From NCBI RefSeq assembly GCF_000718135.1, contig NZ_JOEM01000019.1, positions 1 to 64,000 of the forward strand: a DNA stretch of 64,000 nucleotides, in the 5' to 3' direction. Source of the DNA: Streptomyces cyaneofuscatus (GTDB taxonomy: Bacteria > Actinomycetota > Actinomycetes > Streptomycetales > Streptomycetaceae). This document shows, in pieces, positions 1-64,000 of this stretch (position 1 is the first letter of the stretch; each line of letters opens with the position of its first letter). Both the position numbers and the translations under genes were made by a program. The notes under the pieces are model-generated. The model was not told the origin of the DNA. It searched no databases and saw only the letters and a list, made by a program, of their open reading frames with translations.

Positions 1-314
1 TGATCGACATGGGCGTGGAGCACGGCTTCGTCCGCAAGGCCGGCGCCTGGTACACGTACGAGGGCGACCAGCTCGGCCAGGGCAAGGAGAACGCCCGCAA
101 CTTCCTCAAGGACAACCCCGACCTCGCCGACGAGATCGAGAAGAAGATCCTGGAGAAGCTGGGTGTCGGTGTCCGGCCGGAGGCCGAGTCCGCCGAGCCG
201 GGTGCGGAAGGAGCGGCGACCGCGGGAGCGGCGGCCGACGGTGCGGCGAAGCCGGTGACCGCTGCCGCGGCCACCAAGGCGAAGCCGGCCAAGACCGCGG
301 CGGCCAAGAGCTAG
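1..314 (+). CDS. recA: RecA recombinase, C-terminal part (5' end outside window)
   Basis: Only the last ~103 codons are present; the gene starts before the window. The visible part is the RecA C-terminal domain ([30 protein letters not shown]), followed by a long Ala/Pro/Glu/Lys tail of about 45 residues typical of streptomycete RecA. RecA forms filaments on single-stranded DNA, catalyses strand exchange and triggers LexA self-cleavage. The ATPase core is not in the window. The stop codon TAG lies 3 nt before the recX start, so the two genes form an operon. Confidence 0.97.
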
Positions 315-317
315 GCC

Positions 318-1088
318 GTGACACGTCGTACGGAGTGGCCGGGAGGCCCCGCCGAGCCCGGAGACGGCCCCGAATTCGCCGGCGGACCCACGGACGGGTC
401 CGCCTACGAGCCGGGGACCGGCCGCGGGGCGCGGTCCGGGCGCCGCTCACGCGGGGGAGCGGACACGGGCGCCGGGTTCGGCGAAGGGGCGGGCCGGCGT
501 GCCCGCTCCGGCACCAGGAGCAGCGGCTCCCCTTCCTCGTCGAGGGCCGAGCGGGGGGAGCCGCGTGATCAGCGGGACAAGGGGGAGCCGCGCGATCCGG
601 TCGAGCAGGCGCGCAACATCTGTCTGCGCCTGCTCACCGGGACGCCGAGGACCCGCAAGCAGCTCGCGGACGCCCTGCGCAAGCGGGAGATCCCGGACGA
701 GGCCGCCGAGGAAGTCCTCGCGCGCTTCGAGGACGTCGGGCTGATCGACGACGCGGCCTTCGCCGGGGCGTGGGTGGAGTCCCGGCACCACGGCCGGGGG
801 CTCGCCCGCCGTGCCCTCGTCCGCGAGCTGCGCACGAAGGGCGTCGACTCCTCCGTGATCGACGAGGCGGTCGGCCGGCTCGACGCGGACCAGGAGGAGG
901 AGACGGCCCGGGAGCTGGTGGCCCGCAAGCTCCGCTCCACCCGCGGCCTGGACCGCGACAAGCGGCTGCGCCGCCTTGCGGGCATGCTCGCCCGCAAGGG
1001 ATACGGGGAGGGCATGGCCCTGCGGGTGGTGCGCCAGGCGCTGGAGGAGGAGGGCGAGGACACGGAGGGGCTGGACGAGCCTTTCTGA
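318..1088 (+). CDS. recX: Regulatory protein RecX
   Basis: 256-residue RecX, a modulator that binds RecA filaments and limits their activity. The conserved RecX helical-repeat domain starts near residue 95 (EQARNICLRLLTGTPRTRKQLADALRKREIP) and runs to the C-terminus. Residues 1-90 are low-complexity Gly/Arg/Ser/Pro, a long extension compared with the ~150-residue enterobacterial protein but usual in Streptomyces. The GTG start sits 3 nt after the recA stop with no clear Shine-Dalgarno sequence, which suggests translation coupled to recA. A later start cannot be excluded because the N-terminal region carries no conserved motif. Confidence 0.93.
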   Translation: MTRRTEWPGGPAEPGDGPEFAGGPTDGSAYEPGTGRGARSGRRSRGGADTGAGFGEGAGRRARSGTRSSGSPSSSRAERGEPRDQRDKGEPRDPVEQARNICLRLLTGTPRTRKQLADALRKREIPDEAAEEVLARFEDVGLIDDAAFAGAWVESRHHGRGLARRALVRELRTKGVDSSVIDEAVGRLDADQEEETARELVARKLRSTRGLDRDKRLRRLAGMLARKGYGEGMALRVVRQALEEEGEDTEGLDEPF

Positions 1089-1206
1089 GAGGGCTTCCTC
1101 GGAGGACTGACTCCTTGAGCGGACTTCCTGAGAGGAGTGGCCGTTCCGAGGCGACCGGGGACGGGGGACGAGGTACACGGAGATGGGGGCAGGATCCGTC
1201 AGGCGG

Positions 1207-1845
1207 TCAGTGTCCGGCTGCGGCCGCTCGGCGGGCGGCCGCGTCGACGAGGGCCAGCGCGTCCGCGGCGGTGCGGCCCGGCGCGCGGTTCCACGGGCCG
1301 ATCAGCCCGGGCCATCCCTGGGAGCGGAGCTCGGTGATCAGCCAGGCGCCGGCCCGGTTCACGGTGGTGGGGGAGCCGTATCCGAGCCGGTGTGCGGTGA
1401 GCAGCGCACCACAGACACAGCGGGCTCCACGGGCGTTGCGCAGCCGGTACGGGGTGTTCTGCCAGCCCCACTCGGCGAGGATCTGCCGTGCGTAGCCGAG
1501 GTGGACGGACGGCCGCAGATCCCCCTGGCCCACCCGTCGCCAGGCGTGGACACGATCGGGCAGGGCCGCCCCCAGCCGGCCGGGGAGCGGGCGCTCGGGC
1601 GGAGGCGCCGCCGGCAGCGTCCGCAATGCGTCGTCGATGAGCCGGTCCACGGGGACGGAGAGCAGGCTCCGCCAGTCGGTGGGCTGTCGGCCCGGTGCGG
1701 GTGCGGGTGCAGATGCAGGTGCCGGCGGCCCGGGTTCGGGGGCGGTGAGCTCCCACCCCGAGACGATGCTCTGCCATGCCTGTGTGTCGTGCAGCTGGGA
1801 CGCCTGGGCGTCCAGCTGGTCGGGGGTGAGAACAGGGATCGCCAT
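1207..1845 (-). CDS. Conserved hypothetical protein (DUF6197-like)
   Basis: 212-residue protein. Residues ~20-55 are Pro/Ala-rich. The C-terminal half contains a helix-rich segment with LGYARQILAEWGWQNTPYRLRNARGARCVCGALLTAHRLGYG, a pattern I associate with the actinobacterial DUF6197 family (function unknown). I chose ATG 1845 because GGAG lies about 11 nt upstream; an upstream in-frame ATG at 1899 would add 18 residues without a ribosome site. No catalytic motif or membrane segment is visible. It is transcribed convergently with recX and away from the cysteine dioxygenase locus. Confidence 0.7.
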   Translation of the reverse strand: MAIPVLTPDQLDAQASQLHDTQAWQSIVSGWELTAPEPGPPAPASAPAPAPGRQPTDWRSLLSVPVDRLIDDALRTLPAAPPPERPLPGRLGAALPDRVHAWRRVGQGDLRPSVHLGYARQILAEWGWQNTPYRLRNARGARCVCGALLTAHRLGYGSPTTVNRAGAWLITELRSQGWPGLIGPWNRAPGRTAADALALVDAAARRAAAAGH

Positions 1846-1960
1846 AAGTGCGTCATCTCCGTACATTTCGCCTCTGTGTGAAGCGAATGTCGGTCGCACA
1901 CGGTGATGGCTCCACCGGAGTGTGGCGTTCGGGTGTGTCCCGCCCGAAGATCAGACACGA

Positions 1961-2009
1961 GTGAGGGACGGGGCGGCCACGTCACGCCCGTGGCCGCCCC
2001 CTCCCTCAC
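1961..2009 (-). terminator. Rho-independent-type hairpin after rhodanese gene
   Basis: 21-nt arms (1961-1981 and 1989-2009) pair at 20 of 21 positions around a 7-nt loop. It lies 19 nt beyond the rhodanese stop codon. No U-tract follows, as usual for Streptomyces terminators. Confidence 0.8.
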
Positions 2010-2027
2010 CGGCTCACCGGCTCGGCA

Positions 2028-2477
2028 TCAGTCGTCGGCGGCGCCCGGAGTGACGGGGAGGCCCGCCGCGCGCCACGCCTGGAAGCCGCCGATCAGGTCG
2101 GTGGTCCGGTGCAGCCCGAGTTGCCGCAGCGACGCCACCGCGAGGCTCGACGCGTACCCCTCGTTGCAGATGACGACCACCGGGAGGTCGTGGCTCACCG
2201 CCTCGGCGGCGCGGTGGCTGCCCTGCGGATCGAGCCGCCACTCCAGCTCGTTGCGCTCCACGACCAGCGCGCCCGGGATGAGCCCGTCCCGGTCCCGGAG
2301 GGCCGCGTACCGGATGTCCACCAGCAGCGCCCCGTCCGTCGCCGCCGCGGCCGCCTCCTGCGGGCCGACCCGGTCGTAACCGGCCCGGACCCGCTCCAGC
2401 AACTCGTCTATGCCCACCCGCTCCGAAGCGGCCACGCGCTCAGTCCCGCCCACGCGCTCGGCTCCGTCCCCGCTCAC
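2028..2477 (-). CDS. Rhodanese-like sulfurtransferase
   Basis: 149-residue single-domain rhodanese. The active-site loop is visible near the middle of the domain (VVVICNEGYASSLAVASL), with the catalytic Cys that carries the persulfide; LLVDIRY and LIGGFQAWRAAGLPV are the typical flanking motifs. Such proteins transfer sulfane sulfur between thiols. The GTG start overlaps the stop of the upstream cysteine dioxygenase gene (GTGA), so the two are translationally coupled. Because cysteine dioxygenase removes excess cysteine, a role in the same cytoplasmic sulfur catabolism is likely (inference). Confidence 0.88.
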   Translation of the reverse strand: MSGDGAERVGGTERVAASERVGIDELLERVRAGYDRVGPQEAAAAATDGALLVDIRYAALRDRDGLIPGALVVERNELEWRLDPQGSHRAAEAVSHDLPVVVICNEGYASSLAVASLRQLGLHRTTDLIGGFQAWRAAGLPVTPGAADD

Positions 2478-3100
2478 TGCCAGTCCTCCGGGCTCTCGGT
2501 CTGCTCCAGCCGGAGCACCGCGCCGGTGCGGCTGAACCGGCGGATCCGCGGCAGCGGCGGGTAGTACGCGTGGACGGAGACGGCGTGCACGCTGTCGGAC
2601 TCGTTGAGGACCTCGTGCACGTGGTTCTGGCCGAAGGCCCGCCCCTGACCGGCCGCCAGCTCCCGTGACCGGTCCACCCCCTCGTTCAGCTCCAGGGTCT
2701 TCCAGCCGTCGGTGGGCAGCCGTACGGCCAGCGAGTGCTCCTTGAGGGTGCCGGACGCGGTGGTGAAGGCGCCGACCGAGTCGGCGTGGTCGTGCCAGCC
2801 CGTCCCGGTCCCCGGCGGCCAGCCGATCAGCCAGGCCTCGCTGCCACCGGGCCCGTCGAGCCGGACCCAGGTGCGGCCCTCCGGGTCGAGCGGGAGGGAG
2901 GCGATGAGCGCCTCGTCCTCGGCGGCGCTGCGCACGAAGTCGAGCAGCTCGGCGACCGTCGGACCGGCGGAGACGGCACGGGCCGAGCCGACCCGCGCGG
3001 AGACAGCGGGAGCGGCAGTCACCGGAGCGGCGGCGGTCGCCGGAGCGGCGGGGGAGGGTACGGAGGCAGCCGTGGGCACGGCAGGCAAGGGGGAAGACAC
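2474..3100 (-). CDS. Cysteine dioxygenase type I
   Basis: 208-residue cupin that oxidises cysteine to cysteine sulfinate using Fe(II) and O2. The first cupin motif is WHDHADSVGAFTTASGTLKEHS (two metal-binding His), and the third ligand lies in GQNHVHEVLNESD. The first ~45 residues are Ala/Pro/Val-rich and not conserved. I chose GTG 3100 because AGGA lies 8 nt upstream; an open frame continues to 3247, but that region holds a better candidate, a cysteine-rich leader ORF in another frame (3174-3221). It is co-transcribed with the rhodanese gene. Regulation is probably by the leader hairpins described separately. Confidence 0.88.
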   Translation of the reverse strand: MSSPLPAVPTAASVPSPAAPATAAAPVTAAPAVSARVGSARAVSAGPTVAELLDFVRSAAEDEALIASLPLDPEGRTWVRLDGPGGSEAWLIGWPPGTGTGWHDHADSVGAFTTASGTLKEHSLAVRLPTDGWKTLELNEGVDRSRELAAGQGRAFGQNHVHEVLNESDSVHAVSVHAYYPPLPRIRRFSRTGAVLRLEQTESPEDWQ

Positions 3101-3101
3101 A

Positions 3102-3132
3102 GGGACCGTCCTGGAAGTTCGCGCGAGGTCCC
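3102..3132 (-). promoter_or_regulatory. Hairpin next to the cysteine dioxygenase start (alternative structure)
   Basis: GGGACC (3132-3127) can pair with GGTCCC (3107-3102), just before the GTG start at 3100. The AGGA ribosome site lies in the loop close to the stem. This stem shares two bases with the right arm of the 3131-3159 hairpin, so the two structures compete. The pairing is seen in the sequence; a regulatory role is inferred. Confidence 0.45.
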
Positions 3133-3159
3133 GGCCGTGCGGAAAGCGGCACGGACCGG
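3131..3159 (-). promoter_or_regulatory. Hairpin between cysteine leader ORF and cysteine dioxygenase
   Basis: On the minus strand CCGG-T-CCGTGC pairs with GCACGGCCGG around an 8-nt loop: ten base pairs with one bulged T. It begins 15 nt downstream of the leader ORF stop, so a ribosome stalled on the leader Cys codons would lie just upstream of it. This is a possible attenuator. Confidence 0.5.
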
Positions 3160-3173
3160 CAGAGGAAGGCGAT

Positions 3174-3221
3174 TCAGCAGGACGGGCGACACACGCAGCC
3201 CGCGTAACGGAGGAGGTCCAT
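3174..3221 (-). CDS. Cysteine-rich leader peptide (15 aa)
   Basis: Short ORF reading MDLLRYAGCVCRPSC, with three Cys in the last seven residues, one directly before the stop. GGAGGG lies 6 nt upstream of the ATG, a much stronger ribosome site than those of most neighbouring genes. It precedes cysteine dioxygenase by 74 nt, and that gap contains two competing hairpins. Cysteine-coding leader ORFs that act as cysteine-responsive attenuators are known upstream of sulfur genes in mycobacteria and other actinobacteria; assigning this ORF to that class is inference. The start codon lies in a perfect 14-bp palindrome (3215-3228), so the opposite strand mimics a start site. Confidence 0.65.
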   Translation of the reverse strand: MDLLRYAGCVCRPSC

Positions 3222-3292
3222 ATGGACCCTCCGCCACAGGCGCACATCGGTGTCGGTCATGATCTGGAGTACACCATGTGCGCCCGTGACGG

Positions 3293-5077
3293 TCAATTGA
3301 TCCTGGCGGACCGGTCGGCGTGAACCCGCTCGCGAGGCCCCGGCGCGCGCGCCGCCCCCCGCTCGTCATCGCCGCTCTTGCCACTCTTGCCGTTCTCGTC
3401 GCTCTCCCCGTCCCCGCCTCCGGCCCCCGGCGTCCCGCCCAGCGCCGCCCGCGCCGCCGCCAGCAGCTCCGCGGGCCGGACGCCGGCGAAGGCGGCCACC
3501 AGGTGGCCGTCCGGCCGAACCAGCAGAACGGTGTGGGCCGACGCCCCCGGATAGCTCTCCGTGACCAGCAGTTCCGCCGGGGACGGCAGCGCCTCCACGG
3601 CCTCCACGAGGCGCGGCATGATGCCGGCGGTCAGCCAGTGCCGCCGGTCCCACACGCCGGTCCCGGGCGCCACCAGGATCACCAGCGGATGCCCCTGCCC
3701 GAGCCGCTCCCGGAGCCGTACGGCCGTCCCGTCCGGTGCCGTCACCCGTACATCGGCGACCGGCGCACCGGGGGGCGTACCCACGGTGGTGTGCGCCTCC
3801 GCGTGCGGTGGTGCAAGGGGGGAGTGCGAGTACGACGGGGGCGCACCGAGGGCTCCACGGCCCAGGTGCCCGTCGGCGAGCAGGGTGTCGTGGCCGCGGA
3901 CCGTGCCCGGTACGAGGGTCCGCAGTCCGCCGCCGCCCCGCAGTATCGGCAGGGACTGGTCGGCGGCGCGCAGCCGGGCGGCGACCGCGGCCCGGCGCTC
4001 GGCCTGGTAGCTGTCGAGCAGCAGGTCGCCGCCGCGGTGGTGCCAGGCGTGGGCGAGCTTCCAGGCCAGGTTCTCGGCGTCCCGGATCCCCTCGTCCAGG
4101 CCCTGGGTGCCGAGCGCCCCCAGCAGATGCGCCGCGTCGCCCGCCAGGAAGGCCCGCCGCACCCGCCAGCGCCGGGCGAGGCGGTGGTGGAGCGTGTGGA
4201 CGCCGGTGTCGAGCAGCTCGTACGGCGGGGTCTTGCCGCACCAGCCGGCCAGGGTGTCCCGGATGCGGGCGATGAGGGCCTCCGGGGTGACCAGCTCGCC
4301 GCGCGGCGGGAGCAGCCAGTCCAGCCGCCAGACCCCGTCCGGCAGCGGCCGCGCGCTGACCTCGGCACCCCCGCCGCGCCACGGCGGCTGCCGGTGCAGC
4401 ACGGCCTCGCCCGGCCAGGGCAGTTCGGCCCGGAGTGCGGCGACGGCGTGCCGTTCCACCGCCGTACGGCCGGGAAACCTGATGTCCAGGAGCTTGCGCA
4501 CGGTCGAGCGGGCGCCGTCGCAGCCGACCAGGTAGCTGCCGCGCCACCAGGTCGTGCCGGGCCCCTTGGTGTGCACGGTGACGCCGTCCCGGTCCTGCTC
4601 CAGGGTGTCGATGCGGCTCAGCGGTACCAGCTCCACCAGCGGCGCCGCCGCGACCGCCGCGCGCAGGGCGGAGGCCAGCGCGTGCTGCGGAATGTGCAGA
4701 GGGGCAGGCAGGGACGGCCCGCCCCGGTCGTCGGCGGCACCGGTGGCACCGGCGTCACCGAAGGCACGGACGTCTCCGGAGTCTCCGGTGTCAGGGGAGC
4801 CATCCGGCCCCGCGCCCAGCGGCACGTCGCGGACCAGCTGCTTCCGGCGCATCGAACGCCACCCGCTCCACCGCAGCCCGTCTTTCTCCAGGTGGGCGGC
4901 GCCGAGACGTTCCACCAGGTCGGCGGTGTCCTCACGCAGCACGACCGTGCGGGCGAGACGGACCTCCTCGGTGCCCGGCCCCTCGTCCAGGAGCACGCTC
5001 GGGACGCCCTGGGCGGCGAGGGCCAGCGACAGCGTCAGACCGACGGGTCCGGCGCCGACGACGATCACCGGGTCCAC
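3293..5077 (-). CDS. FAD-dependent aromatic-ring-type monooxygenase
   Basis: 594-residue flavoprotein of the PheA/TfdB/MhpA-like hydroxylase group. The N-terminal dinucleotide-binding motif is VVGAGPVGLTLSLALAAQG, and the second FAD motif is FLAGDAAHLLGALGTQGLDEGIRDAENLAWKL. The C-terminal ~120 residues look like the thioredoxin-like domain of this family (HPLVILVAPGTG ... TVLLVRPDGHLVAAFAG). I chose GTG 5077 because GGAGGA lies 8 nt upstream; the open frame extends to 5155 without a ribosome site. An insertion rich in Gly/Asp/Ala occurs around residues 88-115. The substrate cannot be told from sequence. It is a single-gene unit pointing toward the cysteine dioxygenase locus. Confidence 0.85.
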   Translation of the reverse strand: MDPVIVVGAGPVGLTLSLALAAQGVPSVLLDEGPGTEEVRLARTVVLREDTADLVERLGAAHLEKDGLRWSGWRSMRRKQLVRDVPLGAGPDGSPDTGDSGDVRAFGDAGATGAADDRGGPSLPAPLHIPQHALASALRAAVAAAPLVELVPLSRIDTLEQDRDGVTVHTKGPGTTWWRGSYLVGCDGARSTVRKLLDIRFPGRTAVERHAVAALRAELPWPGEAVLHRQPPWRGGGAEVSARPLPDGVWRLDWLLPPRGELVTPEALIARIRDTLAGWCGKTPPYELLDTGVHTLHHRLARRWRVRRAFLAGDAAHLLGALGTQGLDEGIRDAENLAWKLAHAWHHRGGDLLLDSYQAERRAAVAARLRAADQSLPILRGGGGLRTLVPGTVRGHDTLLADGHLGRGALGAPPSYSHSPLAPPHAEAHTTVGTPPGAPVADVRVTAPDGTAVRLRERLGQGHPLVILVAPGTGVWDRRHWLTAGIMPRLVEAVEALPSPAELLVTESYPGASAHTVLLVRPDGHLVAAFAGVRPAELLAAARAALGGTPGAGGGDGESDENGKSGKSGDDERGAARAPGPRERVHADRSARIN

Positions 5078-5149
5078 GGCGCGCGTCCTCCGGCCCGTAC
5101 GGTCATGCGGAACGTGGCAGTGGGAGCCGGGTGCGTGATCACAGAACGT

Positions 5150-5178
5150 ATGCAACCCACTGGGGGTGCTTGCGTCAA
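5150..5178 (-). promoter_or_regulatory. Candidate promoter of the FAD monooxygenase gene
   Basis: On the minus strand TTGACG (5178-5173) is followed after 17 nt by TTGCAT (5155-5150), about 73 nt before the GTG start. The -35 is good and the -10 is weak. Confidence 0.35.
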
Positions 5179-5183
5179 GTGAC

Positions 5184-5213
5184 CGAGGCAGCGACGCGTG
5201 CGCCGCTGCCTCG
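5184..5213 (-). terminator. Terminator of the glu operon
   Basis: Perfect 10-bp inverted repeat CGAGGCAGCG / CGCTGCCTCG with a 10-nt loop, 31 nt beyond the gluD stop codon. Confidence 0.65.
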
Positions 5214-5243
5214 AATGCTTCCGCCGGGAAGGACCGGTGGGAC

Positions 5244-6188
5244 TCAGTCCTTCGTCACTCCGGCCCCACCGGCACCGTCGAACCCGGTGCCCGCGCCCCC
5301 TGCGCCCCCCGCATCCGGGCCGAACGTGCCGGCCGTCGCGTCGATGGTTCCTGGGGCCTGGACGGCCGGCGCCACCGCGATGCCGGTCTTGGCGCGGCGG
5401 CCGCGCTTCTCGATCCAGGTGGCCAGCGATGAGAGCAGCAGACACAGCACGATATAGATCGTGCCGATGACGGCGATCGTCGAGACGTACGGGTACTGGC
5501 CGTTCACCTGCGTGTTGGAGGCGATCAGCCGCGCGGTCTGGAGCAGTTCCGGGTACAGGATGATGAAGCCGAGCGAGGTGTCCTTGAGGGTCACCACGAG
5601 CTGGCTGATGATCGTCGGCAGCATCGACCGGACGGCCTGCGGCATCAGCACGGTGACCATGACCTGCGTCTTGCGCATGCCGAGCGCGTACGCGGCCTCG
5701 CTCTGGCCGCGCGGGACGGCGTTGACGCCGGCGCGCAGCACCTCGGCCTGGACGCAGCCGTTGTAGACGGACAGACCGGCTGCCAGCGCCCACATCGAGT
5801 AGTCCGTGAGGAAGCCGACCCAGATGGCGTAGATCGTGATCAGCAGCGGGAGCGAGCGGAACAACTCGATGAACGTGGTCGCCGCCCAGCGGACCGGTTT
5901 GTGGTCGGAGAGGCGTCCCACCGCGAGCAGTACGCCGAGGACGAGCGAGCCGACCGCGGCCAGGCCGAAGGCCTTGAGGGTGGCGACGAGGGCGTCGGCG
6001 ATGTTCTGCCGGATGCCCGCGTAGTTGAAGATGTCCCACATCGCCGGGGCCAGGTGGCCTTTGTCGGCAAGGCGCATCAGGCTGACGGCGATCAGGGCCG
6101 CGATGGCGAGGGTGCCGGCGACGGCGTAGATCCGGTTGCGGACGAGAGCCTTGGGGCCCGGGGCGTCGTAGAGAACGCTGGCGCTCAT
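5244..6188 (-). CDS. gluD: Glutamate ABC transporter permease GluD
   Basis: 314-residue inner-membrane permease of the HisM/GlnP family. Several hydrophobic helices and the cytoplasmic EAA loop (AAYALGMRKTQVMVTVLMPQAVRSMLP, near residues 165-190) are visible; this loop docks the ATPase. The C-terminal ~45 residues are a Gly/Ala-rich cytoplasmic tail not needed for the fold. The ATG overlaps the gluC stop (ATGA), so the two permeases are translationally coupled, as expected for a heterodimeric channel. It is the last gene of gluABCD. Confidence 0.93.
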   Translation of the reverse strand: MSASVLYDAPGPKALVRNRIYAVAGTLAIAALIAVSLMRLADKGHLAPAMWDIFNYAGIRQNIADALVATLKAFGLAAVGSLVLGVLLAVGRLSDHKPVRWAATTFIELFRSLPLLITIYAIWVGFLTDYSMWALAAGLSVYNGCVQAEVLRAGVNAVPRGQSEAAYALGMRKTQVMVTVLMPQAVRSMLPTIISQLVVTLKDTSLGFIILYPELLQTARLIASNTQVNGQYPYVSTIAVIGTIYIVLCLLLSSLATWIEKRGRRAKTGIAVAPAVQAPGTIDATAGTFGPDAGGAGGAGTGFDGAGGAGVTKD

Positions 6189-6832
6189 CGGGCGACCTCC
6201 ATGCGACGCTCCAGCAGCCGGAAGAGGCCGCTGATGGTAAACGTGACCACCAGGTAGCCGAGGGCCACCCAGATGAAGACGGGGACGATGTCGTAACCCT
6301 TGTCGCTCATCAGCTTCTGCCAGCCGAAGAGCTCGGCGACGCTGAAGGCTCCGGCGATCGCGGAGTTCTTGGTGAGAGCGATGAAGATGCTGCTCAGCGG
6401 CGGGATGACGGTACGCGTCGCCTGCGGGAGCACCACGATGCTCAGGGTCTGGGAGAACGTCATGCCGATCGAGCGCGCGGCCTCGGCCTGTCCCAGCGGC
6501 ACGGTGTTGATGCCGGAGCGGACCGCCTCGCAGACGAACGAGGAGGTGTAGAAGCCGAGCGCCAGCGAGCCGAGCACGAAGGGGCTCATCCCCGGGAAGA
6601 GGATCTCCGGGACGACGAAGAAGAAGATCAGGAAGAGCAGCGTCAGCGGGGTGTTGCGCATCAGCGTCACCCAGGCGGTGCCGAAGAACCGCAGCGGTGG
6701 CACCGGCGAGACCCGGAACCCGGCGATGATGACACCGAGGACCAGGGCGATAACCGAGCTGACGGCGGTGATCGACACGGTTCCTATGAAGCCGTCGCGG
6801 AACTCTGGGAAATTGTCGAGCAGTACGTTCAT
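6185..6832 (-). CDS. gluC: Glutamate ABC transporter permease GluC
   Basis: 215-residue polar amino acid permease, shorter than GluD and close to the family norm. The EAA loop reads EAARSIGMTFSQTLSIVVLPQATRTVIPPL (about residues 125-155). Around five hydrophobic segments are evident. It lies 161 nt downstream of gluB, a gap holding a long stem-loop, and overlaps gluD by 4 nt. It partners GluD in the membrane and GluA in the cytoplasm. Confidence 0.93.
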   Translation of the reverse strand: MNVLLDNFPEFRDGFIGTVSITAVSSVIALVLGVIIAGFRVSPVPPLRFFGTAWVTLMRNTPLTLLFLIFFFVVPEILFPGMSPFVLGSLALGFYTSSFVCEAVRSGINTVPLGQAEAARSIGMTFSQTLSIVVLPQATRTVIPPLSSIFIALTKNSAIAGAFSVAELFGWQKLMSDKGYDIVPVFIWVALGYLVVTFTISGLFRLLERRMEVAR

Positions 6833-6876
6833 GAGGTCTCCGCGTCGGCGGTCAGCGGCATCAGGGCAGGGGAAGG

Positions 6877-6934
6877 GGCGCCCCGTACGTCCGCCCCGTG
6901 CCCCCTGAGGGGCAGCGGCGGCGTACGGGACGCC
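6877..6934 (-). promoter_or_regulatory. Intercistronic stem-loop between gluB and gluC
   Basis: Arms 6877-6889 and 6922-6934 (13 nt) pair with a single G·U position and enclose a smaller CCCC-TGA-GGGG hairpin. Such structures between a binding-protein gene and its permease genes commonly lower downstream expression or protect the upstream mRNA; that role is inferred here. Confidence 0.6.
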
Positions 6935-6993
6935 TCCTGAGTCACACGCGGTACGTCAGTGACGGGGCGTCAGCCGTGGGACGGCGGACGGTG

Positions 6994-7917
6994 TCAGTAG
7001 CGCTCGAGAGCCGGCGGCTCGGTGTAGGCCGAGCCGGACAGGCCCAGCGTGGCCTCGTAGATCTTCTTGTACGTGCCGTCCTTGACGTGCTTGTCCAGCG
7101 AGTCGTTGATCGCGTCGCGCAGGACCTTGTCGTCCTTGTTCAGGCCGACACCGTAGGGCTCGTCGGTGAACGGCTTGCCGACGACCTTGAGCTTGCCGGG
7201 GTTGGCGGCCGCGTAACCCTTGAGGATCGAGTCGTCCGTGGTGAGGGCATCGACCTGCTTGGTCAGCACCTGCTGCACGCAGTCGGAGTACTTGGCCAGC
7301 TCGACGACGTTCGCGCCGTACTCCGGCTTCTTGATCTCCTGGAGCGGGGTGGAACCGACGATCGAGCAGACCTTCTTGCCCTTCACCGACTCCTTGCCGG
7401 TGATGGAGTCGTCGTCCTTGCGGACCAGGAGGTCGGCGCCCGCCTTGTAGTACGGACCGGCGAAGCCGACCTGCTTCTTGCGCTCGTCGTTGATCGTGTA
7501 GGTGCCGACGAAGTAGTCGACCTGGCCCTTGGAGATCGCCGTCTCACGGATACCGGAGTCGACGGTCTTCCACTCGATCTGCTTGTCGGTGAAGCCGAGG
7601 TCCGCCGCGATCATCTTGGCGATCTCGATGTCGAAGCCGGAGCGCTCCTTGGTCGACTGGTCCTCGAAGCCGAGGTAGGGCTGGTCGGCCTTGGCACCGA
7701 TGATCAGCTTGCCGCGCTGCTTCGCCTTCTTGAAGACCGGCGAGTCCAGGGCGACGTCCTTGGCGACCTCGTACGTGGGCAGCGCGGGAGCCTCGGAGGA
7801 ACCGGGCTTGGTGCCGCCCGGTTTGTCACCGGCGGAACCCTCCTTGCCACCACACGCGGTCGCGGTCAGGGCCAGGACGGCGATGGCCGCGACGGCGGCC
7901 GACTTGCGGAGCTTCAT
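6994..7917 (-). CDS. gluB: Glutamate-binding lipoprotein GluB
   Basis: 307-residue solute-binding protein (SBP family 3). The N-terminus is a lipoprotein signal: KLRK, a hydrophobic stretch, then the lipobox LTATAC with Cys at residue 22, so it is anchored outside the membrane. The mature domain shows the family motifs GFDIEIAKMIAADLGF and VDYFVGTYTINDERKKQVGFAGPYY. AAGGA lies 8 nt before the ATG. Only 53 nt separate it from gluA. It delivers glutamate to the GluC/GluD channel. Confidence 0.94.
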   Translation of the reverse strand: MKLRKSAAVAAIAVLALTATACGGKEGSAGDKPGGTKPGSSEAPALPTYEVAKDVALDSPVFKKAKQRGKLIIGAKADQPYLGFEDQSTKERSGFDIEIAKMIAADLGFTDKQIEWKTVDSGIRETAISKGQVDYFVGTYTINDERKKQVGFAGPYYKAGADLLVRKDDDSITGKESVKGKKVCSIVGSTPLQEIKKPEYGANVVELAKYSDCVQQVLTKQVDALTTDDSILKGYAAANPGKLKVVGKPFTDEPYGVGLNKDDKVLRDAINDSLDKHVKDGTYKKIYEATLGLSGSAYTEPPALERY

Positions 7918-7970
7918 ATGAGTTTTCCTTATGCCGTAGGTCGTTGTCGTCAGTCGTCAGTCGTCGGACG

Positions 7971-8756
7971 TCAGTGGTGAAGGATCTTCGACAGGAAGTC
8001 CTTGGCCCGGTCGCTGCGCGGGTTGCTGAAGAACTGCTCGGGCGTGGCCTCTTCGACGATCTTTCCGTCGGCCATGAACACCACGCGGTTGGCGGCCGAG
8101 CGGGCGAAGCCCATCTCGTGGGTGACGACGATCATCGTCATCCCGTCCCGGGCCAGCTGCTGCATGACTTCGAGGACCTCGTTGATCATCTCCGGGTCGA
8201 GAGCCGACGTGGGCTCGTCGAAGAGCATGACCTTCGGGTCCATCGCCAACGCCCGTGCGATCGCGACGCGTTGCTGCTGGCCACCGGAGAGCTGTGCCGG
8301 GTACTTGTCGGCCTGCACGCCGACGCCGACCCGGTCGAGAAGGGTCCGGGCCTTCTCCTCGGCGGCCTTCTTGTCGGTCTTGCGGACCTTGGTCTGGCCC
8401 AGCATGACGTTCTCCAGCACCGTCTTGTGTGCGAAGAGATTGAACGACTGGAAGACCATGCCCACGTCGGCGCGCAGCCGCGCCAGCTCCTTGCCCTCCT
8501 GGGGCAGGGGCTTGCCGTCGATCGAGATCGCACCCGAATCGATCGTCTCCAAGCGGTTGATCGTGCGGCACAGCGTGGACTTCCCGGACCCGGAGGGCCC
8601 GATGACGACCACGACCTCGCCACGGGCGATGGTCAGGTCGATGTCCTGGAGCACATGCAGCGCGCCGAAGTGCTTGTTGACGTCGCTCAGTACGACAAGG
8701 TCGTCGCCCGCAGGCGCGGCATTCTCGGCGGCCTTGGTCACTGAAACTCCGCTCAT
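7971..8756 (-). CDS. gluA: Glutamate ABC transporter ATP-binding protein GluA
   Basis: 261-residue ABC ATPase of the GlnQ type. Walker A is GPSGSGKST, the signature is LSGGQQQR, Walker B is [12 protein letters not shown], and the switch His is in VVTHEMGF. It is the first gene of gluABCD. The annotated ATG is preceded by a purine-rich GGAG ~10 nt upstream; a GTG five codons downstream, with GGAG 5 nt before it, is an alternative start. A perfect inverted repeat lies 38 nt upstream in the leader, and the divergent gluR-gluK system is the likely regulator. Confidence 0.95.
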
Positions 8757-9085
8757 CGGCTTCTTGCTCCGTCCTCCTCGGGTGCCAAGGACACTAATGA
8801 CGCGGTGCGACCAGCGTCATTACATCTGAGCGGAAATTGAGCATAACGATCCGGCGGCAACCGGACACTCCGTGTGAAGGGGACGCCACGCGCAGCGCCG
8901 GGGCGTACCGGGTGCATAACGGAAACCCTGCTGTAACCGGCAACCCCTTGACTGACATACCTGTCATCGGAGTGGATGCCCTGTGCGGCAAAAGAACGTG
9001 AAGCGCCGCTGAACGGAATGTTTCGGCCAGAGCCCGAAGATCGAGGGAGACGACCCGAAGATCCAGGGAGACGGAGAGGAGGGCC
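8757..9085. promoter_or_regulatory. gluA-gluR divergent intergenic region
   Basis: 329 nt without a gene. It must contain the divergent promoters of gluABCD and gluR-gluK. It holds the 9-bp inverted repeat at 8795-8822 and, on the plus strand, TTGACT near 8947, which lacks a good -10 partner. In S. coelicolor the GluR regulator is reported to act on the gluR-gluA intergenic region; the exact site here is not established from sequence. Confidence 0.6.
8795..8822 (-). promoter_or_regulatory. Perfect 9-bp inverted repeat upstream of gluA
   Basis: TAATGACGC and GCGTCATTA (perfect complement) flank a 10-nt centre. The repeat ends 38 nt before the gluA ATG. It could be an operator for GluR or another dimeric regulator, or an RNA hairpin in the 5' leader. 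Confidence 0.5.
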
Positions 9086-9778
9086 ATGAGACTGCTGCTC
9101 GTCGAGGACGACGACCATGTCGCGGCGGCCCTGTCCGCCGTGCTCGCCCGGCACGGGTTCCAGGTCGTGCACGCCCGCAACGGCGAAGAGGCGCTGCGCG
9201 CGCTGCTGCCCGCGGAGAAGGAGCCCTTCGGGGTCATCCTCCTCGACCTCGGCCTGCCCGACCAGGACGGCTACGAGGTGTGCGGCAAGATCCGCAAGCG
9301 CACCGCCACCCCGGTGATCATGGTGACCGCCCGGGCCGACGTCCGCTCCCGCATCCACGGGCTCAACCTCGGCGCCGACGACTACGTCACCAAGCCCTAC
9401 GACACCGGCGAGCTGCTCGCCCGTATCCACGCGGTCGCCCGGCGCACCACCAGCGGCGAGGACACCGCCCCGACGCCGGTCGCCGCCCTGCGCCTGGGGC
9501 CCGTCGCGATCGAGCTGCCCACCCGCCGCGTCAGCGTCGACGGCGCCGAAGTCCAGCTCACCCGCAAGGAGTTCGACCTCCTGGCCCTCCTCGCACAGCG
9601 GCCCGGCGTGGTCTTCCGCCGCGAGCAGATCATCAGCGAGGTCTGGCGCACCAGCTGGGAGGGGACCGGACGCACCCTGGAGGTGCACGTGGCATCCCTG
9701 CGCTCCAAGCTGCGGCTGCCCGCCCTCATCGAGACCGTGCGGGGCGTCGGCTACCGGCTCGTCGCGCCGTCCGCGTAA
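9086..9778 (+). CDS. gluR: OmpR-type response regulator GluR
   Basis: 230-residue regulator. The receiver domain (1-115) has the acidic pocket VEDDDH, the phospho-acceptor Asp in VILLDLGLPDQDG, and the conserved Thr and Lys in VTARAD and YVTKPYD. The C-terminal winged helix (about 125-228) ends VRGVGYRL. GGAGAGGAGG precedes the ATG. It is divergent from gluABCD and sits 18 nt before the kinase gene. The position matches GluR (SCO5778) of S. coelicolor, reported to control glutamate uptake; the name is transferred by synteny. Confidence 0.9.
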   Translation: MRLLLVEDDDHVAAALSAVLARHGFQVVHARNGEEALRALLPAEKEPFGVILLDLGLPDQDGYEVCGKIRKRTATPVIMVTARADVRSRIHGLNLGADDYVTKPYDTGELLARIHAVARRTTSGEDTAPTPVAALRLGPVAIELPTRRVSVDGAEVQLTRKEFDLLALLAQRPGVVFRREQIISEVWRTSWEGTGRTLEVHVASLRSKLRLPALIETVRGVGYRLVAPSA

Positions 9779-9796
9779 CGGGCCGGTACGTCCCCG

Positions 9797-11194
9797 GTGC
9801 GCACCCGTCTCCTTCCGCTGCTCATCACCCTCATGGCGGCCGTCCTGCTCACCCTCGGCTTCCCGCTCGCGGTGAGCGTGGCCGCCGCCGAGCAGCAGAG
9901 CCTGGTCATCGACCGGATCGACGACACCGCCCGCTTCGCGGCCCTCGCCCAGCCCATCACCGACACCGTCCCGGTCCATGACGAGCGCCGTCTGACGCTC
10001 GCCACGGACCTGGAGGTCTACGCCTCGGTGTACGGCATCCGGGCCGGCGTCTTCTACCGCGACGACCTGGCCCTGGCGAAGGCCCCGGGCACCTGGATGC
10101 TGCCCGCCGAGGGGGAGGGGCGCACGGCCTTCAACGAGGCGCTGCTCGGCCGCCGTTCGCACGACCCCCCGCAGGTCTGGCCCTGGCAGGACGGCCGCGT
10201 CGTCGTCGCCTCGCCCGTCGTGCGCGACGGGGACGTCGTGGCCGTGGTCGTCATCGACTCGCCCACCGACGAGATGCGCTCCCGGATCCTGCGGACCTGG
10301 CTGCTGATCGCGGTCGGCGAGGCCCTGGCCATGCTGGTCGCGGTCGGCGCCGCCGTCCGGCTCACCGGCTGGGTCCTGCTGCCGGTACGGGTCCTGGACG
10401 CGGCCACCCACGACATCGCCGTCGGCCGGATGCGCTCACGGGTCGCGGCCGCCGGAGGCCCCCCGGAGCTGCGGCGGCTGGCCCGGTCCTTCAACGAGAT
10501 GGCCGACAACGTCGAGGACGTCCTGGAACAGCAGCGCGCCTTCGTCGCCGACGCCTCGCACCAGCTGCGCAACCCGCTCGCCGCGCTCCTGCTGCGCATC
10601 GAGCTCCTCGCCCTGGAACTGCCCGAGGGCAACGAGGAGATCGCCGCCGTACGCACCGAGGGCAAGCGGCTGGCCCGGGTCCTGGACGACCTGCTCGACC
10701 TGGCCCTGGCCGAACACGCCGAGGCCGACCTCCAGCTGACCGACATCGTCCCGCTCACCGCCGAGCGCGTCGCCTCCTGGCGCCCGATGGCGGACGGGAA
10801 GGGCGTGCGCCTCATCCAGGACGGGGCCCCGGCCGCCACCGCCTGGGCCGACCCGGTGGCCCTCTCCAGCGCGCTGGACGCCGTCATCGACAACGCCCTG
10901 AAGTTCACCCCGGCCGGTGAGGACGTACGGGTCACGGTCACCCCGGGAGCCACCGCGACAACCGTCGTGGTCGCCGACCGGGGGCCCGGCCTCACCGATC
11001 AGGAGCTGGAGCGCGTCGGTGACCGCTTCTGGCGCAGCGCCCGCCACCAGAACGTGAGCGGGTCGGGGCTCGGCCTGTCCATCTCCCGCGTGCTGCTCGC
11101 GGCGGGCGGGAGCTCCATCACGTACGAGCGCCACGAGCCGCACGGTCTGCGGGTCACCGTCTCGGTGCCGCGCGAACTGCCGCACGCGCCCTGA
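9797..11194 (+). CDS. gluK: Sensor histidine kinase GluK
   Basis: 465-residue membrane kinase. An N-terminal transmembrane segment (about 5-28) and a second near 165-190 flank an extracytoplasmic sensor of about 135 residues. HAMP follows, then the H-box FVADASHQLRNPLAALLL, the N-box DNALKFTP, DRGPGL and the G2 box SGSGLGLSIS. The GTG start lies 18 nt after gluR. Synteny suggests it senses glutamate. It is convergent with a TAXI-type binding protein gene 30 nt downstream, a possible periplasmic partner. Confidence 0.9.
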   Translation: MRTRLLPLLITLMAAVLLTLGFPLAVSVAAAEQQSLVIDRIDDTARFAALAQPITDTVPVHDERRLTLATDLEVYASVYGIRAGVFYRDDLALAKAPGTWMLPAEGEGRTAFNEALLGRRSHDPPQVWPWQDGRVVVASPVVRDGDVVAVVVIDSPTDEMRSRILRTWLLIAVGEALAMLVAVGAAVRLTGWVLLPVRVLDAATHDIAVGRMRSRVAAAGGPPELRRLARSFNEMADNVEDVLEQQRAFVADASHQLRNPLAALLLRIELLALELPEGNEEIAAVRTEGKRLARVLDDLLDLALAEHAEADLQLTDIVPLTAERVASWRPMADGKGVRLIQDGAPAATAWADPVALSSALDAVIDNALKFTPAGEDVRVTVTPGATATTVVVADRGPGLTDQELERVGDRFWRSARHQNVSGSGLGLSISRVLLAAGGSSITYERHEPHGLRVTVSVPRELPHAP

Positions 11195-11224
11195 AGTCCT
11201 CCAGCACCTGCCGGAGGACCCGGC

Positions 11225-12223
11225 TCAGGGCTTGACCGAGCGGTAGTAGCGCTTGGCGCCCTCGTGCACTTCCAGCGGGTCCGTGTAGATCGCCGTCCGC
11301 AGGTCCACCAGCTGCGCGGCGTGCACCTCGCGGCCGATCCGGTCCCGGCTGTTGATCACGGTACGGGTGAACGCCTCGGTCATGGCCGGATCCGTACGGT
11401 CCGTAGTGATGAGCAGATTGGCTACGGCGACCGTGGGGACCGATACACCGCGCTGGGCGAAGCGGTACGCGTCGGCGGGCATCGTGGCCGACCGGTAGTA
11501 GCGGGCGGAGCCGCCCATCGACTGCAACTCCTTGATCAGGTCCCCGTCCAGCGGGACCAGCTTGATCGCGAACCGCTCCGAGAGCTCCTGCACCGCCCCG
11601 GTCGGCAGCCCGCCGGACCAGAAGAAGGCGTCGAGGTCCCCGGTGACCAGCCGGTTCGGCATGGTGTTGATCCCCGCCGACACAGCGGTCAGGTCCTGCG
11701 TCGGATGGATGTCCGCCGCGTTCAGAAGCCGGTTCGCGACCAGCCGGACACCGGAGCCCTCCTGGCCGACGCCGACCCGCTTGCCCCGCAGATCGGCCAC
11801 GCTCGCGATGTCGGAGTCGCGCGGGACGACCAGCTGGACGTAGTCGTCGTAAAGCCGCACACAGCCCCGGAGCAGGTGGGCGCCGGGCCTGCCGTCGCGT
11901 ACGTAGGTGGCCACGGCGTCGGCGGTGGCGATGGTGAAGTCGGCCTTGCCCGTCGCCACCCGCGCGAGGTTCTGCTGGGACCCCTCGCTGGTGAGGAGCT
12001 TTATCGACACCTCGGGCATGTCCTTGGCAAGGGCGCCTTCCAGCCGTTCCCCGTACCGCTGGTAGACACCGCTCGGCACCCCCGTGGAGAAGGTCAGCGT
12101 CCCGCTCGGCGTCCGCTCGCCCAGGGGGAGGAGCCACCACGCGAGCAGCCCGAGCACGACCGCGAGCACGGCGCCCGTCTGAAGGGTGCGTCGTCGGCCG
12201 AATCGGGACAGAGCGTGGAACAT
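11225..12223 (-). CDS. TAXI-family TRAP solute-binding protein, orphan
   Basis: 332-residue extracytoplasmic binding protein. An N-terminal membrane anchor ([18 protein letters not shown], about residues 18-36) has no lipobox Cys, so it is likely an uncleaved anchor. The TAXI fold motifs follow: [61 protein letters not shown]. Bacterial TAXI proteins often feed TRAP membrane subunits, and related ones bind glutamate/glutamine, but no TRAP permease gene is in this window. AGGA lies 8-9 nt upstream of the ATG. The neighbour is gluK, convergent, so a sensory partnership is conceivable (inference). Confidence 0.85.
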
Positions 12224-12300
12224 GCGCGCGATCCTGCCAGCTCACCGCCCCCCTGACCAGGCCCGGCCGGGCAGGGACCGGGGCGCGCCCGGCTACCGCC

Positions 12301-12306
12301 TACCCT
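12301..12306 (+). promoter_or_regulatory. -10 element of miaB, predicting a leaderless mRNA
   Basis: TACCCT is separated from the miaB ATG by only 6 nt, so transcription would start at or next to the start codon. No Shine-Dalgarno sequence is present. Confidence 0.5.
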
Positions 12307-12312
12307 GGTCAC

Positions 12313-13836
12313 ATGAGCAGCGGCAACCGGAGCGAAGAAGCAGTGGACGTCCAGAAGAGCTACGAGGTGCGCACCTACGGGTGCCAGATGAACGTCCACG
12401 ACTCCGAACGGCTGTCGGGTCTCCTGGAGGACGCCGGTTACGTACGGGCCCCCGAGGGCGCCGACGGCGACGCCGACGTCGTCGTCTTCAACACCTGCGC
12501 GGTCCGCGAGAACGCCGACAACAAGCTCTACGGCAACCTCGGCCGGCTCGCCCCGATGAAGACCAAGCGCCCCGGCATGCAGATCGCCGTCGGCGGCTGC
12601 CTCGCCCAGAAGGACCGCGACACCATCGTCAAGCGGGCCCCCTGGGTGGACGTCGTCTTCGGTACGCACAACATCGGCAAGCTGCCCGTGCTGCTGGAGC
12701 GCGCCCGGATCCAGGAGGAGGCGCAGATCGAGATCGCCGAATCCCTGGAGGCCTTCCCCTCCACGCTCCCCACCCGCCGCGAGTCCGCCTACGCCGCGTG
12801 GGTCTCCATCTCCGTCGGCTGCAACAACACCTGCACCTTCTGCATCGTCCCGGCGCTGCGCGGCAAGGAGAAGGACCGCCGCACCGGCGACATCCTGGCC
12901 GAGATCGAGGCCCTGGTCGCCGAGGGCGTGTCCGAGATCACCCTGCTCGGCCAGAACGTCAACGCGTACGGCTCCGACATCGGCGACCGCGAGGCCTTCT
13001 CCAAGCTGCTGCGCGCCTGCGGGAAGATCGAGGGCCTGGAGCGCGTCCGCTTCACCTCCCCGCACCCCCGCGACTTCACCGACGACGTCATCGCCGCCAT
13101 GGCCGAGACGCCGAACGTGATGCCGCAGCTCCACATGCCGATGCAGTCCGGCTCGGACAGCATCCTCAAGGCGATGCGCCGCTCCTACCGTCAGGAGCGC
13201 TTCCTCGGCATCATCGAGAAGGTGCGCGCCGCGATGCCGGACGCCGCCATCTCCACCGACATCATCGTGGGCTTCCCCGGCGAGACCGAGGAGGACTTCG
13301 AGCAGACCATGCACGCGGTCCGCGAGGCCCGTTTCGCCAACGCGTTCACCTTCCAGTATTCGAAGCGCCCCGGGACCCCGGCCGCCGACATGGACGGCCA
13401 GATCCCCAAGGAGGTCGTGCAGGAGCGGTACATGCGCCTGTCCGCCCTCCAGGAGCAGATCTCCTGGGACGAGAACAAGAAACAGGTCGGCCGCACCCTG
13501 GAGGTCATGGTCGCCGAGGGCGAGGGCCGCAAGGACGGCGCCACCCACCGCCTCTCCGGCCGTGCCCCCGACAACCGCCTCGTCCACTTCACCAAGCCCG
13601 GCCAGGACGTGCGCCCCGGCGACGTGGTGACCGTGGAGATCACCTACGCCGCCCCGCACCACCTGCTCGCCGAGGGCGCCCCGCTCGCGGTACGGGGCAC
13701 GCGCGCGGGCGACGCCTGGGAGAAGCGCACCACGGCGCCGGCCGCCAAGCCGGCCGGCGTGATGCTCGGCCTCCCGTCCATCGGCGCCCCGGACCCGCTC
13801 CCGGCCGCCGCGGCCCCGGCCTGCGGCATCGGCTGA
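12313..13836 (+). CDS. miaB: tRNA-2-methylthio-N6-dimethylallyladenosine synthase MiaB
   Basis: 507-residue methylthiotransferase that adds the ms2 group to i6A37 of tRNAs, acting after MiaA (encoded 1.3 kb downstream). The N-terminal UPF0004 domain carries Cys in [16 protein letters not shown] and GGCLAQKD, which bind the auxiliary [4Fe-4S] cluster. The radical-SAM motif is [14 protein letters not shown] (Cys near 170, 174 and 177). A TRAM domain lies around 390-465. The last ~35 residues are an Ala/Pro-rich tail. There is no ribosome site, but a -10-like TACCCT lies 6 nt upstream. Confidence 0.96.
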
Positions 13837-13959
13837 CGGCTCCGGCCGACGGCATCGGCTCCGGCTGACGGCTCCGGTCAGAGGGCTCCGGCTCCGGCTC
13901 CGGTTCCGGCCGACCGGTCCGTACGAGGGGTTCCGCGCCCGGCAAGTACGCTGACCGGC
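13837..13959 (+). repeat. Low-complexity GGCTCC/GGCATC repeat tract after miaB
   Basis: Degenerate 6-nt repeats (ggctcc, ggcatc, ggctga) fill roughly 13837-13915, continuing the miaB 3' end. TACGCT at 13947-13952, 7 nt before the next ATG, is a likely -10 element of the following gene. Confidence 0.55.
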
Positions 13960-14673
13960 ATGCTTGTCGCCGCCGCCGTGTGCCCCTGCCCGCCGCTCCT
14001 GGTGCCCGAGGTCGCCGCCGGGGCCGCACCCGAACTCGACCCCGCGCGCGCCGCGTGCCTGGACGCCGTGGGGGTGCTCGCCGCCTCCCGCCCCGACCTG
14101 CTCGTGGTCGTGGGCCCGGCGGACGGCCGGACCGCGGCCGCCTACCCGGCGGGCGGGCACGGCTCCTTCCGGGGCTTCGGCGTCGCCCTCGATGTCACCC
14201 TGGGCGAGCCCGACCCGGCCGCGCAGGGACCGGCGCTGGCGGACTCCCTCGCCGTCGGCGCGTGGCTGCTGGACCGGGCCCGCTGGGCCGGCGCGCCGGT
14301 CGAGGGGCTCGCGGTGGACGGGCGCAGCCCCGCCGCCGAGTGCGCCCGGGCCGGACAGGAGCTGGCCGCCCGTGCCGGCCGCGTCGCGCTCCTGGTGATG
14401 GGCGACGGGAGCGCCTGCCGCACACTCAAGGCGCCCGGTTATCTCGACGAGCGGGCCGAGGTCTTCGACGCCCGGGCGGCCGAGGCGCTGGCCTCCGCGG
14501 ACCTCGCCGCACTGGACGCGCTGGACGAGACACTCGCGTACGAGCTCAAGGTGGCCGGCCGGGCCCCCTGGCAGCTGCTCAGCGGCGCCGCACGGGGAGC
14601 GGGCCTCGGCGGCCGGCTGCTGTACGAGGACGCGCCCTACGGGGTGGGATACACCGTCGCCGCCTGGTCCTGA
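13960..14673 (+). CDS. Class III extradiol dioxygenase LigB-like protein
   Basis: 237-residue protein with the fold pattern of class III extradiol dioxygenase subunit B (MEMO/LigB superfamily): AAAVCPCPPLLVPEV at the N-terminus, LLVVVGPADG, VALLVMGDGSAC near residue 145, and GRLLYEDAPYGVGYTVAAW at the end. The usual His metal ligands of LigB are not obvious: the first motif has Cys-Pro-Cys-Pro in place of His-x-Pro. Enzymatic activity is therefore uncertain. The gene is conserved next to miaA/miaB in Streptomyces as I recall. No ribosome site; TACGCT lies 7 nt upstream, suggesting a leaderless mRNA. Confidence 0.75.
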   Translation: MLVAAAVCPCPPLLVPEVAAGAAPELDPARAACLDAVGVLAASRPDLLVVVGPADGRTAAAYPAGGHGSFRGFGVALDVTLGEPDPAAQGPALADSLAVGAWLLDRARWAGAPVEGLAVDGRSPAAECARAGQELAARAGRVALLVMGDGSACRTLKAPGYLDERAEVFDARAAEALASADLAALDALDETLAYELKVAGRAPWQLLSGAARGAGLGGRLLYEDAPYGVGYTVAAWS

Positions 14674-14684
14674 CCCGCGCAGCC

Positions 14685-14720
14685 CGACGGCGGCACCGGA
14701 GAGAACCGGTGCCGCCGTCG
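14685..14720. terminator. Bidirectional terminator
   Basis: Perfect 15-bp inverted repeat (arms 14685-14699 and 14706-14720, 6-nt loop) between two convergent genes. Confidence 0.9.
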
Positions 14721-14738
14721 GGGACTGCCGCTGTCAGG

Positions 14739-15005
14739 TCAGGAGGCGGGCGGCGGAGGGGGCGGCGTGGTGCCGGGTGTCCCCGGGGTGCCCCCGTCCT
14801 TCTGGCCCAGCTTGTCCACGGCCTCCTTGGCCTTGCGCGTACCCGTGTCGATCTTGTCGCTGTACTTGCCCTTGGTCTTCTGGTCGACCGTGCGCGCCGC
14901 CTTGTCGAGGCCCTGCTCGATCTTGCCCCCGTGCTGCTGCGCGAGGTCGCCGACCTTGTCCTTGGCCGGTCCCAGCTTGGCCTTCAGGTTGTCCAGGAAC
15001 CCCAT
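14739..15005 (-). CDS. MT0933-type antitoxin-like small protein
   Basis: 88-residue, Lys-rich protein: MGFLDNLKAKLGPAKDKVGDLAQQHGGKIEQGLDKAARTVDQKTKGKYSDKI..., matching the pattern of the MT0933/Rv0909 antitoxin family. The fold is a single amphipathic-helix region ending in a Gly/Pro tail (TPGTPGTTPPPPPP). No toxin gene is adjacent: the neighbours are a dioxygenase-like gene (convergent) and miaA (divergent). In Streptomyces these proteins are common as solitary genes, so an antitoxin function is not demonstrated. Confidence 0.75.
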   Translation of the reverse strand: MGFLDNLKAKLGPAKDKVGDLAQQHGGKIEQGLDKAARTVDQKTKGKYSDKIDTGTRKAKEAVDKLGQKDGGTPGTPGTTPPPPPPAS

Positions 15006-15175
15006 TGGGTCACCTTCCGTGCAGTGAGGACGGTCTGCGGGAGCGTTCTCCCGCCCCCATTGTCCGTCACCTCTCCCTTCCTGCCGACTTTACTCGCCCT
15101 TTAGCGTTTCCCTGATGCCCTTCCACGCTTTCGGCGGTGTGCGGGAGGGCCCCGGATATTTGGGAGACTGTCCCG

Positions 15176-16114
15176 GTGAACCGTCCCGCTTCAGCCCCCC
15201 GTGTCATCACCGTCGTCGGCCCCACCGCGGCCGGAAAATCCGATCTGGGGGTCTTCCTCGCCCAGGAGCTCGGCGGCGAGGTGGTCAACGCCGACTCCAT
15301 GCAGCTCTACCGGGGCATGGACATCGGTACGGCGAAGATGACGCCCGCCGAGCGCGCGGGCGTCCCGCACCACCTGCTGGACATCTGGGACGTCACCGAG
15401 GCCGCCAGCGTCGCCGAGTACCAGCGCCTGGCCCGGCTGGAGATCGACCGGCTGCTCGCCGAAGGCCGTACGCCGATCCTCGTGGGCGGCTCCGGGCTGT
15501 ACGTGAAGGGCGCCATCGACGCCCTGGAGTTCCCCGGTACGGACCCCGAGGTGCGCGCCCGGCTCGAAGCGGAGCTGGCCGAGCGCGGCTCCGGCCTCCT
15601 GCACCAGCGGCTCGCCGCCGCGGACCCCGGCGCCGCCCGGTCCATCCTCCCGAGCAACGGCCGCCGTATCGTCCGCGCCCTCGAAGTCATCGAGATCACC
15701 GGGAAGCCCTTCACCGCCAACCTCCCCGGCGACGAGCCGGTCTACGACGCCGTGCAGATCGGCGTCGACGTCGAGCGCCCCGAACTGGACGAGCGCATCG
15801 CCCGGCGCGTCGACCGGATGTGGGAGGCCGGCCTCGTGGAAGAGGTGCGCGCCCTGGAGGCGTCCGGACTCCGCGAAGGACTCACCGCCTCACGGGCGCT
15901 CGGCTATCAGCAGGTCCTCGCGGCACTCGCGGGGGAGTGCACCGAGGAGGAGGCGCGAGCCGAGACCGTACGCGCCACCAAGCGCTTCGCGCGCCGGCAG
16001 GACTCCTGGTTCCGCCGCGACCCGCGCGTCCACTGGGTCGGTGGCGGACACCGTGACCGGGAAGAACTCCCGCACCGGACGCTGACGTTGGTCGAACGAG
16101 CGGTCACAGCCTGA
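15176..16114 (+). CDS. miaA: tRNA dimethylallyltransferase MiaA
   Basis: 312-residue enzyme that transfers a dimethylallyl group to A37 of tRNAs reading UNN codons; MiaB then thiomethylates the product. The P-loop is VVGPTAAGKSDL (residues ~12-23), followed by VNADSMQLYRGMDIGTAK, PHHLLDIWDVTE and VGGSGLYVKG, all family motifs. I chose GTG 15176 (GGGAG 9 nt upstream) over the ATG at 15137, which adds 13 unconserved residues. The catalytic Asp is in NADSMQLY. Confidence 0.95.
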   Translation: MNRPASAPRVITVVGPTAAGKSDLGVFLAQELGGEVVNADSMQLYRGMDIGTAKMTPAERAGVPHHLLDIWDVTEAASVAEYQRLARLEIDRLLAEGRTPILVGGSGLYVKGAIDALEFPGTDPEVRARLEAELAERGSGLLHQRLAAADPGAARSILPSNGRRIVRALEVIEITGKPFTANLPGDEPVYDAVQIGVDVERPELDERIARRVDRMWEAGLVEEVRALEASGLREGLTASRALGYQQVLAALAGECTEEEARAETVRATKRFARRQDSWFRRDPRVHWVGGGHRDREELPHRTLTLVERAVTA

Positions 16115-16215
16115 TCACGTGATGGCATCGGGACGCTCCGGCCGTCAATTCGGCACCCGTGCCCGTGCCATCATCGAGCATCGATCCACCAGCGGAGTCC
16201 GAGTAGGGAGGGCGC

Positions 16216-16662
16216 GTGGCGATGGAGGCCGGCCCTCGCGACACGGAGCAGCACGACGTACCGCCACCGCGGGAGATCGCGGGGCGGCTGAGCCCCGACG
16301 GGCCCGACGAGCAGGACGTGGCCCCCGAGGTCGAGGTCGAGCTGCGACCCACCCGCAAACTGCGGATCTGGCAGCTCGCGCCCATCGTCATGCTGGCCGC
16401 CGTCGGCTCCCTGATGTTCGCCTTCCCGCTCGCCTTCGAGTTCGGTGACGGCGGTGCCGTGGTCGCCATGCTGGGGCTCCTGATCAGCTGCTGCGCGGCC
16501 GGCTGGGCCATGATGGCGGCCCGCCGCGTCGGCCACACCTGGCCCGGCCTGCCGGCCAGGGGCTCGGGCGACCGCCCCGACTGGCGTGTGATCGCCCTGT
16601 ACGTCGTCATGGGCACCGGACTGGTCGCCCTCGCCGTGTGGCGCGTGGCCCGCCTGCGCTGA
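16216..16662 (+). CDS. Small integral membrane protein, unknown function
   Basis: 148 residues. The first ~50 are acidic and proline-rich, presumably cytoplasmic. Three hydrophobic segments follow: about 54-75 (LAPIVMLAAVGSLMFAFPLAF), 80-100 (AVVAMLGLLISCCAAGWAMMA) and 122-142 (VIALYVVMGTGLVALAVW). The GTG start has GGGAGG 4 nt upstream. It lies between miaA and dapF on the same strand. I recognise no functional family. Confidence 0.8.
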   Translation: MAMEAGPRDTEQHDVPPPREIAGRLSPDGPDEQDVAPEVEVELRPTRKLRIWQLAPIVMLAAVGSLMFAFPLAFEFGDGGAVVAMLGLLISCCAAGWAMMAARRVGHTWPGLPARGSGDRPDWRVIALYVVMGTGLVALAVWRVARLR

Positions 16663-16718
16663 CGCCGCCCGGGGGACGCCCGGCGGGTCCGGCCTCGCCG
16701 AGTGTCGGTGGTGGCTCG

Positions 16719-16724
16719 TACAGT
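16719..16724 (+). promoter_or_regulatory. -10 element of dapF, predicting a leaderless mRNA
   Basis: TACAGT lies 6 nt before the GTG start of dapF, which has no Shine-Dalgarno sequence. Confidence 0.5.
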
Positions 16725-16730
16725 TGCCCT

Positions 16731-17603
16731 GTGAGCACTTCGCAGATCACCTTCCTCAAGGGTCACGGCACCGAGAACGACTTCGTGATCGTCCCCGACC
16801 CGGACAACGCCCTCGCGCTGCCCGCGTCTGTCGTCGCCCGGATCTGCGACCGCCGGGCCGGTATCGGCGGGGACGGCCTGCTGCACGTCGTCCGCTCCGC
16901 GGCCCACCCCGAGGCCCAGGACATGGCCGCCGAGGCCGAGTGGTTCATGGACTACCGCAACGCGGACGGCTCGATCGCCGAGATGTGCGGCAACGGGGTG
17001 CGCGTCTTCGCTCACCACCTCCAGCGCGCGGGCCTCGTCGAGCAGGGCGGCCTCGCCGTCGCCACCCGGGGCGGCGTCAAGCAGGTCCACCTCGCCAAGG
17101 ACGGCGACATCACCGTCTCCATGGGGCGCGCCCTGCTGCCCGAGGCGAGCGCCACGGTCGCCGTCGGGGAGCGCAGCTGGCCATCCCGCAACGTCAACAT
17201 GGGCAACCCGCACGCCGTCGCCTTCGTCGACGACCTCGCCCACGCCGGCGACCTGCTCTCAGCCCCTCCGGTCACGCCCGCCGCGGTCTACCCCGACGGC
17301 GTCAACGTCGAGTTCGTCGTCGACCGGGGCCCCCGCCACGTCGCCATGCGCGTCCACGAGCGCGGCTCCGGCGAGACCCGCTCCTGCGGCACCGGCGCCT
17401 GCGCGGTGGCCGTCGCCACCGCCCGCCGGGACGGCAGGGACCCGGCGGTGACCGGGCTCCCCGCGACGTACCGGGTGGATCTCCCCGGCGGCACCCTGAC
17501 CATCACCGAGCACCCGGACGGTTCGGTCGACATGACCGGCGCCGCCGTGATCGTCGCCGAGGGCACCATCGACCCGGCCTGGCTGGAAACGGTCGTCGGC
17601 TGA
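16731..17603 (+). CDS. dapF: Diaminopimelate epimerase DapF
   Basis: 290-residue enzyme that converts LL- to meso-diaminopimelate for lysine and peptidoglycan synthesis. (Streptomyces walls contain the LL-form, so its product mainly serves lysine synthesis.) The catalytic Cys pair is visible: AEMCGNGVRVFAHHL (near residue 86) and RSCGTGACAVAVA (near 219). FLKGHGTENDFV at the N-terminus is the family signature. I chose GTG 16731; the open frame extends upstream to 16638 but overlaps the previous gene. Confidence 0.96.
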   Translation: MSTSQITFLKGHGTENDFVIVPDPDNALALPASVVARICDRRAGIGGDGLLHVVRSAAHPEAQDMAAEAEWFMDYRNADGSIAEMCGNGVRVFAHHLQRAGLVEQGGLAVATRGGVKQVHLAKDGDITVSMGRALLPEASATVAVGERSWPSRNVNMGNPHAVAFVDDLAHAGDLLSAPPVTPAAVYPDGVNVEFVVDRGPRHVAMRVHERGSGETRSCGTGACAVAVATARRDGRDPAVTGLPATYRVDLPGGTLTITEHPDGSVDMTGAAVIVAEGTIDPAWLETVVG

Positions 17604-17633
17604 CCGGCAAGCACGCTCCAGGGTCCCCTCCTC

Positions 17634-17679
17634 GAAACGGTGATCGGTCCGAGCTTCGCTCGAATGGGTGATCCGTTTC
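17634..17679 (+). terminator. Stem-loop after dapF
   Basis: A tight hairpin CGAGC-TTC-GCTCG (17650-17662) is enclosed by imperfect complementary flanks (GAAACGG...CGTTTC). It starts 30 nt after the dapF stop. Confidence 0.55.
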
Positions 17680-17791
17680 ACGCTGGGCGAGAGGCGGACT
17701 GCGCCACGTGGTGGGGTCGATAGCATCAAGCACCGGCCCGGAGAAGCGACCGCCTCTCCCCACCGCCGGTCGACGTCGCCGGAGGTGCCCC

Positions 17792-19924
17792 ATGAGTGCA
17801 GAGGCCGCCGATCCCGCCGCTGTGCCGCGCAGGCGGAGCCGGCCCCGGATCGATCTGCGCAGGCTGGGCCGGGTGGCGCTGCTCGGCCCCGTCCCCCGTG
17901 ACCGGCTGCCCGACGCCATCGGCCATGTCGCCGAGGCGCACCGCGCCCACCATCCCGACGCCGACCTGGCCATCCTCCACCGCGCCTACGTCCTCGCGGA
18001 GTCCTCGCACCGGGGCCAGATGCGCAAGAGCGGCGAGCCGTACATCACGCACCCGCTCGCCGTCACCCTGATCCTCGCCGAGCTCGGCGCCGAGACCACC
18101 ACGTTGACCGCCTCCCTCCTCCACGACACCGTGGAGGACACCGAGGTGACCCTCGATCAGGTACGGGAGCAGTTCGGCGAAGAGGTCTGCTATCTCGTCG
18201 ACGGCGTCACCAAACTCGAAAAGGTCGACTACGGCGCCGCCGCCGAGCCCGAGACCTTCCGCAAGATGCTCGTCGCCACCGGCAACGACGTCCGGGTCAT
18301 GTCGATCAAGCTCGCGGACCGGCTGCACAACATGCGCACCCTCACCGTGATGCGCCCCGAGAAGCAGGCCCGGATCGCCAAGGTCACCCGCGATGTCCTC
18401 ATCCCGCTGGCCGAACGGCTCGGCGTCCAGGCGCTCAAGACCGAGCTGGAGGACCTGGTCTTCGCGATCCTCGACCCCGAGGAGTACGAGGACACCCGCG
18501 CCCTCATCGCCGGCGTGACGGGCGAGAGCGATCCCCTGGCCCCCATCGCCGAATGTGTCCGGGCGACGCTCCGGGAAGCGGGCATCAGCGCCGAAGTCCT
18601 CATCAGGCCGCGCCACTTCGTCTCCGTGCACCGGGTCCGCAGGAAACGCGGCGAGCTGCGCCCCACCGACTTCGGCCGGCTGCTCGTCCTGGTCGGCGAG
18701 GACGCCGACTGCTACGCGGTCCTCGGTGAGCTGCACACCTGCTTCACCCCGGTGATCTCCGAGTTCAAGGATTTCATCGCCGCCCCCAAGTTCAACCTGT
18801 ACCAGTCGCTGCACACCGCCGTCGTCGGCCCCGAGGGCGCCGTCGCCGAAGTCCTCATCCGTACGCACCGGATGCACAAGGTCGCCGAGGCGGGCGTCGT
18901 CGCCCTGGGCAACCCGTACGCCCACGACCCCACCGCCGCCCAGCAGGCCGAACCGTCCGACGAGCGCGCCGACCCGACCCGGCCCGGCTGGCTCTCCCGG
19001 CTGCTGGACTGGCAGGAGTCCGCCACCGACCCCGACACGTTCTGGACCACCCTGCGCGCCGACCTCGCCCAGGACCGCGAGATCACCGTGTTCGGCACCG
19101 ACGGCAGGACCCTCGGCCTGCCCGCCGGGGCCAGCTGCGTCGACGCCGCGTATGCCCAGCACGGGGAGCGGGCGCACACCTGCATCGGAGCCAGGGTCAA
19201 CGGCCGCCTTGCCACCCTCTCCACCGTCCTCAGCGACGGCGACACCGTGCAACTGCTGCTCGCCCAGGACACCGCCTCCGGCCCGTCGCCCGAGTGGCTG
19301 GACCACGCCCGCACCCCCGCCGCCCGCATCGCGATCACCGGCTGGCTCTCCGCCCACCCCGACGCCCCGGGCCCCGAGGCCGAGGGCCCCGCGGAACCGG
19401 CCGCCGACGGCCCGCAGCCCATCGCACCCGCCCGCACCCGGTCCGGCGGGCGCGCCGCCAACATCGTCGTCGACGGCCCGGAGAGCCCCACCCGCCTGGC
19501 CGGCTGCTGTACGCCGGTGCCCCCGGACGAGGTGGTCGGCATCGTGGTCCGGGGTGGCGCCGTCACCGTGCACCGCCAGGAGTGTCCCGCCGTCGCCCGG
19601 ATGCGGGAGATCGGCCGCGCCCCCGTCGCGGCCCGCTGGCGCGACGAGGACGGCGGACGCGACACCGCCGCCTGCCGCGTCACGCTCGTCGCCGAGTCCT
19701 TCGGGCGCCCCAGGCTGCTGGCCGACCTCACCGAGGCGATCGCCACGGCCGACGCGGCCATCGTCTCCGCCACCGTGGAGCCCCCCAGCGAACAGCGCGT
19801 CCGGCACACCTACACCCTCCAGCTCCCCGACGCCGCCGGACTGCCCGCCCTGATGCGGGCCATGCGCGATGTCGCCGGGGTCTACGACGTCAGCCGCGCC
19901 CAGCACCCCGCCGCCACCGGCTGA
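17792..19924 (+). CDS. rshA: RelA/SpoT-family (p)ppGpp hydrolase/synthetase homologue
   Basis: 710-residue long RSH protein; it corresponds by position to S. coelicolor RshA, the second RSH besides RelA. The HD hydrolase domain is intact: SGEPYITHP (near 85), LLHDTVEDT (near 110), KLADRLHNMRTL (near 175). The synthetase domain (about 255-360) is divergent: GRPKHxYSIxxKM is IRPRHFVSVHRVRRKR, the xDDIxDLVGIR segment is RPTDFGRLLVL, and AExGIAAHW is AEAGVVALG. TGS (about 430-490), a Cys-containing RIS/zinc-finger segment (LAGCCTPV) and an ACT domain (about 630-705) follow. ATG 17792 has GGAGG 6 nt upstream. Mainly a hydrolase by inference. Confidence 0.88.
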   Translation: MSAEAADPAAVPRRRSRPRIDLRRLGRVALLGPVPRDRLPDAIGHVAEAHRAHHPDADLAILHRAYVLAESSHRGQMRKSGEPYITHPLAVTLILAELGAETTTLTASLLHDTVEDTEVTLDQVREQFGEEVCYLVDGVTKLEKVDYGAAAEPETFRKMLVATGNDVRVMSIKLADRLHNMRTLTVMRPEKQARIAKVTRDVLIPLAERLGVQALKTELEDLVFAILDPEEYEDTRALIAGVTGESDPLAPIAECVRATLREAGISAEVLIRPRHFVSVHRVRRKRGELRPTDFGRLLVLVGEDADCYAVLGELHTCFTPVISEFKDFIAAPKFNLYQSLHTAVVGPEGAVAEVLIRTHRMHKVAEAGVVALGNPYAHDPTAAQQAEPSDERADPTRPGWLSRLLDWQESATDPDTFWTTLRADLAQDREITVFGTDGRTLGLPAGASCVDAAYAQHGERAHTCIGARVNGRLATLSTVLSDGDTVQLLLAQDTASGPSPEWLDHARTPAARIAITGWLSAHPDAPGPEAEGPAEPAADGPQPIAPARTRSGGRAANIVVDGPESPTRLAGCCTPVPPDEVVGIVVRGGAVTVHRQECPAVARMREIGRAPVAARWRDEDGGRDTAACRVTLVAESFGRPRLLADLTEAIATADAAIVSATVEPPSEQRVRHTYTLQLPDAAGLPALMRAMRDVAGVYDVSRAQHPAATG

Positions 19925-19951
19925 GGGCCGCCCCGGAGAGACCGCCCCGTT

Positions 19952-19979
19952 CGGGTGGTGCGGCGCGCGGCACCACCCG
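19952..19979 (+). terminator. Terminator after the RSH gene
   Basis: Perfect 10-bp inverted repeat CGGGTGGTGC / GCACCACCCG, 8-nt loop, 28 nt past the stop codon. Confidence 0.75.
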
Positions 19980-20009
19980 GAGAGCGCCCGGCGCTGATAG
20001 CCGTAGTCC

Positions 20010-21464
20010 ATGCCGCACCTCTCCCGCCGCCTGCGGGCCGCCCTCCTGGCCACCGCGTCGCTCACCCTCGTCGCCGCCGCCCTGCCCGACCCCGAGCCGC
20101 TCGGCATCGGTGACCGGCTCTTCCCTGAGCTGGGCAACCCCGGCTACGACGTCCTCTCGTACGACATCGCCTTCACGTACCACGGCAGCAACACCAAGCC
20201 CCTGGACGCCGTCACCAAGATCAGGGCCCGTACCACCGCACCGCTGGAGCGGATCAACCTCGACTTCGCCCGGGGCACCGTGCAGGGCGTCGAGGTCGAC
20301 GGGCGGGCCGCCGACTTCGGCAGCAAGAACGAGGACCTGGTGATCCAGGCCCCCCGCCGTCTCCCCGCAGGCGCCCCCCTGAACATCACCGTCCGGCACA
20401 CCAGCGACCCGTCCGGGACCTCGGGCAACGGCGGCTGGATCCGTACCGCCGACGGCCTCGCCATGGCCAACCAGGCCGACGCCGCCCACCGGGTCTTCCC
20501 CAGCAACGACCACCCCTCGGACAAGGCGCACTTCACCTTCCGCATCACCGCGCCCAAGGACCTCACGGCCGTCGCGGGCGGGCTGCCCGCCGGCCACACC
20601 CGTAACGGCGCCACCACCACCTGGACCTACCGCACCCAGCACCCCATGGCCACCGAGCTCGCCCAGGTCTCCATCGGCCGCTCCCACGTCCACCACCACA
20701 CCGGACCGCACGGCCTGCCGCTGCGCGACGTCGTCCCCACCGCCGACCGCGAGAAGCTGGAGCCCTGGCTGAAGAAGACCCCCGCCCAGCTGGAGTGGAT
20801 GGAGCGGCGCGTCGGCCGCTACCCCTTCGAGACGTACGGGGTCCTCGTCGCCGACAGCCGCATCGGCTTCGCGCTGGAGACCCAGACCATCTCGCTCTTC
20901 GGCAGGTCCCTCTTCACCGAGCCCGCCTATCCCGAGTGGTACGTCGACTCCGTCATGGTCCACGAGCTGGCCCACCAGTGGTTCGGCAACAGCGTCTCGC
21001 CCGCCTCCTGGTCCGACCTCTGGCTCAACGAGGGGCACGCCAGCTGGTACGAGGCCCTGTACGCGGAGGAGAACGGCGGAGGGACGCTGGAGCGGCGGAT
21101 GCGCGAGGCGTACAAGCTCTCCGACGGCTGGCGGGCGGACGGCGGCCCGCCGGCGCGCCCGGACACCCCCGCCGAGGGCGAGAAGCTGAGCCTCTTCCGC
21201 CCGGTCGTCTACGACGGCAGCGCCTTGGTCCTCTACGCCCTGCGCCAGGAGATCGGTGCGGCCGCCTTCGACCGGCTGCAGCGCGCCTGGGTCCGCGTCC
21301 ACCGGGACGGTACGGCGACCACCGCGGACTTCACCCGGCTGGCTTCCGGCATCGCGGGACGGGATCTGACCCCCTTCTTCGAGGAGTGGCTGTACGGGAA
21401 GAAGACCCCGGCGATGCCCGGCCACCCCGACTGGCGTGCGGCCGAGCCCGCTGCCACCCCCTGA
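20010..21464 (+). CDS. Secreted M1-family metallopeptidase
   Basis: 484-residue zinc peptidase. A signal peptide is predicted at residues 1-~25 (LSRRLRAALLATASLTLVAAALP). The zinc site is HELAH at ~317-321, followed after exactly 18 residues by the third ligand Glu in WLNEGHASW. The usual GAMEN substrate motif is replaced by FALETQTISLFG, as in the shorter actinobacterial M1 group. It ends near residue 484, so the C-terminal helical domain of full-length PepN (~870 residues) is absent. Probably acts outside the cell on peptides. No clear ribosome site is seen. Confidence 0.9.
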   Translation: MPHLSRRLRAALLATASLTLVAAALPDPEPLGIGDRLFPELGNPGYDVLSYDIAFTYHGSNTKPLDAVTKIRARTTAPLERINLDFARGTVQGVEVDGRAADFGSKNEDLVIQAPRRLPAGAPLNITVRHTSDPSGTSGNGGWIRTADGLAMANQADAAHRVFPSNDHPSDKAHFTFRITAPKDLTAVAGGLPAGHTRNGATTTWTYRTQHPMATELAQVSIGRSHVHHHTGPHGLPLRDVVPTADREKLEPWLKKTPAQLEWMERRVGRYPFETYGVLVADSRIGFALETQTISLFGRSLFTEPAYPEWYVDSVMVHELAHQWFGNSVSPASWSDLWLNEGHASWYEALYAEENGGGTLERRMREAYKLSDGWRADGGPPARPDTPAEGEKLSLFRPVVYDGSALVLYALRQEIGAAAFDRLQRAWVRVHRDGTATTADFTRLASGIAGRDLTPFFEEWLYGKKTPAMPGHPDWRAAEPAATP

Positions 21465-21625
21465 GGGCGGGGGAAAACCCCAGTGACGGGCCCGGTGGGG
21501 CCGTGCCACTATCGACACGTCTCCACGGCGGACCGCACCGGAGTCCCGGCGGGAATGATCGGGAATCATCCGGACAGGTCACACGTTGTGACTAACGTAA
21601 AGACTTCTATCGACGTAAGGATCCA

Positions 21626-23146
21626 ATGACCTCCTCTTCTTCCCTTCCCCAGGACGCGCAGGACGCGCAGAGCGCCACGGAGAACATCCCCGAGAGCCTC
21701 ACCGAGAGCCTTCGGGCCGACGCCCTGATGGAAGAGGACGTCGCCTGGAGCCAGGAGATCGACGGAGCGCGCGACGGCGACCAGCTGGACCGCTCCGAGC
21801 GTGCCGCCCTGCGGCGCGTCGCCGGTCTCTCGACGGAGCTCGAGGACGTCACCGAGGTCGAGTACCGACAGCTGCGCCTGGAGCGCGTCGTGCTGGTCGG
21901 TGTCTGGACCTCGGGGACGGTGCGTGACGCCGAGATCTCCCTCGCGGAGCTCGCCGCCCTCGCCGAGACGGCGGGCGCACAGGTCCTGGACGCGGTGTAC
22001 CAGCGGCGCGACAAGCCCGACCCGGCGACCTACATCGGTTCCGGCAAGGCGCTGCAGCTGCGGGACATCGTCCTCGAATCCGGGGCGGACACCGTCATCT
22101 GCGACGGTGAGCTCAGCCCGGGCCAGCTGATCCATCTGGAAGACGTCGTCAAGGTGAAGGTGGTCGACCGGACCGCCCTCATCCTCGACATCTTCGCCCA
22201 GCACGCGAAGTCCCGTGAGGGCAAGGCGCAGGTCTCGCTGGCGCAGATGCAGTACATGCTGCCGCGCCTGCGAGGCTGGGGCCAGTCGCTCTCCCGACAG
22301 ATGGGCGGCGCCGGTTCCGGCGGCGGTGGCGGCATGGCCACCCGTGGTCCCGGTGAGACCAAGATCGAGACGGACCGGCGGCGGATCCGCGAGAAGATGG
22401 CGAAGATGCGCCGGGAGATCGCGGAGATGAAGACCGGCCGCGAGATCAAGCGCCAGGAGCGCAAGCGCAACAAGGTGCCCTCCGTCGCTATCGCCGGATA
22501 CACCAACGCCGGAAAGTCCTCGCTGCTCAACCGTCTCACCGGAGCCGGTGTCCTGGTGGAGAACGCCCTGTTCGCCACCCTGGACCCGACCGTGCGCCGG
22601 GCCGAGACACCGAGCGGCCGGATCTACACCCTCGCCGACACCGTCGGGTTCGTACGGCACCTGCCGCACCACCTCGTCGAGGCGTTCCGCTCCACCATGG
22701 AGGAGGTCGGCGAGTCCGATCTCATCCTGCACGTGGTGGACGGCTCGCACCCGGTGCCCGAGGAGCAGCTCGCCGCGGTGCGCGAGGTCATCCGGGACGT
22801 CGGCGCGGTGAACGTGCGCGAGATCGTCGTGATCAACAAGGCGGACGCGGCGGACCCGCTGGTCCTCCAGCGGCTGCTGCGCAACGAGAAGTACGCGATC
22901 GCCGTCTCGGCCCGGACCGGCGCCGGGATCGACGAGCTGCTCGCGCTCATCGACGCCGAGCTGCCGCGCCCGTCCGTCGAGATCGAGGTGCTCGTGCCGT
23001 ACATCCAGGGGGCGCTGGTCTCCCGGGTGCACGCCGAGGGTGAGGTCCTCTCCGAGGAGCACACCGCCGAGGGCACCCTGCTCAAGGCCCAGGTCCACGA
23101 GGAACTGGCGGCGGAGCTGGGGACGTTCGTCCCCGCCGCGCACTGA
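21626..23146 (+). CDS. hflX: GTPase HflX
   Basis: 506-residue ribosome-associated GTPase that splits stalled or heat-damaged 70S ribosomes. The N-terminal HflX domain includes DPATYIGSGKALQLRDIV and a Gly-rich loop (GGAGSGGGGGMATRGPGETKIETDRRRI) before a coiled coil (to ~270). The G domain has G1 GYTNAGKSSL (~290), G2 DPTVRR, G3 DTVGFVRHLP and G4 NKAD (~404). The first ~75 residues are an acidic, unconserved extension. AAGGA lies 4 nt before the ATG. It is monocistronic, with a strong hairpin downstream. Confidence 0.95.
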   Translation: MTSSSSLPQDAQDAQSATENIPESLTESLRADALMEEDVAWSQEIDGARDGDQLDRSERAALRRVAGLSTELEDVTEVEYRQLRLERVVLVGVWTSGTVRDAEISLAELAALAETAGAQVLDAVYQRRDKPDPATYIGSGKALQLRDIVLESGADTVICDGELSPGQLIHLEDVVKVKVVDRTALILDIFAQHAKSREGKAQVSLAQMQYMLPRLRGWGQSLSRQMGGAGSGGGGGMATRGPGETKIETDRRRIREKMAKMRREIAEMKTGREIKRQERKRNKVPSVAIAGYTNAGKSSLLNRLTGAGVLVENALFATLDPTVRRAETPSGRIYTLADTVGFVRHLPHHLVEAFRSTMEEVGESDLILHVVDGSHPVPEEQLAAVREVIRDVGAVNVREIVVINKADAADPLVLQRLLRNEKYAIAVSARTGAGIDELLALIDAELPRPSVEIEVLVPYIQGALVSRVHAEGEVLSEEHTAEGTLLKAQVHEELAAELGTFVPAAH

Positions 23147-23189
23147 TCACCGCACGGCGCAGGCCGTGATCACCGCACGGCACAGGCTG
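23144..23189 (+). repeat. Tandem 23-bp duplication at the hflX 3' end
   Basis: Two 23-nt copies (23144-23166 and 23167-23189), starting TGATCACCGCACGGC, differ at two positions. The first copy contains the hflX stop codon. Likely a local slippage duplication. Confidence 0.8.
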
Positions 23190-23196
23190 TGTCCAA

Positions 23197-23228
23197 GACG
23201 CCCGACCGGGACCTCCCGGCCGGGCGTC
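23197..23228. terminator. Terminator between convergent hflX and the ATPase gene
   Basis: 14-nt arms GACGCCCGACCGGG / CCCGGCCGGGCGTC with one mismatch and a 4-nt loop (23197-23210 and 23215-23228). The right end overlaps the stop of the minus-strand gene. Confidence 0.75.
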
Positions 23229-23676
23229 AGCCGTTCCCGGGGTCCTCATGCCCTGCCGCGGCGGACTGCTCGTACCCCGGGGGCACGAAGCAGGCGGTCA
23301 CGGTCTTGCCCTCCCGCTGCGGATGGTGCTGCCAGCTGTCGGCCAGCGCGTCGACGATGGCCATGCCCCGGCCGCCGAGTGCGCCGGGGTCACTGTCGCG
23401 CTGCGTGGGCGGTTGCGGACTGGAGTCGTGGACGCTGACGTGCAGGCACGTGCTGTCCCACGTCAGGACGAGCTGGGCGTCGCTGTGCGCGTGTTTGTGC
23501 GCGTTGGTGATGAGCTCGGAGACGGTGAGGAGCACCGAATCCACGGTGTCGGGCTCCTCCCTGGCCCACTCCAGGCTCTGCAGGTGCTCGCGCGCCCAGT
23601 CTCGCCCCGCTCGCACTCCCTGGGAGACGGGGAAGGACTGCGCCCACCCCACCGCCCGCAATGTGGAATCGCTCAT
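23227..23676 (-). CDS. Anti-sigma-factor-type ATP-binding protein (RsbW-like)
   Basis: 149-residue HATPase_c protein of the RsbW/SpoIIAB-like serine kinase group that is greatly expanded in Streptomyces. The N-box is LLTVSELITNAHKHAHS, the G1-type motif is LHVSVHDSSPQPP, and the G2 motif is GGRGMAIVDALADSW. Such proteins sequester sigma factors or phosphorylate anti-anti-sigma partners; no sigma or anti-anti-sigma gene is adjacent, so the target is unknown. I chose ATG 23676 because GAGAGG lies 7 nt upstream; another ATG sits two codons earlier. The long open frame upstream of it is not coding. Confidence 0.85.
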   Translation of the reverse strand: MSDSTLRAVGWAQSFPVSQGVRAGRDWAREHLQSLEWAREEPDTVDSVLLTVSELITNAHKHAHSDAQLVLTWDSTCLHVSVHDSSPQPPTQRDSDPGALGGRGMAIVDALADSWQHHPQREGKTVTACFVPPGYEQSAAAGHEDPGNG

Positions 23677-23850
23677 TGCCATGCCTCTCGGTCGTGGCCG
23701 CACGGGATCCGGCGCCAAGTGCCTTCCGTGTACCCGCCGGAACGCGGAACACCGTGCCGCCCGAGCCGCGGCCCGTCCGGGACGTGGCGGTGATTGGAGG
23801 GCCGGGCACCGGGCACACGACGGCAGCACCCATCCCACGAGGAGGAAATC

Positions 23851-24093
23851 ATGATGATCGTCGGAATAGTCGCTGTCTGTGTCGTTCTGGCCGTACTGGC
23901 CTTCCTGGTCCCCAGGTTCTCGCGTCATCCGGAGCGCGGTACCCAGCGCACGCTCGGCCTGGGCTCCCGCGCGGGCAGCAAGGCGCCGGGGCCGCTGGGC
24001 CGGCTCTTCAGCAAGCCGTTCCGCAGCAGCTCCAAGGCGGTCGGCCGCAGCGGCTCGGCCGGTCGGCGTGCTCGTGGCCACATGCCGTTCTGA
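23851..24093 (+). CDS. Small single-pass membrane protein (DUF6411-like)
   Basis: 80 residues. An N-terminal helix MMIVGIVAVCVVLAVLAFLV spans the membrane; the rest is strongly basic (RFSRHPERGTQRTLGLGSRAGSKAPGPLGRLFSKPFRSSSKAVGRSG...) and probably cytoplasmic. GGAGG lies 5 nt upstream of ATG 23851. I recall highly similar small proteins in many Streptomyces, grouped as DUF6411; the function is unknown. Divergent from the RsbW-like gene. Confidence 0.75.
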   Translation: MMIVGIVAVCVVLAVLAFLVPRFSRHPERGTQRTLGLGSRAGSKAPGPLGRLFSKPFRSSSKAVGRSGSAGRRARGHMPF

Positions 24094-24151
24094 CGGCGTG
24101 CGCCCGTACGCCCTCACGCCGGTGGCCGTGCCCGTCGGGCACCATGGCCGG

Positions 24152-24502
24152 ATGGACGCCGATCAGCCGGAGCGGACCCCCGACGGCCGGTACATCGTGG
24201 TGAAGGGCCGCCGTTGGCGGGCCACCGATCCGGAGATCCCCGAAGACGTCGCCGCCGCTCTGCGCCGTCACCTCATGGCGGCTCGGCGAGGGGTGGCCGC
24301 CTCGCACCGGAACCAGGACCCGGCGGCCGAGAAGCTGGCCCGGAGCCGGGTGCACACGGCCAAGGTTGCCCTCGGCGAACGCGGCACCCCCTGGTGGGAG
24401 CAGTCCCTCGCCGAGCGGCGCCGCCGCTGGGAGGACGGGGCCGCGGAACTCGACGCCGCCGGGGAGCCCGGGCGGCGAACCGCCCGGCCGGCCGACGGAT
24501 GA
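24152..24502 (+). CDS. Conserved hypothetical protein, charged and helical
   Basis: 116 residues beginning MDADQPERTPDGRYIVVKGRRWRATDPEIPEDVAAALRRHLMAARRGV. A short beta region is followed by charged helices rich in Arg/Ala/Glu and a Pro/Arg tail. No membrane segment, signal or catalytic motif is visible. The start is uncertain because no good ribosome site precedes ATG 24152; upstream in-frame GTG codons exist. Similar streptomycete proteins have sometimes been labelled as Tol-like transporters, which nothing in this sequence supports. Confidence 0.65.
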   Translation: MDADQPERTPDGRYIVVKGRRWRATDPEIPEDVAAALRRHLMAARRGVAASHRNQDPAAEKLARSRVHTAKVALGERGTPWWEQSLAERRRRWEDGAAELDAAGEPGRRTARPADG

Positions 24503-24519
24503 GTCGGCCGCCCGGGCGG
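24480..24519. terminator. Hairpin between convergent genes
   Basis: 16-nt arms (24480-24495 and 24504-24519) pair with one mismatch around an 8-nt loop that contains the stop codon of the plus-strand gene. Confidence 0.65.
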
Positions 24520-24550
24520 GAAAGAGCCTTGCCGGGCCTCGTACGACGTC

Positions 24551-25774
24551 CTACTGGCCCGCGTACTTCTCACTGACCGCGCGGTAGACGCCCTCGGCCT
24601 CCTTGCCGAGCCGGGGACCGGCCAGCCAGCCCGCCGAGACCGGGCCGATCGAGGTGTTCGACACCAGGGCGGGCTGCCCGTCCGAGCCGGTCGCGACCCA
24701 GCCGCCACCGGAGGAGCCACCGGTCATCGTGCAGCCGATGCGGTACATCGTCGGCTCGTCCTGGCGGACCGAGAGGCGGCCCGGCTTGTCCTTGCACCGG
24801 AGGAGCTTCTGGCCGTCGTACGGCGGCGCGGCCGGGTAGCCGGTGGCCGTCATGTCCGCGATCTCCGGTACGGCGGGGGCGTCGAAGTCGACCGCCAGCG
24901 CCGAACCGACCGTCTCCTCCAGCGACTTGCCCGTCGACCCCTTCTCCGGCGTCACATGCAGCACCGCGAAGTCGTACGGGGCGCCCTGCCCGCCGGTCGC
25001 CGCACCCTGGGCGATCCACTGCTCGGAGGTCTGGGCCCACCGGCCCCACCACACGCCGTAGGGCGCGACCTTCTCCTTGGGGGCGGTCTCCAGCTCCGCC
25101 GCGGAGAGGTTGTCGTTGTTGTACGACGGGACGAAGGCGATGTTGCGGTACCAGCCGCCCGCCTTGCCGGCGTGCACACAGTGCCCGGCGGTCCACACCA
25201 TGTTGGACTTGCCCGGGTTCGCCGGGTCCTTCACCACGGTCGCGGAACAGACCATCGGGCCCTTGGGACCGTCGAAGAGGAGCTTCCCGGCCTCCGGCGC
25301 GTTGTCGTGGTACGGCGTCGCGACATCGGCCGCCTGGACGGGGGCGGGCGTCGGGTCCGTCACACCGTCGTCACCGGAGATGTCGTTGTCGACCGGGTTC
25401 TCCGGGGGCTTGTCGGCCTCCCGCATCCGGTCCGGGTCCCAGAGGTCCTCGATGATCGGGTTGACGAAGTCCTGGGCCTCACGCAGCCACTGGTCCTTGT
25501 CCCAGTTCTTCCACTCGCCGTCCCGCCACTTGTCCGGGTCGATCCCGTGCTCCTTGAGCCGGTCCTTGAGATCGTCCGGAATCGTGATCTTGCCGTCGGC
25601 CTGGCCGGCCGGGGCGCTGGGCGTCGTACCGCCCGCGTTGTCCTCCTCCGGACCGCAGGCGGTGGCGGTGAGCGTCAGGACGGCGACGGCCGCCGTCGCG
25701 GCGAGCACACCGGAAGGCATGCGCCGTACGCGCCTGCCGCGGCGTGCGGTGTCGGTCGGGCGAATGGGTCGCAT
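24551..25774 (-). CDS. Lipoprotein trypsin-like serine peptidase
   Basis: 407-residue exported protease. The signal is lipoprotein type: basic start, hydrophobic core, lipobox LTATAC with Cys near residue 40. The catalytic triad is visible as VWTAGHCVHAG (His ~195), YDFAVLHV (Asp ~267) and CTMTGGSSGGGWV (Ser ~353). A ~120-residue acidic Trp-rich segment (DKWRDGEWKNWDKDQWLREA) sits between the lipid anchor and the protease domain. I chose ATG 25774 because GGGGGA lies 6 nt upstream. The substrate is unknown. Confidence 0.85.
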   Translation of the reverse strand: MRPIRPTDTARRGRRVRRMPSGVLAATAAVAVLTLTATACGPEEDNAGGTTPSAPAGQADGKITIPDDLKDRLKEHGIDPDKWRDGEWKNWDKDQWLREAQDFVNPIIEDLWDPDRMREADKPPENPVDNDISGDDGVTDPTPAPVQAADVATPYHDNAPEAGKLLFDGPKGPMVCSATVVKDPANPGKSNMVWTAGHCVHAGKAGGWYRNIAFVPSYNNDNLSAAELETAPKEKVAPYGVWWGRWAQTSEQWIAQGAATGGQGAPYDFAVLHVTPEKGSTGKSLEETVGSALAVDFDAPAVPEIADMTATGYPAAPPYDGQKLLRCKDKPGRLSVRQDEPTMYRIGCTMTGGSSGGGWVATGSDGQPALVSNTSIGPVSAGWLAGPRLGKEAEGVYRAVSEKYAGQ

Positions 25775-26076
25775 CTGGTGATCCCCCTGGGACTTCGTCA
25801 CTCGGTACTCCGTGCTGCTTTCGGACACTCCGGGGCGGCGGAACAACCTTCTCCGGCGCTCGGCGCGGCCCCCACTATGCCGGTGCCGATGGGGACGGTT
25901 CGCGGCAGGTCCACGGTTCCGTTCCCGCAAGGATGTTCCGGTGTACCCGTGATCCCTTGCGGCCGCCGTCGTTGGTACGTACGGGGGACACCAGGACAGC
26001 GTTCACCCCCGCACTCCGTCCGCGCGAAAACGTACCGACGTGCAACGCAACTGTTACCGCAGGAGGATCAAGAGCC
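25775..26076. other. Divergent intergenic region upstream of the siderophore operon
   Basis: 302 nt without a gene. It should hold the promoter of the siderophore operon and that of the lipoprotein protease. I looked for the 19-bp iron box of DmdR/IdeR repressors (TTAGGTTAGG-type) and saw none. A spaced inverted repeat GGTACGT (25974-25980) / ACGTACC (26030-26036) is the only dyad I noted. Confidence 0.5.
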
Positions 26077-27480
26077 GTGTCCGTGACCGAACCCGCTCCG
26101 GTGGCACCGCCTCCCGCGCCTCCCGTGCACGAGGGCATCCTCCGCCGCCAGTCGCTGCGTGAGTCGGCCGCCCGCACCTATGCGCGGTCCCTGCCGATCG
26201 TTCCGGTCAGGGCGCGCGGGCTCACCATCGAGGGTGCGGACGGACGCCGGTATCTGGACTGTCTGTCGGGCGCGGGGACTCTGGCGCTCGGCCACAACCA
26301 CCCGGTCGTGCTCGAAGCCATCCGGAAGGTCATCGACTCCGGCGCCCCCCTGCACGTGCTCGACCTCGCCACCCCGGTCAAGGACGCCTTCACCACCGAG
26401 CTGTTCGCCACCCTGCCGCGCGAGTTCGCCGACAACGCCCGCATCCAGTTCTGCGGCCCCGCCGGTACGGACGCCGTCGAGGCGGCGTTCAAGCTGGTCC
26501 GGGCCGCGACCGGCCGCGACGGCCTGCTGACCTTCACCGGCGCCTACCACGGTATGACGGCCGGGGCGCTGGAGGCCTCCGGCGGCGCCCGGGACGTGCG
26601 GGTGACCCGGCTGCCCTTCCCGCAGGACTACCGCTGCCCGTTCGGGATCGGCGGCGAGCGCGGGGCCGCCCTCGGCGCGCGGTGGACGGAGCACCTGCTG
26701 GACGACGAGAAGGGCGGCGTCCCGGCCCCGGCGGGGATGATCGTGGAGCCGGTCCAGGGCGAGGGCGGCGTCAACCCCGCCCCGGACGCCTGGCTCCGCA
26801 GGATGCGCGAGATCACCCGGGCCCGGTCCATCCCGCTGATCGCCGACGAGGTGCAGACCGGCGTCGGCAGGACCGGCGCCTTCTGGGCCGTCGAGCACAG
26901 CGGCATCGTGCCGGACGTCATGGTCCTCTCCAAGGCGATCGGCGGTTCCCTCCCGCTCGCGGTCATCGTCTACCGCTCTGAGCTGGACCTCTGGCAGCCG
27001 GGCGCCCACGCGGGTACGTTTCGTGGCAACCAGCTCGCCATGGCGGCGGGCGCGGCCACCCTCGCGTACGTCCGGGAGAACGGGCTGGCGGAGCGGGCGG
27101 CGGCCTTGGGCGCCCGAATGCTCGACAGCCTGCGGAAGTTGCGGGTGGATCATCCGGGGATCGGCGACGTACGGGGGCGCGGACTGATGATCGGCCTGGA
27201 GCTGGTGGACCCCGAGGCCGCGCCCCTGCCGGCCGAGGCCGACGACCACGCCCCGGCCCCGCCGCCGGACCCGGCCCTCGCCCGCGCCGTCCAGCAGGAG
27301 TGCCTGGACCGCGGCCTCATCGTCGAACTGGGCGGCCGGCACAGCGCCGTGGTCCGCCTCCTGCCCCCACTCACCCTCACCGACGAGCAGGCGAGCGCCG
27401 TCGTCGACCGTCTGGCCGACGCGCTGGCAGCCGCGGAGCGTTCGCCGCACCGCAGGGCCGCAGCCGGGCCGACCACCTGA
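26077..27480 (+). CDS. Diaminobutyrate-2-oxoglutarate aminotransferase (siderophore type)
   Basis: 467-residue class III PLP aminotransferase of the RhbA/DABA-aminotransferase type. Motifs: GRRYLDCLSGAGTLALGHNHP, IQFCGPAGTDAVEAAFKLVR, FTGAYHGMTAGALEASGG, LIADEVQTGVGRTG (PLP-binding Asp) and VLSKAIGGSLPLA (Schiff-base Lys near 285). In rhizobactin-type pathways it makes 2,4-diaminobutyrate from aspartate semialdehyde, the precursor of 1,3-diaminopropane. The GTG start has AGGAGG 10 nt upstream. It is first in a four-gene operon with two NIS synthetases and an acyltransferase. No decarboxylase gene follows. Confidence 0.85.
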   Translation: MSVTEPAPVAPPPAPPVHEGILRRQSLRESAARTYARSLPIVPVRARGLTIEGADGRRYLDCLSGAGTLALGHNHPVVLEAIRKVIDSGAPLHVLDLATPVKDAFTTELFATLPREFADNARIQFCGPAGTDAVEAAFKLVRAATGRDGLLTFTGAYHGMTAGALEASGGARDVRVTRLPFPQDYRCPFGIGGERGAALGARWTEHLLDDEKGGVPAPAGMIVEPVQGEGGVNPAPDAWLRRMREITRARSIPLIADEVQTGVGRTGAFWAVEHSGIVPDVMVLSKAIGGSLPLAVIVYRSELDLWQPGAHAGTFRGNQLAMAAGAATLAYVRENGLAERAAALGARMLDSLRKLRVDHPGIGDVRGRGLMIGLELVDPEAAPLPAEADDHAPAPPPDPALARAVQQECLDRGLIVELGGRHSAVVRLLPPLTLTDEQASAVVDRLADALAAAERSPHRRAAAGPTT

Positions 27481-27508
27481 TCCCCGGAACCACACAAGGA
27501 AGACCGCC

Positions 27509-29443
27509 GTGAACCCCACCCCCGCCTCCGAGGCCGACGGCCCCGGTACCCCCCAGCACCGAGGGCAGGACGGACCGGCCGCCCCCGGCACGGTCGAGGC
27601 GACGACCGTGCCCCGTCAGAAAGCGGCGCAGGGCGTTGACTTGAGCGATCCGGCGTACGCCCCCGAGGAGCCCGGCGCCCCCGAAGCCCCGCACGACGCA
27701 GCCCCGTACGACGGACTCCTCGACGGCCAGGACCCGTTGGACCACCCGGACCCGCTGCGGGCCGCCGACGCCGCCGGCACCGAGAGCCTCCTGCGGTGCT
27801 GGACCCGGGAGAACGACCTGCCGCGCCCCGAAGGCGACACCCTGCGCGTCGCCTTCCCCGCCACCGGCACCGCCCTGCTCGTCCCCGTGCACTACTGGTC
27901 CGCCACCGGCGCCCACCGCTTCGGCGCCCCGGTCCTGGAAGGCGCGCCCGAGGAGGCCCCGGCCGCCGACGCCGTCACCGTCGCCGTCCTCATCGGCCGG
28001 GAAGCCGACCGCAACGGCTCCGCCGACCTGGTCGCCCGGGTCGCCGACTCCGTACGCCATACCGCCGGGTTCGTCGAACAGCGGCGCCGCCGCCCCGCCG
28101 AACCGGCCGATGCCGACCTCTTCCTCACCGCCGAGCAGTCCCTCCTCCTCGGCCACCCGCTCCACCCCACCCCCAAGAGCCGCGAAGGGCTCTCCGAGGC
28201 GGAGTCCCGGCGCTATTCGCCCGAGCTCCACGGCTCCTTCCCGCTCCACTGGTTCGCCGTGGACCGCACCCTGACCGCCACCGACTCCGCCTGGAGCGAC
28301 GGCGGCCCGGCGTCCGCCGAGGAACTCCTCGCCCCGCACCGCGACGGGCTGCGCCTGCCGCCCGGCACCGTCGCCGTGCCGCTGCACCCCTGGCAGGCCG
28401 CCGACCTGCTGAGCCGCCCGCAGGTCGCCGCCCTCCAGGAGACCGGCCTGCTGCACGACCTCGGCCCGTACGGCGAGCACTGGCACCCCACCTCGTCCAT
28501 CCGCACCGTCCACCGCCCCGGCGCCCGGGTGATGCTCAAGCTCTCCCTCGGCGTACGCATCACCAACTCCCGCCGCGAGAACCTCCGCAAGGAGCTGCAC
28601 CGGGGCGTCGAGGTCCACCGCCTCCTGACCACCGGACTCGCCGAGAGCTGGCAGCGGGAACACCCCGGCTTCGACATCGTCCGCGACCCCGCCTGGCTCG
28701 CCGTCGACGACCCCGAGGGCACCCCCGTCACCGGCCTCGACGTGATGCTCCGGCAGAACCCCTTCGGCCCGGGCGACGACGCCGTCTGCATCGCCGGGCT
28801 CACCGCACAGCGGCCCCGGCCCGGGCAGCCCCTGATGCGCTCCCGGCTCGCCGAGGCCGTCACCGCCCTCGCCGCCCGGACCGGCCGCCCGGTCGCGGAC
28901 GTCTCCGCCGAGTGGTTCCGGCGCTATCTGGACCGCGTCGTACGCCCCGTCCTCTGGCTCGACGCCCACGCCGGCGTCGCCCTGGAGGCCCACCAGCAGA
29001 ACACCCTGGTCCTGCTCGACCCGGACGGCTGGCCGGTCGGCGGACGCTACCGCGACAACCAGGGCTACTACTTCCGCGAATCCCGCCGCGACGAGCTGGA
29101 GCGGCGGCTCCCGGGCATCTCCACCGTCAGCGACACCTTCGTCTCCGACCCGGTCACCGACGAGCGGTTCGCCTACTACCTGGGCATCAACAACGTCCTC
29201 GGCCTCATCGGCGCGTTCGGCGCGCAACGCCTCACCGACGAACAGACACTCCTCACCGTCCTGCGCCAATTCCTCACCGAGACCGCGGAACTGGGCTCGC
29301 CCCTGCCCGCGTATCTTCTCCAGAACCGCCAACTGCGCTGCAAGGCCAACCTGCTGACCCGGCTGCACGGCCTCGACGAGCTGGTCGGTCCCGTCGACAC
29401 CCAGTCCGTCTACGTCACCATCGCCAACCCGCTCCACGCCTGA
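27509..29443 (+). CDS. IucA/IucC-family NRPS-independent siderophore synthetase (first)
   Basis: 644-residue ATP-dependent synthetase that condenses a carboxylate such as citrate with an amine or hydroxylamine. ATP-site motifs: GHPLHPTPKSREGLSEAE (near 215), HPTSSIRTVHRP, MLKLSLGVRITNSRREN, and the C-terminal FhuF-like part with ALEAHQQNTLVLLDPDGWPVGGRYRDNQGYYF. The N-terminal ~95 residues are an acidic Pro-rich extension. GTG 27509 has AGGA 8 nt upstream. It lies 28 nt after the aminotransferase. It differs clearly from the second synthetase, so the two probably act on successive steps. Confidence 0.9.
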   Translation: MNPTPASEADGPGTPQHRGQDGPAAPGTVEATTVPRQKAAQGVDLSDPAYAPEEPGAPEAPHDAAPYDGLLDGQDPLDHPDPLRAADAAGTESLLRCWTRENDLPRPEGDTLRVAFPATGTALLVPVHYWSATGAHRFGAPVLEGAPEEAPAADAVTVAVLIGREADRNGSADLVARVADSVRHTAGFVEQRRRRPAEPADADLFLTAEQSLLLGHPLHPTPKSREGLSEAESRRYSPELHGSFPLHWFAVDRTLTATDSAWSDGGPASAEELLAPHRDGLRLPPGTVAVPLHPWQAADLLSRPQVAALQETGLLHDLGPYGEHWHPTSSIRTVHRPGARVMLKLSLGVRITNSRRENLRKELHRGVEVHRLLTTGLAESWQREHPGFDIVRDPAWLAVDDPEGTPVTGLDVMLRQNPFGPGDDAVCIAGLTAQRPRPGQPLMRSRLAEAVTALAARTGRPVADVSAEWFRRYLDRVVRPVLWLDAHAGVALEAHQQNTLVLLDPDGWPVGGRYRDNQGYYFRESRRDELERRLPGISTVSDTFVSDPVTDERFAYYLGINNVLGLIGAFGAQRLTDEQTLLTVLRQFLTETAELGSPLPAYLLQNRQLRCKANLLTRLHGLDELVGPVDTQSVYVTIANPLHA

Positions 29444-29481
29444 GGGGCCCCGGCCCCCGCTCCAGAGAGGAGAGTGTCACC

Positions 29482-30243
29482 GTGCCTCCCGCCGACGCGC
29501 CCGCCGAACCCGACGCGGCGCCTGAGGAACCGGGCTCCGGGCCCGGCGACCGGGAAACCCCCGCCGCGCACGCCGGCACGGAAGACACTCTCGACCTGAA
29601 ACTCACCGAGGAACTCCTCGCCCTCATCTCGGCGGACCGGAACAAGGCGACTCGTCGGCGCGACCCCGCCGGCGAACTGCTCGGGGACCCGGCCACCTGG
29701 CCCGGCGCGACCACCGAGGCCGGGGTCTTCCACCTGGTCCCGGTGGTCCTGGAGCGCGATCTCGCCGTCCTCAGCCGCTGGATGAACGACCCCGCCGTCG
29801 CCGCCTTCTGGGAGCTCGCCGGGCCCGCATCCGTCACCGCCGACCATCTGCGGCCGCAGCTCGAAGGGGACGGCCGCTCCCTCCCCTGCCTCGGCGTCCT
29901 CGACGGAACACCCATGAGCTACTGGGAGATCTACCGCGCCGACCTGGACCCGCTGGCCCGCCACTACCCCGCCCGCCTCCACGACACCGGCATCCACCTC
30001 CTCGTCGGGGGCGTGGGCAACCGGGGGAGGGGCGTCGGCACCACCCTGCTCCGCGCGGTCGCCGACCTCGTGCTGGACAACCTTCCGCGCTGCGGCCGGG
30101 TCGTCGCCGAACCGGACCTGCGCAACACCCCGTCCGTATCGGCATTCCTGAGCGCCGGATTCCGCTTCTCCGCAGAGGTGGACCTCCCCGACAAACGTGC
30201 CGCTCTCATGATCCGCGACCGAACGTACCGTGATCACCTGTGA
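29482..30243 (+). CDS. IucB/RhbD-like hydroxylamine acyltransferase (GNAT)
   Basis: 253-residue protein whose last ~180 residues form a GNAT domain of the siderophore N-acyltransferase group: LERDLAVLSRWMNDPAVAAFWEL, MSYWEIYRADLDPLARHYPARLHDTGIHLLVGG, NRGRGVGTTLLRAV (acetyl-CoA loop), RVVAEPDLRNTPSVSAFLSAGFRFSAEVDLPDKRAALM. This group acylates N-hydroxy amines to make hydroxamates. The first ~70 residues are low complexity. GTG 29482 has GGAG 9 nt upstream. Its presence implies an amine N-hydroxylase, but none is encoded in the window. Confidence 0.85.
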   Translation: MPPADAPAEPDAAPEEPGSGPGDRETPAAHAGTEDTLDLKLTEELLALISADRNKATRRRDPAGELLGDPATWPGATTEAGVFHLVPVVLERDLAVLSRWMNDPAVAAFWELAGPASVTADHLRPQLEGDGRSLPCLGVLDGTPMSYWEIYRADLDPLARHYPARLHDTGIHLLVGGVGNRGRGVGTTLLRAVADLVLDNLPRCGRVVAEPDLRNTPSVSAFLSAGFRFSAEVDLPDKRAALMIRDRTYRDHL

Positions 30244-30303
30244 ACATCGCGCCGCACCGTACACACCGCTCGAACCCCATCGGTCCCACCCGGAGGAGTC
30301 CCC

Positions 30304-32205
30304 GTGCCGACATATCCCGCGAGCCCTGATTCCGTCGAGCCCCACCCGCTCCTCAGCCCCCCGGAGCTGAACCGGCAGGTCTGGGACCGGGCCGCAGCGC
30401 GGCTGCTCGCCAAGATGCTCGGCGAGTTCGCGTACGAGGAGATCATCGAGCCCGAACGCCGGCCCGGCGACAGCCACCTGCACTCCCTGTCGCTCGACGA
30501 CGGTACGGAGCTCCGCTTCTCGGCCGGCCGGGGCGTCTACGGGAGCTGGCGCGTCGACCCCGACTCCATCGAGACGGCCCATCCGCCCGCAAGCCCCCTC
30601 TCCAACGGCGCTTCCTCCAGCCACGCCGCCGCCAACGGCACGTCGGACGGTACGGCCCGCCCCTTCCGCGACCCGCTGCGCTTCCTCGCCCGTGCCCGCG
30701 GTCTCCTCGGCCTCGACGGCGCCACCCTCGGCCACCTCATCCGGGAGCTGACCCTCACGCTCTCCGCCGACGCCCGGCTCGACCACACCGCCCTCACCGC
30801 GCGCGAGCTGGCCGACGTCGGCTACGCCGAGCTCGAAGGCCACCAGACCGGCCACCCCTGGCTGGTGGCGAGCAAGGGGCGGCTCGGCTTCTCCGCCGCC
30901 GACGCGGCCCGCTTCACCCCCGAGACCCGCAGCCCCCTCCAGCTGCCGTGGATCGCCGTGAGCACCCGCATCGCGCAGTACCGGGGCGTCGGCCGCCTCA
31001 CCACCCCCGAGCACCTCTACGCCCAGGAGCTCGACCCCTCCGTGCGCGCCTCGTTCGCCGCCGAGCTGCACGCCCGGGGCCTCGATCCCGCGAGCTACCT
31101 CTACCTCCCCGTACACCCCTGGCAGTGGGACGAATGGATCGTGCCGCTCTTCGCCCCCGCCATCGCCGACGGGGACATCGTGGCGCTGCACACCGACGGC
31201 GACGCCCGCCTCGCCCAGCAGTCCGTCCGTACGTTCGCCAACGTGTCCCGCCCCGACCGGCACACGGTGAAGCTGCCGCTCTCCATCCTCAACACCCTGG
31301 TCTGGCGCGGCCTGCCCACCGAACGGACCCTCGCCGCCCCCGCCGTCACCGCCTGGGTCCAGGGCCTGTGCGAGGCCGATCCGTTCCTGCGCGACGCCTG
31401 CCGGGTCATCCTCCTCGGCGAGGTCGCCTCCGTCGCCGTGGAACACCCGCTCTACGACCACCTCCCCGAAGCCCCGTACCAGTACAAGGAAATCCTCGGC
31501 GCGATCTGGCGGGAGCCCCTGCCGCCCCGCCTCGCACCGGGCGAGCGCGCCCGCACGCTCGCCTCCCTCCTCCATACGGATCCGGCGGGGCGCGCGTTCA
31601 CCGCCGAACTCGTCGAGCGCTCCGGGCTCGCCCCGGAGGCCTGGCTCACCCGCCTCTTCGCGGCCCTGCTGCCGCCCCTGCTGCACTTCCTCTACCGCTA
31701 CGGCACGGTGTTCTCCCCGCACGGCGAGAACGCCATCGTCGTCTTCGACGAGAACGACGTGCCCGTGCGCCTCGCGATCAAGGACTTCGTCGACGACGTC
31801 AACGTCAGCGCCCACCCGCTGCCGGAGCACGACACCATGCCCGAGGAGGTCCGCACGGTCCTCCTCACCGAGGCGCCGTCCTTCCTCACCCAGTTCATCC
31901 ACTCCGGCCTCTTCGTCGGCGTCTTCCGCTATCTGTCCCCGCTCTGCGAGGAGCAGCTGGGGGTGAGCGAGGACGCGTTCTGGTCACTCGTCCGGGCGGA
32001 GATCGTCCGCCATCACGCCCGCTTCCCCGAGCTCAAGGAGCGGTTCGAGCTGTTCGACATGCTCACCCCCGAGATCGAGCGGCTCTGTCTCAACCGCAAC
32101 CGGCTGCACGTGGACGGCTACCGCGACCGCTCCAGCCGCCCGCACGCGGCGATCCACGGCACGGTTCCCAATCCGCTGCACCCCTCCGCGCGGATCCGGG
32201 AGTGA
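30304..32205 (+). CDS. IucA/IucC-family NRPS-independent siderophore synthetase (second, DesD/RhbF-like)
   Basis: 633-residue synthetase of the type that accepts an activated monoamide or hydroxamate (DesD, AlcC, RhbF). Motifs: EGHQTGHPWLVASKGRLGFS (near 178), YLYLPVHPWQWDEWIVPLF, SVRTFANVSRPDRHTVKLPLSI, FSPHGENAIVVFDENDVPVRLAIKDFVDDVNVS. GTG 30304 has GGAGG 7 nt upstream. It ends the operon. Together with the first synthetase it would build a citrate-centred dihydroxamate of the schizokinen/rhizobactin type if a hydroxylated diamine is supplied from elsewhere (inference). Confidence 0.9.
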   Translation: MPTYPASPDSVEPHPLLSPPELNRQVWDRAAARLLAKMLGEFAYEEIIEPERRPGDSHLHSLSLDDGTELRFSAGRGVYGSWRVDPDSIETAHPPASPLSNGASSSHAAANGTSDGTARPFRDPLRFLARARGLLGLDGATLGHLIRELTLTLSADARLDHTALTARELADVGYAELEGHQTGHPWLVASKGRLGFSAADAARFTPETRSPLQLPWIAVSTRIAQYRGVGRLTTPEHLYAQELDPSVRASFAAELHARGLDPASYLYLPVHPWQWDEWIVPLFAPAIADGDIVALHTDGDARLAQQSVRTFANVSRPDRHTVKLPLSILNTLVWRGLPTERTLAAPAVTAWVQGLCEADPFLRDACRVILLGEVASVAVEHPLYDHLPEAPYQYKEILGAIWREPLPPRLAPGERARTLASLLHTDPAGRAFTAELVERSGLAPEAWLTRLFAALLPPLLHFLYRYGTVFSPHGENAIVVFDENDVPVRLAIKDFVDDVNVSAHPLPEHDTMPEEVRTVLLTEAPSFLTQFIHSGLFVGVFRYLSPLCEEQLGVSEDAFWSLVRAEIVRHHARFPELKERFELFDMLTPEIERLCLNRNRLHVDGYRDRSSRPHAAIHGTVPNPLHPSARIRE

Positions 32206-32243
32206 CCGCCGTTGTCAGTGGCGCGCCGTAGGGTGGTCGGGCT

Positions 32244-34214
32244 ATGACGAAGCCACTCCTCCCCGAGCTCCTGCACGCCGCCGTCACCGCCGTCGGCGGT
32301 ACGGAGCGCCCCGGCCAGGCCGCCATGGCCGAGGCCGTCGCCGAGGCGGTCGACGACCAATCCCACCTGCTCGTCCAGGCCGGCACCGGCACGGGCAAGT
32401 CCCTCGGCTACCTGGTGCCCGCGCTGGCGCACGGGGAGCGGGTCGTCGTGGCCACGGCCACCCTCGCCCTCCAGCGGCAGCTGGTGGAGCGGGACCTTCC
32501 GCGCACGGTGGAGGCCCTGCACCCGCTGCTGCGCCGGCGCCCGCAGTACGCGATGCTCAAGGGCCGGTCGAACTACCTCTGCCTGCACCGGCTCCACGAA
32601 GGGGTCCCGCAGGACGAGGAGGAGGGGCTCTTCGACCAGTTCGAGGCGGCGGCGCCCTCCAGCAAGCTGGGCCAGGACCTGCTGCGGCTGCGGGAGTGGT
32701 CCAGCGATACGGAGACCGGCGACCGGGACGACCTCACCCCCGGCGTCTCGGACCGGGCCTGGGCGCAGATCTCGGTCTCCTCGCGCGAGTGCCTCGGGGC
32801 GTCGAAGTGCGCGTACGGGGCGGAGTGCTTCGCGGAGGCGGCCCGTGAACGCGCCAAGCTCGCCGATGTGGTCGTCACCAACCACGCCCTGCTCGCGATC
32901 GACGCCATCGAGGGCGCCCCGGTGCTCCCCTCGCACGAGGTGCTGATCGTGGACGAGGCGCACGAGCTGGTCTCCCGGGTCACCGGGGTCGCCACCGGCG
33001 AGTTGACCCCGGCCCAGGTCAACCGGGCGGTCCGGCGGGCGGCGAAGCTGGTCAACGAGAAGGCCGCCGACGCGCTCCAGAGTGCCGCCGAAGGGTTCGA
33101 GCGGGTGATGGAGCTGGCGCTCCCGGGGCGGCTGGAGGATGTGCCCGAGGACCTCGGGTACGCGCTGATGGCGCTGCGGGACGCGGCCCGTACGGTGATC
33201 TCCGCGATCGGCGCCACCCGGGACAAGTCGGTCGAGGACGAGAACGCCGTCCGTAAGCAGGCCCTGGCCTCGGTCGAGTCGATCCACGGGGTAGCCGAGC
33301 GCATCACCCAGGGCTCGGAGTACGACGTCGTCTGGTACGAGCAGCACGACCGGTTCGGCGCCTCGGTGCGGGTGGCCCCGCTCTCCGTCTCCGGGCTGCT
33401 ACGCGAGAAGCTCTTCGCCGAGCGCTCGGTGATCCTGACCTCGGCCACGCTGAAGCTCGGCGGGGACTTCAACGGGGTGGGCGCCTCCCTGGGGCTCGCG
33501 CCCGAGGGCACGGCGGGCGATGACCTCCCGCAGTGGAAGGGGCTGGACGTCGGCTCCCCGTTCGACTACCCGAAGCAGGGCATCCTCTATGTCGCCCGGC
33601 ATCTGAACACCCCGGGGCGCGAGGGGTCCCGTACGGACATGCTCGACGAGCTGGCGGAGCTGGTGGAGGCGGCGGGCGGCCGCACGCTGGGGCTGTTCTC
33701 CTCCATGCGGGGAGCGAAGGCGGCCGCCGAGGAGCTGCGGGGCCGGCTGGACAAGCCGATCCTGCTCCAGGGCGAGGAGACCCTCGGCGAGCTGATCAAG
33801 AACTTCGCCGCCGACCCGGAGACCTGCCTCTTCGGCACCCTCTCGCTCTGGCAGGGCGTGGACGTGCCGGGGCCGAGCTGCCAGCTGGTGGTCATGGACC
33901 GGATCCCGTTCCCCCGCCCCGACGACCCGCTGATGAGCGCCCGCCAGAAGGCGGTCGAGGAGGCCGGCGGCAACGGATTCATGGCGGTGGCCGCGACGCA
34001 CTCCGCGCTGCTGATGGCCCAGGGCGCGGGCCGCCTCGTCCGGGCCACGGGCGACAAGGGCGTCGTAGCCGTGCTGGACCCGCGCCTCGCCAACGCGCGG
34101 TACGGCAGCTATCTGCGCGCCTCCCTGCCGGACTTCTGGTACACCACGGACCGCAACCAGGCGCGCCGCTCACTCGCCGCGATCGACGCGCTCGCCAAGG
34201 CGGACGGCAAGTAG
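32244..34214 (+). CDS. dinG: DinG-like XPD-family ATP-dependent DNA helicase
   Basis: 656-residue superfamily 2 helicase. Walker A is LVQAGTGTGKSLGYL (near 48), the DEAH box is LIVDEAHELV (near 235), motif VI is AQGAGRLVRATGDKG (near 595). Cys residues in NYLCLHR, RECLGASKCAYGAECF (near 113 and 180-196) fit the [4Fe-4S] cluster of XPD/DinG enzymes. DinG unwinds forked and R-loop structures. It is convergent with lexA across a strong terminator. TAGGGT lies 9 nt before the ATG and no ribosome site is seen. Confidence 0.92.
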   Translation: MTKPLLPELLHAAVTAVGGTERPGQAAMAEAVAEAVDDQSHLLVQAGTGTGKSLGYLVPALAHGERVVVATATLALQRQLVERDLPRTVEALHPLLRRRPQYAMLKGRSNYLCLHRLHEGVPQDEEEGLFDQFEAAAPSSKLGQDLLRLREWSSDTETGDRDDLTPGVSDRAWAQISVSSRECLGASKCAYGAECFAEAARERAKLADVVVTNHALLAIDAIEGAPVLPSHEVLIVDEAHELVSRVTGVATGELTPAQVNRAVRRAAKLVNEKAADALQSAAEGFERVMELALPGRLEDVPEDLGYALMALRDAARTVISAIGATRDKSVEDENAVRKQALASVESIHGVAERITQGSEYDVVWYEQHDRFGASVRVAPLSVSGLLREKLFAERSVILTSATLKLGGDFNGVGASLGLAPEGTAGDDLPQWKGLDVGSPFDYPKQGILYVARHLNTPGREGSRTDMLDELAELVEAAGGRTLGLFSSMRGAKAAAEELRGRLDKPILLQGEETLGELIKNFAADPETCLFGTLSLWQGVDVPGPSCQLVVMDRIPFPRPDDPLMSARQKAVEEAGGNGFMAVAATHSALLMAQGAGRLVRATGDKGVVAVLDPRLANARYGSYLRASLPDFWYTTDRNQARRSLAAIDALAKADGK

Positions 34215-34219
34215 GTCAC

Positions 34220-34268
34220 CACGACGAAGCCCCGGGACCGCCGTAAAGCGGCCCGGGGCTTCGTCGTG
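34220..34268. terminator. Strong bidirectional terminator between dinG and lexA
   Basis: Perfect 17-bp inverted repeat (34220-34236 and 34252-34268) enclosing a 15-nt loop with an additional CCGC/GCGG inner stem. Confidence 0.92.
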
Positions 34269-34294
34269 TAGGTGAGGTCGAGGACCGGTGCTCT

Positions 34295-35092
34295 TCACAC
34301 CCGCCGCAGCACCGCCACCACCTTGCCGAGGATCGTCGCCTCGTCACCGGGGATCGGCTGGTACGCGGCGTTGTGCGGGAGCAGCCACACATGGCCGTCC
34401 TCGCGGCGGAAGCGCTTGACCGTCGCCTCGCCGTCCAGCATCGCGGCGACGATGTCGCCGTTCTCCGCGACGGGCTGGCGGCGCACGGTGACCCAGTCGC
34501 CGTCACAGATCGCCGCTTCGATCATCGAGTCACCGACGACCTTCAGGACGAACAGCTCGCCGTCACCGACGAGCTGGCGCGGCAGCGGGAAGACGTCCTC
34601 GACCGACTCCTCGGCGAGGATCGGCCCACCGGCGGCGATCCGGCCCACCAGCGGGACGTACGACGCGGCGGGCTTCCCCGTCGTGTCGGTCGGCTGGGTG
34701 CTGGGCTGGTCCGATCCGCGCACCTCGTAGGCGCGGGGCCGGTGCGGGTCCCGCCGGAGGAACCCCTTGCGCTCCAGGGCCATCAGCTGATGGGCGACGG
34801 ACGACGTGCTGGACAGGCCCACCGCCTGACCGATCTCCCGCATCGACGGCGGGTACCCCCGGCGCTGCACGGAGTCGCGGATGACCTCGATGACCCGCCG
34901 CTGCCGGTCCGTGAGTCCCGAGCTGTCCGCCCTGATCCCTGGCGGCCTCCCGGGCAAGGAGCGCCCGGGTCGCGCGGGCTCGGGCCCGTCCGTGTTCGTG
35001 ACTGAGTCATTCATGGCATGCACCGGCTCAAGTCGGCTCTGGGAGCGGTGGTCCCGGGCGGTGATGGTGGCACTGTCTGCGGTCGTGGTCAC
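34295..35092 (-). CDS. lexA: SOS repressor LexA
   Basis: 265-residue repressor of DNA-damage genes. The N-terminal winged helix (about 55-120) contains [44 protein letters not shown]. The Ala-Gly self-cleavage bond is in [10 protein letters not shown], with catalytic Ser in [11 protein letters not shown] and Lys in [10 protein letters not shown]. The N-terminal ~50 residues are an unconserved extension; the GTG start at 35092 has AGAGGGG 5 nt upstream, and ATG 35014 is an alternative. An SOS box lies upstream, so the gene is autoregulated and will respond to RecA, encoded in the same window. Confidence 0.95.
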
Positions 35093-35127
35093 GTCGGCCC
35101 CTCTCGAATGTTCTCCCTAGCTGGACA

Positions 35128-35157
35128 ACGGTAGTAGCTTTCGAAAGGTTGCGCCAA
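35128..35157 (-). promoter_or_regulatory. Candidate lexA promoter
   Basis: On the minus strand TTGGCG (35157-35152) and TACCGT (35133-35128) are 18 nt apart. The -35 overlaps the SOS box. Confidence 0.45.
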
Positions 35158-35169
35158 ACACACGTTCGA
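35154..35169 (-). promoter_or_regulatory. LexA-binding SOS box
   Basis: TCGAACGTGTGTTTGG on the minus strand fits the actinobacterial SOS consensus TCGAAC-N4-GTTCGA at 10 of 12 conserved positions. It lies 62 nt upstream of the lexA start and overlaps the predicted -35. Confidence 0.8.
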
Positions 35170-35411
35170 GTGAAAAACGAATAAAGGGCTGCCGCGATCC
35201 TTCCCTCAGGTGTATGAGCACGAGACGGAAGGGTGCGTGCGGGGTCCGGCGGGCTCCCCGCCGGATCCTGCCCCAGTCTTTCATCCGGCTCCGCACCACG
35301 GGCCCCGGCGGTTCGCGGACCGCGCGATTCCCGTACCCTCTTCCCTGGCCCGCGCTCCCCTCCGGGTACCGCCCGGAGTGCGACACGCGGTAGGGCCGAA
35401 ATTGCGACCCA

Positions 35412-35427
35412 ACCCTAGATCTAGTGG
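35412..35427 (+). promoter_or_regulatory. NrdR box 1
   Basis: ACCCTAGATCTAGTGG fits the NrdR consensus acaCwAtATaTwGtgt at most conserved positions and sits in a wider dyad CCAAC...GTTGG. Confidence 0.7.
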
Positions 35428-35442
35428 TTGGATCGTCCCGGT

Positions 35443-35458
35443 CGCCCAGAAGTTGTGG
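35443..35458 (+). promoter_or_regulatory. NrdR box 2
   Basis: CGCCCAGAAGTTGTGG matches the key positions C4, A6, A8, T11, w12, G13, t14 and g15 of the consensus. It starts exactly 31 nt after box 1, the centre spacing typical of paired NrdR boxes. Confidence 0.55.
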
Positions 35459-35465
35459 TCCCGGG

Positions 35466-35495
35466 TTCATTCGGACCAGGGCCATCGCCTATGCT
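35466..35495 (+). promoter_or_regulatory. Candidate nrdRJ promoter
   Basis: TTCATT and TATGCT are 18 nt apart, directly downstream of NrdR box 2 and about 78 nt before the nrdR start. Confidence 0.4.
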
Positions 35496-35572
35496 GGGGA
35501 CTGCCTCCGAGGGGCCCGCAAGGGCTTGTCGAAGAGGCTATTCAGTCGCGCTGTGAAGGAGGGTTGGGAGCC

Positions 35573-36085
35573 ATGCACTGCCCCTTCTGCAGGCACCCCG
35601 ACAGCCGGGTCGTCGACAGTCGCACCACCGACGACGGGACGTCGATCCGTCGCCGCCGCCAGTGCCCCGACTGCTCCCGCCGCTTCACCACGGTGGAGAC
35701 GTGCTCGCTGATGGTGGTCAAGCGCAGCGGCGTGACCGAACCCTTCAGTCGCACCAAGGTCATCTCCGGCGTCCGCAAGGCATGCCAGGGCCGGCCCGTC
35801 ACGGAGGACGCCCTCGCCAAACTCGGCCAGCGGGTCGAGGAGGCGGTGCGCGCCACCGGCAGCGCCGAGCTGACCACCCACGACGTGGGTCTGGCCATAC
35901 TCGGCCCCCTGCAGGAACTCGACCTCGTCGCGTACCTGCGCTTCGCGTCCGTCTACCGGGCGTTCGATTCTTTGGAAGACTTCGAGGCCGCCATCGTGGA
36001 ATTGCGCGCGCAGCGGCCCACCGCAGAGGACTGCGGGAGCGGCGAGACCCTTGAGGTCCCCGTCCCTGCCACTGCCGCCGACTGA
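35573..36085 (+). CDS. nrdR: Transcriptional repressor NrdR
   Basis: 170-residue repressor of ribonucleotide reductase genes. The zinc ribbon is [16 protein letters not shown] ... [14 protein letters not shown] (four Cys, residues 3-34). The ATP-cone domain (about 46-136) starts [24 protein letters not shown] and senses dATP/ATP. The length is slightly above the ~150 norm owing to a C-terminal tail. ATG 35573 has AAGGAGGG 9 nt upstream. NrdR boxes upstream indicate autoregulation, and the next gene is nrdJ. Confidence 0.95.
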
Positions 36086-36250
36086 GCGGCACCTGCCCGT
36101 CACCGTCCGGAGTCATGTCCTCCGGCCGGTGACCGGGCGATTCAGAACCTGTTCCCGCGGCCAGACGTGGCCCGCGGGGCGACGGACACACACTGTGCCT
36201 GGGAAGAACTGGGCACTTCAGGGCGTTTTTGCCCACATATGGGAGGCGGC

Positions 36251-39145
36251 ATGACAGAGACGGCGAGCGGCCCGGCACGAGGTTCCCGCACCAAGGGCAC
36301 CAAGGCGAGCAAGGGTCTGCGTATCGAGCGCATCCACACCACCCCCGGCGTGCATCCGTACGACGAGGTGGCGTGGGAGCGCCGTGACGTCGTCATGACC
36401 AATTGGCGCGACGGCTCGATCAACTTCGAGCAGCGTGGCGTCGAGTTCCCCGACTTCTGGTCGGTGAACGCGGTCAACATCGTCACCAGCAAGTACTTCC
36501 GCGGCGCGGTCGGTACGCCGCAGCGCGAGACCGGTCTCAAGCAGCTGATCGACCGGATCGTGAAGACGTACCGGAAGGCCGGCGAGGAGAACAGCTACTT
36601 CGCCTCTCCCGCGGACGCCGAGATCTTCGAGCACGAGCTGGCGTACGCGCTCCTGCACCAGGTCTTCAGCTTCAACTCCCCGGTCTGGTTCAACGTCGGC
36701 ACGCCCCAGCCGCAGCAGGTCTCCGCCTGCTTCATCCTGGCCGTCGACGACTCCATGGAGTCGATCCTCGACTGGTACAAGGAAGAGGGCATGATCTTCA
36801 AGGGCGGCTCCGGCGCCGGCCTGAACCTCTCCCGTATCCGCTCCTCCAAGGAGCTCCTCTCCTCCGGCGGCAACGCCTCGGGACCGGTCTCCTTCATGCG
36901 CGGCGCCGACGCGTCCGCCGGAACCATCAAGTCCGGTGGCGCCACCCGCCGTGCGGCCAAGATGGTCATCCTCGACGTCGACCACCCCGACATCGAGGCC
37001 TTCATCGAGACCAAGGTGAAGGAGGAGGAGAAGATCCGCGCCCTGCGTGACGCGGGCTTCGACATGGACCTGGGCGGCGACGACATCACGTCCGTCCAGT
37101 ACCAGAACGCCAACAACTCGGTCCGCGTGAACGACGAGTTCATGAAGGCCGTCGAAGCCGGCGGCAAGTTCGGGCTGCGCGCCCGGATGACCGGCGACGT
37201 CATCGAAGAGGTCGAGGCCAAGTCCCTCTTCCGCAAGATGGCCGAGGCCGCCTGGGCCTGCGCCGACCCGGGCATCCAGTACGACGACACCATCAACGCC
37301 TGGCACACCTGCCCGGAGTCCGGCCGGATCAACGGCTCGAACCCGTGCAGCGAGTACATGCACCTGGACAACACCTCGTGCAACCTCGCCTCCCTCAACC
37401 TGATGAAGTTCCTCAAGGACGACGGTCTGGGCAACCAGTCCTTCGAGTCCGAGCGCTTCTCCCAGGTCGTCGAGCTGGTCATCACCGCGATGGACATCTC
37501 GATCTGCTTCGCGGACTTCCCGACGCAGAAGATCGGCGAGAACACCCGCGCCTACCGCCAGCTGGGCATCGGTTACGCCAACCTCGGCGCCCTCCTGATG
37601 GCGACCGGCCACGCGTACGACAGCGACGGCGGCCGCGCGCTCGCCGGCGCCATCACCTCGCTGATGACCGGCACCTCGTACAAGCGCTCCGCCGAGCTCG
37701 CCGCGGTCGTCGGCCCGTACGACGGCTACGCCCGTAACGCCGAGCCCCACCAGCGCGTCATGAAGCAGCATGCCGACGCCAACGCCAAGGCCGTCCGCAC
37801 CGACGACCTGGACGCCCCCGTCTGGGCGGCGGCGACGGAAGCCTGGCAGGACGTGGTCCGGCTCGGAGCGAAGAACGGTTTCCGCAACGCGCAGGCCTCG
37901 GTCATCGCGCCCACCGGCACCATCGGTCTCGCGATGTCCTGCGACACCACAGGACTGGAGCCCGACCTCGCCCTGGTCAAGTTCAAGAAGCTGGTCGGCG
38001 GCGGCTCGATGCAGATCGTCAACGGCACGGTGCCGCAGGCCCTGCGCCGCATGGGCTACCAGCCGGAGCAGATCGAGGCGATCGTCGCCCACATCGCCGA
38101 GAACGGCAACGTGATCGACGCGCCGGGCCTCAAGCCCGAGCACTACGAGGTCTTCGACTGCGCGATGGGCGAGCGTTCCATCTCCGCGATGGGCCACGTC
38201 CGGATGATGGCGGCCATCCAGCCGTGGATCTCCGGCGCGCTCTCCAAGACCGTGAACCTGCCCGAGACGGCCACCGTCGAGGACGTCGAAGAGGTCTACT
38301 TCGAGGCGTGGAAGATGGGCGTCAAGGCGCTCGCGATCTACCGCGACAACTGCAAGGTCGGCCAGCCCCTCTCCGCCAAGACCAAGGACAAGGAGAAGGA
38401 AGAGGTCACCGCGAAGGCCGAGGAGACCATCCGTACGGCGGTCGAGAAGGTCATCGAGTACCGCCCGGTCCGCAAGCGCCTCCCCAAGGGCCGTCCCGGC
38501 ATCACCACCTCCTTCACGGTGGGTGGCGCCGAGGGCTACATGACCGCCAACTCCTACCCGGACGACGGTCTCGGGGAGGTCTTCCTGAAGATGTCCAAGC
38601 AGGGCTCGACCCTCGCGGGCATGATGGACGCGTTCTCCATCGCCGTCTCGGTCGGCCTGCAGTACGGCGTCCCGCTGGAGACGTACGTCTCGAAGTTCAC
38701 GAACATGCGCTTCGAGCCGGCCGGTATGACGGACGACCCGGACGTGCGGATGGCACAGTCGATCGTCGACTACATCTTCCGCCGCCTGGCGCTCGACTTC
38801 CTGCCCTTCGAGACCCGCTCCGCCCTCGGCATCCACTCCGCCGAGGAGCGCCAGCGCCACCTCGACACCGGTTCGTACGAGCCGACCTTCGAGGCGGACG
38901 GCGTGGACTCCGAGAGCCTCGCCCAGTCGGCCCCGGTGCAGCCCGAGCTGAAGGCGGTGGCGGCTCCCCGCGAGACCGCCGAGAAGCCGGCCCCGGCGAC
39001 GGCCCACACCTCGGCCGAGCTGGTCGAGATGCAGCTCGGCATCAGCGCGGACGCCCCGCTCTGCTTCTCCTGCGGGACGAAGATGCAGCGCGCCGGCTCC
39101 TGCTACATCTGCGAGGGCTGCGGCTCGACCAGCGGTTGCAGCTGA
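36251..39145 (+). CDS. nrdJ: Adenosylcobalamin-dependent (class II) ribonucleotide reductase NrdJ
   Basis: 964-residue enzyme that reduces ribonucleotides with a B12-derived radical and needs no oxygen. Core motifs: FNSPVWFNVG, QVSACFILAVDDSMESI, GSGAGLNLSRIRSS, NPCSEYMHLDNTSCNLASLNL (near 360), and ASVIAPTGTIGLAMSCDTTGLEPD (phosphate-binding loop). The C-terminus has paired Cys (LCFSCGTKMQRAGSCYICEGCGSTSGCS) for redox recycling and probably zinc. ATG 36251 has GGAGG 4 nt upstream. It follows nrdR by 165 nt; nrdRJ is co-transcribed in S. coelicolor as I recall. Confidence 0.97.
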   Translation: MTETASGPARGSRTKGTKASKGLRIERIHTTPGVHPYDEVAWERRDVVMTNWRDGSINFEQRGVEFPDFWSVNAVNIVTSKYFRGAVGTPQRETGLKQLIDRIVKTYRKAGEENSYFASPADAEIFEHELAYALLHQVFSFNSPVWFNVGTPQPQQVSACFILAVDDSMESILDWYKEEGMIFKGGSGAGLNLSRIRSSKELLSSGGNASGPVSFMRGADASAGTIKSGGATRRAAKMVILDVDHPDIEAFIETKVKEEEKIRALRDAGFDMDLGGDDITSVQYQNANNSVRVNDEFMKAVEAGGKFGLRARMTGDVIEEVEAKSLFRKMAEAAWACADPGIQYDDTINAWHTCPESGRINGSNPCSEYMHLDNTSCNLASLNLMKFLKDDGLGNQSFESERFSQVVELVITAMDISICFADFPTQKIGENTRAYRQLGIGYANLGALLMATGHAYDSDGGRALAGAITSLMTGTSYKRSAELAAVVGPYDGYARNAEPHQRVMKQHADANAKAVRTDDLDAPVWAAATEAWQDVVRLGAKNGFRNAQASVIAPTGTIGLAMSCDTTGLEPDLALVKFKKLVGGGSMQIVNGTVPQALRRMGYQPEQIEAIVAHIAENGNVIDAPGLKPEHYEVFDCAMGERSISAMGHVRMMAAIQPWISGALSKTVNLPETATVEDVEEVYFEAWKMGVKALAIYRDNCKVGQPLSAKTKDKEKEEVTAKAEETIRTAVEKVIEYRPVRKRLPKGRPGITTSFTVGGAEGYMTANSYPDDGLGEVFLKMSKQGSTLAGMMDAFSIAVSVGLQYGVPLETYVSKFTNMRFEPAGMTDDPDVRMAQSIVDYIFRRLALDFLPFETRSALGIHSAEERQRHLDTGSYEPTFEADGVDSESLAQSAPVQPELKAVAAPRETAEKPAPATAHTSAELVEMQLGISADAPLCFSCGTKMQRAGSCYICEGCGSTSGCS

Positions 39146-39167
39146 CACCCGGCTGAGCGCTGAGTGA

Positions 39168-39200
39168 CGGAGGGGACCGGCCTCGGGCCGGTCCCCTCCG
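39168..39200. terminator. Terminator between nrdJ and terD-like gene
   Basis: Perfect 14-bp inverted repeat CGGAGGGGACCGGC / GCCGGTCCCCTCCG with a 5-nt loop, between convergent genes. Confidence 0.92.
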
Positions 39201-39240
39201 GTATGCCCGGCACGCATTGGCCGGAACTCGTCGATGCGGG

Positions 39241-39777
39241 TCAGGCCCCGGCGTCGCGGTCACCCATCACCGCGGCGAACGCGTCGGGATCGGCGTCGAA
39301 GCCGCGTACGTCCGAGCGGAACACCCACGTCCCCGACCCCGTACGGGAGAACTCCCCGACGACGGCCGCCGTCGACGACGCCACCCTCGCGAAGTCGTCC
39401 TGGACCAGGCTCGTGTAGCCCTCCCGGATCTCCACCAACGTGCTGCCGACCTGGCCGAAGGTCTTGCGGCCCTCGCGCTGCTGGATGGCGACGCCGACCA
39501 CGACCCGGCCGTACCGGTCCGCCAGCCGGTCCAGCTCGATAGTCATGACCTCGTCGAAGCCGAACCCCTGGCCGGTCCTGCTGTCCCGGTTCAGCGTGAT
39601 GGTCCCGTCCGGTGAGCGGCTGTCGAAGTGCACCAGGTAGGCGGGGCTGCCGTACGGCGCCTCCGCCGGGTAGGTGGCCGCGATGATGTCGAGGTCGACG
39701 TCCGGTTCACCGTGCGGGCTGGGGTCCCACTTGATCCGTACTTCGACCTTCTCGATGTCCTTGTTCGGAGTGCTCAC
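39241..39777 (-). CDS. TerD-family protein
   Basis: 178-residue single TerD domain, the calcium-binding fold of tellurite/stress-response ter systems. Visible motifs: VRIKWDPSPHGEPDVDLDIIAATYP, HFDSRSPDGTITLNRDSRTGQGFGFDEVMTIELDRL and GVAIQQREGRKTFGQVG; the acidic residues in DVDLD and GFDEV fit the Ca sites. Streptomyces carry many TerD paralogues linked to stress and development. Here it is alone, with no terB/terC or moxR partner, and is convergent with nrdJ. Confidence 0.88.
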   Translation of the reverse strand: MSTPNKDIEKVEVRIKWDPSPHGEPDVDLDIIAATYPAEAPYGSPAYLVHFDSRSPDGTITLNRDSRTGQGFGFDEVMTIELDRLADRYGRVVVGVAIQQREGRKTFGQVGSTLVEIREGYTSLVQDDFARVASSTAAVVGEFSRTGSGTWVFRSDVRGFDADPDAFAAVMGDRDAGA

Positions 39778-39973
39778 CGGACTTCCCCTCCTGGCCGACG
39801 GTCCAGGGGACCGTTCTCATCATCCGATTCACCCGATCATGTACGGAACGGCCCGCGCCGCCAACTGCCCCGAGGACGGACGGCTGATTCGGGCCATGCG
39901 CTCGGGGCCGTCGGCGGAACGTCCGGTCCGGGCGGTCCGCCGACGACCGTGACCCCGGCCACGTCGCGCGCCG

Positions 39974-39979
39974 TACGAT
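39974..39979 (+). promoter_or_regulatory. -10 element of the YdbC-like gene, predicting a leaderless mRNA
   Basis: TACGAT lies 6 nt before GTG 39986; no Shine-Dalgarno sequence is present. Confidence 0.5.
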
Positions 39980-39985
39980 GGCGCG

Positions 39986-40591
39986 GTGCTGGTGAAGTGG
40001 ATTCGCTGTTCCGTGGTGGACCGTCATGGTTTCGAGCGGGGACAGCGGAAGTGGGCGGGGCTGCTCGGCGAGCCGGGGTTCAGGGGGCAGAGCGGCGGGT
40101 GGAGCCGAACGTGCCCCGATGTCGCCCATGTCTTCGCGTTCTGGGAGAACCGCGTCTTCTACGACTCGTTCATGGCCCGCGGACACGACCGCCCGGCTAC
40201 CGGGCAGGCCGGAACCTTCCGTGACATGCAGGTCATGCTCTTCGAGCGCCGGTTCGACGTGAAGACCGGTTTCGAGCCGGACTTCACGGACGCGGATGTC
40301 GTCAGGGTCGCGCACAGCAGCGTGCACGAGGACCGGGCCGAGCACTTCGTGCTGATGCAGAAGCAGGTGTGGAACCCGGCGATGGCCGGTTCCCCCGGGA
40401 TGCTGCGCGGGGTCTTCGGGGAGGCGCCCGGCAACGAGTTCCTCGTGCTGTCCATGTGGAAGTCGGCTGCCGAGCGGGGCAAGTACCGCGCCGACGGGGC
40501 CGAGCGCCTGGCGGCCCGCGCGCAGACCGAGACGGACGTGGCGGCGCTGACGGGGGACGTGGTCGAGCTGGAACCCTCCTGGACGGTCTGA
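39986..40591 (+). CDS. YdbC-like (DUF4937) protein
   Basis: 201 residues, cytoplasmic. MLVKWIRCSVVDRHGFERGQRKWAGLLGEPGFRGQSGGWSR and the repeated FWENRVFYDSFM / SMWKSAAERGKY elements suggest two ferredoxin-like half-domains, as in antibiotic-monooxygenase-type folds; I associate the family with B. subtilis YdbC and DUF4937. No catalytic residues are identified and the role is unknown. The 3' end is duplicated (25-bp tandem repeat covering the last codons). Confidence 0.7.
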   Translation: MLVKWIRCSVVDRHGFERGQRKWAGLLGEPGFRGQSGGWSRTCPDVAHVFAFWENRVFYDSFMARGHDRPATGQAGTFRDMQVMLFERRFDVKTGFEPDFTDADVVRVAHSSVHEDRAEHFVLMQKQVWNPAMAGSPGMLRGVFGEAPGNEFLVLSMWKSAAERGKYRADGAERLAARAQTETDVAALTGDVVELEPSWTV

Positions 40592-40623
40592 CACCGGTCC
40601 CTCCTGGACGGTGTGACACCAGT
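40574..40623 (+). repeat. 25-bp tandem duplication over the YdbC-like stop codon
   Basis: Two 25-nt copies (40574-40598 and 40599-40623), beginning CCCTCCTGGACGG, differ at two positions. Copy 1 includes the stop codon. Confidence 0.85.
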
Positions 40624-40630
40624 CCCTGTG

Positions 40631-40690
40631 GGTCACGCGCGACCTTTGCAGATCACGCGTGGTCTTTACGGATCACGCGGAATCGCCGCA
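40631..40690 (+). repeat. Three 20-bp imperfect repeats upstream of the histidine phosphatase gene
   Basis: Units start at 40631, 40651 and 40671 with GGTCACGCG, GATCACGCG and GATCACGCG. The period of 20 bp is about two helical turns, so regulators on the repeats would sit on one DNA face. The array ends 8 nt before the -10-like TAGGGT (40698-40703). Confidence 0.65.
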
Positions 40691-40697
40691 CACCCCC

Positions 40698-40703
40698 TAG
40701 GGT
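40698..40703 (+). promoter_or_regulatory. -10 element of the histidine phosphatase gene, predicting a leaderless mRNA
   Basis: TAGGGT lies 6 nt before ATG 40710 and no ribosome site is present. Confidence 0.5.
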
Positions 40704-40709
40704 CGGTGC

Positions 40710-41369
40710 ATGGCACGACCGCAGCGCATCGTCCTCGTCCGGCACGGCGAGTCCGAGGGCAACGCCGACGACACGGTTTACGAGCGGGAGCCCGACCACG
40801 CGCTCCGGCTCACCGCGACGGGGCTGCGGCAGGCGGAGGAGACCGGGGCGCGGCTGCGTGAGCAGTTCGGCGAGGAGCGGGTGAGCGTCTACATCTCCCC
40901 CTACCGGCGCACCCACGAGACGTTCCGGGCCTTCGGTCTCGACCCCGCCCAGGTCAGGGTCCGCGAGGAGCCCCGGCTGCGCGAGCAGGACTGGGGCAAC
41001 TGGCAGGACCGGGACGACGTACGGCTCCAGAAGGCCTACCGGGACGCCTACGGGCACTTCTTCTACCGCTTCGCCCAGGGGGAGTCCGGCGCCGACGTCT
41101 ACGACCGGGTCGGCGCGTTCCTGGAGAGCCTGCACCGCAGCTTCGAGGAGCCGGACCACCCGGAGAACGTCCTGCTGGTCACCCACGGGCTGACGATGCG
41201 GCTCTTCTGCATGCGCTGGTTCCACTGGTCGGTCGCCGAGTTCGAATCGCTCTCCAACCCGGGCAACGGCGAGGCGCGGACCCTGCTCCTCGGCGAGAAC
41301 GGCCGCTACACCCTGGACCGGCCCTTCCAGCACTGGCGCACCCCTGAGCCGTACGGCCGTACCGGATAG
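40710..41369 (+). CDS. Histidine phosphatase (phosphoglycerate-mutase-like)
   Basis: 219-residue member of the histidine phosphatase superfamily. The catalytic motif is IVLVRHGESEGN (phospho-His in RHGE, residues ~9-12), the second basic pocket is ISPYRRTHETF, and the second catalytic His is in VLLVTHGLTMRLF (near 162). The substrate is not evident: it lacks the length and spacing of glycolytic mutases (~250 residues). The ADP-ribosylglycohydrolase gene begins 12 nt downstream, with a -10-like TAGAGT at the stop codon. Confidence 0.85.
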   Translation: MARPQRIVLVRHGESEGNADDTVYEREPDHALRLTATGLRQAEETGARLREQFGEERVSVYISPYRRTHETFRAFGLDPAQVRVREEPRLREQDWGNWQDRDDVRLQKAYRDAYGHFFYRFAQGESGADVYDRVGAFLESLHRSFEEPDHPENVLLVTHGLTMRLFCMRWFHWSVAEFESLSNPGNGEARTLLLGENGRYTLDRPFQHWRTPEPYGRTG

Positions 41370-41381
41370 AGTGGCAGGGCG

Positions 41382-42290
41382 ATGACCGTTGATTCTGCTT
41401 CCGAGCGGCGCTTCGAACGCGCCCTGGCCAGCCTGCGTGGCCTGTCCGTGGGAGACGCCCTGGGCTCCCAGTTCTTCGTCCCGGTCAACTACCCGCTGCT
41501 CAAACAGCGCCTCCTGCCGCCCGGCCCCTGGCAGTGGACCGACGACACCGAGATGGCCTCCTCGGTCCTGGCCGTGCTCGCCGCCCACGGCCGCGTGGAC
41601 CAGGACGCGCTCGCGCACTCCTTCGCCGAGCACCACGACTTCGACCGGGGCTACGGCCCCGCGGTGAACCGGCTGCTCCGGCTGGTGCGGGAGGGCGGCG
41701 ACTGGCGCGAGCTGGCGTCGGCGCTCTTCAAGGGGCAGGGGTCGTGGGGCAACGGTTCGGCCATGCGGATCGCCCCGCTCGGCGCCTGGTACGCGGACGA
41801 CCCGGAGCAGGCCACCCACCAGGCCGAGATCTCCTCGTACACCACCCACCAGCACCGTGAGGCCGTCGTCGGCGCGATGGCCGTCGCGGCGGCCGCCTCG
41901 CTCGCCGCGGCCCCGGGCGGGCCGCCGAAGCCCGAGGAGCTCCTCGACGGCGTCATCGCGCTCGTGCCCCGCAGCGCGGTCGGCGCCGGGCTGCGCCGGG
42001 CCCGCGACATGCTCGACTACCAGGACGCCGGCACGGTCGCCGCGGTCCTCGGCAACGGCCGCCGGACCAGCGCCCACGACACCGTGCCGTTCGCCCTCTG
42101 GTCGGCGGCCAGGAGCCTCGGAGACTTCGAGGAGGCCTTCTGGCTGACGGCTCAGGCGGGCGGCGACGTCGACACGACCTGCGCGATCGTCGGGGGAGTC
42201 GTCGCCGCCGGTACGGCCGGGGCGCCGCCGGCCGACTGGCTGGCGCAGACGGAGGAGCCGCCCGGCTGGCTGCTCCCGGCGCGGCACTGA
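41382..42290 (+). CDS. ADP-ribosylglycohydrolase family protein
   Basis: 302 residues of the ARH/DraG fold. Metal-binding motifs: GLSVGDALGSQF, QWTDDTEMASSVL (near residue 48, the first acidic cluster) and AGGDVDTTCAIVGGVVAAG (near 260, the second). These fit a Mg-dependent enzyme that removes ADP-ribose from proteins or small molecules. It follows the histidine phosphatase gene by 12 nt, so the two may share a pathway. No ADP-ribosyltransferase gene is nearby. Confidence 0.88.
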   Translation: MTVDSASERRFERALASLRGLSVGDALGSQFFVPVNYPLLKQRLLPPGPWQWTDDTEMASSVLAVLAAHGRVDQDALAHSFAEHHDFDRGYGPAVNRLLRLVREGGDWRELASALFKGQGSWGNGSAMRIAPLGAWYADDPEQATHQAEISSYTTHQHREAVVGAMAVAAAASLAAAPGGPPKPEELLDGVIALVPRSAVGAGLRRARDMLDYQDAGTVAAVLGNGRRTSAHDTVPFALWSAARSLGDFEEAFWLTAQAGGDVDTTCAIVGGVVAAGTAGAPPADWLAQTEEPPGWLLPARH

Positions 42291-42338
42291 CCGTTTGACG
42301 GGGGGACTGTCACGGTCCTGCCACAGGCCTCACTCTGA

Positions 42339-42352
42339 GTGTTCGCGAACAC
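42339..42352. promoter_or_regulatory. Perfect 14-bp palindrome upstream of the DUF4173 gene
   Basis: GTGTTCGCGAACAC is a perfect dyad, 140 nt before the start of the next gene and 49 nt after the previous stop. It looks like an operator for a dimeric regulator; the half-site order is opposite to the SOS box. Confidence 0.5.
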
Positions 42353-42491
42353 CGGTTCGGGATTAATCTTTCGGCCACGCCGTCCCCTGGTCGATCTTCA
42401 CCGGTCGGCCTCCATGGGCGTGCGCCGAATGAGATGCCGGGACCGCGCGCCCCCTGGGGTGTGCGCGGATGCTCGGTGGGGGAGGGGTCCC

Positions 42492-44246
42492 ATGCCCGAA
42501 CAACCGCCCGAGTCGACCAAGGCGTCAGGCCCGCCGGCCGACGCCTCACCGACTGCGCAGCCGCCGTCGCAGCCGCAGACGCCGTCATCGTCGCCGCCTC
42601 CGGCGCAGGGCATCGAGCCGCCGGTCACTCCCGCGTACCTCCACGCCCAGCGGCAGCGGGCCCAGGGTGCGCAGCAGACCTGGCAGCCCGGCCGCCCCTG
42701 GCAGCCCCCCGTCAAGGGCCCCGGCGCGACGGCCAAGTTGCGCCCGGCCGCACCCCCGCCGATCCCGCCCGCCGTTCTCTGGGCCGTCCTGGCCACCGCC
42801 GTACTCAGCGCGCTCCTGCTCGGCGACGGCCTCGGGGTGAACCTCCTGATCGTGGCGGTGCCCGCCGCCCTGGCCGCCGCTTTCGCCGCCCGGGCCGCGG
42901 GGCGGCGGTTGCGGCCCTGGACCGCCACCTGGGCCCTCGGCGGTCTCGCCCTGCTCGCGGTGCCCGCGCTCCGGGACGCGGGCTGGCCGACCTTCCTGGC
43001 CGTCGTGTCGGCCTTCGCCCTGGGCTCGCTCGCGCTGCACGGCAGCCGGAGCTGGCTCGGCGTGCTGATCGGCTCCGTGGGCGTCGTGGACTCGGTCGCT
43101 GCCGGGGTCCGGTGGGGCTGGCGCGGGGTACGGGAGCGGGCCGACGACTCCCGGGGGCGCTGGGGCACCGCCGTACGCACCACGGCCGTGGCCGTCGGGC
43201 TCCTCGTGGTGTTCGGGACGCTCTTCGCCAGCGCCGACGCCGCCTTCGCGGACCTGCTGGGCAGGCTCACCCCCGATGTGTCGATCGTCGACGGCCCGTT
43301 GCGGACGTTCCTCTTCCTCGTCGGCCTCGTGGGCGCGCTGGCCGCCGCCCGCACCGCCGCCGCCCCCGTGCGCTGGGACGGGCTCACCGTCAAGGCGGGC
43401 AAGCCCCGGGGACGTACGGAATGGGCACTTCCGCTCATCGTGCTCGACCTGCTCTTCGCCGCGTTCATCACCCTCCAGCTCGTCGTCCTCCTCGGGGGTT
43501 ACGACAAGGTGCGGGAGAAGACCGGGCTCGACCACGCCGAGTACGCCCGCCAGGGCTTCTGGCAGCTGCTCTGGGCCACCCTGCTCACCCTCGTCGTGAT
43601 CGCCCTGGCCCTGCGCTGGGCGCCGCGCGGCGGCAGCCGGGACCGGACGCTGGTACGCGCCGTGCTGGGCACCCTCTGCGTGCTCACCCTGGTCGTCGTC
43701 GCCTCGGCGCTGCGCCGCATGGACCTGTACGTCGCGGAGTACGGGCTGACCCGGCTCCGGATCTCCGTGGCCGCGATGGAACTCTGGCTCGGCGTCGTCT
43801 TCGTCCTGATCCTGGCCGCCGGGGTGTTCGGCGCCAGGTTCCTGCCGCGTGCGATCGCGGTCAGCGCCGCGGCCGCCGTGCTGACCTTCGGGGCGATCTC
43901 CCCGGACGCGGTGGTCGCCGAGCAGAACGTCCAGCGCTTCGAGGACGACCGCACCTCGATCGACATCGACTACCTCAAGGACCTTTCCGCCGACGCCGTA
44001 CCCGCTCTCGACAAGCTCCCGGAGCCGCAGCGCTCCTGCGCGCTCCGGGTCATCCAGAGCGACCTGCGCGGCTCCGACTCCCCCTGGTACGCCACCAGCT
44101 GGGGCGAGGCGCGGGCCGAGGAGATCCTCCGCGAGCGCCCCGCCACCACCGACCACCGCACCTGCTACGGCCTCGGTACGGACGGCGTACGGGAAGGCGA
44201 GCGGGACGGCTACGAGCAGGACCACGACGACTACGACCCCTACTGA
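42492..44246 (+). CDS. DUF4173 integral membrane protein
   Basis: 584 residues. The first ~95 are a Pro/Gln/Ser-rich cytoplasmic segment; about ten hydrophobic helices follow between residues ~97 and ~475; the C-terminal ~100 residues are soluble and acidic, ending [37 protein letters not shown] is the conserved DUF4173 core. No enzymatic motif is evident. I chose ATG 42492 (GGAGGGG 4 nt upstream); the open frame extends to 42339 without support. Confidence 0.85.
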
Positions 44247-44341
44247 TCCCACCCCGGAGCGACGCCCCTCGGCCGAAACTCGGTGTGCACGGTGCCCCGG
44301 GGTGTCGCTGCCGTCGCTCTCGGCGTACGCTGGCTGGCGCC

Positions 44342-45052
44342 ATGCCGTACGAACCACCCACGCACACCGTCGAGCGCTCGCTTCGCGCTACCACCGGTGC
44401 CAGGACCGTTGCCGGTGTCGACGAGGTCGGACGCGGGGCGTGGGCCGGACCCGTCACCGTGTGTGCCGCGGTCACCGGCCTGCGCCGACCGCCCGAAGGC
44501 CTCACCGATTCCAAGCTCTTGACGCCGCTGCGGCGTGCCCAGCTCGCCCCCGTGCTGGAGAGCTGGGTCACCGCCCACGCCCTGGGCCACGCCTCCCCGC
44601 AGGAGATCGACGACCTCGGCATGACCGCGGCGCTGCGGCTCGCCGCCGTACGGGCCCTGGAGGGGCTGCCGGTGCGGCCCGACGCGGTGATACTCGACGG
44701 CAAGCACGACTACCTGGGCGCCCCCTGGAAGGTCCGTACGGTCATCAAGGGCGACCAGTCCTGCATCGCGGTGGCGGCGGCCTCGGTCATCGCCAAGGTG
44801 TACCGCGACCGGATGATGGCCGAACTGGGCGGGGAGTCCGAGGAGTACACGGACTTCGCCTTCGGTGCCAACGCGGGGTATCCCTCGCCGGTGCACCGGG
44901 CCGCACTGGAGGAGCGGGGGCCCACGCCCCATCACCGCCTCTCCTGGGCGTACCTCGACGCGCTGCCCCGGTGGCAGCACCTGAAGAAGGTCCGTTTTTC
45001 CGCCGAGGCGGCCGCACTCGAAAGCGGGGGCCAGCTCGGCTTCGAATTCTGA
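44342..45052 (+). CDS. rnhB: Ribonuclease HII
   Basis: 236-residue RNase H2-type enzyme that cuts RNA in RNA/DNA hybrids and removes misincorporated ribonucleotides. Catalytic acids: [14 protein letters not shown] (Asp-Glu, near residue 22), [12 protein letters not shown] (Asp near 120) and [13 protein letters not shown] (Asp near 157). A long open frame continues upstream through the DUF4173 gene; the family start is at ATG 44342. No good ribosome site is present, and TACGCT lies 10 nt upstream. Confidence 0.95.
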
Positions 45053-45075
45053 TCGCGCGCAGGCGCCCACCAGCG

Positions 45076-45771
45076 ATGCCGACCGAGCACGTCGGCCCCG
45101 ACCAACCACCTTCCTGCCTCTCTTCCTTCATCCTTCAGGAGCCTCAGATTCACGAGAGTGCCCAGGGTCCCCGCGTCACCCCGGCCGCCGGCCGTACCGC
45201 GCCGACCCCCCGCCCCGTACCAGGTCCGCGTTCCGCGGCCACGCCGCGTCCCGGTCGTCCGGTGCCCGGCCCCGCGCGCCCCACGCCTCCGGCGCAGCGC
45301 GCACACCCCGCACCCGTACCCGCGCCCGCACCGGCTCCCGTAGCGCCGACGAGCGCTCCGAGCCGGCCGGAGAATCGTTCCGCGCCCCAGCTCCAGCTGA
45401 TCCCGGCCCCGGCCGGCGGAGCCCTCGACGCGGCCGAGGAAGCGGTCGATCTGCTGCTGGAGTCCGGCCGCGCACCGGGCGACATCCTGGTGCTCACCAC
45501 CGGCGAGCAGCACCCGTGGGCCGCCCACGAGCTGTCCTTCGGCGACGCCGCGTACTGGGCCCAGCAGGACGCCGGTGACGACGTCTTCTTCGCGGACGCC
45601 TCCGCGGTCGACCGGGCGAAGCCCCGGCCCATCGTCGTCGTGGCGGTCAACGGGGACGCCGGTGACACCGTCGCCCGCGCGCTGCCCGTCGCCCGTGACC
45701 GCGCCGCCGCGCTGCTGATCGTCTGCGGAGACCCGCAGACGATCAACTCCGCACTCGGCGCGGGCGTCTGA
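45076..45771 (+). CDS. Conserved hypothetical protein with Pro-rich N-terminus; start uncertain
   Basis: 231 residues from ATG 45076. The first ~120 are Pro/Ala-rich; the conserved part (~125-231) reads GGALDAAEEAVDLLLESGRAPGDILVLTTGEQHPWAAHELSFGDAAYW...RPIVVVAVNGDAGDTVARALPVARDRAAALLIVCGDPQTIN, with alternating beta/alpha pattern, reminiscent of the C-terminal strand-loop regions of helicase-like domains but without nucleotide motifs. ATG 45076 has no ribosome site, whereas AGGAG lies 6 nt before an in-frame ATT at 45148. Function unknown; between rnhB and recQ. Confidence 0.7.
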   Translation: MPTEHVGPDQPPSCLSSFILQEPQIHESAQGPRVTPAAGRTAPTPRPVPGPRSAATPRPGRPVPGPARPTPPAQRAHPAPVPAPAPAPVAPTSAPSRPENRSAPQLQLIPAPAGGALDAAEEAVDLLLESGRAPGDILVLTTGEQHPWAAHELSFGDAAYWAQQDAGDDVFFADASAVDRAKPRPIVVVAVNGDAGDTVARALPVARDRAAALLIVCGDPQTINSALGAGV

Positions 45772-45803
45772 ACCGTCCTACCGGTCGTAACCGTCGTACG
45801 CAG

Positions 45804-45837
45804 GAGCCCCGGCCGCCGTCACGGGCGGCCGGGGCTC
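45804..45837. terminator. Terminator between convergent hypothetical genes
   Basis: Perfect 14-bp inverted repeat GAGCCCCGGCCGCC / GGCGGCCGGGGCTC with a 6-nt loop. Confidence 0.92.
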
Positions 45838-45855
45838 AGCCGGTGTGCTCCGCGG

Positions 45856-46506
45856 TCAGCGGGCGGCCGAGCGGCGCAGCGCCTGGGCGGAGCCGCCACC
45901 GGTCCGCGTCAGCGCGGGCTGCTGGTCGGTGACGAGGTCGGCCAGCGGGGCCGGCTCCGACAGGGAGCTGGGCCGCCGCCCGCCCCGCCCTTCGCCGAGC
46001 ACCTGCCAGCCCCCGCCGGTCAGCGTGATGTACGCACCGCACCGGAGCCCGTGCAGGGTGCAGGCGTCCCGCAGGCCCCACATCCACGCGCCGTCCTCCT
46101 CGGTCCACCGCTCGTCGCCGTCGCGGCAGTAGAGGAGCACGGCCGTACGCACCGGAGTACGCCGGCGCAGATCGTGCGGGATCACGCGCCGCAGATGGGC
46201 GAGCAGGGCGTTGCGGAAGTCCCAGCCGTCCGCTGCCACCGTGTCCCGGCGCGTGAACGAGGCGCTCGCCGTGAGCCGTTCCTCATGGTCGAGGACCGCG
46301 ACGACGGCGGTGGCGGGCGTCGGCCGATGCCGGGAGTGCAGCCCGCTGACGACCTCGCGCGGACTGCGCAGCAGCGGTATCCCCGCCGAGGCCCACTCGG
46401 CGGGTTCGAGCATCCGGGCAAGGCGGTTGACGGAGTCCGCTCCACCCGGTGGGGTCGAGAACGCCGATATCGAAGTGGCTGAGGACGGGGCGAATCCGAA
46501 GGTCAT
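45856..46506 (-). CDS. Conserved hypothetical protein (DUF4192-like fragment pattern)
   Basis: 216-residue protein starting MTFGFAPSSATSISAFSTPPGGADSVNRLARMLEPAEW. The centre (TPATAVVAVLDHEERLTASASF ... VRTAVLLYCRDGDERWTEEDGAWMWGLRDACTLHGLRCGAYITLTGGGW) has an alternating strand-helix pattern; the C-terminus is Ser/Gly-rich. The pattern of hydrophobic strands loosely recalls the DUF4192 protein encoded at 49005, but I cannot confirm homology. ATG 46506 has GGGAGG 3 nt upstream. Confidence 0.65.
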   Translation of the reverse strand: MTFGFAPSSATSISAFSTPPGGADSVNRLARMLEPAEWASAGIPLLRSPREVVSGLHSRHRPTPATAVVAVLDHEERLTASASFTRRDTVAADGWDFRNALLAHLRRVIPHDLRRRTPVRTAVLLYCRDGDERWTEEDGAWMWGLRDACTLHGLRCGAYITLTGGGWQVLGEGRGGRRPSSLSEPAPLADLVTDQQPALTRTGGGSAQALRRSAAR

Positions 46507-46653
46507 GGTCCTCCCTTCGCTACGCGCCCATGGTGCGGGCAGGGTCGAGTGAGGGCGCGCCGCGGCACAGCCCTTCCGGGCCCGACGAGAACTGTGCGGG
46601 GAGCAGTCCCAATTCTTCCTGGCGTATCGGCAGGCGGCAACGAGCAATTGGCG

Positions 46654-46673
46654 CGGCTGACGGGAATCAGCCG
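46654..46673. other. Small hairpin in the 46507-46722 gap
   Basis: CGGCTGA / TCAGCCG, 6-nt loop. It lies 50 nt downstream of recQ on the minus strand and about 150 nt upstream of the next minus-strand gene, so it may be a weak recQ terminator. Confidence 0.4.
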
Positions 46674-46722
46674 GAATGACACTGATATCCCTGCCCAGCC
46701 CCGGCCCGGATGACGCGTCCCG

Positions 46723-48894
46723 TCACCCCTGAACCGCGAGGACCAGCGGGCACACCCCCTGGGCTCCGGCCCGCCGCAGCAGCCGCGCGGCGACGGCCAG
46801 CGTCCAGCCGGTGTCGGACAGGTCGTCCACGAGCAGGACCGGACCGTCGGCGGACCGCAGCGCCTGTGCCAGCTCCGGCTCGACGGTCAGGGCCTCGTGC
46901 AGGGCCCGCACCCGCTGGGCGCTGTTGGTCTGCGACATCGTCAGATCCTCGGTGCCCGGCGCGTACGTCACCGTTCCGAGCAGCGGCATCCGGCCGATCT
47001 CGGCGATGCGCCGGCCGAGCGACTCCACCAACTGCGGCCGGCGGCGCGAGGCGACGGTGACCACGCCGACCGGCCGGGGAGCGGCGTCGGGGGCCCCGGA
47101 GGCCCAGCCGCCCGGGCCCCTGGCCCAGTCCGTGAGCACGGTGACCACGGCGTCCGTGACATCGTCCGGAACGGGCGCGTCCGGTGCCTGCGCCGCCAGC
47201 ATGGGGCGCAGCCGGTTGCCCCAGCCGATGTCGGAGAGCCTGCCCAGCGCCCGTCCGGCGGAGGAGAGTTCACCGGCGGGGATACGTCCCTTGAGGTCGA
47301 CGCCCACCGCGGAGAGACCGGTGGGCCACATCTTGCGGGGAGCCACCTCCACCCCCGGCCGGCCCAGCTCGCTGCGGGCGCCGTCCAGGGCCGCGGTGGA
47401 GACCTTCTCGTCGAAGCGGGCGCCCGCGCAGTTGTCACAGCGCCCGCAGGCGGTGGCCTCCTCGTCGTCGAGCCGCAGCCGCAGGAACTCCATCCGGCAC
47501 GCCGTCGTCGTGGCGTAGTCGCGCATGGCCTGCTGCTCGGCGGCCCGCTGCCGGGCGACCCAGGCGTAGCGCTCGGAGTCGTAGACCCACGGCTCGCCGG
47601 TGGAGATCCAGCCGCCCTTGACCCGCTTCACCGCGCCGTCGACGTCCAGCACCTTGAGCATCGTCTCCAGTCGGGTCCGCCGGAGGTCGACCAGAGGTTC
47701 CAGCGCGGGCAGCGAGAGCGGCCGCTCCGACCGGGCCAGAACGTCCAGGGTGCGGCGCACCTGCTCCTCGGGAGGGAAGGCGACCGAGGCGAAGTACTGC
47801 CAGATCGCCTCGTCCTCCTTGCCGGGGAGCAGCAGCACCTCGGCGTGCTCGACCCCGCGCCCCGCGCGTCCGACCTGCTGGTAGTACGCGATGGGGGAGG
47901 ACGGCGAGCCCAGGTGCACGACGAAGCCGAGGTCGGGCTTGTCGAACCCCATGCCCAGTGCGGAGGTGGCCACCAGCGCCTTGACCCGGTTGGCCAGCAG
48001 GTCGTCCTCCGCCTGCTGGCGGTCCGCGTTCTCGGTCCGCCCGGTGTAGGAGGTGACCGGATGGCCGTTCTGGCGCAGGTAGGCCGTGACCTCCTCGGCC
48101 GCCGCGACCGTCAGCGTGTAGATGATCCCGGAACCGGGCAGCTCCCCGAGGTGGTCGCCCAGCCAGGCCAGCCGGTGCGCCGCGTTGGGCAGCTGGAGCA
48201 CGCTCAGGCTGAGGCTCTCCCGGTCCAGCGGACCACGCAGCACCAGCGCGTCCGTGCCCGCTCCCGTGCCCAGTTGTTCCGCGACGTCCGCCGTCACGCG
48301 GGCGTTGGCCGTGGCGGTGGTGGCCAGCACCGGCACGCCGGTGGGGAGATCGGCGAGCATGGTGCGCAGCCGCCGGTAGTCAGGCCGGAAGTCGTGCCCC
48401 CAGTCGGAGATGCAGTGGGCCTCGTCGACCACCAGGAGACCCGTCGCGGCGGAGAGCCGAGGCAGCACCTGGTCCCGGAAGTCGGGGTTGTTCAGCCGCT
48501 CCGGGGAGACCAGGAGGACGTCGACCTCACCGGCCGCCACCTCGGCCTGGACGCTCTCCCACTCCTCCGTGTTGGACGAATTGATGGTGCGGGCGCTGAT
48601 CCCGGCCCGCGCGGCCGCCGCGACCTGGTTGCGCATCAGCGCCAGCAGCGGTGAGACGATCACGGTCGGGCCGCTGCCCTGCGCGCGCAGCAGCGAGGTC
48701 GCCACGAAGTAGACGGCGGACTTGCCCCATCCGGTGCGCTGCACGACCAGCGCCCGGCGCTTGTCGGCGACGAGCGCTTCGATCGCCAGCCACTGGTCCT
48801 CACGCAGCCTCGCCTCACCCGTGGCATCCCCGACGAGGCGGGCGAGGACGGAGTCGGCCGAAGCCCTGAGTGCTGCACGATCTGCGTTGGTCAT
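46723..48894 (-). CDS. recQ: RecQ helicase with C-terminal phosphoribosyltransferase-like domain
   Basis: 723 residues. Helicase part: Walker [14 protein letters not shown] (near 50), [15 protein letters not shown] in [22 protein letters not shown], motif [11 protein letters not shown], and a zinc-binding RQC segment (CRMEFLRL ... ACGRCDNC, near 480-505). After a winged-helix region the last ~110 residues resemble a phosphoribosyltransferase, with [27 protein letters not shown] fitting the PRPP loop. ATG 48894 has GGAGGG immediately adjacent, too close for normal use, so the start may be a few codons upstream (TTG/GTG). Divergent from the DUF4192 gene across a large palindrome. Confidence 0.88.
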
Positions 48895-48937
48895 CCCTCC
48901 ATGCAACCCGATGACGACCACAAACCGCGAACGCCGG

Positions 48938-48973
48938 GCCACCCCTGTGGATAACGTTATCCACAGGGGTGGC
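48938..48973. promoter_or_regulatory. Perfect 36-bp palindrome with two inverted DnaA boxes
   Basis: Arms 48938-48955 and 48956-48973 are exact reverse complements. Each holds a consensus 9-mer: TGTGGATAA (48946-48954) and TTATCCACA (48957-48965), head to head and separated by CG. The flanks extend as CACCCC...GGGGTG. It lies between the recQ and DUF4192 starts. TTATCCACA is the strongest E. coli-type DnaA box; Streptomyces boxes are usually TTGTCCACA. Confidence 0.75.
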
Positions 48974-49004
48974 GGGACGAGGCGGCCCACGGGACCGTCG
49001 AGTC

Positions 49005-50411
49005 ATGAACAAGCACCACGAATCAACCGGCCCGTCCGACGGTCAGCAGATCACCCTGCGCGGCCCCGCCGAACTCGCCGACGCCCTCCCGTATCTGATG
49101 GGATTCCACCCCAGCGACAGCGTCGTGATGGTGGCGCTGCACGGCGGCCGGGGCCGGTTCGGCGGCCGGCTCCGGCTCGGCATTCCGCGGGAGCCCGGTG
49201 AATGGGGACCGGTCGCCGAACAGCTGGCGGAGAGCCTGATCTCGGGGAGCGAGCGCCGCGACGGACGGCCCGACGCGATCGTGATCTTCCTCTGCCAGGA
49301 CTCGCCGGACGGCGAGAGCGGCCCCCTGACGATGGAGCGCCTGCGGCCGTTCGCCCAGAGCCTGCGTACGGCGTGCGGAGCGCTGGACGTGCCCGTGCTC
49401 GAAGCGCTCTGCCTCTCGGACGGCCGGTACTGGTCGTACTGCTGCCCCGACGGCCGGTGCTGCCCGCCCCAGGGAAAGCCCCTGGCCATGCCCGGTACGA
49501 CGGTGATGGCCGCCGCGGCCGCCTATGCGGGGATCCGGGTACGGGGGACGCTGCGCGACATGGAGGCGCGGCTCGCTCCCTGGCGGACGCCGGACGAGGT
49601 CTCCGCACAGCTGCGGGCGCTGGACCGGGCCGCGCCCTCGCTGGTGCCCCGGATCCTGGACGAGCGGGTGAAGGCCGAGGTGGCCAAGGAGACCCTCGCG
49701 CTCGCCCGCACCCTGATGGACCGCCTCGGGCGGACGCCGCCCGCTCCGGAAGCCGTCTCCGACCTCGGGGACGACAAGCTGATCGACCAGGACGAGGCCG
49801 CCGCGGTCATCCTCGGCCTCCAGGACCGGGAGACCCGGGACAAGGCCGCGGTCTGGATGGAGGGCCCCGAAGGTCACCGTGCGCTGAGGCTGTGGCGGAC
49901 CCTCGCCCGGCGCTGCGTCGGACCGTACGGCGAGCACGCGGCGGCTCCGCTGACCCTGGCCGGCTGGGTCTCCTGGTCCACCGGCGACGAGCCCGGCGCC
50001 CGGGTCGCGCTGGCCATGGCGCTCCGCGCGGACCCGGAGTACACGTTCGCGCAACTGCTGCACCGGGCGTGCAACGAGGGGCTGGACCCGGAGACCCTGC
50101 GCCGCTGCCTGCGCGGTGACGGCGACGGCGGTGAAGGGCCGGAGACGGAGGTCGCGGGCGCCGAGGAGACCGGGGCGGCGCTGGGGGCCGGGGGCGCCAG
50201 GGGGCCCGCCCTGCATGTCCGCAGGGTCAGGCCGGCGGCGAACCGGGCCCGGCGGCGCGCGAGCGGGCGGCGGGTGACGGACACCGGGGGGACCGCGCCG
50301 GCGCCCGGTTCGGCCAGGCCCGGTACGGCCGGGCCCGGGCCGGTGGCCGCCGGGCGCCGCGTGCGCGACGTCCGGCGGTACGGCAGGCGCGGCGCCGGGA
50401 CGCGCCGCTGA
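49005..50411 (+). CDS. DUF4192 domain protein
   Basis: 468 residues, cytoplasmic. The conserved domain begins ITLRGPAELADALPYLMGFHPSDSVVMVALHGGRGRFGGRLRLGIP (residues ~13-58) and continues through a Cys-rich loop SYCCPDGRCCPPQGKPL (near 145-162) to about residue 380; the last ~90 residues are Arg/Gly-rich and basic. The family is actinobacterial and of unknown function. The C-terminal tail could bind nucleic acid (inference). Its start lies 31 nt beyond the 36-bp palindrome. Divergent from recQ. Confidence 0.85.
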   Translation: MNKHHESTGPSDGQQITLRGPAELADALPYLMGFHPSDSVVMVALHGGRGRFGGRLRLGIPREPGEWGPVAEQLAESLISGSERRDGRPDAIVIFLCQDSPDGESGPLTMERLRPFAQSLRTACGALDVPVLEALCLSDGRYWSYCCPDGRCCPPQGKPLAMPGTTVMAAAAAYAGIRVRGTLRDMEARLAPWRTPDEVSAQLRALDRAAPSLVPRILDERVKAEVAKETLALARTLMDRLGRTPPAPEAVSDLGDDKLIDQDEAAAVILGLQDRETRDKAAVWMEGPEGHRALRLWRTLARRCVGPYGEHAAAPLTLAGWVSWSTGDEPGARVALAMALRADPEYTFAQLLHRACNEGLDPETLRRCLRGDGDGGEGPETEVAGAEETGAALGAGGARGPALHVRRVRPAANRARRRASGRRVTDTGGTAPAPGSARPGTAGPGPVAAGRRVRDVRRYGRRGAGTRR

Positions 50412-50458
50412 GGGCGGCCCGTCCGCTCGACGGCACCGCTCGGCGGAGACCTTCTCGA

Positions 50459-50486
50459 CGTGTGCGGCCGGATCCGGCCGCACACG
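50459..50486 (+). terminator. 28-bp palindromic terminator after the DUF4192 gene
   Basis: Perfect palindrome, arms 50459-50472 and 50473-50486 (CGTGTGCGGCCGGA and its complement), 48 nt past the stop codon. Confidence 0.8.
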
Positions 50487-50525
50487 GGATCTCCCTGATC
50501 ACCGGAGTACCGAAGGGAGTGTTTA

Positions 50526-50547
50526 TCGTCAGGCAGACGACTATGAT
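50526..50547 (+). promoter_or_regulatory. Operator-like repeat and -10 of the NrtR-like gene
   Basis: TCGTC (50526-50530) and GACGA (50536-50540) form a small dyad immediately before TATGAT (50542-50547), which lies 6 nt upstream of ATG 50554. A regulator bound here would block the promoter; the short spacing predicts a leaderless mRNA. Confidence 0.5.
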
Positions 50548-50553
50548 CACGGC

Positions 50554-51297
50554 ATGCCGCCCTACGACCCGTCGAACTTCCCGCCCTTCGCCGTCACCGT
50601 GGACCTGGTCGTGCTCACGGTGCGCCGTCACGCTCTCTGCGCGCTGGTGGTCCGCCGCGGGGAAACGCCGTTCCAGGGCCGGTGGGCGCTGCCCGGCGGT
50701 TTCGTCAGGGCCGACGAGGATCTCGGGTCCGCGGCGGCGCGTGAGCTCGTCGAGGAGACGGGGCTGTGCGCCCACGATCCGGCGAAGCCCGCCGTGGGCA
50801 ACGGCGCGCACCTCGAACAGCTGGCCACCTACGGGGACCCGGCGCGGGACCCCCGGATGCGGGTCGTCAGCGTGGCGCACCTCGCGCTCGCCCCTGATCT
50901 GCCCGCGCCCCGGGCGGGCGGGGACGCCAACAGCGCCCGCTGGGCACCCGTGGAGGACCTCCTCAGGGAGGGCGAGCAGGCCACACCGCTCGCCTTCGAC
51001 CACGCGCGGATCCTCGCCGACGGGGTGGAGCGTGCCCGCTCCAAGATCGAGTACTCCTCGCTGGCCACGGCGTTCTGCCCGCCGGAGTTCACGGTCGGGG
51101 AGCTGCGCCGGGTGTACGAGGCGGTGTGGGGCGTGGTCCTCGACCCGCGCAACTTCCACCGCAAGGTCACCGGCACCCCCGGCTTCCTGGTGCCCTCCGG
51201 CGGGACCACCACACGGCAGGGCGGCCGGCCCGCGCAGCTGTTCCGGGCCGGTGCGGCCACGGTGCTCAACCCGCCGATGCTGCGGCCGGAGGTCTGA
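50554..51297 (+). CDS. NrtR-like Nudix-domain transcriptional regulator
   Basis: 247 residues. The N-terminal Nudix-like domain (about 12-150) contains VDLVVLTVRRHALCALVVRRGETPFQGRWALPGGFVRADEDLGSAAARELVEETGL; the Nudix box is GGFVRADEDLGSAAARELVEETG, with REL-EE largely kept. The C-terminal ~90 residues are a winged helix (FTVGELRRVYEAVWGVVLDPRNFHRKV), the layout of NrtR, which represses NAD-synthesis genes and responds to ADP-ribose. No NAD gene is adjacent, so the target may differ. A dyad overlaps its promoter, suggesting autoregulation. Confidence 0.85.
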   Translation: MPPYDPSNFPPFAVTVDLVVLTVRRHALCALVVRRGETPFQGRWALPGGFVRADEDLGSAAARELVEETGLCAHDPAKPAVGNGAHLEQLATYGDPARDPRMRVVSVAHLALAPDLPAPRAGGDANSARWAPVEDLLREGEQATPLAFDHARILADGVERARSKIEYSSLATAFCPPEFTVGELRRVYEAVWGVVLDPRNFHRKVTGTPGFLVPSGGTTTRQGGRPAQLFRAGAATVLNPPMLRPEV

Positions 51298-51443
51298 CGG
51301 CGGGGCCTGTCGGCAGCCGGGGGAGTGCGGAACACCCGTGGGTCCACTGCTGCACGAAAAGTCGGAAATGTCGCGTTATGTTGCTGCGGTACCCCTCTGC
51401 CGCCGAGCGGTCTCACCATCCGTGAGAGAACGCGAGAGAAGCG

Positions 51444-53183
51444 ATGCTCCAGGCCATCGGACTCACCAGCACCCCCCGTCGCGACGCTCCGCCCGCCGTG
51501 GACGACCTGACCTTCGAGGCCCCGCCCGGCCGTGTCACCGCCCTGCTGGGTGCCCCCGGTTCGGGCAAGACCGCGGCCCTGCGGCTGATGCTCGAACTCG
51601 ACTCCGGCCGGGGCGTCGCCTACTTCCGCGGCAGGCCGCTGCACCGCATCCCCCACCCGGCGCGCGAGGTGGGCGTGCTGCTCGGTGACGTACCGGGACA
51701 CCCCTCCCGTACGGCCCGCGGCCAGCTCCGGATGCTCTGCGCGGCCGCAGGGACGCCCGCGACCCGAGCCGACGAGATGCTCGAAGTCGTGGGCCTCGCC
51801 GGGCTCGGGGACCAGCGGCTCGGCACCCTGTCGGTGGGGATGGACCGCCGCCTCGGCCTCGCCTCCGCCCTCCTCGGTGACCCGCACACCCTCGTCCTGG
51901 ACGAACCCGCCGAAGGCCTCTCCCCGCGCGAGAACAGCTGGTTGTACGGGCTGCTGCGCGCCCACGCGGCCCAGGGCGGAACGGTCCTGTACGCCACCGC
52001 CGACCCCAAGGAGGCCGCCCGCACGGCCGATCACGTCGTCACCGTCGACGGCGGCCGCCTCGTCGCGGACCAGGAGGTCGCCGATTTCGCCCGCACCCGG
52101 CTCCGCCCCCGCGTCGCCGTCCGCACCCCGCACGCGGCCCGGCTCGCCGCGGTCGTCAGCAGGGAGGCCCGGGCCGCACGGCGCTCGGTCGAGGTGGTCC
52201 CCGAGCCGAACGGGCGGCTCACCGTGTACGGCTCCACCTGCGCCGAGGTCGGGGACACCGCCTTCCGGCACGGCGTCCCGGTCCACCAACTCGCCGACGA
52301 GATCGGCGACACCGGCCCCGCCGCCGCCCCGCCACCGGCCGGCGACGAGGCCCGGCAGCCCTCCGCCGCCGCCCTCTCCGAACTGCCGCCGCCGATCCGG
52401 GTCCGCCCCGCCCGCGGGCCCCTGCGCCCGCTCCGGTACGAACTGCGGCGCTCCCTGGGCGTCCGGACGACGACCATGATCATGGCGTCCGTGCTGCTGG
52501 TCTCCGCCGCGCTCTCCGTCCTCCTGGCGCGCACCGGCGGCACACCCCTGCCGCGCGCGCTCGCCGCCTGGCCCGAGCTGCTGCCGCTGCCGCCCGCCGC
52601 CCTGGGTGCGGGCATCCTGGGCGCGCTCTCCTTCGGTGACGAGTTCCGCTACCCGGCGCTCGCCGCCGGTCGCGGGACCGTGCCCCGGCGGATCGGCCTG
52701 CTGGCGGCCAAGCTGACGGTGACCGCCGGATTCGCCCTCCTGCTGGCCTCGCTCACCGTCGTCTGCGGCGCGCAGGGCCTCCGGCTCTTCTACGGCCCGG
52801 AGTTGCTCACCGTTCCGGCCAATGCCGTCGCGCTCGGGGCGAGTTGGGCGTGCCTGGTCGTGGGCTGCGCCTGGGCCGGGCTGCTGGCGGCGGGTGTCTT
52901 CCGGGTGGCCGGGGCCGGGATCGCCGCCGTACTGGCCGTTCCGGTGCTGGTGGTTCCGCTGGTGCAGAAGGTGTTCGAGGCCCCGTCCGCGCGTTCGGTC
53001 ACCGGACTTCCGGGCCGGCTGCGCGAACTGGCCTGGTGGCAGCTGCCGCAGGAGGCGGACCGCTGGGTCCTGGCCGTCGCGAGGGTGGTGGCGCAGCCCG
53101 TGGGCGCCGCGCTCGCCCTGTCGTTGTCGGCCCTGATCTGCGCGTATCTGTTCACCAGCCTTCGCGGGAAGGTGCGTTGGTGA
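51444..53183 (+). CDS. ABC exporter with fused ATPase and membrane domain
   Basis: 579 residues. The N-terminal ABC domain (1-~215): Walker A LLGAPGSGKTAAL, signature LSVGMDRRLGLASAL (Gly-Gly of LSGGQ replaced by Val-Gly), Walker B LVLDEPAEGLSP. A linker of ~95 residues follows, then about six transmembrane helices (~350-575). ATPase and permease in this order, N to C, is an ABCG-like or bacterial ABC-2-type layout in one chain; such proteins act as homodimers. No binding protein is nearby, which fits export. ATG 51444 has GAGAGAAG upstream. Confidence 0.85.
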   Translation: MLQAIGLTSTPRRDAPPAVDDLTFEAPPGRVTALLGAPGSGKTAALRLMLELDSGRGVAYFRGRPLHRIPHPAREVGVLLGDVPGHPSRTARGQLRMLCAAAGTPATRADEMLEVVGLAGLGDQRLGTLSVGMDRRLGLASALLGDPHTLVLDEPAEGLSPRENSWLYGLLRAHAAQGGTVLYATADPKEAARTADHVVTVDGGRLVADQEVADFARTRLRPRVAVRTPHAARLAAVVSREARAARRSVEVVPEPNGRLTVYGSTCAEVGDTAFRHGVPVHQLADEIGDTGPAAAPPPAGDEARQPSAAALSELPPPIRVRPARGPLRPLRYELRRSLGVRTTTMIMASVLLVSAALSVLLARTGGTPLPRALAAWPELLPLPPAALGAGILGALSFGDEFRYPALAAGRGTVPRRIGLLAAKLTVTAGFALLLASLTVVCGAQGLRLFYGPELLTVPANAVALGASWACLVVGCAWAGLLAAGVFRVAGAGIAAVLAVPVLVVPLVQKVFEAPSARSVTGLPGRLRELAWWQLPQEADRWVLAVARVVAQPVGAALALSLSALICAYLFTSLRGKVRW

Positions 53184-53343
53184 TCACCCCGGCCCGGCGG
53201 CGAGAAGAGGAGCCCGTAACTCCCTAGGAAATGCCTGGTTCATACGAATATGGCGTCAATTGCGGCGCGGGCGCCGATCACCCTTTCGTGTGCTTTTCAC
53301 CAAAGACCTCAAGGGGCGGACGAGCTACGCCGACAAAGGATGC

Positions 53344-54234
53344 GTGAGTACCCTTGCGCACACCATGATGACCGCCGCCCGCTCCGCCGATTCCGGCCTG
53401 GCCGGCCCGGGCGAACTCGATCGCTATCCCTACACGGAAGCGCCGGCCGGCGAGCGCGCCGCGGCCCGGCCCTGGGGCGGTTCCGATTCCGAGTTGGGGC
53501 GGGCGAGCCGCAGGGGAGCGGCCAGCCGCGGACGCGGGCTGCACGGTCAACTCGTCCAGCAGCTGGGCCAGATGATCGTCTCCGGCGACCTCGGCGCGGA
53601 CCGCCCCCTCGTTCCCGAGGAGATCGGCCAGCGCTTCGAGGTCTCCCGCACCGTCGTACGCGAGTCCCTGCGCGTCCTGGAGGCCAAGGGGCTCGTCAGC
53701 GCGCGCCCCAATGTGGGTACGCGGGTCCGCCCGGTCAGCGACTGGAACCTGCTGGATCCCGACATCATCGAGTGGCGCGCCTTCGGTCCGCAGCGCGACG
53801 ACCAGCGCCGTGAGCTGGCCGAGCTCCGCTGGACCATCGAGCCCCTCGCCGCTCGCCTCGCCGCCGGGCACGGCCGGGAGGACCTTCAGCAGCGCCTCGG
53901 CGACATGGTGGAGATCATGGGCCACGCGATGGGGCAGGGGGACGCGATCACCTTCTCCCGCGCCGACGCCGAATTCCACGCCCTGCTCATCCAGGCCGCG
54001 GGCAACCGGATGCTCGAACACCTCTCGGGCATCGTCTCGGCCGCCCTGCACGTCTCCGGCGGCCCGGTCACCGGCTGCGACCGTCCGGGCGAGGCCTCGC
54101 TCGCCCACCACGCGCGCATCGTCGACGCCCTCGCCTCGGGCGACTCCGCGGGGGCCGAGACGGCCATGCGCCAGCTGCTCGTCGTCCACCCCGACGTGGA
54201 GCGGGTGGTTCCCGCGCCCCGCGAGCAGCACTGA
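53344..54234 (+). CDS. FadR-subfamily GntR transcriptional regulator
   Basis: 296 residues. An N-terminal Gly/Arg-rich stretch (~1-60) precedes the winged helix (~62-130: GLHGQLVQQLGQMIVSGDLGADRPLVPEEIGQRFEVSRTVVRESLRVLEAKGLVSARPNVGTRV). The FCD effector domain (~145-285) has the metal-binding pattern with Asp/His in RADAEFHALLIQAAGN and LAHHARIVDAL. GTG 53344 has AAAGGA 3-4 nt upstream. Just upstream of hrdB and downstream of the ABC exporter; the regulated genes are not evident. Confidence 0.88.
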   Translation: MSTLAHTMMTAARSADSGLAGPGELDRYPYTEAPAGERAAARPWGGSDSELGRASRRGAASRGRGLHGQLVQQLGQMIVSGDLGADRPLVPEEIGQRFEVSRTVVRESLRVLEAKGLVSARPNVGTRVRPVSDWNLLDPDIIEWRAFGPQRDDQRRELAELRWTIEPLAARLAAGHGREDLQQRLGDMVEIMGHAMGQGDAITFSRADAEFHALLIQAAGNRMLEHLSGIVSAALHVSGGPVTGCDRPGEASLAHHARIVDALASGDSAGAETAMRQLLVVHPDVERVVPAPREQH

Positions 54235-54284
54235 CCGGTCCACGGCCGGGGTGGGCAGGCCCAGGCCTGTCGTCGGACAGGACC

Positions 54285-54317
54285 TGTGCCGCCGGACCGC
54301 ACGGGTCCGGCGGCACA
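54285..54317 (+). terminator. Terminator of the FadR-type gene
   Basis: Perfect 14-bp inverted repeat TGTGCCGCCGGACC / GGTCCGGCGGCACA with a 5-nt loop, followed by AATTGT. Confidence 0.92.
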
Positions 54318-54388
54318 ATTGTGAGGAGATGCCCGCCCTGGCTGGGTTCGTCGCGAATGGGGTGTGACTCGGGCCACGCGGATTGGGC

Positions 54389-54415
54389 GTAACACTCCTC
54401 GAAGCAGCGCGATGA
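54389..54415 (+). promoter_or_regulatory. ECF-type promoter of hrdB (ShbA-like)
   Basis: GTAAC (54389-54393) and CGATGA (54410-54415) are separated by 16 nt, a spacing and sequence typical of ECF sigma factors. In Streptomyces hrdB transcription depends on the ECF factor ShbA; assigning these elements to ShbA is inference from position and form. Confidence 0.55.
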
Positions 54416-54580
54416 CTTAAGAGGTGACCGCCGCGGAAGGAATACAGCAGCCCTTGGGCGCGCTGTTCAGTTCTGAGGCCAAACCCGCGCCGTCGACGAC
54501 ATCCCCAGTCGGCGGTCGTCGGTTCCAGCCCTCTCCAGGGCAGGGCCGGAAGCCGTTTCCATCGTTCCGAGAGGTTGTTC

Positions 54581-56128
54581 GTGTCGGCCAGCACATCCCG
54601 TACGCTCCCGCCCGAGATCGCCGAGTCCGAGTCTGTCATGGCGCTCATCGAGCGAGGGAAGGCTGATGGGCAGATCGCCGGCGATGACGTGCGTCGGGCC
54701 TTCGAGGCTGACCAGATTCCGCCAACCCAGTGGAAGAATGTTCTGCGCAGCCTCAACCAGATCCTCGAGGAAGAGGGTGTGACGCTGATGGTCAGTGCCG
54801 CGGAGTCGCCGAAGCGCGCCCGCAAGAGCGTCGCAGCGAAGAGCCCGGTCAAGCGCACCGCCACCAAGACTGTCGCGGCGAAGACCACCGTGACGAGGAC
54901 CGTCGCGGCCACCGCCGCCCCGGCGGCCGAGAGTGCGGACGCGGTGGCCGACGACGCCGTCGCTGCCGCCCCCGTGAAGAAGGCGGCAGCCAAGAAGACG
55001 GCTGCCAAGAAGACCGCCGTGAAGAAGACGGCGGCCAAGAAGACAGCGGCGAAGAAGTCCGGCAAGCAGGACGACGAGCTGCTCGACGGTGACGAGGCCG
55101 TCGAAGAGGTCAAGGCCGGCAAGGGCGAGGAAGAGGAGGGCGAGGGCGAGAACAAGGGCTTCGTCCTCTCCGACGACGACGAGGACGACGCGCCTGCCCA
55201 GCAGGTCGCCGTCGCCGGCGCCACCGCCGACCCGGTCAAGGACTACCTCAAGCAGATCGGCAAGGTCCCCCTCCTCAACGCCGAGCAGGAGGTCGAGCTC
55301 GCCAAGCGCATCGAGGCCGGTCTCTTCGCCGAGGACAAGCTGGCCAACGCCGACAAGCTCGCGCCGAAGCTCAAGCGCGAGCTGGAGATCATCGCCGAGG
55401 ACGGCCGCCGCGCCAAGAACCACCTCCTGGAGGCCAACCTCCGTCTGGTGGTCTCCCTGGCCAAGCGCTACACCGGCCGCGGCATGCTCTTCCTGGACCT
55501 GATCCAGGAGGGCAACCTCGGTTTGATCCGCGCGGTCGAGAAGTTCGACTACACCAAGGGCTACAAGTTCTCCACGTATGCCACCTGGTGGATCCGTCAG
55601 GCGATCACCCGCGCCATGGCCGACCAGGCCCGCACCATCCGTATCCCGGTGCACATGGTCGAGGTCATCAACAAGCTCGCGCGCGTGCAGCGCCAGATGC
55701 TCCAGGACCTGGGCCGTGAGCCCACCCCGGAGGAGCTGGCCAAGGAGCTCGACATGACCCCTGAGAAGGTCATCGAGGTCCAGAAGTACGGCCGCGAGCC
55801 GATCTCGCTGCACACCCCGCTCGGCGAGGACGGCGACAGCGAGTTCGGTGACCTGATCGAGGACTCCGAGGCCGTCGTCCCGGCGGACGCGGTCAGCTTC
55901 ACGCTCCTCCAGGAGCAGCTGCACTCGGTGCTCGACACGCTCTCCGAGCGTGAGGCCGGCGTGGTCTCGATGCGCTTCGGTCTCACCGACGGCCAGCCGA
56001 AGACGCTGGACGAGATCGGCAAGGTCTACGGCGTGACGCGTGAGCGCATCCGCCAGATCGAGTCGAAGACGATGTCGAAGCTCCGTCACCCGTCCCGTTC
56101 GCAGGTCCTGCGCGACTACCTGGACTAG
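54581..56128 (+). CDS. hrdB: RNA polymerase principal sigma factor HrdB
   Basis: 515-residue group 1 sigma-70. The N-terminal region 1.1 ([43 protein letters not shown]) is followed by a Lys/Ala repeat segment ([22 protein letters not shown], ~135-165) and an acidic stretch characteristic of actinobacterial HrdB. Region 1.2 starts [22 protein letters not shown], region 2 includes [22 protein letters not shown], region 4 ends [35 protein letters not shown] 54581 has AGAGG 6 nt upstream; TTG 54575 is two codons earlier. Essential; directs housekeeping transcription. Confidence 0.97.
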
Positions 56129-56153
56129 AACACAGGGCGGAAGATTCACCGGT

Positions 56154-56185
56154 GAGGGCCCGGATCCCCAGGGATCCGGGCCCTC
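56154..56185 (+). terminator. Terminator of hrdB
   Basis: 15-bp perfect inverted repeat GAGGGCCCGGATCCC / GGGATCCGGGCCCTC with CA at the centre, 25 nt after the stop. Confidence 0.9.
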
Positions 56186-56264
56186 CGGCGTGTCCGCGGG
56201 TGCGCAGGGGGACGGGCTGGATCACGCTGGGTGAAACGTTTCCACCTCAGTGTCAGGAGCCCTC

Positions 56265-57095
56265 ATGCCCCGTCCCGTCGTCCGTGCCCTGACCGGGGTC
56301 CTCGCCCTGACCGCCGCGGTCGCCGTAGCGCCGCTCGTGGCCCCGCTCCCGGCGGCCGCCGACAGCATCGTCGTCGGCGGACAGCCCGCCCCCGTGGCGG
56401 ACAGCCCGTGGGCGGTGGCCCTGTCCAGCCGTGAGCGGTTCGGCGGGGCGCGCTCGGGCCAGTTCTGCGGCGGCGTCGCCGTGGCGCCCACGAAGGTCCT
56501 GACGGTCGCCCACTGTCTGGGTGAAGAGGCGCTCGGCGCACCGGTGAGCCGGGTGAAGGACCTCCGCGTCATCGCCGGGCGGGACCGGCTGAGTGACACG
56601 AGCGGCCAGGAGATCCCGGTCCGGGGGGTCTGGGTCAATCCGGCGTACGACCCCGACACCAACGCCGGCGACCTCGCGGTGCTGACGCTGTCCCGGGCGC
56701 TGCCGAGGAGCGGCGTCATCCCGATGGCCCGGGCCGGGGACGAGGCGTACCGGGCCGGGACGGCCGCGGCGGTCTACGGGTGGGGGGACACCACCGGGGC
56801 CGGTACCTACGCCTCCGTGCTGCGCTCCGCCCGGGTCCAGGTCCTGCCCGACCGTGAGTGCGCCCGGGCCTACCCGGGCGGCCGGGAGGGCACGTACGAC
56901 GCCTCAGGGATGCTCTGTGCGGGCGATCCGGCGGGCGGGCGGGACGCGTGCCAGGGCGACAGCGGCGGGCCGCTGGTGGCCCGTGGGCGGCTCATCGGCC
57001 TGGTGTCCTGGGGGAGCGGCTGCGGGCGCGCGGGCAGCCCCGGGGTGTACACCCGGGTCTCGGCGGCCCTGAAGTGGGCCGAGGGCCGCATCTGA
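56265..57095 (+). CDS. Secreted trypsin-like serine protease (S1)
   Basis: 276 residues. Signal peptide ~1-33 ending APLPAAADS; the mature N-terminus IVVGG resembles the activation site of trypsins (IVGG). Triad: LTVAHC (His), NAGDLAVLTL (Asp), GDSGGPL (Ser near 232). The Asp six residues before the catalytic Ser (DACQGDSGG) predicts Arg/Lys specificity. Five Cys-containing segments could form disulfides. ATG 56265 has GGAG 5 nt upstream; GTG 56250 is an alternative. Monocistronic, with two downstream hairpins. Confidence 0.92.
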   Translation: MPRPVVRALTGVLALTAAVAVAPLVAPLPAAADSIVVGGQPAPVADSPWAVALSSRERFGGARSGQFCGGVAVAPTKVLTVAHCLGEEALGAPVSRVKDLRVIAGRDRLSDTSGQEIPVRGVWVNPAYDPDTNAGDLAVLTLSRALPRSGVIPMARAGDEAYRAGTAAAVYGWGDTTGAGTYASVLRSARVQVLPDRECARAYPGGREGTYDASGMLCAGDPAGGRDACQGDSGGPLVARGRLIGLVSWGSGCGRAGSPGVYTRVSAALKWAEGRI

Positions 57096-57125
57096 GCGGG
57101 CCCGCGGACTCGCCGACGTACGAGA

Positions 57126-57178
57126 ACGGGCGGCGCCCCCGGTGGGGGTGCCGCCCGTCGGCCGGTCCTGGACCGGCC
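57126..57178. terminator. Double hairpin between convergent protease and zinc-ribbon genes
   Basis: First: 15-nt arms 57126-57140 and 57144-57158 with one G·U pair and a GGT loop. Second: GGCCGGTCC / GGACCGGCC at 57160-57178. Confidence 0.85.
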
Positions 57179-57203
57179 CCTGGCTCGTCGTGGATGCGAG
57201 GTG

Positions 57204-57434
57204 TCAGTGTTGGTCCTCGTCGGCGGTCGCCTGCACGGCGGTGAGCCGATCCGTCTCATCCTGTATTTCCGCGGCGATCTTCTTGAGTTCCGGCTCGAAC
57301 TTGCGCCCGTGGTGGGCGCAGAAGAGCAGTTCACCGCCGCTGATCAGGACGACGCGCAGATAGGCCTGGGCGCCGCAACGGTCACAGCGGTCTGCTGCGG
57401 TCAGCGGGCTCGCGGGGGTCAGAACAGTAGTCAC
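57204..57434 (-). CDS. Small zinc-ribbon-like protein (DUF7455-like)
   Basis: 76 residues: CDRCGAQAYLRVVLISGGELLFCAHHGRKFEPELKKIAAEIQDETDRL. A CxxC pair near residue 17 and CxHHG near 39 would bind one zinc ion; an acidic helix follows. I recall the same protein between the protease and parE genes in many Streptomyces, grouped as DUF7455. The function is unknown. Divergent from parE across a 447-nt gap. Confidence 0.8.
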   Translation of the reverse strand: MTTVLTPASPLTAADRCDRCGAQAYLRVVLISGGELLFCAHHGRKFEPELKKIAAEIQDETDRLTAVQATADEDQH

Positions 57435-57881
57435 GTCGCCTCTTCTCTAGCTCGACGAGCTGTCGTACCAGGGTCAACATCCAACCAGGCCGAAAACGTT
57501 CCCGCTCGTGGCTTTTCTTCGAAACTTCTTCTCGGGATGGCTGTCAGTTGCCGGTTGGCGGCGAATGTGCCGTATGCGGAGCGCTACGGTTTCGCATTGC
57601 TTGTCTTGGGGGTGGGTCCCGCCGGCCGGCTTGCCGGTTTGTTCATGAGGACGTGCCCGGAGCCTAAATGGTTCATGCCTCGAAGGGAACGTGATGTGCA
57701 CGTCACTCCGACGAATGATCGAACATCCATGCGAGCCCGGATGAAGCTCGACTAGCATGAGGATTCCCCGAGGGTGGCGTTACAACCGCTCTACCAGGCC
57801 TCTGTAGGCTCTCAGCGGCAACCGAAGCCGACCGTGATACCCACCAGGGGCCCAGATGAAATTCAGCGAGGAGCGAACCGC
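57435..57881. other. 447-nt gap upstream of parE
   Basis: No convincing gene. This stretch is relatively AT-rich for the window, especially 57480-57780. It must hold promoters for parE and the small zinc-ribbon gene, but no clear -35/-10 pair or dyad stood out. Two overlapping open frames on opposite strands (57474-57758 minus, 57201-57755 plus) show no family pattern. Confidence 0.5.
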
Positions 57882-60008
57882 GTGACCGCCGAAACGTCCG
57901 TGCCGTCCACCGCGATGCTGACCGCAGCAGGCGGCGACCGGGACAGCTCCAACTACACCGCGCGGCACCTTCTCGTCCTCGAAGGACTTGAGGCGGTCCG
58001 CAAGCGCCCCGGGATGTACATCGGGTCCACCGACAGCCGCGGGCTCATGCACTGCCTCTGGGAGATCATCGACAACTCCGTCGACGAGGCCCTGGGCGGC
58101 CACTGCGACCACATCGAGGTCATCCTCCACGACGACTCCTCCGTCGAGGTCCGGGACAACGGCCGCGGCATCCCCGTGGACGTGGAGCCCAAGACCGGGC
58201 TCTCCGGCATCGAGGTCGTCATGACCAAGCTGCACGCCGGAGGCAAGTTCGGCGGCGGCTCCTACGCGGCCTCCGGCGGCCTCCACGGCGTCGGCGCCTC
58301 CGTGGTCAACGCCCTCTCCGCCCGCCTGGACGTCGAGGTCGACCGCAACAGCGCGACCCACTCCATCAGCTTCCGGCGCGGCGTCCCGGGCATGTTCACC
58401 GAGCAGGGCCCCGACAGCCCCTTCGACCCGGCCAACGGCCTGCGCAAGGGGAAGCGGGTCCCCAAGACCCGTACCGGTACCCGGGTCAGGTACTGGGCGG
58501 ACCGGCAGATCTTCCTCAAGGACGCCAAGCTCAACCTGGAGACGCTCTACCAGCGGGCCCGCCAGACGGCCTTCCTCGTCCCCGGCCTCACCATCGTCGT
58601 CCGCGACGAGCGGGGGATCGACGGCGAGGGCAAGACCGAGGAGACGTTCCGCTTCGACGGCGGCATCAGCGAGTTCTGCGAGTACCTGGCGCAGGACAAG
58701 GCCGTCTGCGACGTCCAGCGGCTGACCGGCACCGGCACCTTCAAGGAGACCGTCCCGGTCCTCGACGACCGCGGCCACATGACCGCGACCGAGGTCACCC
58801 GGGAGCTCGGCGTCGACATCGCGCTGCGCTGGGGCACCGGCTACGACACCACCGTCCGCTCCTTCGTCAACATCATCGCCACCCCCAAGGGCGGCACCCA
58901 CGTCAGCGGGTTCGAGCGCTCCCTCACCAAGACGGTGAACGAGGCCCTCCGCTCCGCGAAGATGCTGCGGGTCGCCGAGGACGACGTGGTGAAGGACGAC
59001 GCCCTCGAAGGGCTCACCGCCGTCGTCACCGTACGGCTGGCGGAGCCGCAGTTCGAGGGGCAGACCAAGGAGGTGCTCGGCACCTCGGCGGCCAACCGGA
59101 TCGTCGCCGCCGTGGTCGCCAAGGAGCTCAAGGCGTTCCTGACCTCCACCAAGCGGGACGCCAAGGCCCAGGCCCGGGCGGTCCTGGAGAAGGCCGTCGC
59201 CGCCGCCCGTACGCGGATCGCGGCCCGCCAGCACAAGGACGCCCAGCGCCGCAAGACCGCGCTGGAGTCCTCCTCGCTGCCGGCCAAGCTCGCCGACTGC
59301 CGCAGCGACGACGTGGAGCGCAGCGAGCTCTTCATCGTCGAGGGCGACTCGGCGCTCGGTACCGCCAAGCTGGCGCGGAACAGTGAGTTCCAGGCGCTCC
59401 TGCCGATCCGCGGCAAGATCCTCAACGTCCAGAAGTCGTCCGTCTCGGACATGCTGAAGAACGCCGAGTGCGGCGCCATCATCCAGGTCATAGGAGCCGG
59501 GTCCGGCCGGACCTTCGACATCGACGCCGCCCGCTACGGCAAGGTCATCATGATGACCGACGCCGATGTGGACGGCTCCCACATCCGCACCCTGCTGCTG
59601 ACCCTCTTCCAGCGCTACATGCGCCCGATGGTCGAGGCCGGACGGGTCTTCGCGGCGGTGCCCCCGCTGCACCGGATCGAGCTGGTCCAGCCCAAGAAGG
59701 GCCAGGACAAGTACGTGTACACGTACTCGGACAACGAGCTGCGCCAGACGCTGCTGGAGTTCCAGCGCAAGAACGTCCGGATCAAGGAGTCCATCCAGCG
59801 CTACAAGGGCCTCGGTGAGATGGACGCCGACCAGCTGGCCGAGACCACGATGGACCCGCGCCACCGCACGCTGCGCCGGATCAACATCGGGGACCTGGAA
59901 TCCTCCGAGCAGGTCTTCGACCTCCTGATGGGCAACGAGGTCGCGCCCCGCAAGGAGTTCATCACCAGCTCGGCGGCGACCCTGGACCGCTCGCGCATCG
60001 ACGCGTAG
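57882..60008 (+). CDS. parE: DNA topoisomerase IV subunit B ParE
   Basis: 708-residue type II topoisomerase ATPase subunit. GHKL motifs: EIIDNSVDEALGGH (N-box), VRDNGRGIPVD and GGKFGGGSYAASGGLHGVGASVVNALS. The transducer and TOPRIM regions follow: ELFIVEGDSALGTAK (near 485), MTDADVDGSHIRTLLLTLFQRYMRP (DxD metal site near 560), RYKGLGEMDADQL. I call ParE rather than GyrB from the gene's position downstream of hrdB, where S. coelicolor has parE; gyrB lies near oriC. GTG 57882 has GGAG 8 nt upstream. parC is not in the window. Confidence 0.92.
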   Translation: MTAETSVPSTAMLTAAGGDRDSSNYTARHLLVLEGLEAVRKRPGMYIGSTDSRGLMHCLWEIIDNSVDEALGGHCDHIEVILHDDSSVEVRDNGRGIPVDVEPKTGLSGIEVVMTKLHAGGKFGGGSYAASGGLHGVGASVVNALSARLDVEVDRNSATHSISFRRGVPGMFTEQGPDSPFDPANGLRKGKRVPKTRTGTRVRYWADRQIFLKDAKLNLETLYQRARQTAFLVPGLTIVVRDERGIDGEGKTEETFRFDGGISEFCEYLAQDKAVCDVQRLTGTGTFKETVPVLDDRGHMTATEVTRELGVDIALRWGTGYDTTVRSFVNIIATPKGGTHVSGFERSLTKTVNEALRSAKMLRVAEDDVVKDDALEGLTAVVTVRLAEPQFEGQTKEVLGTSAANRIVAAVVAKELKAFLTSTKRDAKAQARAVLEKAVAAARTRIAARQHKDAQRRKTALESSSLPAKLADCRSDDVERSELFIVEGDSALGTAKLARNSEFQALLPIRGKILNVQKSSVSDMLKNAECGAIIQVIGAGSGRTFDIDAARYGKVIMMTDADVDGSHIRTLLLTLFQRYMRPMVEAGRVFAAVPPLHRIELVQPKKGQDKYVYTYSDNELRQTLLEFQRKNVRIKESIQRYKGLGEMDADQLAETTMDPRHRTLRRINIGDLESSEQVFDLLMGNEVAPRKEFITSSAATLDRSRIDA

Positions 60009-60028
60009 GCAGCCGTATCAACCCCTGA

Positions 60029-60066
60029 GGCCCCCGCCCTCCCGGATCACCGGAAGGGCGGGGGCC
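60029..60066 (+). terminator. Terminator of parE
   Basis: 17-nt arms 60029-60045 and 60050-60066 with one mismatch and a 4-nt loop, 21 nt after the stop. Confidence 0.9.
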
Positions 60067-60086
60067 GCCTGCGTTCGGGACTTCTG

Positions 60087-60102
60087 TCACCTGAAGAGGT
60101 GA
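60087..60102. promoter_or_regulatory. Short dyad upstream of the DUF485/symporter operon
   Basis: TCACCT-GAAG-AGGTGA, perfect 6-bp arms, 90 nt before the operon start. Candidate operator. Confidence 0.35.
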
Positions 60103-60191
60103 ATTCGGGCGAATGACGCGTCCGGGATCTTCTCTTACCGCTCATGGTGGGCCACGCGGCCGAAAAGGTCCGTGGACAAGGGAGTTGCTCG

Positions 60192-60692
60192 GTGGAGAAG
60201 GAAGCAGGGCCGGCGGCCGCGGGAGTGCGGCTCGACGACCCGTGGTACGAGGCGTCGGCCGCGGGCTGGGACGAGGCGGACGGCGTGGGAGGCGAGGCGG
60301 CGGCCGGTGCGCCCGGCCCCGGGGAGCCGCCGCCCGGGCCCAGCGCGGCCGAGATCTACCTGGAGGTGCACCGCAGCGCGGCCTTCCGCGAGGTGCGCCG
60401 CCGCTACCGCCGCTTCGTGATGCCCGCCGCCCTCGCCTTCCTCCTCTGGTACCTCGCGTACGTCGTCGCGGCCACCACGGCGCCCGCGCTCATGGCCCGC
60501 CCGGTCGCCGGAGCGGTCAACGTGGCGATGGTGGCGGGTCTCGGCCAGTTCCTCACCACCTTCCTCCTGACCTGGGCGTACGCACGCCACGCGCGGCTGC
60601 GCAGGGACCGGGCCGCCCTCGATCTGCGGTGGGACACCCAGGAGATGACACGGGGCGCCGGACAGCCCGCGGCAGGAGGGCCGGTCCGTTGA
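60192..60692 (+). CDS. DUF485 membrane protein (symporter partner)
   Basis: 166 residues. After a ~60-residue Gly/Ala/Pro-rich N-terminus the DUF485 core reads EIYLEVHRSAAFREVRRRYRRFVMPAALAFLLWYLAYVVAATTAPALMARPVAGAVNVAMVAGLGQFLTTFLLTWAYARHA, with two transmembrane helices. DUF485 proteins (YjcH type) are encoded with acetate/cation symporters. GTG 60192 has GGAG 7 nt upstream; ATG 60144 is an alternative. The stop TGA overlaps the TTG start of the symporter gene. Confidence 0.88.
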   Translation: MEKEAGPAAAGVRLDDPWYEASAAGWDEADGVGGEAAAGAPGPGEPPPGPSAAEIYLEVHRSAAFREVRRRYRRFVMPAALAFLLWYLAYVVAATTAPALMARPVAGAVNVAMVAGLGQFLTTFLLTWAYARHARLRRDRAALDLRWDTQEMTRGAGQPAAGGPVR

Positions 60693-62281
60693 GCGGCGAC
60701 CACCAGACACTCGCCCTGCTGCTGTTCTGCGCGTTCATCGCGGTGACGCTCTTCATCACCACCTGGGTCAGCCGCAACCGGCAGGGTTCCGCCGAGGAGT
60801 TCTACGCCGGCGGGCGCCTGTTCTCGCCCATGGAGAACGGTTTCGCCATCGCCGGCGACTACATGTCGGCCGCCTCCTTCCTCGGCATCTCCGGGCTGAT
60901 CGCCCTCTTCGGCTACGACGGCATCCTCTACTCGGTCGGCTTCCTGGTCGCCTGGCTGGTCGTCCTGCTGCTGGTGGCCGAACTCGTCCGCAACTGCGGC
61001 CGGTTCACCCTCGCCGACGTGGTCGCCGCACGCATGGCGGAGCGCCCGGTGCGTATCGCGCTCGGCACCTCCTCCGTCACCGTCTCCGTGCTCTATCTCG
61101 TCGCCCAGATGGTCGGTGCGGGCTCCCTGGTGGCCCTGCTGCTCGGCGGGACGAGCGACGCGGCCCGAACGTGGACCGTGGTCGGGGTCGGCGCGCTGAT
61201 GGTCGTCTACGTGTCGTTCGGCGGGATGCGCGCCACCACCTGGATCCAGATCGTCAAGGCCGTGCTGCTGATGGGCGGCGCCGTCGCCCTCACCGTGCTC
61301 GTCCTGGTCCAGTTCCGCTTCGACGTCAACAGCCTGCTCACCACCGCCGCCGAACGCAGCGGCCATGGCAAGGACTTCCTCGCCCCCGGTCTGCGCTACG
61401 GCGGCGACTGGATCTCCCGCTTCGACTTCATCAGCCTGGGCGTCGCCCTCGTCCTCGGCACGGCGGGGCTGCCGCACATCCTGTCGCGCTTCTACACCGT
61501 GCCCACCGCCCGCGCGGCACGCAGGTCGGTCGTCTGGTCCATCGGCCTCATCGGCAGCTTCTACCTGATGACGATCGTGCTCGGCTTCGGCGCCGCGGCC
61601 CTGGTCGGCTCCGCCGAGGTCCGCTCCTCGAACGCCGCGGGCAACACCGCCGTACCGCTGCTGGCCCTCGACCTCGGCGGCGGTGAGGGCTCCACCGGCG
61701 GAACGGTTCTCTTCGCCGTGGTCGCCGCGATCGCGTTCGCCACCATCCTGGCCGTCGTCGCGGGCATCACGCTCGCCTCCTCGGCCTCCGTCGCCCACGA
61801 CCTCTACGCCTCGCTCCGCCGCCCGGGACGCAAGCAGTACGGCGAAGTGGCCGTCGCGCGGGTCGCCGCCGCCGGGATCGGGGCGGTCGCCATCGCGCTC
61901 GGCCTGCTGGCCCAGAACCTCAACGTGGCGTTCCTGGTCGGCCTCGCCTTCGCCGTGGCCGCCTCGGCGAACCTCCCGGCGCTGCTCTACTCCCTGTTCT
62001 GGCGGAACTTCACCACCCGGGGCGCGGTCTGGGCGGTGTACGGCGGCCTCGTCCCGGCCGTCGTCCTGGTTCTGGTCTCACCCGTCGTCTCGGGCAGCCC
62101 CACGTCCCTGTTCCCGGGCGTCGACTTCCAGCTCTTCCCGCTGGAGAACCCGGGGCTCGTCTCGATCCCGCTCGGCTTCCTGGCGGGCTGGCTCGGTACG
62201 GTCACCTCGGGCGAGAAGCCGGACGAGGCCAAACACGCCGAGAGCGAGGTCAGGGCGCTGACGGGGGCAGGGGCCGCGTAG
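60689..62281 (+). CDS. ActP-like cation/organic acid symporter (SSS family)
   Basis: 530-residue sodium:solute symporter with about 13 hydrophobic helices. Motifs: EEFYAGGRLFSPMENGFAIAGDYMSAASFLGISGLIALFGYDGILY, VSVLYLVAQMVGAGSLVALLLG, AGLPHILSRFYTVPTARAARRSV. This subgroup (with DUF485) takes up acetate or related short-chain acids. The start is TTG 60689, overlapping the DUF485 stop (TTGA), with GGAGGG 8 nt upstream. It is convergent with a CitB/CitA-type two-component system that may control it. Confidence 0.88.
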   Translation: MSGDHQTLALLLFCAFIAVTLFITTWVSRNRQGSAEEFYAGGRLFSPMENGFAIAGDYMSAASFLGISGLIALFGYDGILYSVGFLVAWLVVLLLVAELVRNCGRFTLADVVAARMAERPVRIALGTSSVTVSVLYLVAQMVGAGSLVALLLGGTSDAARTWTVVGVGALMVVYVSFGGMRATTWIQIVKAVLLMGGAVALTVLVLVQFRFDVNSLLTTAAERSGHGKDFLAPGLRYGGDWISRFDFISLGVALVLGTAGLPHILSRFYTVPTARAARRSVVWSIGLIGSFYLMTIVLGFGAAALVGSAEVRSSNAAGNTAVPLLALDLGGGEGSTGGTVLFAVVAAIAFATILAVVAGITLASSASVAHDLYASLRRPGRKQYGEVAVARVAAAGIGAVAIALGLLAQNLNVAFLVGLAFAVAASANLPALLYSLFWRNFTTRGAVWAVYGGLVPAVVLVLVSPVVSGSPTSLFPGVDFQLFPLENPGLVSIPLGFLAGWLGTVTSGEKPDEAKHAESEVRALTGAGAA

Positions 62282-62312
62282 AAGCTCCACGTAAAGAGGC
62301 CGTCTGAAAAGC

Positions 62313-62981
62313 CTACGCCCAGGCGTACCGGTGTTCCGGGCGGCCCGTCTCGCCGTACCGCAGCGTCAGCCGGACCTTCCCCGTCTGCTCCAGCAGCTTC
62401 AGATAGCGCTGCGCCGTCTGCCGGCTCATCCCCGCGCTCTCCGCGATCTCCTGGGCGGAGAGAGGGCCGTCCGCGTCGCGCAGCGCCCGCCGGACCAGCT
62501 CGGCGGTGGTGGGGGAGTGGCCCTTGGGCAGGTCCGGCTCGCCCGCCGCCCACAGGGCGCCGAAGAGCCGGTCCACCTCCGCCTGCTCGGCCTGGCCGCC
62601 GCCGTCGAGGGTGTGGCGCAGCGCCGCGTACGCCTCCAGCTTCGAGCGCAGACCGGCGTACGTGAACGGCTTGACCAGGTACTGGAGCGCGCCGTGCCGC
62701 ATCGCGTCCTGCACGGTCGCCACGTCGCGGGCGGCGGTCACCATGATCACGTCGACCTGACGGCCCAGCCGGCGCAGCTCCCGTACGACGGCGAGGCCGT
62801 TGCGGTCCGGGAGGTAGTGGTCGAGCAGGACGAGATCCACCGGGACCTCCTCGACCATGGTCAGTGCCTGGGCCGCCGAGTGGGCCTGCGCGGCCACTCG
62901 GAATCCGGCGACCTTGGCGACGTACGCGGCGTTGATCTCCGCCACCCGGACGTCGTCGTCCACGATCAGGACCTGGATCAC
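62313..62981 (-). CDS. CitB/DctR-type response regulator
   Basis: 222 residues. The receiver domain has VLIVDDDVRVAEIN, phospho-acceptor Asp in LVLLDHYLPDRNG, Thr in VTAARD and Lys in YLVKPFTYAGL. The C-terminal domain (SPTTAELVRRALRDADGPLSAQEIAESAGMSRQTAQRYLKLLEQTGKVRLTLRYG) is the helix-turn-helix of the citrate/malate regulator group. The GTG start overlaps the stop of the kinase gene (GTGA). Systems of this kind sense C4-dicarboxylates or citrate. Confidence 0.9.
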   Translation of the reverse strand: MIQVLIVDDDVRVAEINAAYVAKVAGFRVAAQAHSAAQALTMVEEVPVDLVLLDHYLPDRNGLAVVRELRRLGRQVDVIMVTAARDVATVQDAMRHGALQYLVKPFTYAGLRSKLEAYAALRHTLDGGGQAEQAEVDRLFGALWAAGEPDLPKGHSPTTAELVRRALRDADGPLSAQEIAESAGMSRQTAQRYLKLLEQTGKVRLTLRYGETGRPEHRYAWA

Positions 62982-64000
62982 CGGTTCTCTCCCGTCGTGG
63001 CTTGATGGGGCGTCGCGGGACCCGCCGCGCCGAGCGCCTCCGGCAGGACCACCGTGAAGACCGCCCCGCCCCCGTCGGCCCCGGAGACCGTCACACTGCC
63101 TCCCTGGCGCTCCGCGAGCCGTCGGACCAGGGGGAGTCCGAGGCCGCGCTTGCCGTGGGCCGGGAGGTCCTTGGTGGACCAGCCCTCGGTGAAGATCGAC
63201 GCGTACCGCTCCGGGGCGATCCCGGGGCCGCTGTCCCGTACCCGCAGCTCCACCGTACGGCCCTCGGCCCGCAGTCCGACCTCGATCCGGGCGTCCGCCG
63301 TCCCCGCCGCCGCGTCCGTGGCGTTGTCGACGAGGTTGCCGACCACCGTGACCAGGCCGCGCGGGTCGACCACCCGGTCCGGCAGCAGTGTGCCGGGGGC
63401 GAGCCGCAGCGAGACACCGCGCTCGGCTGCGACCGTCGCCTTGCCGACGAGCAGCGCGGCCAGCAGCGGATCCCGCACCTTCTCCGTGACCTGCTCCGCC
63501 GTCGCCCGGTGGACGCCCACCACCTCCGTGACGAACTCCATGGCGTCCTCGTGCATCTCCAGCTCCAGCAGCCCCAGCAAGGTGTGCAGCCGGTTGGCGT
63601 GCTCGTGGTCCTGGGCGCGCAGCGCGTCGATCAGCCCGGTGGTGGAGTCGAGTTCGCGGCCGAGGTGTTCGAGCTCGGTCCGGTCCCGCAGGGTGACCAC
63701 CGCCCCGCCGTCGTCCGTCTCCATCCGGTTGGCCAGCAGCACCCGGCTGCCCTGGACGGCCAGCAGGTCGTCGCCCACCACCCGCCCCGCCAGCACGTCC
63801 ACCGTCCGGCCGGGGTCCAGCACCTCCTCCAGCGGCCGTCCCGCCGCCTCGGGGCCGAGCCCCAGCAGCCGCTGCGCCTCGTCGTTGAGCAGCCGGATGC
63901 GGCCCGTGCCGTCGAGCGCGACGACCCCTTCGCGGATGGAGTGCAGCATCGCCTCGCGCTCGGTCAGCAGCGCGGAGATGTCGGAGAACGCCAGGTCATG
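62978..64000 (-). CDS. CitA/DcuS-type sensor histidine kinase, 3' part (5' end outside window)
   Basis: The last ~340 codons are present, and the frame is open to the window edge. The cytoplasmic PAS domain reads MLHSIREGVVALDGTGRIRLLNDEAQRLLGL; the SpoOB-type dimerisation helix has the phospho-His in RAQDHEHANRLHTLLGLLEL; the ATPase has VVGNLVDNATDAA (N-box), RVRDSGPGIAPE and HGKRGLGLPLVRRL. The missing N-terminus should hold the extracytoplasmic sensor. Its stop overlaps the regulator start, so kinase and regulator form one operon read kinase first. Confidence 0.9.
   Translation of the reverse strand, partial: HDLAFSDISALLTEREAMLHSIREGVVALDGTGRIRLLNDEAQRLLGLGPEAAGRPLEEVLDPGRTVDVLAGRVVGDDLLAVQGSRVLLANRMETDDGGAVVTLRDRTELEHLGRELDSTTGLIDALRAQDHEHANRLHTLLGLLELEMHEDAMEFVTEVVGVHRATAEQVTEKVRDPLLAALLVGKATVAAERGVSLRLAPGTLLPDRVVDPRGLVTVVGNLVDNATDAAAGTADARIEVGLRAEGRTVELRVRDSGPGIAPERYASIFTEGWSTKDLPAHGKRGLGLPLVRRLAERQGGSVTVSGADGGGAVFTVVLPEALGAAGPATPHQATTGENR

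Follow-up and report, generated by a model that had tools for sequence, protein, structure and literature searches.

A candidate DnaA box at a fixed distance from the start codon of DUF4192 genes in Streptomyces

Comparison of DUF4192 upstream regions across Streptomyces revealed that what is conserved at the site described here is a single box on the coding strand of DUF4192, TTATCCACAGG, rather than the 36-bp dyad in which this box lies in Streptomyces cyaneofuscatus. The dyad, a perfect palindrome, sits in the 110-bp gap between the divergent start codons of a recQ-like helicase gene and a DUF4192 gene (Table 1), within a window of 64,000 nucleotides, meaning the whole stretch of DNA that was analysed. 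It is probably an abutting inverted pair of DnaA boxes in a DnaA-controlled DUF4192 promoter, a reading drawn from sequence comparison, which suggests a tie between DUF4192 and chromosome replication. With a box held at almost the same distance from its start codon in nearly all Streptomyces examined, and with boxes in other families too, DUF4192 is a concrete candidate DnaA target, and the site would link a widespread protein of no known function to chromosome replication.

The initial annotation, made from the letters of the window, had described a perfect 36-bp palindrome between recQ and DUF4192 with two exact DnaA boxes placed head to head, and re-reading of the sequence bore out this description. 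Pairing ends before positions 48937 and 48974, scoring by script also gave 36 bp, and the two copies of TTATCCACA inside the dyad face each other across a 2-bp gap. The DnaA-box consensus is TTRTCCACA, and the Streptomyces DnaA-box consensus is TTGTCCACA. In the 64-kb window TTATCCACA occurs twice, both times within the palindrome; dinucleotide shuffles of the window contained a mean of 0.02 copies, with none of 100 shuffles reaching two. The pattern TGTGGAYAANNTTRTCCACA is present as a single copy in the source assembly (7.9 Mb, 126 contigs), even with two mismatches allowed.

Table 1 Features of the recQ–DUF4192 region, with positions counted from the first letter of the window
Feature	Position	Strand	Remarks
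recQ-like helicase gene	46723..48894	-	ATG at 48894; divergent neighbour, not a conserved partner of the boxes
Perfect palindrome	48938..48973	.	36 bp, reads GCCACCCCTGTGGATAACGTTATCCACAGGGGTGGC, self-reverse-complementary
Second (inverted) putative DnaA box, TTATCCACA	48946..48954	-	2 bp from the anchored box; variable in relatives
Anchored putative DnaA box, TTATCCACA	48957..48965	+	39 bp 5' of the DUF4192 ATG
Conserved form of the anchored box, TTATCCACAGG	48957..48967	+	On the DUF4192 coding strand
Putative -35 element, GGGAC	48974..48978	+	Genus consensus CGGAA, -32 to -28 of the ATG; presumed ECF-like
Putative -10 element, CGTC	48996..48999	+	Genus consensus SGTC, -9 to -6 of the ATG
DUF4192 gene	49005..50411	+	ATG at 49005; 468 aa; PF13830, E 1.8e-87; presumed regulatory target

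The position of the box relative to DUF4192 was analyzed in 142 Streptomyces genomes, comprising three sets of DUF4192 upstream regions (103 + 7 + 32) that were not selected for TGTGGAYAANNTTRTCCACA; the largest set combined the best recQ and DUF4192 matches with 60 further fetched loci. An exact TTRTCCACA ends 39–42 bp before the DUF4192 ATG in 138 of these genomes, at 39 bp in 44, 40 bp in 87, 41 bp in 5 and 42 bp in 2, and this anchored box is TTATCCACA in 131 cases and TTGTCCACA in 7, the search having required exact TTRTCCACA. The four exceptions among the 142 are two loci with one mismatch (L085 and L093), one with inverted boxes in place of the anchored box (L395) and L081, where no box within one mismatch was found in the 4.1 kb scanned. 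Genome G045, which showed no box in one 300-bp stretch, was re-read as L370. About 55 further genomes with a DUF4192 match lie outside the 142 count, and 11 of them carry TGTGGAYAANNTTRTCCACA. A freer search, in which any mismatch was allowed and sites were scored against TTATCCACA and TTGTCCACA, gave an exact box in 99 of 103 regions, another single change in two and a poor match in two, one of the poor rows (L121) being due to a start codon miscalled by the script; the anchored exact box is present in both L121 and L139, the latter also with a miscalled start. In the profile of 102 box-anchored sequences TTATCCACAGG is near-invariant, partly by construction, since anchoring allowed T/C, T/C and A/G at positions 1–3 and required TCCACAG. 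Most variation in the anchored box is an exchange of A and G at position 3, as DnaA boxes tolerate. The longer pattern TGTGGAYAANNTTRTCCACA is present in 34 of 199 Streptomyces genomes, and DUF4192 adjoins it in 29 of the 30 loci fetched, L011 (G185) alone lacking DUF4192.

The location of the palindrome between the two divergent start codons would also suit a DnaA site controlling recQ, or both genes, and the initial annotation had proposed that it couples recQ to replication. The two genes were compared in 12 genomes in which both are on one strand and not divergent, chosen by eye among the matches listed, so that others may exist (G114, G065, G165, G158, G143, G152, G132, G090, G189, G117, G175 and G135). 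An exact TTRTCCACA precedes DUF4192 in all 12, whereas the 300 bp upstream of recQ contain no box within one mismatch in any of them. On this comparison recQ was rejected as the regulated gene: the site goes with DUF4192 rather than recQ. Control of recQ, or of both divergent genes, is thus very unlikely, with some effect on recQ being possible where the genes are divergent. The recQ upstream regions (3' ends of L328–L339) have in common a TTGTCAGTGCCATCGGGTTGCATGG-like block immediately 5' of the start codon, which is possibly a recQ promoter element. The C-terminus of the RecQ-like helicase gives a weak phosphoribosyltransferase-like match (PF00156), below the curated cut-off.

The symmetry of the palindrome is far less conserved than the anchored box. 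Loss of the palindrome from close relatives had been named in advance as evidence against the site; the 36-mer is indeed absent from them, but the boxes are kept, the anchored one exactly in 138 of 142 genomes, so that this refuting condition applies to the 36-mer and not to the boxes. The arms outside CCTGTGG/CCACAGG are not kept in most relatives. In Streptomyces sp. CB00316 (L221), which encodes an identical DUF4192 protein, one base change outside both boxes breaks the 36-mer and leaves both boxes exact, and in G005 the dyad is 24 bp. Among the fetched loci, the exact 36-mer was found beyond the source genome's own loci only in S. iranensis (L260), with a DUF4192 protein of 62% identity. 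In 35 genomes with boxes 1–3 bp apart, the outer arms form 8–10 pairs in 5 (G000, G125, G114, G065 and G165), 2 pairs in 18, and 1–7 pairs in the other 12. Outer pairing across these genomes exceeded the dealt-anew expectation at position 4 (15 versus 11.8), position 5 (13 versus 9.4), position 6 (19 versus 11.5), position 11 (16 versus 11.8) and, slightly, position 13, and fell below it at six positions (7, 8, 9, 10, 12 and 14). The 36-mer was rejected as the conserved unit on the counts of outer pairs in these 35 genomes. We infer that the excess pairing reflects completion of the palindrome in a few strains, not a kept structure, and that the additional symmetry completing the 36 bp here probably arose incidentally, through a process such as template switching at a quasi-palindrome.

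A perfect dyad of 36 bp might fold back on itself, and together with the excess outer pairing at positions 4, 5, 6 and 11 this would fit an RNA hairpin, a cruciform or a terminator without any role for DnaA. Such a structure is scarcely credible here: no T-run follows the palindrome, and the dyad is broken in most relatives, by boxes 12–47 bp apart, by the presence of a single box or by TTGTCCACA partners. Among the 35 genomes with close pairs, the outer arms stop at two pairs in 18, and six outer positions pair less than expected.

Of 102 Streptomyces genomes, 50 have an exact inverted second box (27 TTATCCACA and 23 TTGTCCACA) and 66 have one within one mismatch, compared with 0.05% and 0.9%, respectively, in shuffles. 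The second box is not exact in the other 52, and about half of the Streptomyces genomes examined have one clear box only; a same-strand exact second box occurs in 3 of 102. Exact partners lie anywhere from 1 to 47 bp from the anchored box. With one mismatch allowed, the most frequent spacings are 2 bp (n = 23), 1 bp (n = 11), 24 bp (n = 8), 32 bp (n = 4) and 13 bp (n = 3), followed by 12, 33, 3, 47, 43 and 42 bp (n = 2 each) and 22, 34, 67, 16 and 59 bp (n = 1 each). Among the genomes with close exact pairs, 24 of 35 have 2 or 3 bp between the boxes. The reading as DnaA boxes, made in the initial annotation, is supported by these features: the anchored box scarcely varies apart from an A or a G as its third base, and its partner is TTATCCACA or TTGTCCACA at many spacings.

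The same annotation had suggested, as an alternative, the operator of an unrelated dimeric protein, possibly DUF4192 itself, with a half-site that resembles a DnaA box. The perfect dyad in the window, the locking of one half-site to the start codon and the GG kept beyond the 9-mer in the conservation profile would be in keeping with this. Half-site spacing as variable as that seen here, with the second site so often inexact, misfits a rigid dimer operator, while independently placed DnaA boxes can vary in this way. The variation in sequence is likewise that of DnaA boxes, TTATCCACA or TTGTCCACA, and the 20-nucleotide core of the palindrome also occurs shortly upstream of dnaA at two Exiguobacterium loci (see below). 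For DUF4192 as its own regulator, the fold matches listed for the protein include weak matches to nuclease folds but no helix-turn-helix-type regulator. An operator of either kind is unlikely, and the DnaA-box reading is preferred.

E. coli DnaA in vivo prefers box pairs 2–3 bp apart, in a study that gives TTATCCACA as the DnaA-box 9-mer (PMC11317965), and this spacing is matched by the window, with 2 bp, and by the 24 genomes with close pairs noted above. The E. coli double motif in that source is built in tandem, whereas the DUF4192 boxes are inverted, range widely in spacing and often lack the second member. Set beside the preference of E. coli DnaA for pairs, the many single-box genomes speak against the DnaA reading.

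A search of the genome collection for the exact 20-mer TGTGGATAACGTTATCCACA gave 107 stretches. Among the matches listed (80 of 107), 35 of 36 Streptomyces loci have DUF4192 39–40 bp away, and in the 36th (L223) the sequence ends on the DUF4192 side. The other 27 stretches comprise 15 without DUF4192 and 12 with it, 11 of these at 39–40 bp and one (L326) at 268 bp by alignment. In Exiguobacterium, the 18 loci among the matches listed each carry 4–9 copies of TTRTCCACA, counting the two of the palindrome, in a span reaching 600 bp to both sides. The gene adjoining the 20-mer is dnaA, identified by Pfam, in two of the three Exiguobacterium loci checked (L235 and L245, at 103 and 102 bp, with 6–7 boxes within 600 bp), which argues for the DnaA-box reading; the third, L253, lies instead between a histidine phosphatase gene and a DegV gene. 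A second kind of Exiguobacterium palindrome, with four boxes, was observed at L253, L267, L273, L289, L297 and L300. The 20-mer loci outside Streptomyces and Exiguobacterium are mainly cyanobacterial, and several have similar surroundings, such as flanking blocks that resemble CCAGAACG and AATGGCA (L228, L231, L237, L244, L246, L257, L269, L270 and L281). In the cyanobacterial locus L228, the 20-mer lies inside a predicted ORF, with no further TTRTCCACA within 600 bp.

Downstream of the anchored box, the conservation profile places 23 bases between GGAA and GTC, a distance similar to the spacing in ECF sigma-factor promoters. This ECF-type arrangement of the CGGAA and SGTC blocks suggests a leaderless promoter whose -35 element lies just downstream of the box; an alternative is a weak Shine-Dalgarno sequence (GNGA) combined with a promoter further upstream. 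From a leaderless promoter, the transcript would start at the ATG, yielding a leaderless mRNA, and the anchored box would span about -49 to -41. DnaA would bind the anchored box, perhaps more firmly where a second box abuts, and would thereby tie DUF4192 transcription to the replication cycle. A position of about -45 is activator-like and favours activation, so that DnaA is weakly indicated as an activator of DUF4192, and repression is possible.

DnaA is described as a transcription factor that acts as activator or repressor at promoters including those of dnaA and nrdAB (PMC8203912), and dnaA autoregulation in S. lividans is cited in the same source. The DUF4192 site resembles the DnaA-regulated promoters described there in having consensus boxes in a promoter away from oriC. 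It would differ from them in its target, an unstudied actinomycete gene, and in a box position that is fixed throughout the genus, with boxes in other families too. The 9-mer is of the same kind as in the Streptomyces oriC, reported to contain 19 DnaA boxes (PMC3411110), against one or two at the DUF4192 promoter.

The source genome contains 52 copies of TTRTCCACA in total, compared with 11 for the pattern read backwards. Outside the window, TTATCCACA occurs at 19 sites, 17 of which fall outside ORFs as called by a simple rule of length and GC3. Because most of the TTATCCACA sites are intergenic, the DUF4192 site appears to belong to a small group of intergenic DnaA-box sites, which possibly represent a Streptomyces DnaA regulon. 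Genes near the other sites (L352–L369) include dnaB and those for a DEAD-box helicase, a MoxR-type ATPase and a LuxR-type response regulator, and several others have no evident tie to replication. A DnaA titration site had also been raised in the initial annotation. Titration sites like datA and DARS are clusters of several boxes, whereas here two exact copies of TTATCCACA are all that the 64 kb contain. A titration or reactivation site of this kind would accord with consensus boxes on contig C19, away from contig C3 with its densest group of boxes. With one or two boxes at the site, held at a strict distance from a start codon, it is extremely improbable.

Beyond Streptomyces, 121 of 148 genomes from the class have PF13830, including 11 that are Streptomyces. 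Upstream regions were compared in 61 non-Streptomyces genomes, the best-scoring of 110, so that the rates may not hold for the rest: in 18 an exact TTRTCCACA lies at a distance of 60–200 bp 5' of the beginning of the Pfam domain (single-base shuffles, 0.04%), and a box within one mismatch is present upstream of DUF4192 in 37 (single-base shuffles, 1.4%), with none within one mismatch in the remaining 24. Many of the non-Streptomyces genomes keep only a core such as GTCCACAG, and these, like the 24 without a box, weigh against the DnaA reading. In the family that holds Jiangella (f19), an exact box is present upstream of DUF4192 in 8 of 10 genomes. Upstream boxes are thus found again at DUF4192 genes of other actinomycete families. 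In 8 of the 10 f19 genomes (L180, L184, L185, L187, L193, L195, L199 and L209), two boxes or near-boxes on one strand are separated by exactly 29 bp. A survey of plasmid-borne DUF4192 genes covered four of eight plasmid records. On a 2.8-Mb Streptomyces plasmid, a DUF4192 copy of 65% identity is preceded by TTGTCCACA and an inverted TTTTCCACA, and none of three divergent plasmid genes (S. chartreusis, S. microflavus and Nocardiopsis) has a box.

DUF4192 is predicted to consist of a RadC/MPN-like N-terminal domain, TPR-like helices and a disordered tail. Its alignment with RadC/MPN (JAB) fold proteins shows 8% identity, and it differs from these by the added TPR-like C-terminal part; the histidine-rich JAMM metal motif, judged by eye, was not seen. 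A profile search of PDB sequences with DUF4192 gave no convincing relative. With weak nuclease-fold matches listed, such as RuvC (E 0.025), contact with nucleic acids is conceivable. A phage or defence origin was rejected, with no PHROGs or PADLOC match at E 1. In the literature searched, to the extent of the text it provides, DUF4192 is named in one paper only, which describes DNA repeats 5' of Duf4192, DprA and ParB on Arthrobacter plasmids (PMC10494377), and no link between DnaA and DUF4192 was found, a mention by locus tag alone being outside the reach of such a search. More tentatively, DUF4192 might be an ancient actinomycete replication or repair factor and belong to the most widely retained part of an actinobacterial DnaA regulon; acting through the anchored box, DnaA would switch it in step with the replication cycle, and DUF4192 in its turn would act on initiation or at stalled forks. 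Two near-invariant cysteines, C147 and C153, lie downstream of a conserved DGRWWSY motif in DUF4192, and the gene is followed by one for a Nudix protein with an NrtR-type winged-helix domain (50554–51294).
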